Assembly (NCBI RefSeq): GCF_030704535.1
Contig: NC_081810.1
Location: 7,078,501 to 7,142,500 of the forward strand
Direction: 5' to 3'
DNA: 64,000 nt
Source of the DNA: Vitis vinifera
Taxonomy: Eukaryota; Streptophyta; Magnoliopsida; Vitales; Vitaceae
In this document: piece by piece, positions 1 through 64,000 of the stretch
Layout of the letters: each line of letters opens with the position of its first letter
Position numbering within the stretch: the stretch's first letter is position 1
The notes under the pieces: generated by a model
Told to the model about the DNA's origin: nothing
The model's database searches: none
What the model saw: the letters and a program-made list of their open reading frames with translations, nothing else
Translations under genes and position numbers: made by a program

Positions 1-600
1 TTGTTATGTTTTTTCTTTAATTTGATTTAGGTTTTATCAATCCATTATTTTTCAAATTATTAAGTTTAAATATTTTATTTTAGTTATATAAAAAATAAAT
101 ATATTAATTATTTTTTAAGGATGATAATGATAAATTATTTATTATAACAATTTTATTATTTTGAAATTTTTAGAAATACGTTAAATTATATTTTTTTTAA
201 TACATTAAAAATATTGGTTTTTTAGTATATAAAAAAAACAAATAGTTTAATACTTAATAGAAATAAAATATTTTAAAAAACAAACAACTTAATACTATTA
301 AGCATTATTTAGTATTAAGTTAAATATAAGTTCTATTTAGAATTAAGCCAAAAAAACAAATGTCACATAAGCTTATATTTTTTTTATACAAGAGTTATTG
401 TATTTTATAAAGAAATTAGTCTTGTTTTCTACTTTAAAAAAAAAAAAAAAAAAATTGCATGCAATGAAGCAATTTATATCACTTTGCTTGAATTGTTCCT
501 CTCAATCCTTCTTTTTATTTTCTTTCCTTTTACAATAATGTTAAAATTTTAGAATTTAAAATTAAAATAGAAGGATGGGATTAAAATTGAAGAAACCCAG
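1..600. other. AT-rich upstream spacer, no gene seen
   Basis: Strongly AT-rich sequence with poly-A runs (for example near 437-454) and no coding potential that I can recognise. It leads into the promoter of the downstream nucleotide-sugar transporter gene. Confidence 0.6.
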
Positions 601-607
601 AAGCAAG

Positions 608-636
608 TGGCCCAATCAAAATGGGCCGTGGCCCAC
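608..636 (+). promoter_or_regulatory. Cluster of site II (TGGGCC/GGCCCA) promoter elements
   Basis: TGGCCCAA at 608-615 and ATGGGCCGTGGCCCAC at 621-636 give three closely spaced TGGGCC/GGCCCA motifs. Such site II elements are known binding sites of TCP factors in promoters of constitutively expressed plant genes. They lie upstream of the pyrimidine-rich probable 5'UTR (about 670-1000) of the nucleotide-sugar transporter gene. The transcription start itself cannot be read. Confidence 0.5.
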
Positions 637-2435
637 CCCACATTTTGCGCGCAAAAAACCTGAATTTCAGTTTCAAAACGTTGCTTCTGGTCATCATCAT
701 CTGCACTCCACTCCATTCCAGAATCAACAAACCCTAGATATTCCACCTATTTCTTCTTTTTCTTCTCCAGCTATAATGGATTGCTTCTTCCCTTCCTTTG
801 ACTTTTCGAAACCTCGATTCCAGTTCCATTCGCCAATAATTCAACTCCTCAACTCTCCCCTTTTCACACTTCCACCCCCATTACACCTCTTCTCCATTCT
901 CTACGTTTTCTTTCTGTACATTTTTCTCTTCTTTTTCTCGACCTCTGCTCTTCAGATCCGCGCCTTTTGCTTCCTCCTTTCTTTGCGTTCACGCTGAAAC
1001 TGAAGATGGCGATCACGTTTTCTACCTGATCTATTTGGTCCTCCTGGTTTTTTCTATTCCCTCTGGCTCGCCCAATCTTTCTATTTCAAGACGCTTAATT
1101 TTATTTTTTTTAATTCATTTGGAGTTTGAGGATTTGGTATAATCGTTCTTGTGTGGTGGATTCAACTGTGTTGAGAGAGAAGTTATTGGGAAATTTTGTG
1201 ATTCTTCGGATATAAAGAAGTACGAGCAAACCAATCTCAGTTCCCTCTTGGTTATGCCTTCCATTTTTCTTTTAATTTCAATTTTCCTGCATGGCTTTTG
1301 AAATCTGCATAAGTTTGTTACTGTGATGAGTTCATTGAGTTGTTCAAATTTGGTATTTTTTTGGATATAAGTAGCTGAGGTGCCTGTTTGTTTAAAGTCA
1401 GTTCTTTTGTTGAATGCTGATGAGGTGGTCATTTTCATTAAGTAAAGAGACTTAGCATATGGAATACAGGCAGATTTGTCATTGATTCAATCTTTGTTCT
1501 TTTGTTTGAGAATTGAGATATGGAGACAAAAAATTTCACCTCTAAAAATATTGCCTTCTTTCTTATTCTTTGACTCTACCGTGTTGAGATTGAGATAGCA
1601 AAGTTTGGGATTCAGAGTCACTGATTGGACTAATTTTCAGTTGTCTGAGAAGTTTTAATTGAGAAGCACGCCTTGTTATGGTATATATGATTACTCAGTG
1701 TTTGAGTAAAACCTTAGTTTCTTTCCCTTAGTAATTTTATATTTCTATAGATTTTGTAAGCAACTTTTGGCAACCCCTGGTAGTTATTTGATCATACCAT
1801 TTAGACTAAGTATATTTGTAGCAAGGGATACTTATAGGATTCTTTCAAATCTTTAGTATTTCAAGATAGAGTAAGCAACTGGTAGCTTCCTTACACATGT
1901 TGATGCAGTACAACCTTCCACTTAGACTAAGTCACAAGGACCATAACTAGTTGAATGTTTAAAGGTTAAATACAGTAAAAATATGATATAAAATGAAATT
2001 TTAAAGTAAATATTTAATAGTTTAGATTTTCTTAATTTGCTTCTAAAATCAAGTTACATCTCTCTTTTTCTTTCTTTTTTAACAATTTTTCATTGGCAAA
2101 CCCTTTTGAAAATCCTTTCAATACTATTTGCAAGTCTATAACATTTTTCAAAATGTATTTATCTTAAAATGGAACAAATTGAAATTTCTAAACACTTATT
2201 TATGAATGATTCTAGGGAAACTCTTTATGATAAATTTGACATGTATTGTGTTGCTCATTGAAGAAGAGTAACACCCTTCATCTTATGTGTACATCATAAT
2301 AAAAAGATTTAATTTAGGGATTGATCATTCTTTTTCTTGTTTCTCTCTTGAATTTGTGCTTAGCTGTCAGCTGAATATCTGATTGCTCCTCGTTTTAAGG
2401 TTGTCTTTTTTAACTCTCAAATGCAGGTCCATGCC

Positions 2436-5400
2436 ATGACATCTGATTTCAATCCGGATGTGGATATTTACAACGATTACAAAGAATCAGATGTAAGTTC
2501 CTTAAATGGGAAAGTGACACTTCGTGAAAGGGTTAATGCAGTATACAAGGTCCTTGATGGCCTGCGGAAACAAGGAAACAGGTCAATTAGCAATATTGCA
2601 ATGAATGCAGAACATAAAGCAACAAGGTATAACATGTTCATCTTCTCATCTAGCAAGTGCTTTTCTTAATCATAATCTTTGTATCGTCTAAATATTTTCC
2701 CATATGCAAGTTTAATCTTCTTTTTGTATGTTTGGCAACTTTTCACCTTGCATTTTCACATGAACATGATTTATCATTCTATTATTATTTATATTTTCAG
2801 AATGCAATTGCCAAGTTTTATTGTTTGGGTTCTTTGAATTTCAGAGATCAGGAATGATTTGTGGTATATCAACAGTGAACATGCAGTTTCCACCCGTGTC
2901 AATTTCTTTTTTTTTAAAAAAAAAAAGATCTTTGATTATTTTTCTGGTTTATTACTAACATTAGGATTGTTCTTTCTTTATTTCCAAGTGGCCTCTAGTA
3001 TCTGTTATAAAGATTCTAACTGGCAATTACTAGTTGTTTTCTACTGTATGCACAGATCTAACTGATATATCGGTATTTAGACAGTACATAAAAACTCTAC
3101 CTAGAATAAAGTGATTGGAAAGTTAGAGACAATTGGAATTCTGTGAAAAATATATTTGAATGATTTAAAATTCACTGTAAAATTGGATGCATTTTGCTGA
3201 TCCTTAATCAACATGTAAAAAATTTTACTTCCCTCAAGCAGGTATTTTAGGGGGACTCGAGCACCTTCTGCTGACAGTGTAAATATTCTGATTGATGGGG
3301 GTGAAAAGCGTGAACATGGATTGGGAAGAAAATCTGAGCCTCTTCTATCTGGAACAGCTTACTGCATTTCTTCTTGCAGCATGATACTGCTAAACAAAAT
3401 TGTGCTATCAAGTTATGGTTTCAATGCAGGAATATCTTTGATGTTTTATCAGGTACATTTCACTTAAATATGAGGATTAATGCTTCAGGAAAGTTTTTCC
3501 TATTGTGTATCTGTTCTGATTTTATCAGTAACCAATCTGTAGTGTGGAAGCATTTTTTTTCCTTTTTCCTTTTTCTGTCCTCACTGTGAATTAACCCTGG
3601 AACCTCCCACAAACCCACTCACCTGCTCTAATCTTTTACCACTTGAGCCAGGCCTCAAGGGCATCTGTAGTGTGGAAGTATGTGGCATGTTTGTTGTATA
3701 TGTTGAAGATTTTGTATTTAACACTTCCTGATGATATTTTCCCCTTTGTTCATGCTTGTTTTAAAGAAAGTCATCCAACCATGATGTAAATTAATTTCTT
3801 TCTCCATAATTTTTGCAGAACTTTATTAGTTCTGTAGTTGTTGTTGTATTGGCCCTCTGTGGGGTAGCTTCAGTAGAAAGGCTCAATTGGAAGCTGATTA
3901 GAGTCTGGATCCCTGTTAACATAATCTTCATCGGCATGCTTGTATCAGGCATGTATAGGTATGTTATGAACTGAATTTACTATTAGATTTAAAGTGGAAA
4001 AGAAGTGAATGCTATGATGAGAAAATAATGGAAAAGAGATCACCAACAAGATTGTTTTCATATGAAACCAAATACGATAAGATTCCACTAGTCATTGAGG
4101 GAACTTAATATTTTCTGATGAATTTTTTCAGTTTGAAATACATAAATATTGCAATGGTGACGATTCTGAAGAATGTGACAAATATTTTAACAGCAATCGG
4201 AGAATATTACATTTTCCATAAGCATCAGAACCAGAAAGTGTGGACTGCCATGTTCTTAATGGTGCGTGATACTCCAATCTCGCTTTATGTAAACTTGTTA
4301 ACTTGTAGTTATTTGGTTCACAATTTGAAAAATGGTTTCTCATGATGATGATGATGATTAAGTGTGAGCAAAGGATGGAATGAATAGGCCAGATAATAGG
4401 CTGTTACCCTTTACTATGCTTAGAATTTGTTTGGCTGTATCATTGAAATAGGGCACATTTAAATACAATCCTCTTTGCCTGGATAATTTTGATTTTAAGA
4501 AAAGGAAGTTATATTGGATACGTAGTTGCATATTTTGCTTTTTGTGTTTCCTGAGATTGGTACATTGGAAGTTCTGAATTTGATTAAATTTGCACATCAT
4601 TTTGAAGCTTGCAGAATTTAGCATTTTCTTCCCTTACATATGCTGATATTTGTCAGAGTCGTTCACTAAAAACCAAAATTGAAGACATGAAACCTGCCAC
4701 TCTGCCAGGGTATACAAAAAATTGCCAAAACATGCTTTTTTATTCATGGTTGCTTGAATTCTCCATCTTTCTAATATTTTATTTTACCTTTGCAAAGTTA
4801 CAATATAATTTTTAAGTTTTGGGTGATATGTGTCTCAATGCATTGCAGATCATCTCTGCTATAAGCGGTGGTATCACAGATCTCTCTTTCAATCTGAAGG
4901 GCTATGTATGGCAAATTTTGAATTGTGTTCTAACAGCAAGCTATTCAGTATGTATTTTCTCTACATGGCTTATTTGTTTCTACCTCATTTTGGAGATGTG
5001 CAATTTTGAGTTTGAGCTTTGGCAACAGTGCTCTCTGTATGAATTTCTGTACATATTTTCAATATCCATTATCATGCAAAATGTATTCTTTGTGACAGCT
5101 TACACTACGGCTGGTCATGGACAAAGCCAAACAGTTGACAAGATCTGGATCTCTTAATGAAGTTTCAATGGTGTTGCTGAATAATTTGTTGTCTTTACCT
5201 TTTTCTATCTTGTTGATTTTCCTATTTGGTGAATGGGAATATGTTATTAATGTGTAAGTAAATGCTTTTAATTCTTCCATTTTTCTCACAAATTTGTGCT
5301 GTCACCTTAATGCATGTGTTTTTGGTGCCAACCTGCAGGGATGTAGTTAGGATACCAATGTTTTGGGTTCTTGCAACAACCAGTGGATTGACTGGACTTT

Positions 5401-6365
5401 CCATTAGCTTCACCTCTATGTGGTTTTTAAATCAGACTGGCCCAACCACCTATAGGTAATGTTAATTGATCAACTCAAGAATGACTTCTGCAAATTAGGA
5501 AAAATAAGGGCCGGTTTGGGTGTGTTTTCAGAAATAATTTTAAAAAAATAGTTTTTGAGAACAGTTCTTAGAAACTCTCAGTTGTTTTCAGTAACAAAAT
5601 TCTAGTTGGAAACTTAAATATAAAAGACAATTTTCTTGTTTTATTCTCCATAAAAGTACTATACATTTATATACAATGCAAACAGTTTACAAAAAAAAGG
5701 AAAAATGACTTTGAAACTTTTCAAATTTGTTCTAAAAAAACAACCTATTTTCACAACAAAATTCTCAAAAACTATTTTTTGTTAGGAGCTTGTCCAACCT
5801 GTTTCCTGAGTTAAAAATTTATTTTCTATTTTAAACAATAAAAAATTGTTTTCAAGAATAGTTTCCAATTAAGGCCTAAACTTTTGTCTGATACTATCTA
5901 TCTTTGAATCAGTGTTTCTACTGACTTGCTCGATGAAGCTACTGTGCAACTCAAAGTATATATTTTGCTTGAAGAAAAAATTACAATTTGCTACTGAAAT
6001 TTTAATCGGCAAGGCTGATTTGTTTGCTTCTATTGTAGTTCTTTTAATTCATAATATACAATCCAATAATGAAATATCATATGACTTCAATACTATGCCA
6101 TTTGTTTTGACAACTTCAATTTGATTCTTTACATCTGTTTTGCAGTCTGGTGGGCTCCTTAAACAAGATCCCAATCTCCCTTGCTGGTATAGTGTTGTTC
6201 AACGTTCCCCTCAGTCTACCAAATTTCTTCAGTATACTATTCGGTAATCGATCCTATAACTTGAATGCTTCCTGAATCTATATCCATTTTAAACTGATTT
6301 TGATCCATGTCCATTCTCTTCCAGGTCTGTTTGCTGGAGTTTTCTTTGTCAAAGCCAAAATGTAG
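2436..6365 (+). CDS. GONST: GDP-mannose transporter, GONST1/GONST2 type
   Basis: Golgi nucleotide-sugar transporter of the NST/TPT superfamily, expected to import GDP-mannose in exchange for GMP for glycan or glycosylinositol-phosphoceramide synthesis. My model has 9 coding exons: 2436-2626, 3242-3452, 3819-3958, 4132-4261, 4849-4947, 5099-5253, 5339-5455, 6146-6243 and 6325-6365, giving 393 residues with frame kept at every GT..AG junction. The first ATG in frame after the acceptor at 2426 was chosen; an upstream non-coding exon is likely (about 670-1000). The protein has a soluble N-terminal tail of about 110 residues followed by many hydrophobic helices. GSLNK at residues 351-355 is the GALNK-type motif linked to GDP-mannose binding in this family. 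The hydrophobic core and the short AKAKM-like tail (VKAKM) end at a TAG stop. The N-terminal tail is longer than in the shortest family members. GONST1 versus GONST2 cannot be settled here. Confidence 0.88.
3535..3678 (-). mobile_element. tRNA-derived SINE in GONST intron, with 16-bp TSD
   Basis: A 112-bp insert (3551-3662) is flanked by identical 16-bp direct repeats ATCTGTAGTGTGGAAG at 3535-3550 and 3663-3678. Read on the minus strand it begins with a tRNA-like A box (TGGCTCAAGTGGTA), followed by a B-box-like GGTTCCAGGGTTAATTC, and ends in an A-rich GAAAAAGGAAAAAGGAAAA tail. This is the layout of a pol III-transcribed plant SINE. It lies in the second coding-region intron and does not touch splice sites. 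Confidence 0.85.
5509..5880. repeat. MITE-like AT-rich insert in GONST intron
   Basis: The segment starts AGGGCCGGTTTGGG and ends near CCAATTAAGGCCTAAAC, giving weak terminal inverted similarity, with an interior rich in GTTTTC/GAAAAC. The terminal and interior style resembles the larger element at 43137-44304. No clear target duplication was found, so the call is tentative. Confidence 0.35.
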
Positions 6366-7898
6366 AATTTTCCTCAAGGAGGAACAAAATGCATCTGTAA
6401 TGTGATCACTTCAGCTCGGGGCAAGCTGCTAGCTGAAAGATAAGTTAAAACCTTTTCTGAGAATTGTCTGGCAGATTATTTTTTTCACAAATTTTATGAA
6501 TACAGGTGGAATTGTTTTTGCTTGTTCATATTTGATGGGTCAATAAAATCACCCAATGGAGCACATTTATTTTTGGATTTATTTGATTCAATGTAACCCA
6601 TTCCAATTCAAATTTAAGGAATAAATTTTCTTACCATTTGATTTGTAGGAGAATAGGAGAATTGAAGCTCATAAATATAAATATTTAAGATTGGATATCA
6701 TTTATGGAGCACCCTTCAACCGATCCTTCTCCACTTATTGGGCCGGTTATGACTGAATTTAAAATTTAAAATATGAAATATATATTAAACAAAATAACAA
6801 TGATTAGTTCAGGAAAGTAACAAAAACCTCTTTTCCCTTGTGAGGAATTCTATTTATAGGAATATAAACCAAGTTTTCATAAAAGTTGGTAGCATTCCTT
6901 TTAATTGGAATTTTCATTATATTTATGTATTTTTAATAAATTTCTAGTTGACTTGGGAGCCGTGATTTACCACCACTGTCATTTTAAGGTTATTTTTAGT
7001 TTTTGAAAATTTTGAAGGAAAATAAGAAAGAAAGAAAATATAAAAGAAAAATGAAAGGATAATAAATAAAAAATTATATTGATAGCTAATAAATTATTTT
7101 TATATATTTTGTAAGTAATTTAAAATGTTTTTAGTAAAAACGTTTTCTTTAAAAATATTTTTAAAAGAATTATTTATCAAGTGTTCCTCTAAAAAGCACT
7201 ATATATAAGTGATTTTTGAAACACTAAATAATTTTTAAAATTTTTAAAAATATTTCATAAATTTTTTTAAATACCTAATTTTAAAAAAACATTTTTTACA
7301 TTAAAAACACTTTTTAGAATAATAGTCAAACAAACTCTTAATCATATTTAATTTTCTTTTTATTTCACGTAATGAAATCAACCATAAAAACATATTTTCT
7401 TTAATAATTTTTTTTCTTTAATATTTTTCAAGAATCAAATATAGTTTAAGAATATTTTAAATAATATTTGTATTTGAAATATGTTTAATACGAGTGTTTA
7501 TCTAAAAAAGTTTTGTTTGAAGAATCATTTATGTGTACTTCAACATGAATGATTATAAGTGACTTTTTAATTTTTTTTATAAAAAAATTAATAACTTTTT
7601 AAAAATAGATTTTTATATTAAAAGCAGTTTTTGAAAGTAGGGTCAAACCAACTCTAAAGCTCCTTAAATGTCTTTTATTTACTTGTAGTTATTTGATGCC
7701 AAATAAAGCAAATCTTGATTTTTGTTTGCCTTGGCTGGGAGCCATGGGACTTGAAAGAGCTTGTTAGGGCTATTTTGGATTTACAATGTGGTAGTGTGTA
7801 AAAAATTGAAAATAGGATGAAATTAAGGATTAAAGATAATATAAAAAATGAATTTAAGGATATATCATTGCTAAGTTTCATTCTAGGAATTTTTTTCA
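6366..7898. other. Intergenic spacer, AT-rich, no gene seen
   Basis: It contains the 3'UTR of the transporter (to roughly 6600) and then AT-rich DNA with many AAAATATTTT-type segments (about 6980-7640), which are probably decayed short transposons. No convincing open reading frame was seen. Confidence 0.55.
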
Positions 7899-8226
7899 GT
7901 TATTTATAGGGCTGCAACTTGGGCGGGTTACTAAGATTAATGACTAACCCAAGTTCAACATGAATTAAGAAATAACTAACCCAAGTTCAACTCAATCCAA
8001 TCTCTAACTTGAGGTATTCAATTTAAGCCTAATCCAATCTCATTTTTATAAATTTGGGTTAGACTTGGGTTAATCGTATTAAATTTGGGTTGATCGGGTT
8101 ACACTTGGTTTGGTCAAATTGATTCGGTTGTATGATTCAAAATTCACATATGATATTTTTATTTTTTTTATATATATTTATACTAAAATTTAAATAATAA
8201 ATAATACAAAAGTTCAAGATAATAAT

Positions 8227-8270
<44 letters not shown>

Positions 8271-8543
8271 TAATTTGATATTTTAAAAAAATAATCTAAA
8301 AAGAAAATTAATATTGTCATGTATGATAATTGATAACAAACATCATAAATAAATATGATAAAAATATTAGATAGGGTTCAAGTTAGGTTTGATTGTTTGA
8401 ATCTTGATCCGAGTCCAACTCAACTTAAGCTTAAGTTGAGAAAACTTAGTTCAACTTCAACCCAAATAATAAAAATATTTGCTCAAGTCCAAACATCGGG
8501 TTGGGTCAAGCCAACCCGTCTATATTGCACCCTTAGTTATTAG
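7899..8543. mobile_element. hAT-like MITE (629 bp)
   Basis: Termini are TAGGGCTGCAACTTGGGCGG at 7907 and, at the other end, ACGGGTTGG...TGCACCCTTA read outward to 8535, forming imperfect inverted repeats (TAGGGCTGCAA against TAAGGGTGCAA, both followed by a GGGTT motif). Flanking 8-mers are GTTATTTA (7899-7906) and GTTATTAG (8536-8543), 6 of 8 matching, as expected for an old hAT target duplication. The inside has repeated GGTTGGGTCAA-type words and a (TA)n run but no gene. Confidence 0.6.
8230..8268. repeat. (TA)n microsatellite
   Basis: About 19 uninterrupted TA units inside the hAT-like MITE. It is likely to vary in length between individuals. Confidence 0.95.
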
Positions 8544-8757
8544 AGTTAATTAAGGATTTGTTTCTAATTTTTTGGTTAGTGTAGAGTTAAATAAGTTTAT
8601 TTACACATGAGAGGGCAAACTCCATTTATTTACAGTTGGAACTCGCGATTGAAGCACAAACAAAGGAAAAAAAAAAAAAGTTATTGTTGGAAGAACAGCA
8701 TCTCTTCCAACAGTTTCTACGTCAAATACATATTCAACAAACATCAGGCCACAAGCA

Positions 8758-10999
8758 TTACAAATTCGTGTGAGTGCCCTGGTTGCAGAACCCAGAGCAA
8801 GAGAGCATCTCTATCAGATCCATCTCTCTCTTTCCACTTGAAGAAGAAGGTGGATCTGTGAGAAACTCTACGTTCATGGGGTTAATATTATAGCTGTAGT
8901 AATGATCAATGGAAGCTGATGATGGAGTTGAAGTTCCATTCAGCAGATTGGATATGTAAATATCTGAGTGAAGATGGGTCGACGAAGCCTTTCCTTGAAT
9001 GGAAGTAGACCCACATTCAGCTGAGCCACTGGCTTGGAACAAATCAAAAGAGTCCAAAGCCATGTCATCTTGTTCTTCTATTGGTTCTTCTGCTCCCTTG
9101 GAGCTAATGTTTTCGGAGGTGCCCACAAATGGTGGATTACCGCAGTCACTTGAAAATAGGTTTTGCATGAATAGTAACTCTTCATCGCATGTCTGAGTCA
9201 TGAGGGATGGAGAATCATGGACGGTTGATTCAGAAAAATCTTGGAGGAAAGCTTTGTAATGGGTGGTGGGTAGATCCTCTGAGATGGTGGAGGATGTGGG
9301 TGTGGCGGTGGCGTTTTGGGTGGTGGTGGTGGTGGTCCATTTATCGTCTAGTTTCTTGCTTTTGATATAAACTTGGAGGAGAGTAGATTGAGGTTTTTGA
9401 TCATCCTTGTTGCTCTTTTTTCTCGAGTCTTGCCTTCTCTTTGTGGCATTAAAATGGTTCTTGATGGTGTTCTCGGTTCTACCAGTGATGCGTTTGGCAA
9501 TTTCAGCCCATTTGTTGCCCACCTTCTTGTGCCACTCAATCAATATTCTTTCCTCTTCTTCATCCCATTCGTCTTTCTGAAAGTTTGAGTCACAAAGAAA
9601 ATGTTCACCATGTAAGTAATTTCATATTAAAATAACCAAAAAGGCAAAAAACTGATGGAGATTTAATGTCATATAAAGATAAAAGGTACAACTTTTTCAT
9701 AACTATCATTGAAAAGTTTCCATGATCACATGAAAGTGAAGGCCGAACTGAAATGGAATATAAGCTATGTGAGAACTAAGGGGTGTAAACAGGCACTCAA
9801 ACCCTAAGGACGCATGTCAAGGTGCTTATTATGTAGAAAGAAAGCACTTTTTGGAATTGAGTTTGAATTACCCAAAGAAAAAAAAATTGAAAATAGAATC
9901 AATATGAACACACAGATCACATAGAGAAGACGGAGAAAGAATGTAGAACAAGCCCTAAGCGAGTTCATTTTCTCCTTGAAGAGGAAAAAAAACTAGCTTG
10001 AGATGATGACCAAACAATTCTCCTGATCATTAGATTCTTCAAAGTCCAATATAGAATTGTAAAAGAATATGAAATAGAAGACAACCCAGATATGACAATC
10101 TAGGGTTTTTCCTATTAAACTACTAAGAAACAATCATACACAAAAGATCTGAAAATCTAGGTTCAAATCTAACATCTTAGATACTCATTCTAGAATCCCT
10201 AGAAATCCCATACTCATCTTTCATAAACCAAAAAAAAAAAAGTAGTAGTGATCAAAACATAAAATCAATGAAGTGATAATGGCCAACAAAATGATGAAAG
10301 AGGAGATGAAAACCCTGATATCAGGACGCAGATGGTTGTGCCATCTCTCTCGGCACTGTTTTCCTGCCCTCCCGCCCAGCTTCTTAGCTATTTGAGCCCA
10401 TTTCTTCTCGCCAAACTCGTTCACCAACCTCAACAGTTGCCTTCATATCAAAGAAAGAAAAATGAGGTCTAGATCACTTCAGTGCTGTGAACTCGAAACG
10501 AAGTAAGAGCGTGAAACAAAAGAACATTTCACCGAGAAAATGAAGAATTTTCATATCACCTATCCTCTTCTGCACTCCATTGCCCTTTAATCAGAGTTGC
10601 GGAAGAGCCACCTTTCGCTCTCTTACCGCTCGCTCTTGAACTTCTCTTCGCCACCTTCTCTTCTCCGCTCTGAACCACTTCTGAACTCTTCTTCTCCTTC
10701 AAATTCAGACCATCCTCTTCCAGAAACTGCCATGAACCCCCACTTCCAATGCTACCAATTGCACCACTTGCTGAGTAAAAATCATGAAACCCGTTACTTG
10801 AAACTACGTCTCCACTGTTCCTTTCGGAGTTCTGAGTCTGCCTCTGTGAGAAATGGCTCTGACCCACCAAGAACCTGTCTATGGCCGTTAATGGTGGACT
10901 TGGACGGTAAACAGGATGGTGGCTTTGGAAATTTCCGCACCCAAAGCCACTTCCCAAGCCCCCAAAACCATCAAACCCACCACCACCACCACCCGCCAT
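8758..10999 (-). CDS. R2R3-MYB transcription factor, MYB98/64/119/115/118 clade
   Basis: Nuclear DNA-binding protein of 461 residues in 3 exons, read 10999-10560, 10440-10314 and 9576-8758, all in frame. The N-terminal ~135 residues are Gly/Ser-rich. The R2 repeat starts at IKGQWSAEEDR (about residue 137) and carries the clade signature GGRAGKQCRERWHNHLRPDI. The R3 repeat spans about 190-238 and ends TENTIKNHFNATKRRQ. Arabidopsis relatives act in synergid and endosperm development (MYB98, MYB64, MYB119) or in embryonic programmes (MYB115/118), so a reproductive role is inferred. The C-terminus is acidic and Ser/Thr-rich with a Thr run, consistent with an activation domain. Oddity: the third tryptophan of R3, normally KNHWNATKRRQ, is phenylalanine (codon TTT, residue 231). 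The start is the first ATG of the exon, just after a poly-purine 5'UTR. Confidence 0.88.
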
Positions 11000-11130
11000 G
11001 AAAAAAAAAGAAGAAAAAAAAAAAGCTTGAAAGAGATTAAAACAAGGAGGGAATTGATCAAAGAGAACTTAATTTGAGGCGGTTTTGAGATTTTTCTCTA
11101 CTTGTGAGAAACCCCCATAACCAGCTTTGC

Positions 11131-11151
11131 ACTATATATAATTATATATAG
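11131..11151 (-). promoter_or_regulatory. TATA-box region of the MYB gene
   Basis: ACTATATATAATTATATATAG lies about 135-150 bases upstream of the MYB start codon and contains TATATATA on either strand. The position fits a core promoter with a 5'UTR of roughly 100 bases. Confidence 0.55.
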
Positions 11152-11159
11152 TCCTCACC

Positions 11160-11755
11160 CTTTGACATGTCCACATGGCATTCCAGCCGCTGATCTTGGC
11201 CACCGTGTGACCCCATCCAACGGCTGAGAATCTGAAGAGGCTGTAACTCCTGGGCTTCCTCGCAGACGAGCTGAAAGAGAGGTGGAGGGATTGGTGGCAA
11301 GACATTTAAACCCCACTATTAAATAATAAATAATTACAATTGTAATTATTTTTATTAAATTACAAAACCCAAATTTCTTTCCTTTTTTTTTTAATATTTA
11401 AAACAAGTACTATCAATTTTAGCTGTAAGCTTGTATATATGAGAGGACGAAAACATACCTTGTGGATTCCAATTCTCTGTGTGAATGGGGGTAGTTTTGG
11501 AATTTTGTGCAGACTTAATATTTGGATTCTCCCATTTATTGACAATATGGTGTGCCAAATATCATTTATGTGATTGAATTGTGGCTATTAATGGGAGGAA
11601 TTTTGGGAGAATTTTAAGCTATCATCTTTATGATTTTGATTACTGTAGGATTAATAATCTCTTACCAAATTTAAATTTAAATGACTATTATGCCCTTCCA
11701 ATGCATCTCGAAGCCCTTTTTTTCTTTTGTGGAAGTGCTATTTAAAGAATTATTA

Positions 11756-11792
<37 letters not shown>

Positions 11793-13027
11793 AATTTTAA
11801 TATGACTAGTATTTCTTTTAAATTTTCACTAATTTTTCGTATTTGGTGATCACTTGTCTCATTAATAATTATAAAAAAATTATAAATAAATTATAAGAAC
11901 ACATATTTTTAAAAATATGGAAATGATAAAAATAATAAATAAAATATATATGTTAAAAATAAGGGAAAATAGAAAGAGAGGGACTATTGAATGGAAAATG
12001 GGCTTTACTTGAGTTCATTTTGTCCCACCCATAGACCCAAAATTCCGATGCAAATTCTGTCGGGCTGTGGGGTGGGCCGAGCCCAATCAAAACTAAATTT
12101 CAGGCCTAAGATAAAGTCCGACTTGGACTCTATGCAAGTTGGATCAAAATGGGTTATTTTTCGGTTAATTTTATTCACGGTCTTTGAGGTTTCGTTCTGG
12201 TTTGAAATTTTATCAAATACTTTCCTTATTCTTTTCATTTTTTATTTTCACCCAACTTCCCTCTCATTTAAAATAAGGAAGGTATATGATGAAATTTCAA
12301 ATTTATGGAGATTAAATGTATTTAGTCCATTTCTGAGAATATGATCGAAATTCACTCTTTCTTATTTATAACTTATTTTTATTTTTTAAATATTTTTTGG
12401 GTTTCCAATTTTGACATTTTTAGGCTCCACAAATCATGAAATTTTGATGAAGAGGAAATGGGAAAAATTTTGGAAGGAACGAATGATTGAAGACAAAATT
12501 TTAAAAATAAAATTGAAATATTTCTTTAATTTTATTTCTCTTGTATGAATAGAATGAATAATTTAAAAAATAAATAAATAAGTCTTTAAATAATTTTCAT
12601 TATTTTAAACTTTCCCCATTTCCCAATACAAGTTATGCTTTTCATAATATGACTTGATTGGCTTTGTATATTCACTTTTACAATTTAATTTTATTTAAAG
12701 AAATTAGTCATAAAATAATTTTTTTTAAATAACCCACTTTGCACGATCACAATGAAAATATGGAAAAACTCTAGGAAGAGTTATAATTTTACCAAAGTAA
12801 ATATTAAGTAAAAATACCAGGATTATCAAAAGTAATTAGTGTGAAGTCAAATTTATAATAATATTATTATTATTATTTTTAAAAACTTATCATTTTCATT
12901 TCAACTTTCTCTCATAACTTAAAAACCAAAAGGAAAAAAGCAATTCCAAGTAGTATTTCATATTAAGCAAATTTTAAAGCCCAAAACTCATTGAGAACTT
13001 ATTTACTTATAACCAAAGCTTTGAGCT
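11160..13027. other. Intergenic spacer, AT-rich
   Basis: The first ~150 bases are less AT-rich and are probably the MYB upstream region. The rest is AT-rich, with an (ATT)n microsatellite near 11750-11790. No coding region was recognised; the longest open frames look random. Confidence 0.5.
11750..11790. repeat. (ATT)n microsatellite
   Basis: About 12-13 near-perfect ATT units. Confidence 0.9.
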
Positions 13028-14229
13028 TCTCAGGAAATAAAGGCTAATTTTAATAGAGAAAAACATATAAGAGGGGGTGAATTGGGGTTTTTAAAAAAAA
13101 TCAAATACAATAAATTTAAGCACAAAAATCACAAATGTAAAGAGATAAAATTAGAGAAAGCAAACTCAATTTTTATAGTGATTCGACACTTCTTTACATT
13201 CATTCTTCTTAAGTTTCTAACAGAATGAGAGTAGTTCCACTATACTTGAAACTTCAACCAAGCTTCTAATTATCTTTACACTTGGATTTCGACTCCAATA
13301 AGCTCTTACACAATTCTCTTCAAGTCTCTACTCACTTGAAGGTTCTAACACTCAAATAAGAAGTTTAAAACTTTCAACCTATCTCAACAAAGGTTTAAAT
13401 ACAATTTAAATATTAGGAAGAATCACAAGAGTGCACTAAAGAATATGCAAACGGAGATTTAATGCACCAACAAAAAAATTAGAGTTTTTAAGGCAAGAAC
13501 AAGTAGGTAAACAAATAAATGTTGGTGTTCTCTTACTCACAAATGAAGTGGAGCTCTCAATTTATAGATTTTTAGCTTCAGGAGCCAAAATGTCAAAAAG
13601 ACAACCTCAACTAGTTGAGCTTGGGGTTGATCGGTTCACTAGCCGTTAGGCATTAAATGTCTGGTAGGTGATTGTTAAACCTCGACTGGGAATACATATT
13701 CCTCGACCGGGAAAGAAATGCTATTAGAAAAGAGAAAATGTTTGCATCTCTCAACCGAACCTCGACCAAGGAGGGTCAATCGGTCAACTGATGCCTTAAC
13801 CGGTTGAGCTGATTCATTAGTGCCTCGACTGGTTCACCATTTTTTGCTCGAAAACTTATCTTTTTCTGATCTCTTTGCTTCTAACACTTAGGCAAGGTCT
13901 TTAGGTAAATTAATATATCAATTTTGAAACAATTTGTCTAAGGTTCATTTGATAAAACTCAGGTTTAGATGAAAATGTTATTTTAATGCATAAACCGAGT
14001 TCTTAAAGATGTATGAAAAGATATGAAAATCCTAAGTGCACCCATGCATTCATCTTGCATATATTTCCTACGATTAAGGGTCTTCCAATTGTCTTGATCA
14101 TGCATCCATTGGGTTATTTGATAAATTTTCAAATTTATACATGAAATTCTTTATAATTCAAACCAATTAACAACTTAACCATGATTTGTTATCATCAAAA
14201 CGCGATTAGAAGAACTCTTTGACTAATAG
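13028..14229 (+). repeat. Direct repeat, copy 1 (~1.2 kb)
   Basis: This copy begins near GGAAATAAAGGCTAATTTTAATAGAGAAAAAC and ends near AACTCTTTGACTAATAG. It matches 14350-15512 in the same order throughout. Shared landmarks are AAGAGGGGGTGAA, AGTGATTCGACACTTC, a CTCGACTGGTT-rich centre, AGGCAAGGTCTTTAGGTAAAT, and CAAACCAATTA...AACCATGATTTG. No coding frame is conserved, so it looks like a non-autonomous repeat unit of unknown class. Confidence 0.75.
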
Positions 14230-14249
14230 CTTCTTTAATATAATTTAGT

Positions 14250-15868
14250 GGATATTTGATAAATTAACTTAATAACTTAAAGTGGCTTAATAACTTAATT
14301 TAAGTCATTAACTAAATTAATAATGTTTGGTAAAATAACTTAATGATATTGAGAAAATAAAGGTTAATCTTAAATGAGAAAAACACCCAAGAGGGGGGGG
14401 TGAAGCAACTAAATAGAGATAGAGTTAAAGAAATCAAATTTGGATTTTATAGTGGTTCGACACTTCCTTGCCTACATCCACTCTCCTCAAGCTCCTAACC
14501 GAGTGAGGGTTCTACTAACTTGAAGCTTCAACCAAGCTTCTAATCTCCTTTACATTTGAATTCTAACTCCAATGAGCTCTTACACAATCTCTTCAAAATT
14601 CAACTCATTTTAAGGTTTTAACACTCAATTTTACAAGAATGAATCCCTCAACCTAGCTCAATAATAGCTCAAATACAAATCAAAGTTAGGATGAATTACA
14701 AATGTGCACTAAAGGATATGCACGTGAAGATTTAATGCACCAAGAAATAAATGAGAGCTTTTAAGGCAACAACAAGTTGGTATACAAATAAATGCATATG
14801 TTCTATATCTCATAAATGAAGTGGGGCTCTCTATTTATAGGTTTCCAACATCAGGAGCCAATAAAATCAAAAAGCAGTCTCAACCAGTCGATCTGAGGGT
14901 CGACAGGTTCACTAGCCGTTGGAACATTTAATGTTTTAGCAGGTTACCGTTGTTTAGACCGGACCTCAATTAGAGGTTGACCAGGAAGAAAGATACCTCG
15001 ATCAGAAAGGAAAGGCTACTAGAAAAGAGGTGTTTTTTGCACTCCTTGACCAAGCAAAGGGAACCGGTCGACTGGTACCTTGGCTAGTTGAGCCGATTGG
15101 CCCAATGCCTCGACCGGTTCAACATTTTGGTCCCTAAAACCTATATTTTTATGTTCTTTTCTCTTCTAATACTTAAGCAAGGTCTTTAGGTAAATAAATA
15201 TGTCAATTTTGAAACATTTTACCTAAGGCACATTTGATAAAACTCGGGTTTTAATGAAATTGTAACTTTAAAGAATAAACCGAGTTTTCCAAAGATGCAT
15301 GAAATGATATGTGAAACCTAAGTGTACTCATGCATTCATCTTACATTTGTTTCCTATAATTAAAGGTCTTCCTAACGTATTGATCTTGTATCCATTAAGT
15401 CATTTGATGAATTTCCAAATTAATACATGAGATTCTTTACAATTCAAACCAATTAGTAACTTAACCACGATTTGTCATCATCAAAACCTTATTATGAGAA
15501 CCCTTGAGCTAACAGATATGACTTAAAGTAAAAAACAACTTTAAGTAATAAGTAAAAATAATTAATTTATTATTAAGTTCATATCTTCATTTTACCTTTT
15601 TACCCTCATTTACTTTAATTAACTCCACAATCTCTTTTGCTTTAATTAAGTCCACAATCTCTTTCACTTCTGCTATTCCACAACCTTGACACTCAACCTC
15701 CTTTACCCTAATTATAATTTGTGAAAATAAATATGTTAATTTGATAATTTAAAATAAATCTTAAGTTGATTTTTTCAAACAACCTTAACACAAAGTAAAA
15801 ATTAAGTATTAAGTTTTAAGGACAATTTAAATTGTTAAATAATAAATATTAAGTTTTATCAAACACCC
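14250..15868. mobile_element. Possible MITE split by repeat copy 2
   Basis: The left end GGATATTTGATAAATTAACTTAA (14250) and the right end, read on the minus strand as GGGGTGTTTGATAAAACTTAAT (from 15868), form imperfect inverted termini. Both flanks are rich in CTTAATAACTTAA words, whereas the intervening repeat copy is not. This suggests a short inverted-repeat element (about 450 bases) into which copy 2 was inserted. No clean target duplication was found. Confidence 0.4.
14350..15512 (+). repeat. Direct repeat, copy 2 (~1.16 kb)
   Basis: Second copy of the 13028-14229 unit, with a matching start (GAAAATAAAGGTTAATCTTAAATGAGAAAAAC) and end (CCCTTGAGCTAACAG). The copies differ by many point changes and small indels, so the duplication is old. 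Both share the GTGGTTCGACACTTCCTTGCC-like segment and the CGACCGGTT words. About 120 bases of unrelated AT-rich DNA separate them. Confidence 0.75.
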
Positions 15869-17336
15869 CATTAACCTCATTCCAAAAGCAATTTTAATTT
15901 TGAAAGAAAACTCATTCATCCGTTCTAGGCTCAACATTAATAAATGCGTTCCATATGAAATAAAAATTAATGTGCATGCATGCATACACCCAAGTAGAAA
16001 AACATCCTCCATAATGTATTGTTGGCGTAGGAGGGAGGCATGGGAGGGAGAGTAATGGGGACATGGGAGCAGCTCAATCTCACCATGTCTTCACGTGAGT
16101 TGCCGTCATTGTCTGTTTGTCCAAACGCCCATCCCAATGAGCAAGGGCCCATAAATATGCACTCCACAGTCCGCCCCATGTGTTTTTCACAAAAACTTTT
16201 TTCTCAAACTCCAATATTCACTCAATTTCAGGAAAATTCTATATCACGTCTTTCCTCTTCATGCATGATGTGTATGTGGCAAGAATGTTAGCAGTGCTTC
16301 TTGGTACTTGGAGCTTCTGTCTTAATAGAAATGATATATTTCACAAAATTTTTAAACATCTATAAATTGCCATGGCTATATGTTGGAGGTCTATCTTCCT
16401 CCACAAGACAGCATTGTAAAACATTGAGAGAACAAGCAGTATTGAGCCACTTAATGTGGCAACAACCAGTCAACCACCACCATCCTTTGCCTGACCCACC
16501 TTGTAACTACCACATCTGGTTGATGTTCTCTTGGCTTTCCTGTTTTGGTGGGACTCGTCAAAAGCTTCTCATATTCAAATGGGCACTTATAGAAGGGGTC
16601 CAAATTTTTGGTGATTCTACTCCAAACATATGCTTTCCCCAGGGTATATGTTTGCTAATAGTTGCCCCATTAGCCAATGGACTTTTGCCCGTGCATCAAC
16701 TTTCTAATAATTAGTGTTGTTGAAAAAAGTGGAGTTATCGAAGAATGGAGCCTACTCCATCAACTACAATCCCCTTTCACATTTATATGCAGTCATAACA
16801 GCCCATTAGTTCACACCCCATTCCCAACTCAAAATTTCTCTTTTCAACAAATATTACCCACACTTGATTGGATTATTCAGACCGCTCTTTCTCAACATTT
16901 TTTTCTATGATTTAAAAATGACAAATATTCCAAAAATAAAATAAATTCAAAACCAAAAATGTAATCACAGTTTGGCATGTGGGCAGCAGCATATCAATCT
17001 ATGCAAAATGCGATCCCCAACACCCAAAGCAACAGCTCTCGATTGGCCTATTAGTAGATCTCCAGTAAGCCGCTCACCAAGAGAATAAAGTGGCCAAACA
17101 GATCCCGAATATCTCCGGATCTCCTATCGACCATGTGCGTCCTCGCGCGCGCCCCAACACCGGCCCCCGCATTTCCCACATTCCCACATCTCAAAGAAGC
17201 CAGAGGAAAAATAAAAAACGAAGTCTCCTTTTCTCTTTTTTCTTTCTTCTTCTTATTTCATAATAAAAATCAACAAACAGGCGAGGGTAGAGGCGGTGTG
17301 TCATTTTTAATTCTAATTCGATTTTTTTGGGGGGTT
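15869..17336. other. Intergenic spacer between repeats and TPR gene
   Basis: Moderately AT-rich. An open frame at 16301-16714 (+) would encode about 137 residues, but I recognise no domain or codon pattern in it and do not call it a gene. The part near 17100-17330 is the likely 3' flank of the TPR gene on the minus strand. Confidence 0.45.
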
Positions 17337-19319
17337 TTATGCGTCCTGGGTGTCGTCAGAGGGGCTCAGGGGGAAACACGTGTCATCTCCTCCGGTGCTC
17401 CAGAGAAAATGCGCGTAATTGGCTGCATAGTAGGTGTTACTTGGATCGGCGGCGATCGCCTCCAGATACGTCTCCTCCGCCGCCCAAAGGTCCTTCTTCG
17501 CCACCCACAGAAAGCTCGCATATTTGTTGTACGCCTCCGCATCCGGCGGCTCCACCGCTATCGCTCTTTTGAAGTACTCCTCCGCTCTGTGAATAAGCAA
17601 AGAAAAATTAAGGTCAACAATCAACACCACGTGAGAAGTTCGTGACTGATTCCACTTCTTTCTTCTTCTTCTATGAACGGGTAACCACACACGTCTCTAT
17701 CGGAGATTTGGAAAAAGACTACAAATCTTTTGACTCGTAGAATGGGCACCGACTTAACTCGGCAATGGAGGAGGGTGACGCGACTTTTACCTGTCATAGT
17801 CGTGCGCAACGAGATAGAGGAACTGGGCGTAGTTGGCGAGGAGAAGAGGATTGTTCGGCTCACGGGCAAGGCCCATTTGGTATAGCAGCTCTGCTCTGAA
17901 GTAGTCGGCGTAGTCGTCAGCTTCGATCTTCGCCTCCACCGGCGAAACGAATCTCTGCATGGTTTCGTGGTCTAGAGACTCGTCTCGCAATGCAGCTTGC
18001 ATTTTCGAAGCTTCGTCGACGATTGAGTTCCAGTGAGCTACTTCTTCTTCTCTGGTTACCTCGCCTGATACTGATTCGGATTCTCTCGTAGTTCCAATGG
18101 AGATTTGAGAGACCCCATCGGGAAGGATTGTTTGGTGGAACTCCGACCTGTCAAAACGGCCGTCTCCGTCGGTTCCACTAGCGGCGGGTCGGACCTTGCC
18201 GCCGCCGCCGCCATTGTTTCCGATTGAAGTTGTTTTACCGTTTGTAGAAGATACCGAGAACTTCTTGATTATGGAGGAATCGAACTTTTGTTGCTTGTCT
18301 TGCTGAGAATCGGATACTAAAACCGACTCGATGGTAGCAGCATGAGGACTTGGTGGGGGAGAAGCGGCGATTGCGGTGTTGTTGGCTATTGAGTAGACGG
18401 TGAAGTTGGCTAGGAGGATCATGACATAAACCATGAGAGTGGGCGTGTGGGAGAACACTTGTTGAAATAACCACACAAAGGAAGCGTGCATTTCTTGTTG
18501 GACACGATCCAGAATGCCCTGTAAATCTTGGTAGAGGAGAACTTCTCTCATCTGTAACGTGAAACTGTGAAGCTCTCGAATGATGAACACCATTGAAGAG
18601 AAGGCCTTTTTCACGGAACAGTATGCGGATTCCCCTGCTTCTCTGAATCCCTCTTGCCATTGCTTCTTTCTTTTAATGATTCGAAGCGAAAGCGGAAGAT
18701 CAACACTGTTCGCCTTTCGTTCAATATTCGCCGGCACAATCTCATCTCTTCCAGGCCAGTCCGGTGGGTCTAACCGGATTTCTGGCCACGGAGGCTCTAC
18801 GGGTTCGAGCTTAGAGGACGGAAATAGTCTTTGCTTCTGTACGAAGTTGATCTTGGATGAAATTTCGATGGAACTGTTGAAACAATCTCCACTATTACAG
18901 GCGTCCATACTTATAGAATCAGATACCATTTCAGACTCTGCATCCATGGCGTTGTTCGTTGTACTTTCATCTTCGTCGGAGACTTGAAATCTAAGAGCCA
19001 ATTCTTCAATTCTCTTCGAGAATTCTTCATCGGATAATGAATCTAGACCTGCACTGCAAGCTCTTTTTATTTTGTGAGCTCTCGGTTTTGGAGACTCGAA
19101 GGATCGGGAACTGCAGAGCTTAGTGGATGGGATTCCGAAGAAAGCTGATCGGTCCAGTCTGTGCACGTATCGACACACGAGCGCTCCTCCGTCGCAGCGG
19201 TTCCGACGTTTGGAAGGGGGAGATGAGATAGCGGAAGCTAGAGTTTGAGAAGAAGAAGGCGAGTGGGAAACAATTGGCTGTGACCACTGCAAACAGGTCG
19301 TAGCTACCTTCACTCCCAT
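17337..19319 (-). CDS. TPR-domain protein with long N-terminal region
   Basis: Predicted 592 residues from two coding exons, read 19319-17791 and 17586-17337, with the frame kept across the junction (CAYDYDR-type HDYDR|AEEYF). The N-terminal ~90 residues are Ser/Arg-rich with few acidic residues, suggestive of a plastid or mitochondrial transit peptide. An acidic region follows, then one hydrophobic stretch (about 294-312, TPTLMVYVMILLANFTVYSIA) that could be a membrane anchor, then a Gly/Ser linker. Three tandem TPR units start at about residue 470: AELLYQMGLAREPNNPLLLA, RAEEYFKRAIAVEPPDAEAY and AEETYLEAIAADPSNTYYAA. This matches the plant tetratricopeptide-like family typified by Arabidopsis At1g80130 and At5g20190, whose molecular function is unknown. 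TPRs usually mediate protein-protein contacts. A 5'UTR intron (19811-19538) precedes the start. Confidence 0.85.
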
Positions 19320-19927
19320 CTCTGATGGGAAAACTACTCTGAAAACGTCGAGATGCAGTTGAAGAAAAAAAACCCCAAAAGCTTAGCCAAACAGAGTCAT
19401 TAAAAAAGGGAATCCAAGTCCCTCCCAAAAAGCTTGAGTAAACAAGAATTTTCTGTCCCTCCAAACGGAAATCTCGCAACTTTCTCGAGCGGATCCAGAA
19501 AAAAAGAGTTGCTTTATTGCCTTCAATTCACTCCAACCTGCAACCAAATAAATCAAATCAAATTAAGCCAACGCATCAATCAATAAACGATTCCCGGAAA
19601 ATCTGAGAAACCGAATGGACAGAAAAAAAAAAACACAAACACTCGTTTACTTCAAATTAAGAAATTTCCTTTTGTCACACCATCTCACTCCATCATTCAC
19701 CCAAGAAAGTCGGATCAGAAAACTCAATCCAAAACCACACATATGCCACAGATAACAACGAAAACGAGATCTAAAACCATAACAACATCTGTAGTTTTCA
19801 AGAACACTTACTCAGATTCAATGAATATTCCGATAATTGCCCGGTGAGAACTCCGGCGAAGGCTAAAGCAAAGTACGACCGTAGCTTCACTTTTATCTGA
19901 GCGACTGAGAAAGGGTGGCCTCTGAGG

Positions 19928-19935
19928 CTTATATA
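19928..19935 (-). promoter_or_regulatory. TATA box of the TPR gene
   Basis: On the minus strand this reads TATATAAG, with GC-richer flanks and a 5'UTR exon downstream that ends at a GTAAGTG donor (19811). Transcription would start near 19900. Confidence 0.6.
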
Positions 19936-20099
19936 TGCGATAGACCTCTTCCCTTCTCGCAGAAAGGAAAAAAATCACACCGAATACGTAAAGAGTTGTA
20001 GATCTTGAATACATGACTTTGTATACTACGAAACCGTATATTATTGTGTATATGGAGGCAGGGCAGTTTCGGTAATCAGTCAAATTGCATCGAAAGGTG

Positions 20100-21290
20100 G
20101 GAACTTGGCTCCGACTCCGCGTCAGCCGCCTACGAAATCGCTCGTGGACGACTCAGATATTTAGGTCCAACGCGGCTTGCCTCACGGAAATCTGATCCCA
20201 TCTGACCGTTCCCTTTTCGCCACGTATTCACACCGAGCACAAGGCCATTAAATGGTTTGTGAAACCGTGATATCACCGACTCTTCTCTTGCATATGGACA
20301 CGTGGCCACTTTATAACCCTCTTTCTTGGCGGTGCATTAGCTTTAAGATGCTACCGTACGTTATCAGGTTAAAACTCTCTCCCTTATTTTTTTTAATCCA
20401 ATTTATTATTATTATTTTGTCATGGCCATCACTTCCTTATTTATTAATTATTATTATTATTATCTTTAGGGTAGAGAATATGAAGCAACGTGCGTAATCA
20501 ATTTTAATTCTTTTATTATAAAAAGTGGTAAATAGTGGTTTTGTTTTTTTCTAGTAAATCAAATTATGGGATATTTTACTGGGAAAAGTTCGTTTAATTT
20601 GAGTGAGTCCATTTAAATCAGTAGTTGCCATAGCCCCATAGATTTCCCTGATTGATAGGAAGTTGTTTATACCTGTACGACAACAATACTCTGATCCGCC
20701 GCCGCCTAACTTGTGGCAAAACTACTAAAGATTATATAAGATTAATTTTTTATATGTACATTTTTTTTTGTTAAAATTTCATTGGTTATATTTTTTTGAA
20801 TAATGTGACTTTCTCTTAATTATTCACTCTTCTTGGATTTGAATTTTCATTCGAAAAAGGAATTTCCCTTTTTTTAAATATTTTACTAAAAAAAATACAA
20901 TCCACGTTTCTAGGTTTTTGTTTTTAGCATTAATTTTCAAAAAAGAAAATATTGATATTATAATTTTTATTAAACATTCATGTCTCTCGACAAAGATGTC
21001 TTATTTTTTAAAAATTTATTAAAAACTAAAATTGAAGTCATCATTACATACACTGATTTTCGATATTTATATTTATTATGAGTCATTCAATGTTATGTAG
21101 TATTTTCGAGAACATGACATTTAATTTGTGCTTTTAATAGCATGACAATTGGTTCTTTTCCTCAATGATGATATTTAGTTTACGTTTTTTGAACATGACC
21201 TAATTCATGTTCTAAAAATACTTAAATTTTTACATTGAAAATTTAATTAGTTACATTTAGGGTGATATTTAGTTAAATTTCCCATATGGA
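20100..21290. other. Intergenic spacer
   Basis: The first ~250 bases are GC-richer and include CACGTGGC-like words near 20300; they are probably upstream regulatory DNA of the TPR gene. The remainder is AT-rich with ATT runs. No gene was recognised. Confidence 0.45.
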
Positions 21291-21900
21291 CCATGAGGTC
21301 GTACAGCAAGCACAATCAGACTCTTTTAACGGACGGAACCACTCAATCAGCCTTCAAGGCCCATTGAACTATGTAATCATTCATATATGACAGGGAAATG
21401 ACTGATGGGACCTCCTTCAACCCTCAAGTCGACGTTAATTAATTACCACACACAACTCCACACCTCCCGCAGGTTGAGGGGACGAGTAACTGCACAATCA
21501 GACATCATGTCATATTTTCTGACGTCACTTACCAACCGCCTAAAGCTGTAATGATTGCTCTGTTACTTACAAGACAATTATCATTATATAGAATGTTAAA
21601 GTGCTTGGTTACGGTACCTTCCTCATGAGCACTATAAAAATTATCCTAAAGCATAAGCAAGGCAGGTGCACATAAGCAAACTTATTCACTCTCTATTTTG
21701 GGGAATCTAACCTATCTTTGTCTGATTTAAGCTTCGGAGGGGCGTGTGCGGACATCCTTTGTGCAGGGAAGAAGCCCACCCAATTCCATTGCTAAGTAGA
21801 AACTCTAAGAGGCACAACACAAAGAAAAAGGTTGTCTAAACCTTTACAACTTAAACGAATCTGACTCCAGTTGACCTTGCATCAACACCTTTCTTATAAG
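21291..21900 (+). mobile_element. Probable LTR remnant (Gypsy-like solo LTR)
   Basis: A core-promoter-like CACTATAAAAATTA near 21630 is followed by CTTATTCACTCTCTA and then CTGATTTAAGCTTCGGAGGGGCG. That wording is characteristic of the R/U5 part of plant Gypsy-type LTRs (usual form TGACTTGAGCGTCGGAGGG). No PBS, polypurine tract or pol sequence follows, so this is at most a solo or truncated LTR. Exact ends are uncertain. Confidence 0.45.
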
Positions 21901-22235
21901 TCTACCCATATTGATTTTTTACTCATTTTAACATTTAAATAGAAAAATAATTTTCAAATGCCAATAAGAGTTGTCTTTGACACTTAGGGCGTGTTTATGT
22001 TTTTTTGCTTAATAGAAAAAATTTTATTTAAAAACAATATGTTGATATGAATCAAAATAATAAAAGTGAAGTTATTATTAATAGATTCAGTTTAATTATA
22101 TTTGTTAAAATCAACATATTATTTTTTACGGAATAGAAAAAATAATATATGTAAACTTTTTTATATTCAATCAAAAAAACAAACAATACCTTAATTGTAT
22201 TAAAACTTTTCCTTTTTTTTATGTGAACTATGGTG

Positions 22236-22642
22236 GCTATAAATAGGGATGACAATGAGGTGGTTTTTTTCATGTACCTATTTATAATGAAACGAGTTTG
22301 AAATTTAAACAAACAAATGTAAATTTTTATTTTAAAAAGTCGTACATGGTTTAATTTTTATATTTTTAATATATGGATAAAAATAATAATAATAAAATAA
22401 GTTATAAAAGTCATAATTATTTATAAAATATATTTATTTTAATATAATTAAAATTTTAAAAAATGATTTTAAAAATTTTAAGAAAAAAATTAAACAAGTG
22501 GTACATATTGAGAATTTCTCATATTCATCCCGTTTAATTTTTTTAATAAGATTAGGATAATAATTATTTTAAATATACATTATGGGATTGGGATAGAGGT
22601 AACCCATTCCAAATTCAGGTTGTTGCCATCTCTAGCCCATAA
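22236..22642. mobile_element. hAT-like MITE (~390 bp), same family as 47947-48474
   Basis: Termini are TAGGGATGACAATG at 22244 and, at the far end, GTTGTTGCCATCTCTA to 22634, which reads TAGAGATGGCAACAAC on the other strand. The AT-rich inside shares AATAAAATAAGTTATAAAA and TTATAAAATATATTTATTTTAAT blocks with the element at 47947-48474, in the same orientation. Flanking sequences GCTATAAA and GCCCATAAA resemble a decayed target duplication. Confidence 0.6.
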
Positions 22643-24100
22643 AGTAGATTTAATTAATTGTACAACATTTATAATTTAATTAATAACTACAAAAATCTGT
22701 ATTATTAATTAAGAATGTAAAACATATAAAAAAATTAGTATAAATAAGTGAGACGAAATTATCAAGAAATAATGTTAAAATATAAAATAATAGGAGTTGA
22801 GTATAAAATAATATGATTCGTACTACAAATCTGATAGCATGAGATAAAAATGTGTTTTGGTATTATACCATGATCTTAATGAGAAAAGTATTTATGAGTT
22901 TTAAAATTGAACATCAACTATACAATGTTTGGGGGGCCTAACCACTTTTATTTTCAACCTCTCAATCGTAGCCCACGCGAGCCTCATATTTCTCCTAATC
23001 GACCTCTAATATAATTCATTGTACAAAGTCAAAATTAAAAAATAAAAATAAATAAATAAAAAGTGTTGTGTCGCTGTGTGGGGGGGATTGAATGAGCACG
23101 TGCCATATATTTCAAAGCTTTACTAATTAACAATTAATTTTTCTAAGACCCATGCGTCCGTCCATTTCCGTAGATTATTATTTTATAATATATACTTTTA
23201 AATTAAATAAGTTAGGGTTTTTGTTGTCAGTTGTCATTTTCTAAACTTGTTATTTTCCTGTTTTTTTATTAATTTTATTCCTAGTCCAGGCATAAAAAAT
23301 TAAAAATCAATAAAAATATAATTAAATAAGTAAAAATCTAGCTGGAGGTGAGGAACGGACGATCCAGAACGACCGAAGCTGTAGACTACTGAAGCCAACT
23401 TGCTCCAGTTACAATCAGGCGACAGAGAGAGAAAGGTGGCTGGTGAAGATGACAGATGACAACTGACGGCACAGCACTGAAGAAATTACATCGAGGAAGA
23501 TCAACGGTCACAGTCGTCCTCCTGGATTTTCTCGTGACGGCTCGGATTAATTTCACGCTGTCTTCTTTTCCTTTTTTTTTTCTCTCGAACTGATTGGCTT
23601 ACTGGAGTCTCGCGTGACTTGATTAGAATGTGAATATCTGATAAATTCGATTATTAATAAAAAATTGAAGGACACGTCTCGATTCCTCGGCTTGTAGCGT
23701 ACGCGGATAGCGTCCGAGTAGTTTATATACAGGGCTTTCCCAATCTTATTGGCTATTGGCTAATAGGCTCGAGTCAGTCATCGGGGCATTTTAGCTGTGA
23801 AGATGATGAAAATAAATAAAAATACAAAAATATAAGAGGAATATATATCAGACAATTAATACCATGGTATGACTCATAACACAAAGTAATATTTTTATTT
23901 TTTTTATTTTTTGGCTTTAGTTTAATTGAAGTTACGACCATATTTCAAAGAGAATAACATTAACATTATGATAATTTAATCAAACACGAAAATCTTTTTG
24001 AAATAAATAAAAAAGAAATTACCGTGTTAAATAATATTATCTTTACTTTTATGTTTATAGGAATAAGGGTTATAAAGGTTAAATTATTTCACTCCATAAT
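22643..24100. other. Intergenic spacer with a GC-richer island
   Basis: Mostly AT-rich. A GC-richer patch at about 23340-23720 has no long open frame. On the minus strand it is preceded by a TATA-like TGTATATAAAC at about 23720-23735, so it could be a promoter and leader of an unannotated or non-coding transcript. No gene is claimed. Confidence 0.35.
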
Positions 24101-24105
24101 TGTAA

Positions 24106-24321
24106 TATTAGATAATTTATTACAATAGATTTTCTTTCTATTTTTAAATTATTCTAATTAGTTGTAATTTTATATTTTTGTTGTAATCCCCTAATTTTAT
24201 GATTGTCTCATATTTTTGTGTTTTTGGTAGATTGTTTCCTATTTTTGTGTTTTAAGTTTGTGTATAATCAATGAAAAGGTCAAGCCATTGTTTCTTAATA
24301 ATTCTCTCTCTAATTTCAACA
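24106..24321 (+). repeat. 5' LTR of the copia element
   Basis: 216 bases, starting TATTAGATAATTTATTACAA (canonical TG start mutated) and ending TTTCAACA. It matches 25122-25352 along its full length except for about 15 bases missing near the ATAAATCCATTCT block. Confidence 0.88.
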
Positions 24322-24335
24322 TGGTATCAAAGTCT
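24322..24335 (+). other. Primer-binding site (initiator tRNA-Met type)
   Basis: TGGTATCAAAGTCT directly follows the LTR end. The plant copia consensus complementary to initiator tRNA-Met is TGGTATCAGAGC, so this is one or two substitutions away. Confidence 0.85.
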
Positions 24336-24382
24336 AATCTTCTTGGACATATTTTCTTCCTTTTTTTTTTTCCCTCTCCTCG

Positions 24383-25108
24383 ATGGCTTCCGGTGCATCC
24401 TTCTTTTCCACCAACAATCCTATCACCATCCAAAACTTCCAAGATCCTCAACATCCCTTCCTTACAATTAATCTCTCCAATATCACCAAATTGCCATCCA
24501 CCAATTATCTCACATGGAGCCTTTAAATTCAATCTCTTCTTGAAGGTCATGATCATTGATGGTGCTCATACTCCACCACCACCCATCGTCACCGTCAGTG
24601 GTGTTGCATCCCCAAATCCGGCATACACAACCTGGAAGCGTTATGATCGTCTCATCTTTAGTGCTCTCCTTGGTGCTATTTCCGTTTCGCTACAACCGCT
24701 TATTGCTCACACCACCACTTCCCTTGATGCATGGCAAACCTTAGTCAATATCTATACCAAACCATCTCACGGTCATATTAAAACAATTGAAGGAACAATT
24801 ACATATTAAACCTTGCCACTGTTGTATACCTCATCAACCGTATGCCCACACCCACACTACATCTCTCATCTCTTTTTAATAAACTCTTTGAGTCTCCACC
24901 CAACTACACTAAATTTCAGGTGTTCGATTGCTTATGTTATTCGTGGTTTCATCCTTATTCTCAACATAAACTTGACTCTTGTTCAATTCCTTGTATTTTT
25001 CTTGGTTACTTTTCAACACAAAGTGTCTATATTGTTTATCTTGATCGTCATCCAATTTCCTCAGCAATTATTAAACCGCTTCCACGAAGCCACTTCCAAA
25101 AATTATAG
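24383..25108 (+). pseudogene. Copia gag-pol remnant with large deletion
   Basis: From the ATG at 24383 a gag start is readable (LTINLSNITKLPSTNYLTWS), which fits the N-terminal retrotransposon gag domain. A TAA stop follows at a former Gln codon and the frame then shifts. A UBN2-like gag piece continues (AYTTWKRYDRLIFSALLGAI, SLDAWQTL) up to 24809. The sequence then jumps to the end of the integrase region, INRMPTPTLH followed by PCIFLGYF (24835-25108). It cannot encode a working polyprotein. Confidence 0.85.
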
Positions 25109-25121
25109 GTCAAGGGGGACA

Positions 25122-25352
25122 TATTAGAGAATTCATTACAATAGATTTTCTTTTTTATTTTTTAATTATTCTAATTAGTTGTAATTTCTTATTTTGATTG
25201 TAATCCCCTAATTTTAGGATTATTTCTTATTTTTGTGTTTTGGGTAGATTATTTCCTATTTTTGTGTTTTAGAGTTGTGTATATAAATCCATTCTTAATC
25301 AATAAAAAAGTCAAACCATTGTTTCTCAATAATTGTCTCTCTAATTTCAACA
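25122..25352 (+). repeat. 3' LTR of the copia element
   Basis: 231 bases starting TATTAGAGAATTCATTACAA and ending TTTCAACA, preceded by the polypurine tract. It includes GTGTATATAAATCCATTC, probably the core promoter/polyA part, which is partly deleted in the 5' LTR. Confidence 0.88.
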
Positions 25353-25357
25353 TGTAA

Positions 25358-27566
25358 TACTATGTGATATCTGGATCGAGGGAAAAAATGTAGTATATAT
25401 ACATTTTCATCTCAAATACTTAAAAAAACGTGATTACAATTCATTTTACTGGAAGTAATCTTAGTAGAAAATATTTGTTGATGACGATCAATCTCGTTTT
25501 GAATAAAACTAATTCTAATAATCTTTTTGAAAGTTTGACCTGTGATCAAACTTTTATATTTACATTAATTTAATGAAAAAAAATAAGCCATTAAATTATT
25601 TTTTATATTTGAGTTTTGAAATATAAATTTTTGTTATAAATTATTTTTGAATTCTTGAAATTATGCCAGACAGGTACTGTTTTTCCTTAGCATTTTTCCT
25701 CTAATTTTTTATTAGGAATTTTGGCTTATAATTATTGTTTTGTACGTGAGAACCAATATTTGATTCAAAATTTTGGGTGGAATGACCCTCCATTAATGAA
25801 GAGAAGGAGGGCGGTGCATGATGGTATAGGACGAAAGCAAAAGGTCGGATACAAAAGGGTGGGAAAGGGGGGGAAACGGCCAATGGAAAAGGGTTTATTT
25901 GAGATGTATGATATGATATAACAAGGAAAGAAGCAAAATAGTAAATGGAGCAGCGATTAGGAAGGGAACATGGGGAAATGGTGTGTCTCTCTCAATTAGA
26001 CGATCCTTTTACAAAAGGGGAGCATGTGAAATGATGCGTTTAGATCCTTGTTTGTAAAGAAACATGTGAAACGGTAGCTAACTAGTTGGCTAGATTTCTC
26101 TACATGAAACATACACCACAACACTCTCCATGGCTTATATTGCTTGCCCACTCCCATCGATTGCCCAATACTTCTTTTCACAACTCTATATATATAAAGT
26201 AAGATATACCCAAAATAATAATAATAATAATAATAATTAAGTATTAATATTTGATTTTCTTTGATTTATAAAAATAAAACAATTTAATGTGTAAAGAAAA
26301 AAAAAATTGATAGGAAAAATAGCATTTTTCTAATTTTTTTAGTCATAAACCTTTTTAACAAAATTACTCCAACATGTACAAAAATATTTATTGAACTAAA
26401 AAATGCACTCTCCACTTTTAAAAGATTAATTTAAACAATTTTATATTTGATTTTAGGAAAGCATTGAGGAAATAAAAAATTATTAAGAAAATTAATTTTA
26501 TCAGTTTTTGTATTTTATTAAAATATGAAAACAATCCATTATAATTTAAATTAGTTAAAAATTTATATATTTTGAATTATCTATTTTTGTATAAAATAGT
26601 TAAAATAAATAAAATGAGTTGAAATTAACACATCAAAATAATTTATTAATTTTAAATATTTTTTTTTTATTTTTCATTATTTCTCTCCTTATATTTTATT
26701 TCCATAATTTTTTTTACAAATATTTTGGGAATCAAATGTTTTATTGTTTTAAAACCCACTTGGAACATTACCAAAAACCCATCTGAGAAGTCTCCCAGTT
26801 TTTTGTTTTAGTTGAAAGTTGAAATTAAAGTTAGAGTCATAATTTTTAAATAATAATTTTGGTATCGTAAAAAGTCTATATTAAAAAATAATTTTTTTCA
26901 TAAGCCAAAATAAAGTTTTTATATTATAATTTTGAAATAAAATTAATCAAAAAAATATAAAAAATTTTACTAAGTGATTTTGGTTTTTTTATAACTTTTC
27001 AAAATCTAATCCAAACAATTTATGCCGTTCATGGTGCTTGTATGGAAAATATTTTTATTAAAAAAAATAAAATTCCACCCTCTTTTCATGAGGTGTAATT
27101 AAAAATTGTAAAATATTGCTAATTTTGAGAATATATTTGATTTATCGTCTTTGTATGTCATTTGAACACGTATCATATTCCTTTTTTGAAAATGCTCTTA
27201 AAAGTTAATTTTCACATGCTATTACATAATTGGAGTGGCGTAATAATGGTTATGTCACTTTCTATCAACTCATGCTCCATGACTTTGTTGAAACCCAAAA
27301 TATCACCCGAGGGTAAAATGCATGAATTTTTTAAGCTGATTTTAAAAAGGCTAAGATATAAAAACCTTTTACACTTATTGACTCATGTACCACGTGATAA
27401 CATAAGAAATGAGATATTTTATTTTTCTCGTATTTAATTAATGATAAAACATAATATATTATTATTATTATTTTTTTATCATTTTTATACGGGATATGTT
27501 AGTTTCATATTAAAATATGAAATATGTATATTTCATATATCATAATTTATTTTACCTTATCATTTA
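25358..27566. other. Intergenic AT-rich spacer
   Basis: No gene recognised. It contains an (AAT)n run near 26216-26238. An AT-rich stretch at about 26440-26730 resembles the short AT-rich repeats at 39683-40000 and 52220-52380 (AATTAAATATAATTAAAA-like and AAATAATTTATT blocks). Confidence 0.45.
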
Positions 27567-28700
27567 TTATATTAAACATTGAATAGAATAAATAGTGAGA
27601 TATATTATTATTATTTTTTTATCATTTTTATAAATATGAAATATGTATATTTCATATATCATAATTTTTTTTATATCTTTATTTTTGTAAAATAATTTTT
27701 TATTATACAATAAATTTATGATTATTATTTTTAAATATTTATAACGTAGTATTAAATATAAGATATATAAGTTATTTTCATATATTGAATAATATAATAT
27801 AAATATGTTTTATTTATAAAATTTAAATATTTTAATCATGAATTTTGTTAAATTTAAGAAAATTTTATTTTTTTAAAATAAAAATATTGGAATGTGACAT
27901 AATTTTTATTTTAAGCATTAAAAATAACATATATTTCATAAATTAAAATATAAACATAATATATATCGATGAATATATTTTCTTAAAATATCATATGATA
28001 TATAAGTTTAGTGATATCAACTCATATAGTAAGATATGTACTTTTTATCCAATCATTCTTACTTTTTTCTATAAGATAGTTATTAAAGTATTTTACTTGC
28101 ATGTAAAAGTTTTTAATTAAAAAATTATAAAATATCTCTAATCTTAATTAATTAATTAAAATTGTAATTACATTAAACATTAAATAGGATAAATAATGAA
28201 ATATAGTTTTATATTAAGATATGAAATAGGTGTATATCATATATCATAAATTTATTTATTTTTTATTAAATTTTTTGTAAAATATTTTTTTATTACAAAT
28301 TAAATTTATGATTAAAAAATTTAAAAAGTATTTATAACATACTATTAATATAAGATATATAAGTTATTTTTATATATTGAATAACATAACATGAATTTGT
28401 TTTTATTTATAAAATTTAAATATTTTAATAATGAATTTTGTTAAATATAAAAAAGTTTTAATTTTTTAAAATAGAAAATATTAAAATATGATATAATTTT
28501 TATTTTAAATATTAAATATAATATAACATGCCTCAATGAATATATTATTTTAAAATATCAGATATGTACATATAATGATATCAACGTACTTTTTATCCCA
28601 TCATTCTTACTTTATTCTATAAGATAGTTATTGAAATATTTTACTTGCATGTAAAAGTTTTAAATTAAAAAATATCTCTAATCTTAATTAATTAATATTT
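27567..28700 (+). repeat. Two tandem copies of a ~0.6 kb AT-rich repeat
   Basis: Copy A is about 27567-28160 and copy B about 28164-28700. Shared blocks in the same order are ATTAAACATTGAATAGAATAAATA, AAGATATATAAGTTATTTT, TTTATAAAATTTAAATATTTTAAT, ATCATTCTTACTTTTTTCTATAAGATAG and TTTTACTTGCATGTAAAAG. A further partial copy of the beginning lies at about 27440-27560. No coding content. Confidence 0.8.
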
Positions 28701-28742
28701 CTTTAAAATCAATCTTCAAAGAAAAATAAATAAATAAATGAT

Positions 28743-28818
28743 ATGGTGGGGTGTGTTGAATGTCATTTTCTTATCCGATGATGGTGGGGTGTGTTGAATG
28801 TCATTTTCTTATCCGATG
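28743..28818. repeat. 38-bp perfect tandem duplication
   Basis: Two adjacent identical 38-base units beginning ATGGTGGGGTGTGTTGAATG (28743-28780 and 28781-28818). Perfect identity points to a recent slippage or template-switch event. Confidence 0.95.
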
Positions 28819-30960
28819 AAGGAGGAGGTGCAGATAATCTTTGAGTGGAGCATGGAGGTACGTCCACCCCTCTTGTGCGGGTGTGCTCACCACCGCCACC
28901 CTTTTGAAGCTATCGTCCATGTGTTGCACGGTTTTATCTACTAAAGCCGATCATACTCATCATCATCATTCATCACTCCCCCGTGGGCCCCTTCCACCTC
29001 ACCTTTCAACTCCTTACTATTTCCCGGAAGGCGGCTTTCGAATGCTATTCAAAACAAATTTGAGTTTTAGTCTTTACCATATTATCTTAAAATTAATTAG
29101 TATCTGTTAAGCTATTTACAATATTCGATTACCATCATTAACTTTACTAAATATATTATTATACTCCAACAGTCTTTTAACGCTCCTCTAATTGATGTCA
29201 TCGGCCAAAAAAATAAAAAAATAAAAAAATATTTTTTTCTAATCCTTTTATAAGACAAAAAGTGTCTTGTCAAAGAGATGAAAAAATTTATAGAAGGGAT
29301 GAATTTTGTTTTGAACTTATCTCTCAGGTCGAAATCAATTTGGATACTCAGTCCCAACTCCAATATTATAATAAAAATATTTTTAAAACTTTGAATATTG
29401 TTATCTTACTTAAAAAAATAAAATTTCATATTTATACAATTATATTTTAAACTAACACTTGTAAAATAAGTGATTTTTTTTAATATTATAAAAAACAATA
29501 ATTCTCAAAATTTGATAGCCAAAGGTGTTCTCAAAAACACAAATTCGTTCTTATAATAGTTGCCAACATAATCTTTGTGTTTAAAAAGAATTCTTAAAAA
29601 AAAAATGAAATAAACTTAATATTACATGAAATTATGTTGCACGATATCGAGTTTGAACAACACAATTTACATTTTTCTTCTAATCAATGATTTCGAGGTA
29701 GTTCAAAACGTTATCCCATGAAGCATGATATTAAACGGCCCTAGTATTATTAGACTCCTAATCAAGCGTTGCTTTTTTCCTGTAATCATTGATTTCAGGG
29801 TCCTATGAAAAAGCGTTCTCATGAAGCATAATGTTAAGGGTGTGAAAGAGAAAAATATAATAAGAAGATGAGAAGAAAGAGCAGGGGTTGTATTATGACG
29901 GTGGCTACAGGCATATACGCACGTTAGCTAAAAGATTGTATAATACGTATAGACCAGAAGAGGAGGGGAAGAGCGAAAATACAGGGTCTATCTCACTCGC
30001 ACACTTCATAGTCTATCAGAGTCTTTCCCTATTGGATCTTTTGAGTTGGTGTAGACTGGAGCGTTGGCATCAAGGGAACAGCCAAAAGAAAAACGTTTGG
30101 AGCAGTGAGTTCACATGGCACATGGGCACAAGATGAGGACAGAGGCTTATGGACGCCAGGTCCACGCCAGTCTCCTTATCCCCTCATCTTCTCTCCTCCT
30201 TCTATCCCAATCCCCCAATTTTCAACCTTCTTAAAACTAGTTTTCAAAAATAATTCTTAAAAACTATTTTTAATAGTTTTAGAAACAAAATCGTAGGCTT
30301 TTCTAGGCCACCCGTGAAAAATATTTCACTAGCAAAGATATTTTCTTTCTTACGGGTTCTCTGAATTGAACCCATCAATGAGCGTTGAGAAACAGCCCAA
30401 AGTTTTAGTGGCCTTCATTTTACTGACAGTGAATTGGATTCATTCTCTCCTCTCATCCATACATGGATTAGAAAAGAAAGCTGAGAAAAGCATTTCCTTT
30501 TTTGGATGGCCCCTCAGGACATGTCGGTAATTTAATCATTTGATAGGAAAAAATATCTAGGCTGCCTGTCCTTTTCGACGAGGGATGGCCATGGTGGACC
30601 ACTGCGCCTGCCTCAGTTCCTACCATATCGCCATTGGAGTCCATACAAAATACGAATCCCCTACTCCAAGTCAATAAAAACGGTTGATACTAAATGTTAA
30701 GTACAAAGTCATCTGCTGCAGTTTGTATTTGATGTACAATTCGACGTTTACTTCACTCTGTGATTCAAAATGTAATTTGAATAAACCTTTTGGCTACTTT
30801 TGTCTTTTCGGATCAATGCTCAAATCAGATACGGCCTTCCTGATTGTTTGAATACCGGGCCTGAATTGAGCTTTTGAAGCATCTTATGGGCTTAAACTAA
30901 CCAGATGAGGCCCATATTCAGGTTGGGCTTTGTAGCCCAGTTAAAGAACTCAAAACGCAT
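28819..30960. other. Intergenic spacer upstream of CDC6
   Basis: No gene recognised. A diverged short duplication lies at 29655-29850 (AATCATTGATTTC...CATGAAGCATAATGTTAA in two versions about 120 bases apart). The open frame at 28841-29110 is His/Pro-rich without a recognisable domain and is not called. Confidence 0.45.
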
Positions 30961-30962
30961 GT

Positions 30963-31006
30963 GGCGGGAAATATAGGCGCTCTACGGCTATCTTTTCCCG
31001 CGAAAA
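30963..31006 (+). promoter_or_regulatory. Two E2F-binding sites in the CDC6 promoter
   Basis: GGCGGGAAA at 30963-30971 and the palindromic TTTTCCCGCGAAAA at 30993-31006 match the E2F/DP consensus TTTSSCGC on one or both strands. They lie 104-147 bases upstream of the CDC6 start codon. Plant CDC6 genes are established E2F targets induced at G1/S, so S-phase expression is strongly suggested. Confidence 0.9.
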
Positions 31007-31109
31007 GACGCCAGATCCAGTCTAAACCCTATATCATCGTTATCGTATCCCCTGCTCAAGAACCACATTGTCTGAAAATCCAAAGCTCTCCGACTCGACG
31101 AAGACTAAG

Positions 31110-34100
31110 ATGCCGTCCATAGGAGCAGTCAGATCGGAGAGTTCCGGCGAGGTTAGGTCCGGTAGTGGTTCGACGCCTCAGAAGCGGCGATCGATATCCG
31201 GTGGCCCGATTTCTCCACCATCGCCGGTGAAATGGAAATCCCCTCGCCGATCCGTCAATGGTAGCCCAAAAACTCCTTCAAAAGTGAGTTCAATTGTTTC
31301 GCTCATACATACCTTGATTGCTGGGAAAAATTGAAGAGAATACGAAAATAAAAGTGATGCGTAGATCTCAATAACAGTCTCGCTTTTACTTAAAGCTGAG
31401 CTAAATCGAGCATTACATCATGGTTCTTGAAATAATTTTTTTTCCTTGATTTTTCTGTAGGAGATCGAGAAAGATTCTGATGCTAAAGCCACAAGGTTGC
31501 ATAAATCACCGATGAAAAATTTGTCAGAAATTTTTCTGGATAAATCCAAATGGAATCCAGGAGGTAAGCTATGATTGCCGGGATATTTGTTGTTTCGATT
31601 TTGTGATGATTTGGTTAATTATGTCAACTTGATATTAATTACGTACTACTTTTTATTCCATGTACAGATTCTAAGCAGATGAGTGCAGCGAAGGAGGCCT
31701 TGCACGTGTCAACAGTGCCTTCCACTGTTGTGTGCCGTGAAGATGAGCAGAACAGGATTATGGATTTTTGTAAGGCATGTATAGAGCATGAGAAAGCTGG
31801 GAGTTTATATGCATGCGGATGTCCAGGGACCGGAAAATCCCTGTCCATGGAAAAAGTGAGGCGAGCTCTCGTTGATTGGGCAGGACAGGTAAGGCATTAA
31901 ACTTGCTTGTTTCTTTAGAAAGGGGGAATGAATTTAATTGCGATGATCACCTTCCAAGAGGCTTACAAACAATGATGCAGTTTAATGATTCTGTACCAAT
32001 CCTTTCTCTTTTATTCTCAATGGGTAAACTTAGTATAGCGCATGCACTCACTGTTCAGTAGGAGGATCTTTTCAAAATTGTTGCTCTTGGCAAACATGAT
32101 CATTCATAGAAACAAAACCAATAACTTCTCGCACTATAGTTCATGATATTGGCAAACACTTTTGTAAATCAACTGTGGACATTGAATTTTGACTAATTTA
32201 TTAAGAAATGAGGAAGATGCTGATTTAGCTCCCATCCCATTTGCTGAAAATGGGCTGATTTTATTTCCTTGGGCAATTTTCTTTTCAATAACTCTGGTCA
32301 TTTGTTACTAGGGTGTTCCTTATGCATTCATCTTGAATCTCAGAGTCATTTGCCATCTTAAAAAGAGAAAGATCTAACTTTCTAGATGGGTATCAGCTGT
32401 GATAGATATGGCTATTTTTTCAGATGACATGGAAATTTGTGAAACTTAGGTGCCAAAATTTCATAATTGGGCTGGTTGAATGGGTGCCCCCAACATTACC
32501 AATGCTCCACATCCATCTTTGGGTTTTCGGAAAGGAAATTGACAATGCTGAATGTTGGTCTCTTCTATTTTGTAATTAGTTGTTAACACCAGTTCTCATG
32601 GGACTATTGATCCCTATTGCAGGCAGGTTTTCAGCCACCTGATTTGTTATCCATCAATTGTACTTCTCTAACAAATACTCAAGAGATTTTCAGCAAGGTA
32701 TACCAGATGCTCGTTACTGCACTGAATAACCTGGAATTCTATATGCTCATTTGCTTTTTTATTATGGCAGATACTTGAAAAACACCAACCAAGAAAGAAA
32801 ACCAAGAGCTCTACCTCGCCTTTGCAGCATCTTCGGAACATTTATTCAAAAAAGCAGCAGTCATCTGGGATGAAGATGATGTAAGGAAATATTTTTGCTT
32901 TGTGTACTCAATGAAGTTTGCATTACTTACACTAGCACACATGATTCCCTTGATATACTTGCTTGGTACATGTTGAACTGACCATCATATGAATTCTTTG
33001 CTTTGTTTCATGATGCGAGCATAGTCAAAGTGTTCTTGTACTCAGCTATTTGTTCTTTTTGACAGGCTGATAATTGCTGATGAATTGGATTATTTGATTA
33101 CAAGAGACCGGACTGTGCTTCATGATCTATTCATGCTTACAACTTTACCATTCTCCAGTTGCATATTAATAGGTGTAACTTGTAGCAAATGTATTATTAA
33201 GTCTTTTGTTCATTCATATGGGATTTTCTTGCACAGGGTGAATTTTTGGGGTTAAAGTCTGTATGATAAATTTATGTGCAAGGGGTTCTCATGCCATCTT
33301 TTGATTTTGCAGGAGTATCAAATGCTATAGATCTAGCGGATCGTTTTCTTCCAAAACTTCAGTCGTTGAATTGTGAGCTCTTTACTTGGTTTCATCAGAT
33401 TATATATTTACCATATTGTTTATTAAATCAAGTCTTTTAAGATCCTGTTGACGAAGCTAACTAGAAATTCAGGAAAATGGTAGTGCTTAAAAGGTTAGTT
33501 AGATAATTATTTAATTTTATGCAACCAGCTTATCTTAATTGTCATCTAAAATTTGCAATGAATTATCACTAGCAAGGATTATTTTTAGGTGTCTTATTGG
33601 AGGTTAGCACCTAAGAATGAAGTTTGTAGTCATTTCAGTAGTCAATTGTTATAGCTTGCCAGATTGATGCACTCTAGCTTCATTGACCAACAAAATAGCC
33701 TTATTAATAGTGTTCATTGGATGTTTCTACCGCTTTCTTGTGCCAGGCAAGCCTATGGTTGTAACTTTCCGGGCTTACTCTAAGGATCAGATCCTCAAGA
33801 TTCTTCAACAGAGGTTAATGGTAATTTCTATGTTCCCTTGCTTACCTTCCAATAATAAACAAAAATGCTTTTGTCTAATGGATTCGATGATTTTATATTT
33901 CTGCATGTACTTCAATGAATTCTGAGTTTGTGATCATTATGGTCCCAAAAGAAGGTTCTAGATCAATGAAATAACATGTTTCTCTCATTCCAACTACTGG
34001 CTGCATGAGAACTGAGAACACTGATCATCTCAATGATGTCCATTTTTCTCACTAGAAACTGAATCAGATTCACCTTGATGGTATTTTCTTTACTTATGAT

Positions 34101-37100
34101 ATAGAAATTTTAAATTTTTTAGTAAATATTATAACTTTGAATGATTAATTGGAAAGACAAAAATAAAGTGGTTATGTAGGAATCTTTAAATTCTGAAGGA
34201 GAAATAAAATTCTTATTAACTTGTGACTGATGGTTATTCTTTTCCAATAGGCACTTCCTTTCCCTGTCTTTCAACCACAGGCATTGGAACTTTGTGCAAG
34301 AGTAAGTCCTCTATCATCCATTATCTAATGTGTTGTAATCATTCATTTTTGCTTCTCTTCACTCAACATATTTCCATTGAGCAGATAAAGAAATGTTAGT
34401 AGGTTGAAATGGTTACTGATGAGTAACTATTCATTTTTTGTTTAAATATAAAGGATGTTGCAGTTAGTTTGAGTGTAAACCATGCCATTGGTTTTAATAA
34501 TTGGTCAAATTTTTGGGTCCTGACAGGATACCTGAATCAAAGCTTATTTTCACATCATGGCATGTGTAAATTTAGGCCCTATTGTATTGTGGCATAGGTA
34601 TTCAAAAGGATTACTTTGCATCATCACCCTTTCTGAACTATCCAAAACCAATGAACATTCCTATTTGTTCAGGAAGCTATTTTAAAGACTGACTCTGTTT
34701 GAAAAATGACAGAAAGTTGCAGCTGCATCTGGAGATATGAGGAAAGCACTTAGTGTATGCAGGTCAGTTTTTTATTGCAGTTGTTGCATGAGTTCATTTG
34801 TAGCCTATTTTGAACTGGAATGCAAGTGTCGGAATTTTACCCTGGTTACATCTTACAGATTTGAAAACTAGGACTTTAGGAGGCAACCCTATAATTTGGG
34901 AATAGTCTAGAGCTCAGTTAAGCTGGTAAAATGTATTCTAAAAAGTTAAATCTACAAATTTGTTTTCCGTGGATTTATGCAAAGTGTTGGTGAGCTTAAA
35001 AATGTTCAATTACCCATGTGGGAATATTGCATTGGAATGGATGCAGTGGATACTTCATGGTGGAGCTTAATTAAATATTCTGCCACTAAATAAAAAGAAA
35101 TTTAGGAGTTGCACTAGAATCCTTTGAATGTCGGTGGCTGGCATGAAGCCCTTCTTGACAGGTTTTACCAAGCTGCCACATTTACTTGTTCTTCCTTTTC
35201 TCTGAGCTTGTTTGCTGTGAGTTTCATGGGGCCTTTTTTCTTTGCATGGGTGCATTCCTATTTCTAATTTGTAAGTTGATATTTAACACCTTCCTGTGCC
35301 CTCATTTAAGTGGGACAATTATTCCAAAAGATGAAAACTTCGTAGAAAATGCGTCACCTTTTGGTCTTTCATGGGCCTGTGTTATAAAATGTTGAGCAGT
35401 CTTTACAATGAAGTGAACAACTAGCCCTGTGATGCATGTTTCATTTTAAACCCTGATGTGAGAAATAAATAAATTTAATATACTGAATAAAATGAATCCA
35501 AATGCAAAAGAACCTTGCTTTGATTAGAATAGAAGACAAACTGTGTTGATCACCAACCTTTTTTTTTTTTTTTTAATTTTGTTCCAGGAGTGTCCTTGAG
35601 ATTGTAGAAGCAGAGCTGAGAGAATCCGTAAATAGCCTAAGTGTATCATCAGAGAAGGGAGCCTTTGATCAGCAAACACTTCCAGCTCTTGACTCCTTAA
35701 CAAATCAGGAAATCAATATTGTAAGTCCTCGTTTCTGACATCATGTATTATCTTCCATGCTTATAGTTGTTGATACACAAGCATGCTTTCATGACTATTT
35801 GGCTTATTACATCCAACTAAACAACTATGAAAAAGTGGTGAATATTCCAATTTTAAAAAATGAGCATTTCTCAAAGTTGTTCTTGTGACCTGGCTCCAAC
35901 CCACAATGAGAAAATGGCGCTTTGATCGAATGGACATTTAACAATTTTTAATTATTTCATAGATTTTGTTAACAGAGAATAAATCCCAACATTATTCACA
36001 AGATTCCCCAACAATTGAAGATAATTTTATATTGAGCATATGCCATTTATCTTCTCTTTGATTTTTATTGTTCCTGCTTTCTGTCAAGTTTTTTCACAAA
36101 ATTCTTTCCATATTTTGTTGTTATCATTAGTTTCTCTAATTTTTTTCACGACTTTTTACTGATTGATTCCTGAACTATTCTCATGACCGAATAATTCTGT
36201 GACCTAGTACTCACTACTATCTGCTCCATGATAGTACTTGTCCTCTTGTTCTTAGAGTTTGAGAAACTTGTTACAGGTGAGGGTTGACCACATGGCTACT
36301 GCTTTGTCCAAGACTTTTCGATCACCAATAGTAGACACTATACAATCTCTGCCACAGCACCAACAGGTAAACTTGTACTACTATTTCTTGTATTATTATC
36401 ATTATAGAGCTTATATTACTTAATTTATACTTCATTGATTAATGTAGTGTCCTAGATGTTGTTGCTTGTATGGTCCCTAATTTAAGCTTAAGGTATTGAT
36501 GATGTCTACCTTTCTATTTTTTCCATTTACTCTGTCTTCAACAAGAACCTTGGACAAGTTGCCAGTAAAATTTCAAGTTGTAAGTCACGAGGAGAAACTT
36601 GTAACACACGGTTTCTTGCTTCTGAATACAGCATGTGAAATCTGGTGTATTTCATTTGGAAATAGCAGAGCTTTCTATAAAAATCTGCATGTTTTGCTTC
36701 TTTTCTTTCTACGTTTAGATTTTCAACTCTTGTCCTTATGCTGTTTGCCTCTCTTTTTTTCACAGCATTCATTTTGAATCTCAATTCCAATAATATTCAC
36801 ATTAACCTGTTTTTGGTGCAGATTATACTATGCTCTGCTGTGAAGCTTTTCCGTGGGGGAAAGAAGGATACAACTGTAGGGGAGGTACATTTTCTCACCT
36901 TTGGTAATTCAAGACTCATGAAACACCTAGCAATTGGCTGATTTTTGAGTTTCTTACATGGATGCAGCTGAATAAATCTTATGTGGACATATGCAAATCA
37001 GTTCTAGTCCCACCAATTGGAATTCTAGAACTTTCAAGTATGTGCAGGGTGTTAAGCGACCAGGTAACCTAAACATACCTCGTATTCTGTTTGAGTTCTC

Positions 37101-37691
37101 ATTGCTTCTTGAAATAGTTCCATAACAGCATGCTTACGTCAAGTTATTTACTTCTTTTCACAATCGGATTTGATACCATCTTTACCAACTTGAAAAAATG
37201 AAACGGGCAAAATAATAACACATGATTCAAACTGCAGGGCCTTCTTAAACTAGGTCAAGCTCGAGAAGACAAATTGAAAAGAGTAACATTGAAAGTAGAT
37301 GAAGCAGATATTGCTTTTGCATTGCAGGTATGGGCACAAAATTGAAGCCTCCTGAGAGGTTCTGCTTTTCATTTTCTTGGGATTCTTCTTTCTTTAGCCT
37401 CCGTTTCCTTGTTGAGGCTTGAGAGTTTTCTCTGGAACAGGGCATTCGATTTTTCCGGAACTGTCTTCAGTAGTCCTGGTTAAAGAATATCAACTCATGA
37501 TTTATTTTGGTGTCGGCTTCATTTCTCAACTCTTTGCCTACTCCAAATTTGAAGGTTAGAAACCGTGAGCTCATAATTCTTTGAGAATATGTTGTTAAAG
37601 TGAACCTCAATTCTAAAATCCTTCTTTCACTCTGTGAATACAGATCAGTTCCTTGGCAAAACTTCGATTCTTCAAAGGTTCTGGTTTATAA
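31110..37691 (+). CDS. CDC6: CDC6, DNA replication licensing AAA+ ATPase
   Basis: Loads the MCM2-7 helicase onto ORC-bound origins in G1. My model has 16 coding exons: 31110-31283, 31461-31563, 31668-31888, 32623-32697, 32771-32880, 33066-33172, 33313-33372, 33747-33820, 34251-34301, 34713-34762, 35588-35720, 36277-36366, 36822-36884, 36968-37063, 37238-37327 and 37644-37691. They give 514 residues, usual for plant CDC6, with all frames kept. The N-terminus (1-92) is basic and Ser/Pro-rich with many S/T-P sites (SPPSPVKWKSPRR, SPKTPSK, KSPMK), likely CDK targets. Walker A is GCPGTGKS (143-150), Walker B IIADELD (230-236), and the sensor 2 region SGDMRKALSVCR includes Arg335. A winged-helix domain follows from about 400. 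The open frame runs upstream of 31110 without another ATG, so the first ATG was chosen. Confidence 0.93.
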
Positions 37692-38345
37692 GAAACCAAA
37701 CGTTTGGATGGATGGCAGATCTGAATGGGTATTTGCCGGATGCAAGCAAAGAGCTACCGCAGATACTTCAATCATCCCCCATATTTTCCCGTTAAGAAAA
37801 ATAAGATACTCTGAGAAAAAAAAGAGTGATTTCAAAATTTCAAACCAATTACAATATGTAACATCAATAACATTTTTAATGCTGATAGAAAGCATTTGTA
37901 GAATCCTTACTATTCAAGGGCTACAAGAAATTTTAAAAAGTGTATAAAGTAGCATTTAAAAGTTGTGTTTTTTCCCTGGGTGCATGTGACAGATCAAGTC
38001 CCGAGATTGGAATGACTTTGAGCATAATTATATTCAGACAAATATAGTTTCTAACAACCCAAACAAGCTCATCAATTTCTGTACATTGAATGTTTTTGTG
38101 CTCAATTGCAAGAGAAAGAAAGCACATTAAGAAAACAAAAAATAAACCTGTGGTTGATGACCAGATTATAAGGGCAGAGAATCATATAATGATGTTTAGT
38201 TTTGAAAAAACTAATAGAATATTAACCACATTCATATTTCATTACTTCAAGAAAGTTTATTCCACTTTGCTTTTTAATCAAGTATTTTGAAGACCCACTA
38301 AACTAGTATTCCAGTATTTGCTTCTGCATGCTGCAGACTGCTATA
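37692..38345. other. Short spacer between convergent CDC6 and P0 loci
   Basis: About 650 bases holding the two facing 3' ends. No other gene was recognised. Confidence 0.6.
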
Positions 38346-40949
38346 CTAGTAAGCTGAATCAAACAAACCCAAATTACAGTATCCCTCATCGCACGACTCA
38401 ACTGATTCTTCCTCCTTGGCAGCCTCAGCCGGGGCAGCACCAGAATCAGCAGCTGCAACTGGGGCCACAACAACCGCAAACTTGCTTGGATCCTGCAATT
38501 TGGTTGTTCAAACAATCATCTGGATATGGACACATTGTAAGGCAAGATAGAATTTTCAGGGCCATGCTCGACGCCAAGTACCTTTAGGTATTCCTTCACT
38601 TGCTGAGCCTGTGGGAAGGAATACTCTGCAACTACCGCAACAGTGAGGACATTGTTGCAGGCGTTAATGAACATATGGAGTGCAGCAGCAAGTGTAGGGT
38701 ATGAGATGGCCAGTGATAGAGAGGCTTTCATAGAGACCCCAGCAGAAAACTTCTCCGCCAAATCATCATCTGTGAGATCAAGCACCTTAGGGCTGAAGAC
38801 CGACCCATTGTCGGAAACAGACAAGACAACAAGACCATAAGAGAATGACTTCTTCCCCAACTTTGCAAGAAGGGCAGCTTCAGATGAACCCACTTTGTCA
38901 CCCTTCTTAACAAGCTGCACAGGGACAACTATCTCCACTGCACCCTTGTTGATCTTGGTTGGGATGTTAAGCACCTGAAAAAAAAAGGCAAAATTGTGAA
39001 GCTATAGGCCGAAAAGAAGCCGGAGGGGGTGAAGTATGAATGCAGACCTGAAAGAAGGAAGTGAGAGCAGGATCCAGTCCTGTGCTTCCAGGTTGAATAA
39101 CAACATCAATAGGAGCAACAACGCCAGCGCGAGCAGGAGCTCCCACCTGTTCATGGCGATAAGTAAATGCCAAAGCTAAAGATTACATATCAAACTACAC
39201 GCCAGAGATATCACTCTACACCATCAAATTTCCAGCCAGTTAATAAATGCAAACAAAATTACTAGTGAAGTACTATTTCAAAGTCTAAGGAAATTTTGTC
39301 CACTTAATTTAACATATAACCCACCTGAATTATGGATGATTTAAAGAAAAGGATAAGAAAGTGAGATTCACCATATTTACTAACCAGGCAAGAAAGAATA
39401 TCACAGCCAAGGTCTTTTTTTTTTTGGTAGCAGGTGTTGCTCCTGCCCTCTATCCTAAAGTTGACTGATTGTGGCTCTCTTCCCTCACAAACGTTTGGAG
39501 AATATAACTGGGTACATTGTTTCCATTTATCTTCCACCCATTAGACAGTATTTTTCCACATAAAATCTTTGAGCTTTTGCATGTCATGCTCTGAGTTTGG
39601 TTCCTATACGGTAGCCTGGTTCACCCATCATAACCCACAAAATCACCTGCCTATGTTTTGTTTTCCCATCAACAACATTGTTATGTTTGGTTCGAGAACG
39701 CGCCCATAAAAGAAAAAACTTGGAAGAAAGATGATTTTGCCATATTTTGGTTTTACCGTAACAAATATGAAAATAATTAAATATAATTAAAATTAGTTAA
39801 AAAATTAATACATTTTCATATTATTTAAATTTTATATAGAAAAGTTAAAATAAGTGAAGTTAGTTTTCAACTAATATATAAAAATAATTTATAGAACTTA
39901 ATTTTTTTTATATTTTATTTTGTTTTTTCTTTCCCTCTCATTCTTTTCTTAATTTTTTTTTTCAAAATCAAATATATCATAAGATATTGATAATTTAATT
40001 TGACATCTTCACTCTTACTTTCCACATTGAAATCTCTTAAATGAGGTGTAACTCTTGAACCCCATGTGTTTAAAAGACAAAACCTTTGTGAAGAGATTAA
40101 GTATCTATTTGGTAACTGTTTTTTAAAATAATTTTTTGTTCTCCAAAATAAAAAATTAGAAAAACATGTTCGACAATTAAAAACTGTTTTCTGTTCTTAA
40201 AAACAAAAAATATGATGTTTTCAGAAAATATCTTTTAGTTATTTTCTACTGTTTTAACTTATTTTTTAAAAGTTATTTTAAAAAGTAATTATTTATAATT
40301 TTCCCTTATACAAACGTGTAAATTGATTAAAATAAAACACTAAATATAAAAATTATTTAAAAAACATATTTAAAAATAGGTTAAAAACATCTTAAACTTC
40401 CTAACATATTTTTGTTTTACAAAACATCATAAAATGGTTTTTAAGGAATATTTTCCAAAACACTTATAAAAAAAGACACTAACTGTGGACCTCGCATTTT
40501 GGCTCATGCGTTTTCCACTTGATGACGAGCTCAATTTTTATTTGAAAAAATGATTTATTTATTAAAAGATGAATTGAAGTCGTCACTTATTTTCGTTTTA
40601 TTTTTAAAGGGTAAACAAAATAAGAAAGAAAACCCTAAGTGTAACTCCTTATTTGAAAAAGGTGGTCTGTGAAAAATCGGATTGGGTTCGGAAGTCAGGT
40701 TACTTATCGGGAAGGTACAGTAAAGACCATAGCACCCCCTTTAAGTCCCTAAAGTTGGGTCTCTACTAATAAAACGAAGCTGAATTAGCAATCAATGAGA
40801 AAAATCAACAAATACTCAAATCAATTATGCGCATATGAGAATCAAAACATGCATAGAGAATGACCAGAATGAGAGTGGATGCGTACCTGGGGTCAGTGTA
40901 CGATAAAGAGCACAAAACATATCACTTACATCACCAAACAGAAATTAAA

Positions 40950-42850
40950 ACTGTTCGAAGGAAAACTAGATTTTTGAAATTTATTTTGAAAATTGGAGTC
41001 TTAGAGATTATTTGAAAATTGGATTTTTAGAAATTAAATGTAAGAATGTGAATTTTAGAAATTAGAATTCTGAAAATTATTTGAGAGTTTGGGATTTTAA
41101 AAAAAATTAAATTACAAAAATTGAGACTTTGGAAATTAAATTTTGAAAGAAATCATAATTGAAATTTATTTGAGAAGTAGAAACTATGAAGATTGAATTA
41201 TAAAAATTGGAAATCTTGGAAATCATTCGAAGACAGAATTTTTAAAAATAAATGAATAAAATGATAATAATAATGATAATAATAAGTAAGTAATGGAATA
41301 AATGCGAGAATTAGAATATTAGGAATTGAAAATTAAGTTCGAAAATTGGAAAAGTGGAATTTCAGATAACTAAACTTGGAAATCAAAATTTTGAAGACTT
41401 ATTTAAAGACGAAATTTTAAGTAAATGAATAAGTGAATGAGATAATAATAATAGCGATAATAACCGTTAAACAAGTGAATGTGAATAGTGGAATATTCGA
41501 GATAGGGAATTAGATTTGGAAGTAACAACGAAAATAATACTTAAATGAATGAACGTGAAAAGTGAAAATTTTGAAATTGAAAATTAAATTCGGAAAACAG
41601 ACTTTTGAAGAATTGAACTTTGATGGTTGAAATTTTTAAAAGAAATAGACAAATAAGTATGGAATAGCAATAATAACAACAAAAATAATGTTTAAACGAG
41701 TGAATGTGAATAGTAAGATTCTTGAGATCGAAAATTGAATTCAAAAGTCGAATTTTTGAAGAATAGAACTTTGACGATTGAGATTTTTAAAAGAGATAAA
41801 CAGATAAATATGGAATAACGTTAATAATTAATTGAAAATGATATTTAAAAGAATGAAAGCGAATAATGGGACTTTTGAGATCGAAAATTAAATTCAGATT
41901 TTTAAAAGAAATAGATAAATAGGGAATAACGTTAATAATTAATCAAAAATGATATTTGAACGGATGAAAGTGAATAGTGAGATTTTTGAGATTGAAAATT
42001 AAATTTGAAAATCGGATTTTTGAAGAATTAGACTTTAATGATTGAGATTCTTAAAAGAAATAAATAGATAATTATGGAATAGTAATGATAATTAACAAAA
42101 ATAATATTTAAACGGATGAAAGTGAATAGTGGAATTTCTTTAGATTGAAGATTAAATTCGGAAGTCGGATTTTTTTTGAAGAGTTGAATTTTAATGACTG
42201 GAATTTTTAAAAGAAATGAATAAATAAATACGGAAGAATAATAATAATATACAAGATCTAAAATTAAATTCGAAATTGTGGGGCTTTCGGAAAATTAAAT
42301 TTAAAAATGCGAATCTTGGAGAATTAAAGTTAAAATTAGAACCTAATAAAATTATTTTGAAGATTGAACTTTGAAGAGTTAAATTTAAGGAATTGAGTTT
42401 CGAGAATTAGAGTCTGGCGAACTTAGTTTAGAATCGGGTTTTAGAAGATTTTTCGAAAATGACAATAATAATAATTCTTTTTTTTTTTTTGTTTTAGAAA
42501 AAAAAAAATACATGAATAAGTGAATAAATTTAGGACTTTAAAATTTTAGGGGATTTTTAAAGGAAATGAATAAATAAGTACGGAATATTAACGATAGTGA
42601 TGAAAAATAACAATTAAGCGACTGACTGTGAATAGCAAAATTTTAGAGATTGGAAATTTGAAGAAATATTTAGAAATGGATTTTTTTTTTTTGAAATAAG
42701 CAAGTGAATTAATAATAATAATAATAATGAAAATAGCGACGATTAAGTAAATGCGGAAATTTGGGATTTTGGAAATTGAGACATTGAATTTAGAGTTTAA
42801 AAAAAAAAATTGATGGTGAAAAGAATCGTGAACTTGAATTATTTAGAAGC
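40950..42850. repeat. Degenerate purine-rich repeat array in the 8 kb element
   Basis: The roughly 130-base motif GAAAATTGAATTCGAAA..TTGAAGAATTGAACTTTGATGATTGAAATTTTTAAAAGAAATAAATAAGTATGGAATA recurs at least five times (near 41550, 41700, 41860, 41960, 42100 and 42540) with drift. It is non-coding and probably arose by tandem amplification inside the element. Confidence 0.7.
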
Positions 42851-43136
42851 CGAATTTTCAATAATCAACTTTTAAAATTCGTGGGCTTTGAAGATGGGCC
42901 AAGAAGGGTGGCCATGCAAGCTAGACCGGCCCTGAGGCAGCATATCAGAACGAAAAGGCCACCATTAATGTAAGATTCGCGACTTATCCACATCAGTTTT
43001 CCTTCATTTGGAGTGGCCCATGGCTGAAGGCCCATTGCTTGCCTGAGAAGCTCAACGTGGCCCATGCTACCTCAATATTCAAACATTCAAAGAATGCACT
43101 CCCCTCTACAAGCCCAGTACAACGTCTAGAAACTCA

Positions 43137-44304
43137 GGGCCTGTTTGTTTAGTGTTTTCAAGAACTGTTTTCTGTTCTTGAAAACAAAAAACACCAAAAA
43201 CTCTTTTGGTTGCGAGAGTCGTTTTTGTTTTTGTTGTTCCCCGTGTTCTCAAAATGGCACTGTTTAGAGAACAACAAAATGTTGTTTTCCCCGTTTTTTT
43301 ACTGTTTACAGAACAAAATTAAACAACAAAAAAACCATCTGTTCTCTGTGTTTTTTTTTTCTTCCCGTTCTCATCTCTTCTCCAGCACAGTCGCGTCGCC
43401 TCTTCTTGATTTTTCCCGTTTCTCAGTTTTGATTCAGGGTTCGTGAAATTTAAATCAAATGGCACAATAGGAAAGAGACCCTTAAAACGGATCCAGAAAA
43501 CACAGGGAGCAAAAGAAAAACAATTTTTTTTTTATTTTCCTTGGGGGTTTTGCATGGATTTTCTTGGAAATCAAACGGGGATGAATTTTCCCGGAAATTG
43601 AATGGGGCATGGATTTTCTTGGGAATCAAACGGAGGTTGAAAAAAAATAATAATAACATGATTAGATTAGTACCTGCAAGGATTGAGAGTGGCAGAGTGA
43701 GAGAAGGGTTTTTTTAGGAATTTTCCCGACTGGAGGGCAACTTCAGAAAAGGGCTTCTTGATGCCCGAGTGAGAGAAGTGGGTGGCATTTTGAATTTTAG
43801 ATTTAGTAGAGATAAAAAAAAATTAACAAATCACGAGAACAATTTTATCTCAACTTAATAGAATATGCTATAATTTTTAATAAAGTTAAAGATTAAATAA
43901 AAAAATATTAATAAAAATGATTTTATTATGTTTGATTTATTTTTTAAAAATATAAAAAATATTTTTATTTTTAAATTAATAAAATAAATGTTTTTTTTAA
44001 TTTAAATGAACTATATATCTAAAAATTATTTATAAATTTATAATATAAAATTACTTGAAGAAAATATTTTATTAATTAGAAAAGAAAAAAAACATCTTTC
44101 AAACGTGTTTTTTGTTTTATTTGTTCTATTTTTTTTATTAACTCAACCAAACATGTTTTTTTTGTTTTTGAGAACAAAAATTGTTTTTCAAAATTCAATT
44201 CCTAAACACATTTTTTTTTTAAAAACACCAAAAACTGTTCTTAAAAACTGTTCTCAAAAACGGTTTTCCAGAACAGTTTTCAAAATCAGCAACCAAACAT
44301 GCCC
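43137..44304. mobile_element. MITE-like insertion (~1.17 kb) nested in the 8 kb element
   Basis: It starts GGGCCTGTTTGTTTAGTG (43137) and ends CAACCAAACATGCCC (44304), which reads GGGCATGTTTGGTTGC on the other strand. Subterminal GTTTTC/GAAAAC words (AACTGTTTTCTGTTCTTGAAAAC near the left, AACTGTTCTCAAAAACGG near the right) extend the inverted arrangement. This is the GGGCCTGTTTGG-end type of plant hAT MITEs. No clear 8-bp target duplication was seen, and no transposase. Confidence 0.55.
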
Positions 44305-44404
44305 TCGAATTCAAATATTCAGATTTTTCAAAATCCATTTAACACATCCTGCAGTCCATGCCTGCGTGCCCATTCCTACCTCAAACTTCCCACTTTCTGA
44401 TCCC

Positions 44405-44830
44405 TTTGAGCATTCCCTAGAGCTCACTGAACATTGCTCTAACTCTTCACCTCCGAGCCACCCTATCTCCGGCCGCAGGAACTTCCTTCCGGTTGATGGA
44501 CTTCAGCACTGGCACCACTCACGGTCGCTTCTTCTCGAAAAGATTCCGGTGAAGAGCCTTCCGAGTTGCCGAAACACCCTTCGTCCTCTTCTCTTTCACA
44601 TAAAGTCCGCTCAATGGAGCCAAGAAATGGACTCTTCCATCGTCAGAGTTGGCGTCGACATCGAGGGGACCAGACAGAGTGCCTCGCTCGAGCGGACCGG
44701 ACATAAAGAGGCTGCAATCAATCGGACCGGAAACTTCACCGCCCTTGGGCATCGGCTGTAGCGGCAGAGCACTAAACGACGCCGTGCTCTCGAAATGGTC
44801 TTGAACCCGGTCTCCGGCGGACCAGCCCGC
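44405..44830 (-). pseudogene. Captured PP2C fragment, POLTERGEIST-like (PLL) family
   Basis: On the minus strand the N-terminal signature of PLL-type protein phosphatase 2C is readable in order: ETGFKTIS (about 44797-44815), FESTASFSALPLQPMPKGG, MSGPLERG (44680-44703), SGPLDV (44657-44674), FLAPLSGLYVKEKR, RKALHRNLFEKKRP, then VVPVLKSINRKEVPAA. The stretch continues as SNVQ and ALGNAQRD, matching the start of the catalytic region (SNVQWALGKAGEDR in the family). Damage is clear: TGA in place of the Trp codon at 44521-44519, at least two further stops near 44425-44440, and a deletion or frame change between FKTIS and FEST. The conserved domain after this point is absent. It lies inside the TSD-bounded 8 kb element, antisense to + strand. 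Confidence 0.8.
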
Positions 44831-47800
44831 GACCCCGCTGTTTGGTTTGCAAGAAAAGAAAAGAACCCAAAGCAGTTTTCCAGCAAGAGAAAGTATAGTA
44901 GAGATAGAGAGAGAGAGGGAGAGAAGTGGGTTTGAAGAAGGACGTGGATATGGGTAAGATGTGGCCATGCATGACCATGCTAAGGCGGGAAGGCTCGGGG
45001 TGCATGGAGTGGTGTAGAGAGAGAAAGGTAGAGGTGGGTATGTGAGGGTGATGGTCATGCATGGAACGTGAAATGGTGATGAAATGGAGCAGGTTTGAGG
45101 GATTCAGTGAGCATGAGGCAGGACGAATGATGCATGGCGCTGGATATATTGGAGAGTGACAGTGCGGGTATTAGGGGTGGATGATGAGCATGGTAATAGT
45201 CATGAGGAGGTGGGTGAATCTGAGGGCATCTCACAACAATGAAGACAGAGCAAGACTCCTGCGTGATAGATGGTGAGGCTAAAATAGAGCTTCATTGCTC
45301 TCAAAACAACCCAAAGATGTGAAAGAGATAGCAGTAATCAACCCATAAGTCAAACATGAACCATGAAACTAAACATATGAATCTATGATCAGATAATCCA
45401 CCGGAACTGTTAAGACAAAAATAAGGAGATTATATACATAAAGTAAGTCCAGAGATCCATGGTAACCGTACCTCTCCCTTCTCCTCTTTTGAGCTCATTT
45501 TTCTCTCTGGATCCTCCCACCCTACTTCTTGAAAAACCTCCCCCTATCCCTCTGCAAAAACTCCTCTTGTCGCGGCTTTCTCCCCAACCCCCAGAAAACC
45601 TCCCCCTGTGACCTCAAAAACCTCTCAACCTCAAACCCTCCTATCACAGCTATCACCCACTCTCCTGTTTCTCGATCAGTAAGCATGGCCTCTCAACAAC
45701 CAACATGGCCATCCATGCTCGAAAAGGGTCCCCTACTAAAAAAAAGAAAGGCTTCCCATGCAATGATGGGGTATTTTATGCCACGTTAGCATTTTTAGTT
45801 TGAAAAATCTTATTTGGTGTGATGGCTGAAAAGTAAAAAAAAAAAGTGTTTGGAGAACACGTGTCAATTTTGGATTTGTGAATTTCTTTTTATTGTGTCG
45901 GTCAATTAAACGAGTTGAAATTTTATGTCATGTCAGCCTTAGGGTAGAAAATTTCTTAGGATTTTAGAAATTGAAATTTTCCGGGAAAAAAAAAAAGAAT
46001 TAATTTAAAAAAAATTAATTAGAATTAATTAAGAAAAATTAAATTAAATTGATGAATAATAAAATTGAGAAAAATTAGTTTTAGATTGGTGTTAATAAAT
46101 AAATTATGTGTAAAAGAAAATGATGAAAAAAAAATGAATTGAAAATCAAATAAAACAATTAGAATAAACAAAAGAAAATAAAATAAAAGAAATAAAATAA
46201 AAATATTCATTGGGCTTTGAATATTGGCCGTTTAAGATAATGGATTGTTAAAAAAAAAGGAATTGAGTTGGGCTTGGATATGGGCTTAAGTCGCTGGTGG
46301 CTTTTAAAAGCCATGTGAAGTGGGCTGTTAAAAAAAAAAAAAAAAAAAGGGAAAACGGGGGAGAATTGGAAAACTACAGCACGCGTGGAAGAGAGAGAGA
46401 AAGGCTACTGTGCATAAATTAGGGCACTTACCGGATCTTTGACTGGCCGTTTGACGGCCAAATGATCTCCGTTTCAGCCTAAATTCGAAGGAAGTACTCT
46501 ATTCGACTAGAGAAACAAGTCTACGATGACTGATTTCGTTTTTAACAACCAAATTCTCAGATTTGTGGTAGGGGAAAACTAACCCTAAAACTCAAATTTA
46601 ATGTATTTTTCATTGGAAAAAAATTATAAATTTGATAATTATGAGTTAAGTAGGTAATTGTGATGTTGTGTGAATTTTCTGGAATGATTTGAGATTTTTT
46701 CTGGATTTTTTTGTAATTTCCGGAATTCTTTGTAATTGATAAATAACTATTTTAGGTTGTTAAAAATTGTTAGAAATGTAGGAAAATTCCGGAATTAGGG
46801 CAAGATTTCAAATCTAGTGATTTATGAATTTTTGAAAATTGATTGGAATATTTGCGGTAATTTTATTGTGAAAAATTAGTTATTTTCAAATATTAGAAAT
46901 TATTAGAATTATTGAAAAATTCTGAAAATGTGATATAAATTCAAGTATATTGATGTGTGAATTTTTGAAAATTCGTTGGTATATTTTCGGGAATTTTAAT
47001 GTGAAAATTTTATTTTATTTGGTTATTGAGAATGTTGAAATTATTGGAATTGTAGAAATTATTGAGGAATTTTGGAATTTGTGGCATTCATTTGCATCAT
47101 GGTTGTAAAAAAAAAAAAAGGGATTTGTGAAAAGTGCATGAAATGGAAAAAAAAATAAAATAGTGATGAAAAGTGAAAGCCCGTGTGAGGCAAATTAAGA
47201 AGGGAGAAAGATCCCTAGGGTGAAAGACCTAAAAGTTTACCTCGAGAAGACTCCAAATGGGGAGTATATTTGGGTGCGGACGCGTATCATTCAGTGAAAG
47301 CCCGAGAACGATAGTGCATTGTATGATTGTGTGTCACACGTTCATATGCATTCATTTAATGATTGGATGTTGTGGGATTGAGTATAATGTTATATGTTAA
47401 ATTGTGTGACTTGATTTATATTGGTAAACTGTTGTGTTTGAGTTATTGAAATATAGTAATCTCCCAGTAACCCTTTGGGTGTTAGGCACTCTACTGAGCA
47501 ATGTGGAAATGCTCACCCCTTCATTTTTATATCTTTTTAGATGCAAATATCACTCCTGAGGATCCACAGATGGGACAGGGAGGACTTCAAGATGCCCCTG
47601 GAGTGGTTTAGTGAAAAGGTTTTATTTTTTTATTGTGTTTGTGGCATTGAGACCTTGTAATAAGTGAATTATAGATAATGTAATAAGACTTTAGTTTGAT
47701 TAAGGGGATTTTTATGAAACTTTATTTTGGGATGCAATGATGTTTATTAAATCTTGATATGTTTGAGTAAGGTTTTAAAATATTGTTAGTTGGTGAGAAC

Positions 47801-47938
47801 CCTAGTGAGACTTATATGTGAAAAAAAAAAAATTAGAGTGTTTTAGTTGACTGCCAATGTGGAATAGGAGAAACCCTTAGGGTCAAACCTTTAACTTGGG
47901 ATCACGTGCCAAATTTTGGGTCGCCCGGAATTTGGGTC

Positions 47939-48482
47939 ATGACATCTAGGGATGGCAACCGGGCAGGTTTTTTCGGGTACCCGCCCCGCCCCGCCCCGCC
48001 CCTAATGGGACAGGGTTGAAATTTAATAAACGGGTTTTTAACGGGTATGAGATTTTTTTTTAAACCCGGGGCGGGTTCGGGTATTGCCCTATCCCGGCCC
48101 GGCTCGGCCCGCCCCGTTTACATATAAAATCAATTTTAAAATTTAATTTAATTTAAAATTTAAAATTAATTTTATTTTACTATTTTTAATATATAGATAA
48201 TAATAAAAAAATTAATAAAATAAGTTATAAAAAAATATAATAATTTTATTATTTATAAATATATTTATTTTAATGTAATTAAAAATTTTAAAAGTAAATT
48301 TTTTTTTTTTAAAAAAAGGAGGCTAAACGGGGCGGGGCGGGTTTGGGAATTTCCTATACCCGCCCCGCCCCGTTTAATTTTTTAAATGGGACGGGGATGT
48401 GAATTATTTTTAATAAACGGGGTGGGGTTGGGATGGGGGCGACCCGTCCCGAACCCGGCCCGTTGCCATTCCTAGTGACATC
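47939..48482. mobile_element. hAT-like MITE (528 bp) nested in the 8 kb element
   Basis: Element 47947-48474 begins TAGGGATGGCAACCGGGC and ends GTTGCCATTCCTA. Flanking 8-mers ATGACATC (47939-47946) and GTGACATC (48475-48482) match at 7 of 8, the expected hAT target size. Long GC-rich subterminal inverted blocks (CCCCGCCCCGCCCCGCC and GGGGCGGGGCGGG) surround an AT-rich centre. The centre is shared with the element at 22236-22642. Confidence 0.8.
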
Positions 48483-48959
48483 CCCTTTCCCGGGTGGTCC
48501 CAAAACCTAAGGAAAAAATTATCATTTCCTTTGGTTTTTCAAGGGGTCTACACTAACAAACTTGCCAGAAGGGAAAAAAAAGGAAAAACGAGCCAAATAA
48601 GCACATAATGAATAAGGATGGAGACAGTACGATTCAATAGATAGAAAGCAAATAAACAAAAACAAAGAAAATTAATGAAATATTATCACAGAGCATACGA
48701 GAGTTGAGAATATTAAAATACAAACAGTAATCGTATATTACCAACGGGGTTTTGTATGATCATGAAGTTCTGAATACGTTCAAAGCTAAAATATTCAGCC
48801 TCACAGCAGCACCCATAGCCATACCTTGTACTTGGCAACCTCGTCACTCACTCCCTTCAAATCTCCCTTTGTGAATATCAGCCCAACGTTTCCCTATTTC
48901 AACAACACCCAATATGAAAATCAGTAAAAAAAAAAAAAAAAGAGAACAAAAAAATTCCG

Positions 48960-49280
48960 AGAGACCCATGAACATAGGACCTGAAAAGAGGAAAAAAAGG
49001 AAGCAAATGAAGATGTTGAATCTTATGTTTTATCAGTTCTCCAAAACCAGGTAGCTTCTTCCCATTTTCTCGGATACTCTGATCTTCTCAGATCCTAAAA
49101 AAAAAAATATACATGACCCAGAAAATAAAATTACAACACAGTTTCTTTCCAGAGCAGCAACAATTTGCTAGAGAGTGGAGACCCACATCAGGAAAAACAC
49201 AGAGCCTGAAGGGAGAAAAAGACAAAAGCAAAGAAAATGAAAATGTTGAATCTTATGCTTAATTTATGTTCAAAAACCTC
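48960..49280. repeat. Diverged direct duplication in P0 intron 1
   Basis: Two similar blocks about 230 bases apart: GAGACCCATGAACATAGGACC ... AAGATGTTGAATCTTATG (from 48960) and GAGACCCACATCAGG ... AAAATGTTGAATCTTATG (from 49189). They lie exactly where the missing P0 exon would be expected. Confidence 0.65.
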
Positions 49281-49420
49281 TCAACCCTGCGACAATGAGG
49301 ATCTGGGAATACTCGTCAAGAAGACGGCACAGCTTCTGGTCATACTGGACCTTCTTCTCTGCCCTGGAAAGCTTCACCGCCATTAATGAACTGCTGTTGA
49401 GCTTCAGAAAAACCCACCTA

Positions 49421-49429
49421 AAACCCTAA
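49421..49429 (-). promoter_or_regulatory. Telo-box (AAACCCTAA) in the P0 leader
   Basis: AAACCCTAA lies 38-46 bases upstream of the P0 start codon, with a second weaker ACGCTAAACC nearby. Telo-boxes are common in promoters and leaders of plant translation-machinery genes. This supports the P0 start assignment. Confidence 0.7.
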
Positions 49430-49439
49430 AACGCTAAAC

Positions 49440-52400
49440 CTCGGGAAGAAGAAGGAGGTAGCCACTGCTCTGTGCCGTTAACATGAACAGTGTTTTATGC
49501 GTGAGTACAGTGGGTGTGTCGGACTGTGTGGGTACGGTCTGGATTTGATCATTCGTTCCGCGATCGGACGGCTGTTGTGTTCGATTTAAAGGAAAATAAA
49601 AATGAATAATCCTTTTTCAACATTGCTTTCTTTCACATGCATGGAGTGGTATAATTTTTTTTTTTTTTTTTTTTTTGCTAAAATGTGAAGTCAAATTAAT
49701 TCAATCTAGGATAACCAGAGGGGTATGGCTTGATTGAGGCTTTGCCTCAATATTGCTGGTTATTACTTGGAATATCGTTTGGAGACTCTAATGTTGGAAT
49801 TATTATAGCCTTCATGATCACGTGAAATTAATCCAAATATTATAAAGATTCATGACCAAAATTATGAATTTAATGTATTTACATTTCCCACTATTATACA
49901 TTTAATGTGTGTGAAAAGATTAATTGTATAAAGTATATGGAGAAATACAAGCTATTGCAAAATTGAAGAAATGACATGGGAGTCTATTGATAATTTAAGT
50001 CCTATGGATATAGTGAAAAGATTCATGACTTCGTTCCTCTAAGTGTTCCGGTTGATGGAGCAACTTTCAAACGAATTTCAACGTGCTTGGAGAGTCTATT
50101 GATAATTTAAGTCCTATAGATACTTGCATAACATTTCATATTCATAGATATGTGTGCACTTATATACAATTTTAATATAAAATTATCTATTTTTCAAACG
50201 GGAATTAAAGTAGCGGATCTTTTAGTTTTTTATCGCTATGGAGGAAAAATTGGACTATTTGGAAGAGCTGAAGTGGGTAACAAGGTCATGTACATACATT
50301 AAAGTTTTCATATACCATTAAATATTATATGAAATTGAAAAATGTGGATGTATATATTTTAGTAGGAAGTATTCATTGTGACTCTTGATGGAATGTCACT
50401 TGATATGATATAAAAGGTCTTTCGATTTTTCTATCCACTCATCCGAAGTTTGTAAAGTTTTAATTATTTGTACAAATATTAGGTGAGATAGAGTAAAAAG
50501 AGAGACAATACAAGGTGCCAATACTAATACAAGGTGATAAGGTGCTACTTACCAAAGTGATACAACATTATGAAAAATCCACATAAGGTGATCTTTATTA
50601 TAATGACACAAAATGACTTTTATAGATTCATTTTGGTTCATTAAACTAGAATTATGAGATTTTATTTACTTTATTTTATTACATCTAAAACAATCTAATT
50701 GCTCGCAATTGACTATCCAATAGCCTTCATGTATTCTTATTAAAAAAAAAAATTAATTTTTTATCTTTTACTTAAGCAAAGGGAAAAGTCCAACTATAAA
50801 CTACTAACATGTTTGGAAACCTTTTAAAGATAATTTTGACGATATTTAGGTAGGCTTTTCTTTCTAGAAGAAAATCACCCAATTTTTAAGGATTTTATTT
50901 CAATTTTGCAAACATTTTGGATGGATATAATTGCTTAAGTGGATGAACCAAAACCTAGTGCATCAATTTCAGTCTCACAAATTTGCTCCTAAGGGTTCTT
51001 CAAGGTACTAAAGTCCTTATGTTTAGATCTCAATCCTCATTTGGCTCTTAACTTTCAATTTCTTTAGAAGTTAAAACTTTTAAGCTCAAATAAAATGTGA
51101 GTTTCTCAACCTTTTTTTGTTATCATTCAAATCATGTTTAAAAGAAACTTTGGACTAATAGAAAGGATATGAAAACCAAAAGTGACAAGGAGTAATAACT
51201 TTCATATCGAATTTAAAAAAGATAAATAAATAAAAACCACTTTTCATGAAATTATTTTGAGACATTAAAAAATTCTTCTAAACTTCAAAAAGAAAAAAAA
51301 AAAAAGTTTTAGGGCATGTTTCACAATATTTTAGAAACCGATTCTTTAAAAACAATTTTAGAAAATAATTTTTAAAACCATTTTCAATTATTTTTATGAT
51401 TTTTTTTTCCTTTTTCTTATTCTTTGTGGAAGTGTTGCATACTTAGACTATGTTTGGTTCTGAGAAAGTTTGAGGGAGAAAAAATAGCAACGAAAAGTAA
51501 AAGGAAAGAAAAAATGAAAAAAAAAATTAAAGTAAATAAATTATTTTTATATAATATTTCAAACTTTTATTTATTTATTTAACTCTTTTATATGTAAATT
51601 AAATAATTTAAAAATATATTAATTTCTTAATAATTTTAATTATATTTAACTTTCTTTTGTATTTTTCATAGGAAAATTAAACATAAAAAAAATTATTTTC
51701 CTTAGCATTTTTTTTTCCCAAATATTTTCCGAGAATTAAACATAGCTTTAAGTACAATGCAAAGTTTTGTTTGAAACTCAAATATGAAAACTTTTTTTTT
51801 TTTTTTTTTTCGTTTTGCTTATTCTTTGTGGAGGTGTTGCATACTTGTATAGTTAAGAACAAACAATTATTGGTCGTAACACCCTACTTGATAAATTCTT
51901 TGGCCTTGCGCACTGTTTGGTTTGAGGATAATCCAGGAACCATGAAAATTTCATTTTGAAAAATTAAATGGATGAAGTTGGTTCTCCTGTCTTCTTCAAC
52001 GTCCACTCTGGTTTACAATTAGATGGCTTTGTGGGCCAGTTATATGGACTGGGAGGAAATGGGCCCAGGCCAATGTAATTCACATGCTAATCTGACTTGA
52101 GAATGATACGGCCCATGATTTTCATGCTTTTCCCACTGCTCGTCCTGAAAAGATACGTAGAAAAGTTCACCATAACTTCTCTCTCAATTTCAATTTTTTT
52201 TTTTTTTTTTGTAAAGAAAGATTTCATATATTAATAAGGAGAATTAAATATAATTAAAAAATTAAATTTAATTAATTAATTTTAATATACAAAACTAAGG
52301 TGAAATAATTTTCTAAAAATATATCAAAATAATTTATTTATTTTTTATTTTTCATCATTTAAACATAGTCTAAAGTCTCAAAATTTTTTTTGAATGTTTC

Positions 52401-52720
52401 ATCAGTATTTCTTCTAAAATATTTTTTTTTCCTTTTCTTAATATCCAATCATAAAAAATCATATCTTATAATTTTTTTTTCCTTTGTTGAGCATCTCGGG
52501 TTAATATTGTAATTATAATTAGCTTAATTATTTTTCTTTATTTCGTGGATTCCAAAATCCAAATGGATCACAAGTATCATCTCCTCAGATCCATTCCTAA
52601 AATCGAAAAGAAAATTCTAATTTGAGTGTAGGAAGTATAAAAATAGAAAAAAAAATAAAAATGCCATGCTTTTTTCCCGAATGTCATAAATCTGTCGTTT
52701 TTTTTTTAAAAAAAAAGCAT
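49440..52720. other. Intergenic spacer, AT-rich with short repeats
   Basis: No gene recognised. It holds a short duplication (GGAGTCTATTGATAATTTAAG at 49979 and again at about 50093), a MITE (51442-51752) and an AT-rich repeat at about 52220-52380. The 49480-49600 part is the upstream region of the P0 locus. Confidence 0.5.
51416..51846. mobile_element. AT-rich MITE (~310 bp) between duplicated flanks
   Basis: Inverted termini: CTTAGACTATGTTTGGTTCTG on the left (51442) and, read inward from about 51752 on the other strand, CTTAAAGCTATGTTTAATTC. The unit CTTATTCTTTGTGGAAGTGTTGCATACTT (51416-51444) recurs, with one change, at 51818-51846. The MITE and a poly-T run separate the two copies. Confidence 0.6.
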
Positions 52721-52723
52721 AAA

Positions 52724-52735
52724 AACGACGTCGTT
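52724..52735. promoter_or_regulatory. AACGACGTCGTT palindrome upstream of anthranilate synthase
   Basis: A 12-base perfect palindrome centred on GACGTC, a bZIP-type core, 190 bases upstream of the start codon. The same ACGACGTCGT core lies upstream of the PH-domain gene at 62705-62714. Confidence 0.55.
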
Positions 52736-52837
52736 GGATTACTGTTTTGGAAGGCGAAATTCAAAATTGTCTCTACAAAGTTACAAACACATGAAATGAA
52801 AGAGTCAGAAAAAGGACCTAAATCAAGTCGCTCAAAC

Positions 52838-52846
52838 CATAAATAG
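52838..52846 (+). promoter_or_regulatory. TATA box of anthranilate synthase gene
   Basis: CATAAATAG lies 68-76 bases upstream of the start codon, followed by a pyrimidine-rich leader (CTCAGCTTCAGTCTC...). Confidence 0.55.
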
Positions 52847-52913
52847 CGGTGCAGTCTACATTTTTCTCAGCTTCAGTCTCTAAATTTTCTTTGCTTTTCT
52901 CTCTCTTTCTCCC

Positions 52914-55900
52914 ATGGAAACCCTAGCCGCTTCTCACCGTCTCCTTCCGGCGAATCGGAGATTCGATGCTGCTCCGACTTGCGGTAACTCTAACTGCAGA
53001 GCTACGAACGTTGTTTTTGGCAACGGGAGAGGTCTGAATGGAGTTTCGGATAACGGGAGAGCTCTGACATCGGGTTCTCTGGCTCTCGTCAGCTCAGGGC
53101 GTCGTTGGCATGCGGTCGCGTGCTTGTCTCACTCGTCTCCTTCACTAGGTATTCCTCTGATTTAGTGTCAGAAGTGAGTGGCTGTGTTTGGCTAGTGAGG
53201 AAATGTGGGGAAGGGAAAGGAGATTTGGATTTTTGAATTTTTGGGTTCTCGTTGTTTAGGGCCGGGGAAGAGGCTGCATTTCCTGATATGAGATGCGGAG
53301 TTTTGTTTTCTATATTTTATTATTATTATTATTTTTGTTCTGTTTTTATTGTGGTTTCTCAATGACCAAACAGGGAATTGTGTTGGTTTTAATTGGTGTG
53401 ATCCAGTGTTTGCAGTCGACCATTCAGCGAAGTTTTTTGAAGCTGCGAAGAAGGGAAATTTAATTCCTCTCCATCGATCCATATTTTCTGATCACTTGAC
53501 TCCAGTTCTGGCTTATCGATGCTTGGTTAAGGAAGACGACAGGGATGCACCCAGCTTTCTGTATGAGTCGGTGGAGCCTGGTATTCAGTCTTCCAATGTT
53601 GTAAGACCTTTACTCTTTGCACCTATACATAAGGAATAGCAATTGTACGGATATTATGAAAATGTTGGAAGGGTAAAGGATAGCGCAACACCTGGAAATT
53701 TTGGATCAGGATTTCGTAAGTGGAGTTAGGCATGCATATGTAAAAGGATGTTGATGTGTTCTTTTAGCCTAAATCTGGGCATTTTCTGATTTGCGTTTTT
53801 AAATGTTTATGTTAGGGAAGGTATAGTGTCATTGGAGCCCAACCCACCATAGAAATTGTGGCAAAAGAGAATATGGTTACAATTATGGACCATGAAGCAG
53901 GTTCTAGGACAGAAGAGATTGTGGAGGATCCAATGTCCATTCCTCGGAGAATGATGGAGGGGTGGAAACCCCAACTCTTAGATGAACTTCCTGAAGCATT
54001 TTGTGGTAAGACCCCTGAATTGTTAACTTGAGCTTGTAGAAATCCCAATGAATATCATTTTAATCCTTCATGATTTTGTTAATTAATGTAAATCCAGAAA
54101 CACATCTGTCTCCATCCGAGCAAAGGCTTGCTGCTGTTTGGGAATGTGGAGGGCAGCTAAGAATAATTTAAATACAAACCGTGAGAGAGATCAATATTGG
54201 GAGAGAGAAGATTATTGTTTCATCTTAATCCAACAAAACCTTACTCCATCTATGTGGGTTCAACTGCACATTTTAGTCCAGCTATAACCCTTCCTACAAC
54301 TGTATAGGTCCTGTTATGTATTTCACACTGCTAGAATTTATGTGCAATATTAGGAGGGCATGGAGGATTTTACAAACATTGATTTATATCTTTGTGATGA
54401 TGTTATCATAATAATTGTATTATTGAATTTAACCTAGGTATGGTTAGGATAATAATTGTATTTCTGTTTGTTTTGTCTTTTTCTTTTTATTTATATCTAC
54501 TATCTGAACCAACCAGATAAAATTCTTGGTCGGACTCAAGCTTTTCATTTGTTTTGTCCATCCTTGTGTTTTCTTTTTCTGATTGGAAAAAAATATTTTG
54601 CAAGTTTGTTGGTTTTGTAGATTCCTAAGAGATTTCCCGATTGATATATTACTACACAGCTCGTCCTCAAAATAGAAACTTCATTATCAAATAATTAACT
54701 ATCTTTATTGATTTACTGCTTTTCTGTTCAGGTGGGTGGGTTGGTTATTTCTCATATGATACGGTGCGTTATGTGGAAAAGAAAAAGCTGCCATTCTTGA
54801 GTGCCCCTAAGGATGATAGAAACCTACCTGATGTTCATCTAGGCCTCTATGAGGATGTGCTTGTGTTTGATCATGTGAAGAAGGTAGTCTCACTTGATCC
54901 ATGAATCATTGATTTATTTTAAAACATATGTTTAATCACGCCATCCTATTCTTTGCATTCTTTGCATAAAATTCCGAATATATGTATGTTTTAGAGTTAT
55001 CTTCCATTTTGGCATTTCTTTAATTTGAATGGAAGGCTTTCTTTTTGCCCCTAAATGTTCTTTAGGGCTCATTCAGACTGAAATAAAAAGTTGGACATCT
55101 GTACTTTGTGTCAAATACATATCAATAAAAACACTGATACAATGTTGTAATTCAGAGACTCTTTTATACTGGGGAAGTTCTCAAACATGAGTGTCTATGA
55201 AGAGGTTGCCATCTTCGTATTGTTCTCCAGCTTTTAACTATGGAGTTCATCTTGAATGGATAAGATGGTTTCTTTTGTTAAATTGATTTTCTTTCATTTG
55301 TTTTTTAAAGATTTTTTAATTGATGTAATTTGTTTGACCTCAGCAAGTGTTTGTGATTCACTGGGTGCGATTAGATCAATATTCTTCTGTTGAGGAAGCT
55401 TTCAATGATGGAATGAACCGATTGGAAGCTTTAGTCTCAAGAGTACATGATATAGTTCCGTAAGCATTCATTTTTACCCATCATTCTCGTATCGTTCTTA
55501 ACATCGATATTCCTTCAAAGTTCATTTTTATCATGTTTTGATGGTTGTCAAATTCAGCCCGAAGCTGGCTGCAGGTTCAATAAAATTACAAACTGGCCTT
55601 TTTGGTCCTTCATTGGAGAAGTCAACAATGACATGTGATGAATACATGAAAGCAGTATTGGAGGCTAAGGAACATATCCTGGCTGGGGATATATTCCAGA
55701 TTGTATTAAGTCAGCGTTTTGAACGACGGACATTTGCAGACCCATTTGAAGTTTACAGAGCATTGAGAATTGTTAATCCAAGTCCATATATGACTTATTT
55801 ACAGGTGTGCTTGCTCTTCCATTTATTTTTGGGTTTAAGTGTTTATTTCATGCTAAAGTCTGACCTTTCATTTATTTATTTCTTGTTACCAGGCGAGAGG

Positions 55901-58389
55901 GTGTATTCTAGTTGCTTCCAGTCCTGAAATTCTCACGCGTGTGAAAAAGGTTAACTATTACAATGAGCCTAGGATTAATCAAGTCAATGATGTTATTTTT
56001 CCACCACTCTTAATTCTGATGATGGTGACATTTAATGATACCATTCCAAAAAAATTTGTTTTCAACCCTTGTTTTTCTTTTCCTGCAAGGTAATGAGGTT
56101 TTTCATATTTTTATTTAGATTTTCATTTTCATCGGCACTGACTATCAAGGATTGGCCCCCTTCCATTCTTATTTGCAGAACAGGATTATTAATCGACCTC
56201 TTGCCGGGACTGTTAGAAGAGGGAAGACACCTAAAGAAGATATCATGTTGGAAAACCAGCTTCGGAATGATGAAAAGCAGTGTGCTGAACACATTATGTT
56301 GGTTGATTTGGGAAGGAATGATGTTGGAAAGGTGAAGTGCACCCTAATGTCTTATTTATTCATAATAATTCTGAATGATTCTAGAGTATTCTATAATTTT
56401 AGGTTGGAAATAGTTTCTCAACTCCCCTTAACATGCTACTCTGCTTCCATTTTCAAATTTGTTTGTCAAAAATTCTTGGATGAATCCAAATGGTTTCCTG
56501 GTAAATTCCTAATTGCAAATCCAAGATATATCTTGCAATGGTGTATTTTCAATGAATGGTTTATGGGAGAGTGATGATTGGGCTCACTAAACATAAGTGG
56601 CTTTCTAATTTTGAAAATTTGAGAGACATAAAGTAAAGCTCAATCTACTAAAATTGCTACCCATGGATTTGGCATCAGATAAGCCTTCAAAGATATGTTG
56701 TTTTTGTGTGGTCTACTTTATTGGTCACATGATTGAAGGGCAACAACCATGCATCAATTGGTCATTATTATTTAGTTGTTATTAAGTCCTTGAGCTTTGG
56801 CTCAATCCTCAAGTGGCTAGGAGTTGGGCTAGAGATGTGTGAGGTTGTAGGTTCTAGTCCCCATCAAGGATTGAGAAAAACAACCTGTCAAAAAAGGAAA
56901 GTTTAGTTGTTATTAAGTGATTTTCTAATTTGGTTCCGCAGGTGTGGCTGGTGGGTTTTTGTGGTGGGTTTATCCCTGTGTAGTCATTTAGGGGTTTTTT
57001 TAACACAATTACATTCCATAGCATCTTGAAGAGACCTTGAATAGGTGGGGCTGATTTGAAAAATCTGGTCTGGTTGCCTAACTTTGGACTCTCTTCTTTA
57101 AAACTTTGAGCTTTGTAAATGAAGAAAAATGACGGGAATGACTTAAGATAGAACCAATTTCTATTGTCATGTCTTAGTGTCTATGTGAAGGTGCTACAGA
57201 CTTCGAAGATGCATCTTGATTCTCCTTGTAAACTCACTTGAGTATGGAGGATGTATACAAGTCTCAAATAGTGTCATACTGATGTGTGTTGCACCAAAAA
57301 AAACTCCTGTATGTTGATGGATTCTTATGGAAATGGATCGCAATAGTACCATATTACCAGTTATAGATTTAATCATTTAAAGATTTATCTGAAGTTGCTT
57401 CTCTGATGACACTTTATTTACAATTAACATATCTTAATCTTATATGTCTATATATATATATATAAATTGTCTAAATTTCTTTTTCAGAGCATATGCTTAA
57501 TGGCCATAATTTTGTAGTTAATACTAGCTGTTCTTACAGGTGTCCAAACCTGGTTCTGTGACTGTTGAAAAGCTCATGAATATTGAGCGCTACTCCCATG
57601 TCATGCACATCAGCTCCACGGTAAATATAAATTTTGTAATAATTTATCAAGGCTGTTTTTACATATCATCATAGGATTTGATAACATAATATAAAAGGCA
57701 ATGGATGCTGGAGAAACATATTAGTTTGTTATTCAGTATAACAACTGATTCATTACTAATAAAATCCTTAACCGGCTTTGCAGGTTACTGGAGAATTACT
57801 TGATCATTTAACCAGCTGGGATGCTCTACGTGCTGCATTGCCTGTTGGAACAGTTAGTGGGGCACCAAAGGTATGCACGCACCAACCGCCTTCCTTCTCT
57901 AATTACACATTTGTGGTGTCTGGTTGTTTGTGGTCCTGAGTTGTGAGGAAATAAATTGTCAAGTCCATCCAGGCTTTCACGAGTACGCTAATGCATGATC
58001 TATGTACCTGTTTTCATGAGGGTCCATTTTATGTCGATGACATTGTCAGCTCTGCTACAATACAGGTGAAGGCCATGGAGTTGATTGATCAGCTGGAAGT
58101 CACAAGGCGTGGGCCATATAGTGGTGGTTTCGGGGGAATTTCCTTTTCGGGTGATATGGACATTGCCCTTGCTCTGAGAACCATCGTGTTCCCATCTGGA
58201 AGCCGTTTTGACACAATGTTCTCATACAAGGATATGAACAAGCGGCGAGAATGGGTTGCCCACCTTCAAGCTGGGGCTGGTATCGTGGCTGATAGTGTTC
58301 CCGCTGATGAGCAGAGAGAGTGTGAAAACAAAGCTGCTGCCCTTGCCCGTGCCATTGATCTTGCGGAGTCTTCATTCATTGAAAAATAA
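52914..58389 (+). CDS. ASA: Anthranilate synthase alpha subunit, plastid
   Basis: Converts chorismate and ammonia (glutamine via the beta subunit) to anthranilate, the first committed step of tryptophan synthesis, in plastids. My model has 12 exons: 52914-53148, 53416-53600, 53816-54005, 54732-54883, 55344-55459, 55558-55804, 55893-55949, 56179-56331, 57540-57620, 57784-57870 and 58066-58389 (eleven listed exons cover the full frame), giving 608 residues. The first ~70 residues are Ser/Arg/Ala-rich and poor in acidic residues, a likely transit peptide. FLYESVEPG with Glu129-Ser130 and the following GRYSVIG form the tryptophan-feedback site. [38 protein letters not shown] and TVSGAPK are chorismate-binding family motifs in order. 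All key blocks are present, so it should be active and feedback-sensitive. The count is eleven coding exons. ASA1 versus ASA2 is not decided. Confidence 0.95.
56771..56918 (+). mobile_element. tRNA-derived SINE in anthranilate synthase intron, 17-bp TSD
   Basis: A 114-bp insert (56788-56901) lies between identical 17-bp repeats TTTAGTTGTTATTAAGT (56771-56787 and 56902-56918). It has an A-box-like TCAAGTGGCTAGG, a B-box-like GGTTCTAGTCC at 56850-56860, and an A-rich tail ending AAAAAAGGAAAG. Its length and tail match the SINE at 3535-3678, which lies in the opposite orientation. Confidence 0.88.
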
Positions 58390-59983
58390 CTAAGATTTTT
58401 TGTCCACCCTTTTAATCCATTTTCGAGTAGCACTAGAGGGAGGAAACTTTTCAATTGGATCTCATGATCCTAAATTGTACAGTGTTCATCAGGTTGAATT
58501 TTTAGATCAAATAAAGCTATTTATCTTGTCTTGTGTCTGCTTTTGAGATTTTACCTCAGCTCTACATAAAATATGAAAAAAATTTGCTTTCTTCTTGCAT
58601 CAAATGAAGCCAGAAAGTGCTTTGCTCTCTTGCATATTAACTGTAGAGGCACATACACAGCCATATTGACTACTTGTGTTTGTGTTCTAATATGTTGAGT
58701 GAAATTAGTAAGTTACACACTTCTTATGGTGTACTCAACCCTTTCATACGCAAGTCAAAGTTGGACAAACCACAATTTTGCCCCCTACCATTCATCTTAT
58801 TTTTGGGTTGTACTTTTGCCACCAACCAATGTAAAAAATGTACTTTAATTATAACATAAATTGATAGCCTAACCTTTCTCTTGGTTGCTTTGTGTATAGG
58901 CTACCCTTTTGTCCCATGTGCACACGCCAGGCCACTGGTACTGAGGACATGTGAGTCTATTACATCGCCTCCCGGAGTAAAATCATCCATTCAATTCGTA
59001 AGATAGTGAATGGAGTGCATAAGAGCAAAAATCCAAAGGAGCACATGTGATAAGCCTTGACGTATGATCTGACATGGTACTTGCTTTGAAGAAATTATTC
59101 TTGCTTCCGTCTCCATCGTCCCTTCTGAAATTTCTTGGCTGCCTCTCCTTCGGATCTGCAAGGTTCACCTATCATAACTCTCTGTTTCTCCTCCTTTGAT
59201 TTAATTTTTTAATTGGTGGGGTCCTTTTCAAGAAGGGTCATCCGATTATTGGGCTCTTTTTGTTTGATGAAATGTCTGGAATGAATGTGTGCTGCTGAAT
59301 CATGCAGGGTTTTATAGTTTTCTTTTCCTGTTTGTTTTGGGTATTGTTCAGGAAAGATGGTTGTAGGGTTCTTTCATTTGAGTGGTGAATCCACTTCGTT
59401 TTTCAGAATTGGATTTGATTTATAATTCTAATTTGGGGAACTTGAAAATCTAGCCTGTCAACTTCTCCCTCGCTCTCTATATCTGATATCTGGGCTTACA
59501 ATTTCCCCCAAATGTATATATGGGTCTAGGGATTTGAAGTTATATTGTCTTTGAGCATATGGGGGTTTTCAGTTTACATTCAATTTCCTGTCCGTGGTAT
59601 ATAATGGAAAAAAAAAAGAGAACCAACTTTGGAATTGGATTTGACACCTTCAATATAATGTGTCAATGGGGTCTATGGCTTTTGTGCTCAATTATTATTA
59701 TTATTATTATTATTTTATTTTATTTTTCTGTTTGTTTACATTCAATTTCCTGCATCAAATAAAAAAAAAAAGGAGGGGAAAAAAAACCTGAGAAATTGGA
59801 CTTGAGATCTCCAATTGCATATTAGACTTCAATCCCGCAGCTGAAGAAATCACACAGCTTGGTGGTACATGCATTATGTGAATTATGTAGGTTTCATTGT
59901 CTTAACAGGGAATGCTATTGACTGGACATACTTGCATAAATTGTTGGTGAGCTCAGATCAAAACCCTTCTTCAGATTGCTCTT
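58390..59983. other. Spacer and 5' leader of the quinone reductase gene
   Basis: After the anthranilate synthase 3'UTR, a pyrimidine-rich block at about 59095-59163 ends CTGCAAGGTTCACC and could be a non-coding first exon with a donor. A long leader intron would then run to about 59870-59980. An (ATT)n run lies near 59693-59714. No other gene was seen. Confidence 0.45.
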
Positions 59984-61547
59984 ATGGCAGCCACCAAGGT
60001 CTACATAGTGTAGGTGCCTCTGTCTCAGTCATTACTTGCACATGCACACCATTGATATGAATTTGGAATAATTTGGTTTCCTTCCTTCCTTCCCTAAACA
60101 ATTACCATTTGTATCTTGCTGTACAGGTACTACTCCTTATATGGGCATGTGGAGATTGTGGCACGGGAAGTACAGCGGGGAGCTAATACAGTTCATGGTG
60201 TTGAAGCAACACTTTGGCAGGTAGTTTTTGGATATCTCAGGCAAAATGTCGGTGAGATACGAATAGGAGGGCTAGAAATCTTATAGTAGTTTTAATTTAC
60301 TTTTGACTGGATTGGGGTGGAACAGATACCTGAAACACTCCCTGATCGGGTGTTAGAAAAGATGAAGGCCCCTCCTAAAGCAAATGATGTTGCAGAGATC
60401 AAACCAGAACAACTTTCAGAGGCTGATGGTTTTCTATTTGGGTTTCCTTCTCGTTTTGGCATGATGCCAGCACAATTCTTGGCCTTCTTTGATGCCACAG
60501 ATGAGCTATGGGCATCTCAAGCTCTTGCAGGCAAGCCGGCTGGAATCTTTTGGAGTACTGGTTTCCATGGGGGAGGGCAGGAGAATTCTGCGTGAGTTTC
60601 TTCCTCTTCCTTTTGCTAGCTCTTATTTATGATGTAAGTATGCTGATATTGCTAGTGTAAATTTTCTTCTAGATTTGATCCATTTGATAGGTGAATTTGC
60701 AACTTTTTAAACTGTCTTGTATATGTTCCCTTAGAGGCTCCATGTAGCTTTCTCACATTTAACCCCCTTCTTAATATTGGGTAATGTCAAGGTGCAAAAG
60801 ACTAGGAATGGTAATTTCTAATTGCTTGTTACTCTGCGTCTGCCAGTTCCAAGCTTTCTCCTACACAATTTTCCTTGGAATTTTCAAGATAATAACTACA
60901 TCCCTTCTGGTTAATTTATGATGATTTCTCATTCTATCGCTTCTCAATCCAGCAAGTAATTCTTTTTCCTTTTGATAAGTTCTAAAACACCTATGGGAGC
61001 AAACCTTGGTCACTCCCACAAGTATCTAAAGACTCGTAAATTTCAATTCCTAAACATTATTTCTCCTCATGGTTTAGGGTTTTAGGGTTTATCTTGGAAG
61101 TATTAGGGCTTGGAACATATCAAAGGAAAAGGCTGGTGACTAATGCTTTGGACCATGAGGGAGTCTAAAAGTGAAGCTAATTAATTACCAATGAACTATT
61201 GCTTGTCTCAGTTTTTTTCCTGGTTCTCCAGTTAAGCAAAAGCTGGTAATTAGTTGATTTTCAGTGTTCTAATCTTCCTTCTAATCCGTCTCTGCAGATT
61301 AACAACCATTACGAAGTTAGCACATCATGGCATGATCTATGTTCCTCTTGGGTACACCTTTGGGAAAGGGATGTTTGAGATGAATGAGGTGAAGGGTGGC
61401 TCTTCCTATGGCGCTGGGACATATGCAGGAGATGGATCTCGTCAGCCCACAGAGCTGGAACTCCAACAAGCCTTTTACCAGGGTAAATATGTCGCAGAAA
61501 TCGTTAAAAAGCTCAAAGTTTTGCCCCACCCTCCAGCCCCAGCATAG
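59984..61547 (+). CDS. FQR1: NAD(P)H:quinone oxidoreductase, FQR1-like (WrbA family)
   Basis: FMN-dependent, flavodoxin-like enzyme that reduces quinones by two electrons; Arabidopsis FQR1 is auxin-induced and protects against quinone radicals. Four exons, 59984-60009, 60127-60220, 60326-60591 and 61298-61547, give 211 residues (family about 200-205). The first exon is only 26 bases (MAATKVYI plus GT), and its donor GTAGGT gives the correct junction [10 protein letters not shown]. The FMN-phosphate loop YYSLYGHV, the [12 protein letters not shown] flavin-contact loop, [18 protein letters not shown] and GYTFGKG are all intact. The C-terminus carries a short Pro-rich tail. The protein is probably cytosolic or plasma-membrane associated. 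Intron 3 (60592-61297) contains TTTAGGGTTTTAGGGTTTA at 61074-61091. Confidence 0.95.
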
Positions 61548-62704
61548 CAAAATCCCGTTGTGGATGATCCTGTACTACAAGTTGAAGGAAAATACAAACT
61601 TTAACAGCTTCAGAATTGATATGCTATTAACTTATGGACAATTCTGAAGGAACCTAACAGATCCGGATTTAGACCGTTGAATGAAAGTACAAAAAAATTG
61701 AGATCTGTAACACACCATTCTCAAGCAATAGGATCTTTTGTATGCCCCGTTAAACACCTCTGTCAATGCTTTTAGGACAAATTAGCTTATTCATTTACTT
61801 TCTTTCTTTTTTTTTTTTTTCAAAATAGAGATTTTTATCTTAAAAGGGTGTCTGATTGGCCCCACGAGTTGCTGAGTTTTCATGAAGCTAAAACAGCTGG
61901 GAAGCCTAGAAAATGCATGATAGGAGTGATTTATAAATTATAGGGACAGATTCTTTATACAGGCTGTGCCCAACCCAATATATATTGGGCTTTTCTCAAT
62001 GGCACTTCTTTACTGTCTCACCAACTCCCTGTTTGGACTGATACGAATTTGAGGGGGAATCTCCTGGTTTTTTATATTTTGTCTTGCTTCTCTCATTAGT
62101 CGCCTAGATTATTGGCCAAAAGAATATAACCCCACCTATCAAAAAATTATTGTCTGATCAACCACATGAAGACTTTATTTGAAGAGTTATTTCATTAAAA
62201 GGATGAATAATCCTGACTTCAAAATCTAATTTTTTTTATATCTTTTAACTTAAAAAAAAGTTAATTTTTGATCAAATTCCCCTTTTTATTGTCAATTTTT
62301 TATTATTAAAATATAGATATAAAAAATCTAAAGATCAAAGGACATTTATGTAAAAAATGATTTATTTTTGAAGTTCAGATCTACAAAATTGAGATTATTT
62401 CTTAAGTTAGAAGAGATTTGAAATATTTTGTTTGATTCATTATGAAAGCTAAGAAGAAAAACTAAATACGGACAAAAATAATTTATAATTTTTTTATTGG
62501 TATATAATTCTAAAAAAAGTGAAAAAAAAAAATCTGTCATATTTTTTTCACTTTTCCACTATTCGAATTTCGAACTGACTGGTTAAGAATGACATGTACT
62601 ATCTAAAGCGACATCGTTTTCCCGACTCACAAAATTGAAAATTAATTAAGACACTTCCTCCCGGCCCAACTAATTCTGCTATTTTTGGTAACCTCCTCGT
62701 CAAA
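61548..62704. other. Spacer between quinone reductase and PH-domain genes
   Basis: It contains the quinone reductase 3'UTR and AT-rich DNA with poly-A/T runs. No gene was recognised. Confidence 0.55.
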
Positions 62705-62714
62705 ACGACGTCGT
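62705..62714. promoter_or_regulatory. ACGACGTCGT palindrome upstream of PH-domain gene
   Basis: The palindrome lies 85-94 bases upstream of the start codon. It has the same core as the one at 52724-52735, within AAAACGACGTCGT. Confidence 0.55.
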
Positions 62715-62798
62715 GTTGCCTAAACCGAGGTTTCACCTTCTCTGCCCTGGCTTTGACTCTGAGAACCTAACATCTTCGTTTTCCATCGGAAGCTGAAA

Positions 62799-63230
62799 AT
62801 GGAGGGCCTGTGGCGAGCCGCGGCTGGGCTGGACCCGAAGCCAGAGGACTACGAGGGCGTGGATTTCTGGTCGACCCCCGAGCGAGCCGGCTGGCTCACC
62901 AAGCAAGGCGAGTACATCAAGACCTGGCGTCGCCGCTGGTTCGTCCTGAAACGAGGCAAGCTCTTCTGGTTCAAGGACTCCTACGTCACCCACGATTCCA
63001 AGCCACGTGGCGTCATCCCGGTGGGTACTTGCCTCACCGTCAAGGGCGCCGAGGACGTCCTCAACAAGCAGTTTGCCTTCGAGCTCTCCACCAACCGCGA
63101 CACCATGTACTTCATCGCCGACTCCGAGAAGGAGAAGGAGGAATGGATAAACTCCATCGGACGCTCCATAGTCCAGCATTCGAGATCCGTCACGGATTCC
63201 GAAGTCGTCGATTATGATTGCAAACGGTGA
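62799..63230 (+). CDS. PH1: Pleckstrin-homology domain protein, AtPH1 type
   Basis: Single-exon gene of 143 residues, almost exactly the size of Arabidopsis PH1. The PH domain fills about residues 28-130. AGWLTKQGEYIKTWRRRWFVLK forms the first beta-strands, with the basic K/R cluster expected to bind phosphoinositides. KGAEDVLNKQFAFELST follows, and the C-terminal helix contains the invariant Trp (KEEWINSIGRSI). Such proteins bind PI3P or related lipids at endosomal membranes; AtPH1 affects metal-transporter localisation. Start chosen at MEGLWRAAAG, which matches the family start. Third codon positions are strongly C/G-rich, unlike neighbouring genes. The antisense frame at 62733-63269 is a by-product of this GC bias. 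Confidence 0.95.
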   Translation: MEGLWRAAAGLDPKPEDYEGVDFWSTPERAGWLTKQGEYIKTWRRRWFVLKRGKLFWFKDSYVTHDSKPRGVIPVGTCLTVKGAEDVLNKQFAFELSTNRDTMYFIADSEKEKEEWINSIGRSIVQHSRSVTDSEVVDYDCKR

Positions 63231-63670
63231 TCTGTGTTTGTGCTTGTATACACCAGAGGTGCGCTCCATCTCGTTAATCCTCTATACGCGTGTGTACATA
63301 AGATCGTTTTCGTGGCTCTATTTGTAAAGAAAATTGTATTTTCTTTTCTTGTTGGATCTGTAATTTTCTTTAATTTGAGTCGGTTGTTGTTCTAATTGTG
63401 GCGCTCTCCTTTCTACGGGTTTGGATCGATTTCAAAAGGCTTTGGAATTTGTGATCTTTTATCGTCTCCTTTTGTTTGATTTCTTTTACAACTTCTTATT
63501 CGATCCAAATTCTTTGTGTTAGTTCTGTGGTTTTTTAGAGTGAGAGATTGTTGAGTTTTCTTTTTTGTGATGAATTCATTAATTGATTGAGTTCAGCGTA
63601 GAGTGTTTTTCCATTTCTGTTATTGGATTGTACTTCTTTATCGGTCTGTTAACGCAAGAATCTATTGTGT
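63231..63670. other. 3' flank of the PH-domain gene
   Basis: T-rich sequence, probably 3'UTR and downstream DNA or a transcribed intron. No coding region was seen. Confidence 0.5.
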
Positions 63671-64000
63671 TGGAGGTTCATCAGCGATCCTAGGATTCTT
63701 TCCCTTTTTGTGCTGCTTTGGAGGTGTAGAACAAGAGGTACAATTATACTGGTAGATTATAATTCAAATCCTTACACCGAGAGGATTTTCCCTAATTGTA
63801 CGTGTTTTTGCCATTTTTTCTTTCATCTCAGTAAATCTGTGGAGGCTTAGCTGCGATCTTAGGATTCTTTCCCTTTTGGTGCTCCTTTGGAGGTCTAGAA
63901 GAAGAGGCACAATTTTACTGGTAGTTTATCATTTCAAATCCTAATACCGATTGAATTTTCCATAATCGTGTGCGTTTTTGCCATGTTTGCCTTCCTCTTA
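63671..64000. repeat. 169-base tandem duplication reaching the window end
   Basis: TGGAGGTTCATCAGCGATCC... (63671-63839) is repeated as TGGAGGCTTAGCTGCGATCT... (63840 to the window end). Matching blocks are AGGATTCTTTCCCTTTT, TTTGGAGGT.TAGAA.AAGAGG, ACTGGTAG and TCAAATCCT. The copies have diverged by many substitutions. More copies may lie beyond the window. Confidence 0.85.

Follow-up and report, generated by a model that had tools for sequence, protein, structure and literature searches.

A degenerate piece of a PLL-type PP2C gene within a probable solo LTR of grapevine, and a candidate route of host mRNA pieces into LTRs

The host gene pieces of Bs1, an LTR retroelement of maize, reportedly sit in the element body. 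A published account describes for Bs1 a chimeric reading frame with host gene pieces, and for BARE-2 a Wis-2 sequence in the BARE-1 LTR that was ascribed to template switching (PMC13317346). Gene-carrying TRIMs such as GmaRetroS15 of soybean are described as having exon-only pieces, a 5-bp target site duplication (TSD) and three genes in one element (PMC4717578). A survey of maize lists 425 intact LTR retrotransposons with gene fragments, which stem from at least 189 captures (PMC2774510).

Our window is the whole stretch of 64,000 nucleotides of Vitis vinifera DNA that was analysed (C6:7078501-7142500), and the searched genome comprised 495,616,077 bases in 21 contigs. The peptides ETGFKTIS, ASFSALPLQP, MSGPLERG, SGPLDV and SNVQ*ALG, which the initial annotation had assigned to PLL proteins, are present on the minus strand at 44405-44830, distributed over three frames with stops. 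A comparison of this segment with the donor peptide gave a best six-frame local score of 431, and the maximum among 500 base shuffles was 66. The PLL match is thus located where it had been placed, but the extent given for it was too short, as the match continues to 44924. Elsewhere in the window, there are ordinary plant domains in five ORFs (MYB, TPR, L10P insertion domain, chorismate-binding enzyme and PH). Direct repeats at 13244-15286, with a spacing of about 1.28 kb and 79-86% identity, are perhaps the result of local duplication.

A genome DNA search with 44300-44950 yielded nine match rows: the window itself, one on C19 (92%, query positions 5-651), three on C2, two at C3:15.168 Mb, and one each at C10:12.247 Mb and C10:16.510 Mb. 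Those on C2 all fall in a single gene, whose frame stays open for 627 codons between the ATG and the first stop. The proposal that a transposon had captured a piece of a PLL-type gene is supported by this intact donor and by the presence of the fragment in further copies of the element on C19 and C3, so that the checks named for refuting it did not do so. In the donor, the PP2C domain was detected by Pfam in the exon 1 frame (E 3.2e-4) and in an open stretch downstream that represents a later exon (E 1.7e-9). A PDB search with the donor exon found no phosphatase; its two weak matches were mitochondrial ribosomal proteins. The N-terminus carries six S..L/I sites, including SGPI152, SGPI162 and SGPL171. 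From these sites, we take the donor to be a probable PLL (clade C PP2C). SXXL/I phosphosites have been reported for PLL N-termini (PMC12283378).

Judged by alignment, window positions 44410-44924 on the minus strand are a degenerate copy of the 5' UTR and part of exon 1 of the C2 PP2C gene. The following parts can be distinguished:

44410..44794, minus strand: captured PLL block A, exon 1 coding, 88.9% to C2
44786..44834, minus strand: captured PLL block B, exon 1 coding, carries ETGFKTIS, 93.9% to C2
44837..44924, minus strand: captured PLL block C, taken as 5' UTR because it matches the donor ahead of its start codon, 94.3% to C2
44410..44417, minus strand: inner capture junction, GGGAAGGC common to the donor and an unfilled relative; the window reads GGGAATGC

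Relative to the donor, the window fragment shows deletions of 243 and 121 bases and a 1-base gap. The 243-base gap takes out the start codon and is common to the window, C19 and C3 copies. The second gap measures 121 bases in the window and C19 and 120 bases in C3, with TTCG at both edges, and the C3 copy has lost 295 bases more relative to the donor. Three stop triplets of the window lie opposite donor codons 222 (W), 249 (E) and 254 (W); those opposite 222 and 254 are also found in C19, and that opposite 254 also in C3. The window differs from the donor at 52 of 510 sites and the C19 copy at 59 of 511, with 37 differences in 510 sites between the two copies and 35 differences from the donor common to both. 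Since the same two deletions occur in the window, C19 and C3 copies, both the capture of the PLL piece and its breakage predate the separation of these copies and the spread of the LTR. Splicing was considered as the source of the two gaps and rejected, as the gap borders do not carry GT...AG. The peptide of the window fragment matched no Pfam family at E<=1, which is expected because the captured part precedes the PP2C domain. With the start codon lost, the frames broken, three stops and no catalytic part, the fragment lacks what a functional PLL gene has and, judged by its reading frames, cannot encode a PLL protein.

The fragment lies in an element at 40484-48552 for which the initial annotation had recorded CTAAC on both sides and no pol genes. 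CTAAC is confirmed at both places, and no pol gene was seen in the ORF list for this interval. The element is best read as a minus-strand solo LTR (TGTAGACCCC ... GGTCCACA) of a Ty3-type retrotransposon family, enlarged by nested insertions, and not as a complete element from which pol was lost:

40479..40483: target site duplication CTAAC, left
40943..42800: AT-rich, internally repeated LTR part, also in relatives
43137..44303: nested element, short inverted ends GGGCCTGTTTGTTT / GGCATGTTTGGTTG; the C19 copy lacks it at the equivalent place
45757..47946: stretch of 2.2 kb without counterpart in the C19 copy
47947..48474: nested element, inverted ends TAGGGATGGCAAC, flanks of 8 bases ATGACATC / GTGACATC
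48553..48557: target site duplication CTAAC, right

The ends of the element are TGTGGACC and GGGGTCTACA, and it thus has both the TG...CA ends and the 5-bp TSD of a solo LTR. In relatives, the same unit occurs as paired LTRs with a primer binding site alongside, which together with the TSD supports the reading of the window unit as a solo LTR. Around 45757-47946 no flanking duplication was found. Because the solo LTR lies on the minus strand, the PLL fragment, also on the minus strand, is sense, not antisense, to the retroelement. Pack-MULEs have long inverted ends and a 9-bp TSD, and Helitrons have no TSD and a hairpin 3' end. Capture by a DNA transposon, Pack-MULE or Helitron is rejected because of the TG...CA ends and the 5-bp TSD, and also because of the absence of introns from one capture described below. 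A 5-bp TSD is given for 93.4% of plant LTR retrotransposons in a published analysis (PMC6317226).

A 917-base query from the left end of the element produced at least 52 match rows in the genome with 40 of 3942 candidates scored, which indicates that the LTR family is large. The flanks of the C19 copy are unrelated to those of the window element, and CTAAC is again found on both sides. That the window and the C19 copy (L010:5847-5851) share this 5-base duplication may reflect chance or a target preference. The C3 copy is flanked by CAGAG on both sides and a further C19 unit by GTTAC, and each unit is about 4 kb long. The sequence CCCCAGYGGAGTCGCCA is located three bases before TGTGGACC in L020 and L025, occurs in diverged forms in L023 and L052, and has a related form preceding the GGTGGACC end in L027. 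It is read as the putative primer binding site (PBS) of the minus strand, and we presume that it matches tRNA-Arg. A two-LTR element was found at C13:11158544-11191187, with GACAA on both outer flanks, the PBS beside the right LTR, and LTRs that share 94.5% identity across their first 2147 columns. In this one element examined, a polypurine tract was not apparent next to the 3' LTR. At C13:14.49-14.51 Mb, the LTR copies of another pair, one of them 2.17 kb long, match 91% and 94% in two blocks, and the outer flanks (GTCAT vs GTCGT) differ by one mismatch. Three peptides were examined from the minus strand of the internal stretch that separates two LTR copies at C10:16.5 Mb. One matched RNase H of reverse transcriptase (E 6.5e-16), whereas an RT-like peptide matched nothing in Pfam at E<=0.01. 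The Ogre/Tat clade of Ty3 is recognised by RT phylogeny, an extra RNase H and the type of PBS; the observations here that bear on it are this RNase H match and the putative tRNA-Arg PBS. The LTR copies at C10:16.5 Mb (L016, L027 and L059) were also considered as one clean element, which was rejected because they match over only 355 bases.

To look at further captures, 20 variable regions of relatives were translated (L045-L058, L033, L034 and four named copies, with L033 partly masked). Gene-like regions were chosen for follow-up, and the sample is therefore selected, not random. Genome searches with three gene-like variable regions besides that of the window identified a host gene in all three cases. 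Pfam searches with ten peptides gave one match above the cut-off (GRAS), two below it (DUF5473, 0.072; DUF620, 0.015) and none for the other seven. The GRAS piece was recognised in the L047 peptide (E 2.6e-9). Its donor is at C3:19786224-19786434 (88% over 211 bases), a locus that is itself GRAS (E 2.7e-27). In the search with L034, 21 of 41 match rows fell at C18:18.88-19.91 Mb. This region (L034-L044, L047) is a local LTR array that carries the GRAS piece and was probably multiplied by local duplication. Beside the GRAS piece, L034:2065-2213 is a second stretch that also occurs in L056 and is 79% identical to C5:6897174-6897321 (L070), which could be a gene or a repeat.

With L014, an LTR on C10, the genome search gave just two rows, one for L014 and one for a C4 gene (91%, 541 columns) with DUF761 (1.9e-17) and DUF4408 (4.2e-14). 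The DUF761 piece of L014 is followed directly by 34 bases of PLL, 33 of them identical to the donor, and these by the LTR. As the DUF761 piece adjoins a PLL remnant here, two host genes meet in one LTR. The search with L028 on C13 gave 22 match rows. Blocks of 70, 36 and 64 bases of a C18 locus are contiguous in the L028 LTR copy, and the two introns of this donor, with GT and AG borders, are both absent from the captured piece. The C18-derived piece is present in both LTRs of the C13:11158544-11191187 element, and from its exon structure this capture looks copied from spliced messenger RNA. The captured gene may resemble a KIN-4 kinesin, but Pfam and PDB gave no match and the name was not adopted. 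In each of the four captures identified, the host piece has the sense orientation of the retroelement. Several variable regions, such as L052, L053 and C10b, had no gene-like content and are repeat arrays, so that host pieces cannot be attributed to every family member. A peptide from L010:2149-2848, in the other C19 LTR, had the sub-cut-off DUF620 match (E 0.015) and is perhaps a fifth captured gene. The variable region of L057 contains a frame that we take to resemble Copia RNase H, probably from a nested element.

The LTR captures, including the PLL piece, probably arose when reverse transcriptase switched template to packaged host mRNA. This is the simplest account because of the sense orientation, the intron loss in one case and the presence of a piece in both LTRs. 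According to this model, a Ty3-type family with long, variable LTRs would gain host mRNA pieces inside the LTR while it is reverse transcribed. For the PLL piece, which spans one exon, we infer an RNA source and the following order of template switches. Reverse transcriptase on the LTR RNA would switch at GGGAAGGC to PLL mRNA, copy part of exon 1 and the 5' UTR while skipping two stretches, and return to the LTR RNA in a CT-rich stretch. The PLL piece would then spread with the LTRs, as LTR sequence is doubled in every replication round. In the window, we infer that LTR-LTR recombination reduced the insertion to a solo LTR, which would later have been struck by nested elements. At the inner PLL end, the unfilled state, read from one diverged relative (L016), is GGTGAGGGGAAGGCCTAAGGGGATCAG, the donor has CTTTAGGGAAGGCGGGG and the L014 copy has CTTTAGGGAAGGCTCAAAGGGATTAG; the eight shared bases are GGGAAGGC. 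The other end of the PLL capture is located in CT repeats.

Such short junction identities would also fit end joining, and the main rival is that a double-strand break in a resident LTR copy was patched with host cDNA and the LTR copy then amplified, which would be a repair event and not a replication error. Repair by captured reverse-transcribed spliced mRNA has been reported in mouse zygotes (PMC4516963). However, a separate event would be needed for each of the four genes, with sense orientation each time (4/4), and the patched LTR would have to re-enter both LTRs of a mobile element, as on C13. We therefore consider break repair unlikely. The absence of an exon junction from the PLL piece would be consistent with a piece taken at the DNA level from the gene itself. 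This appears quite improbable, given that the sister capture on C13 has lost two introns exactly and that the PLL piece, which is in sense orientation, starts downstream of, and not in, the visible upstream gene DNA. A local pseudogene or remnant of a resident PLL gene, reached by the element by chance, would explain the degenerate fragment but is contradicted by the C19 and C3 copies, where the broken fragment recurs, both deletions included, in the same LTR between other flanks, and we give it almost no credence.

Returning to template switching, the placement of a host mRNA capture in the LTR puts it in the promoter-bearing part that is doubled at each replication. Junctions with identified donors, together with several copies of one event, make template switching in plant retroelements accessible to study from sequence. 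The PLL piece itself is most likely a non-coding passenger. It has 41 exact 21-mers in common with the donor and an uninterrupted identity of at most 35 bases, and on this basis small-RNA cross-targeting of the donor is possible at most. We put forward tentatively that the LTR may act as a capture slot, into which host mRNAs would be copied repeatedly, in sense orientation and at short shared motifs (GGGAAGGC for PLL), with newer pieces replacing older ones in layers, so that the family would carry host mRNA pieces as a library that changes with time. A real slot would help to explain LTRs that reach 4 kb and more, and it could be tested whether small RNAs against donor genes are raised by the captured sense pieces. 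Through such small RNAs, the library could act back on genes of signalling and development, the PLL and GRAS donors among them.

In a limited literature search (LTR capture, grapevine), with most subscription journals outside its scope, no description of host-gene pieces inside LTRs was found. Like Bs1, the grapevine family carries pieces of several host genes in an LTR retroelement. Unlike Bs1, with its pieces in the element body and its chimeric reading frame, the grapevine pieces are in the LTR and the PLL piece is broken. In the C13 element, the captured piece lies inside the LTRs and not, as in elements of the Bs1 or TRIM kind, in the internal region. With TRIMs the family shares the 5-bp TSD and, in the C13 capture, a host piece without introns; the captures of TRIMs are described from the internal regions of 1.2-1.4 kb elements (PMC4717578), whereas those of grapevine lie within LTRs that measure about 4 kb or more. 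The foreign sequence inside an LTR resembles BARE-2, where the donor is another retroelement, whereas the grapevine donors are several host genes. In the maize survey, no element contains pieces of more than one standard nuclear gene (PMC2774510), whereas the C10 LTR has DUF761 and PLL pieces. Exon-only gene capture by LTR retroelements is already known, as is the gain of retroelement sequence by an LTR through template switching. The grapevine family differs from the known cases in that the host pieces are inside the LTR itself, come from four genes and are layered.
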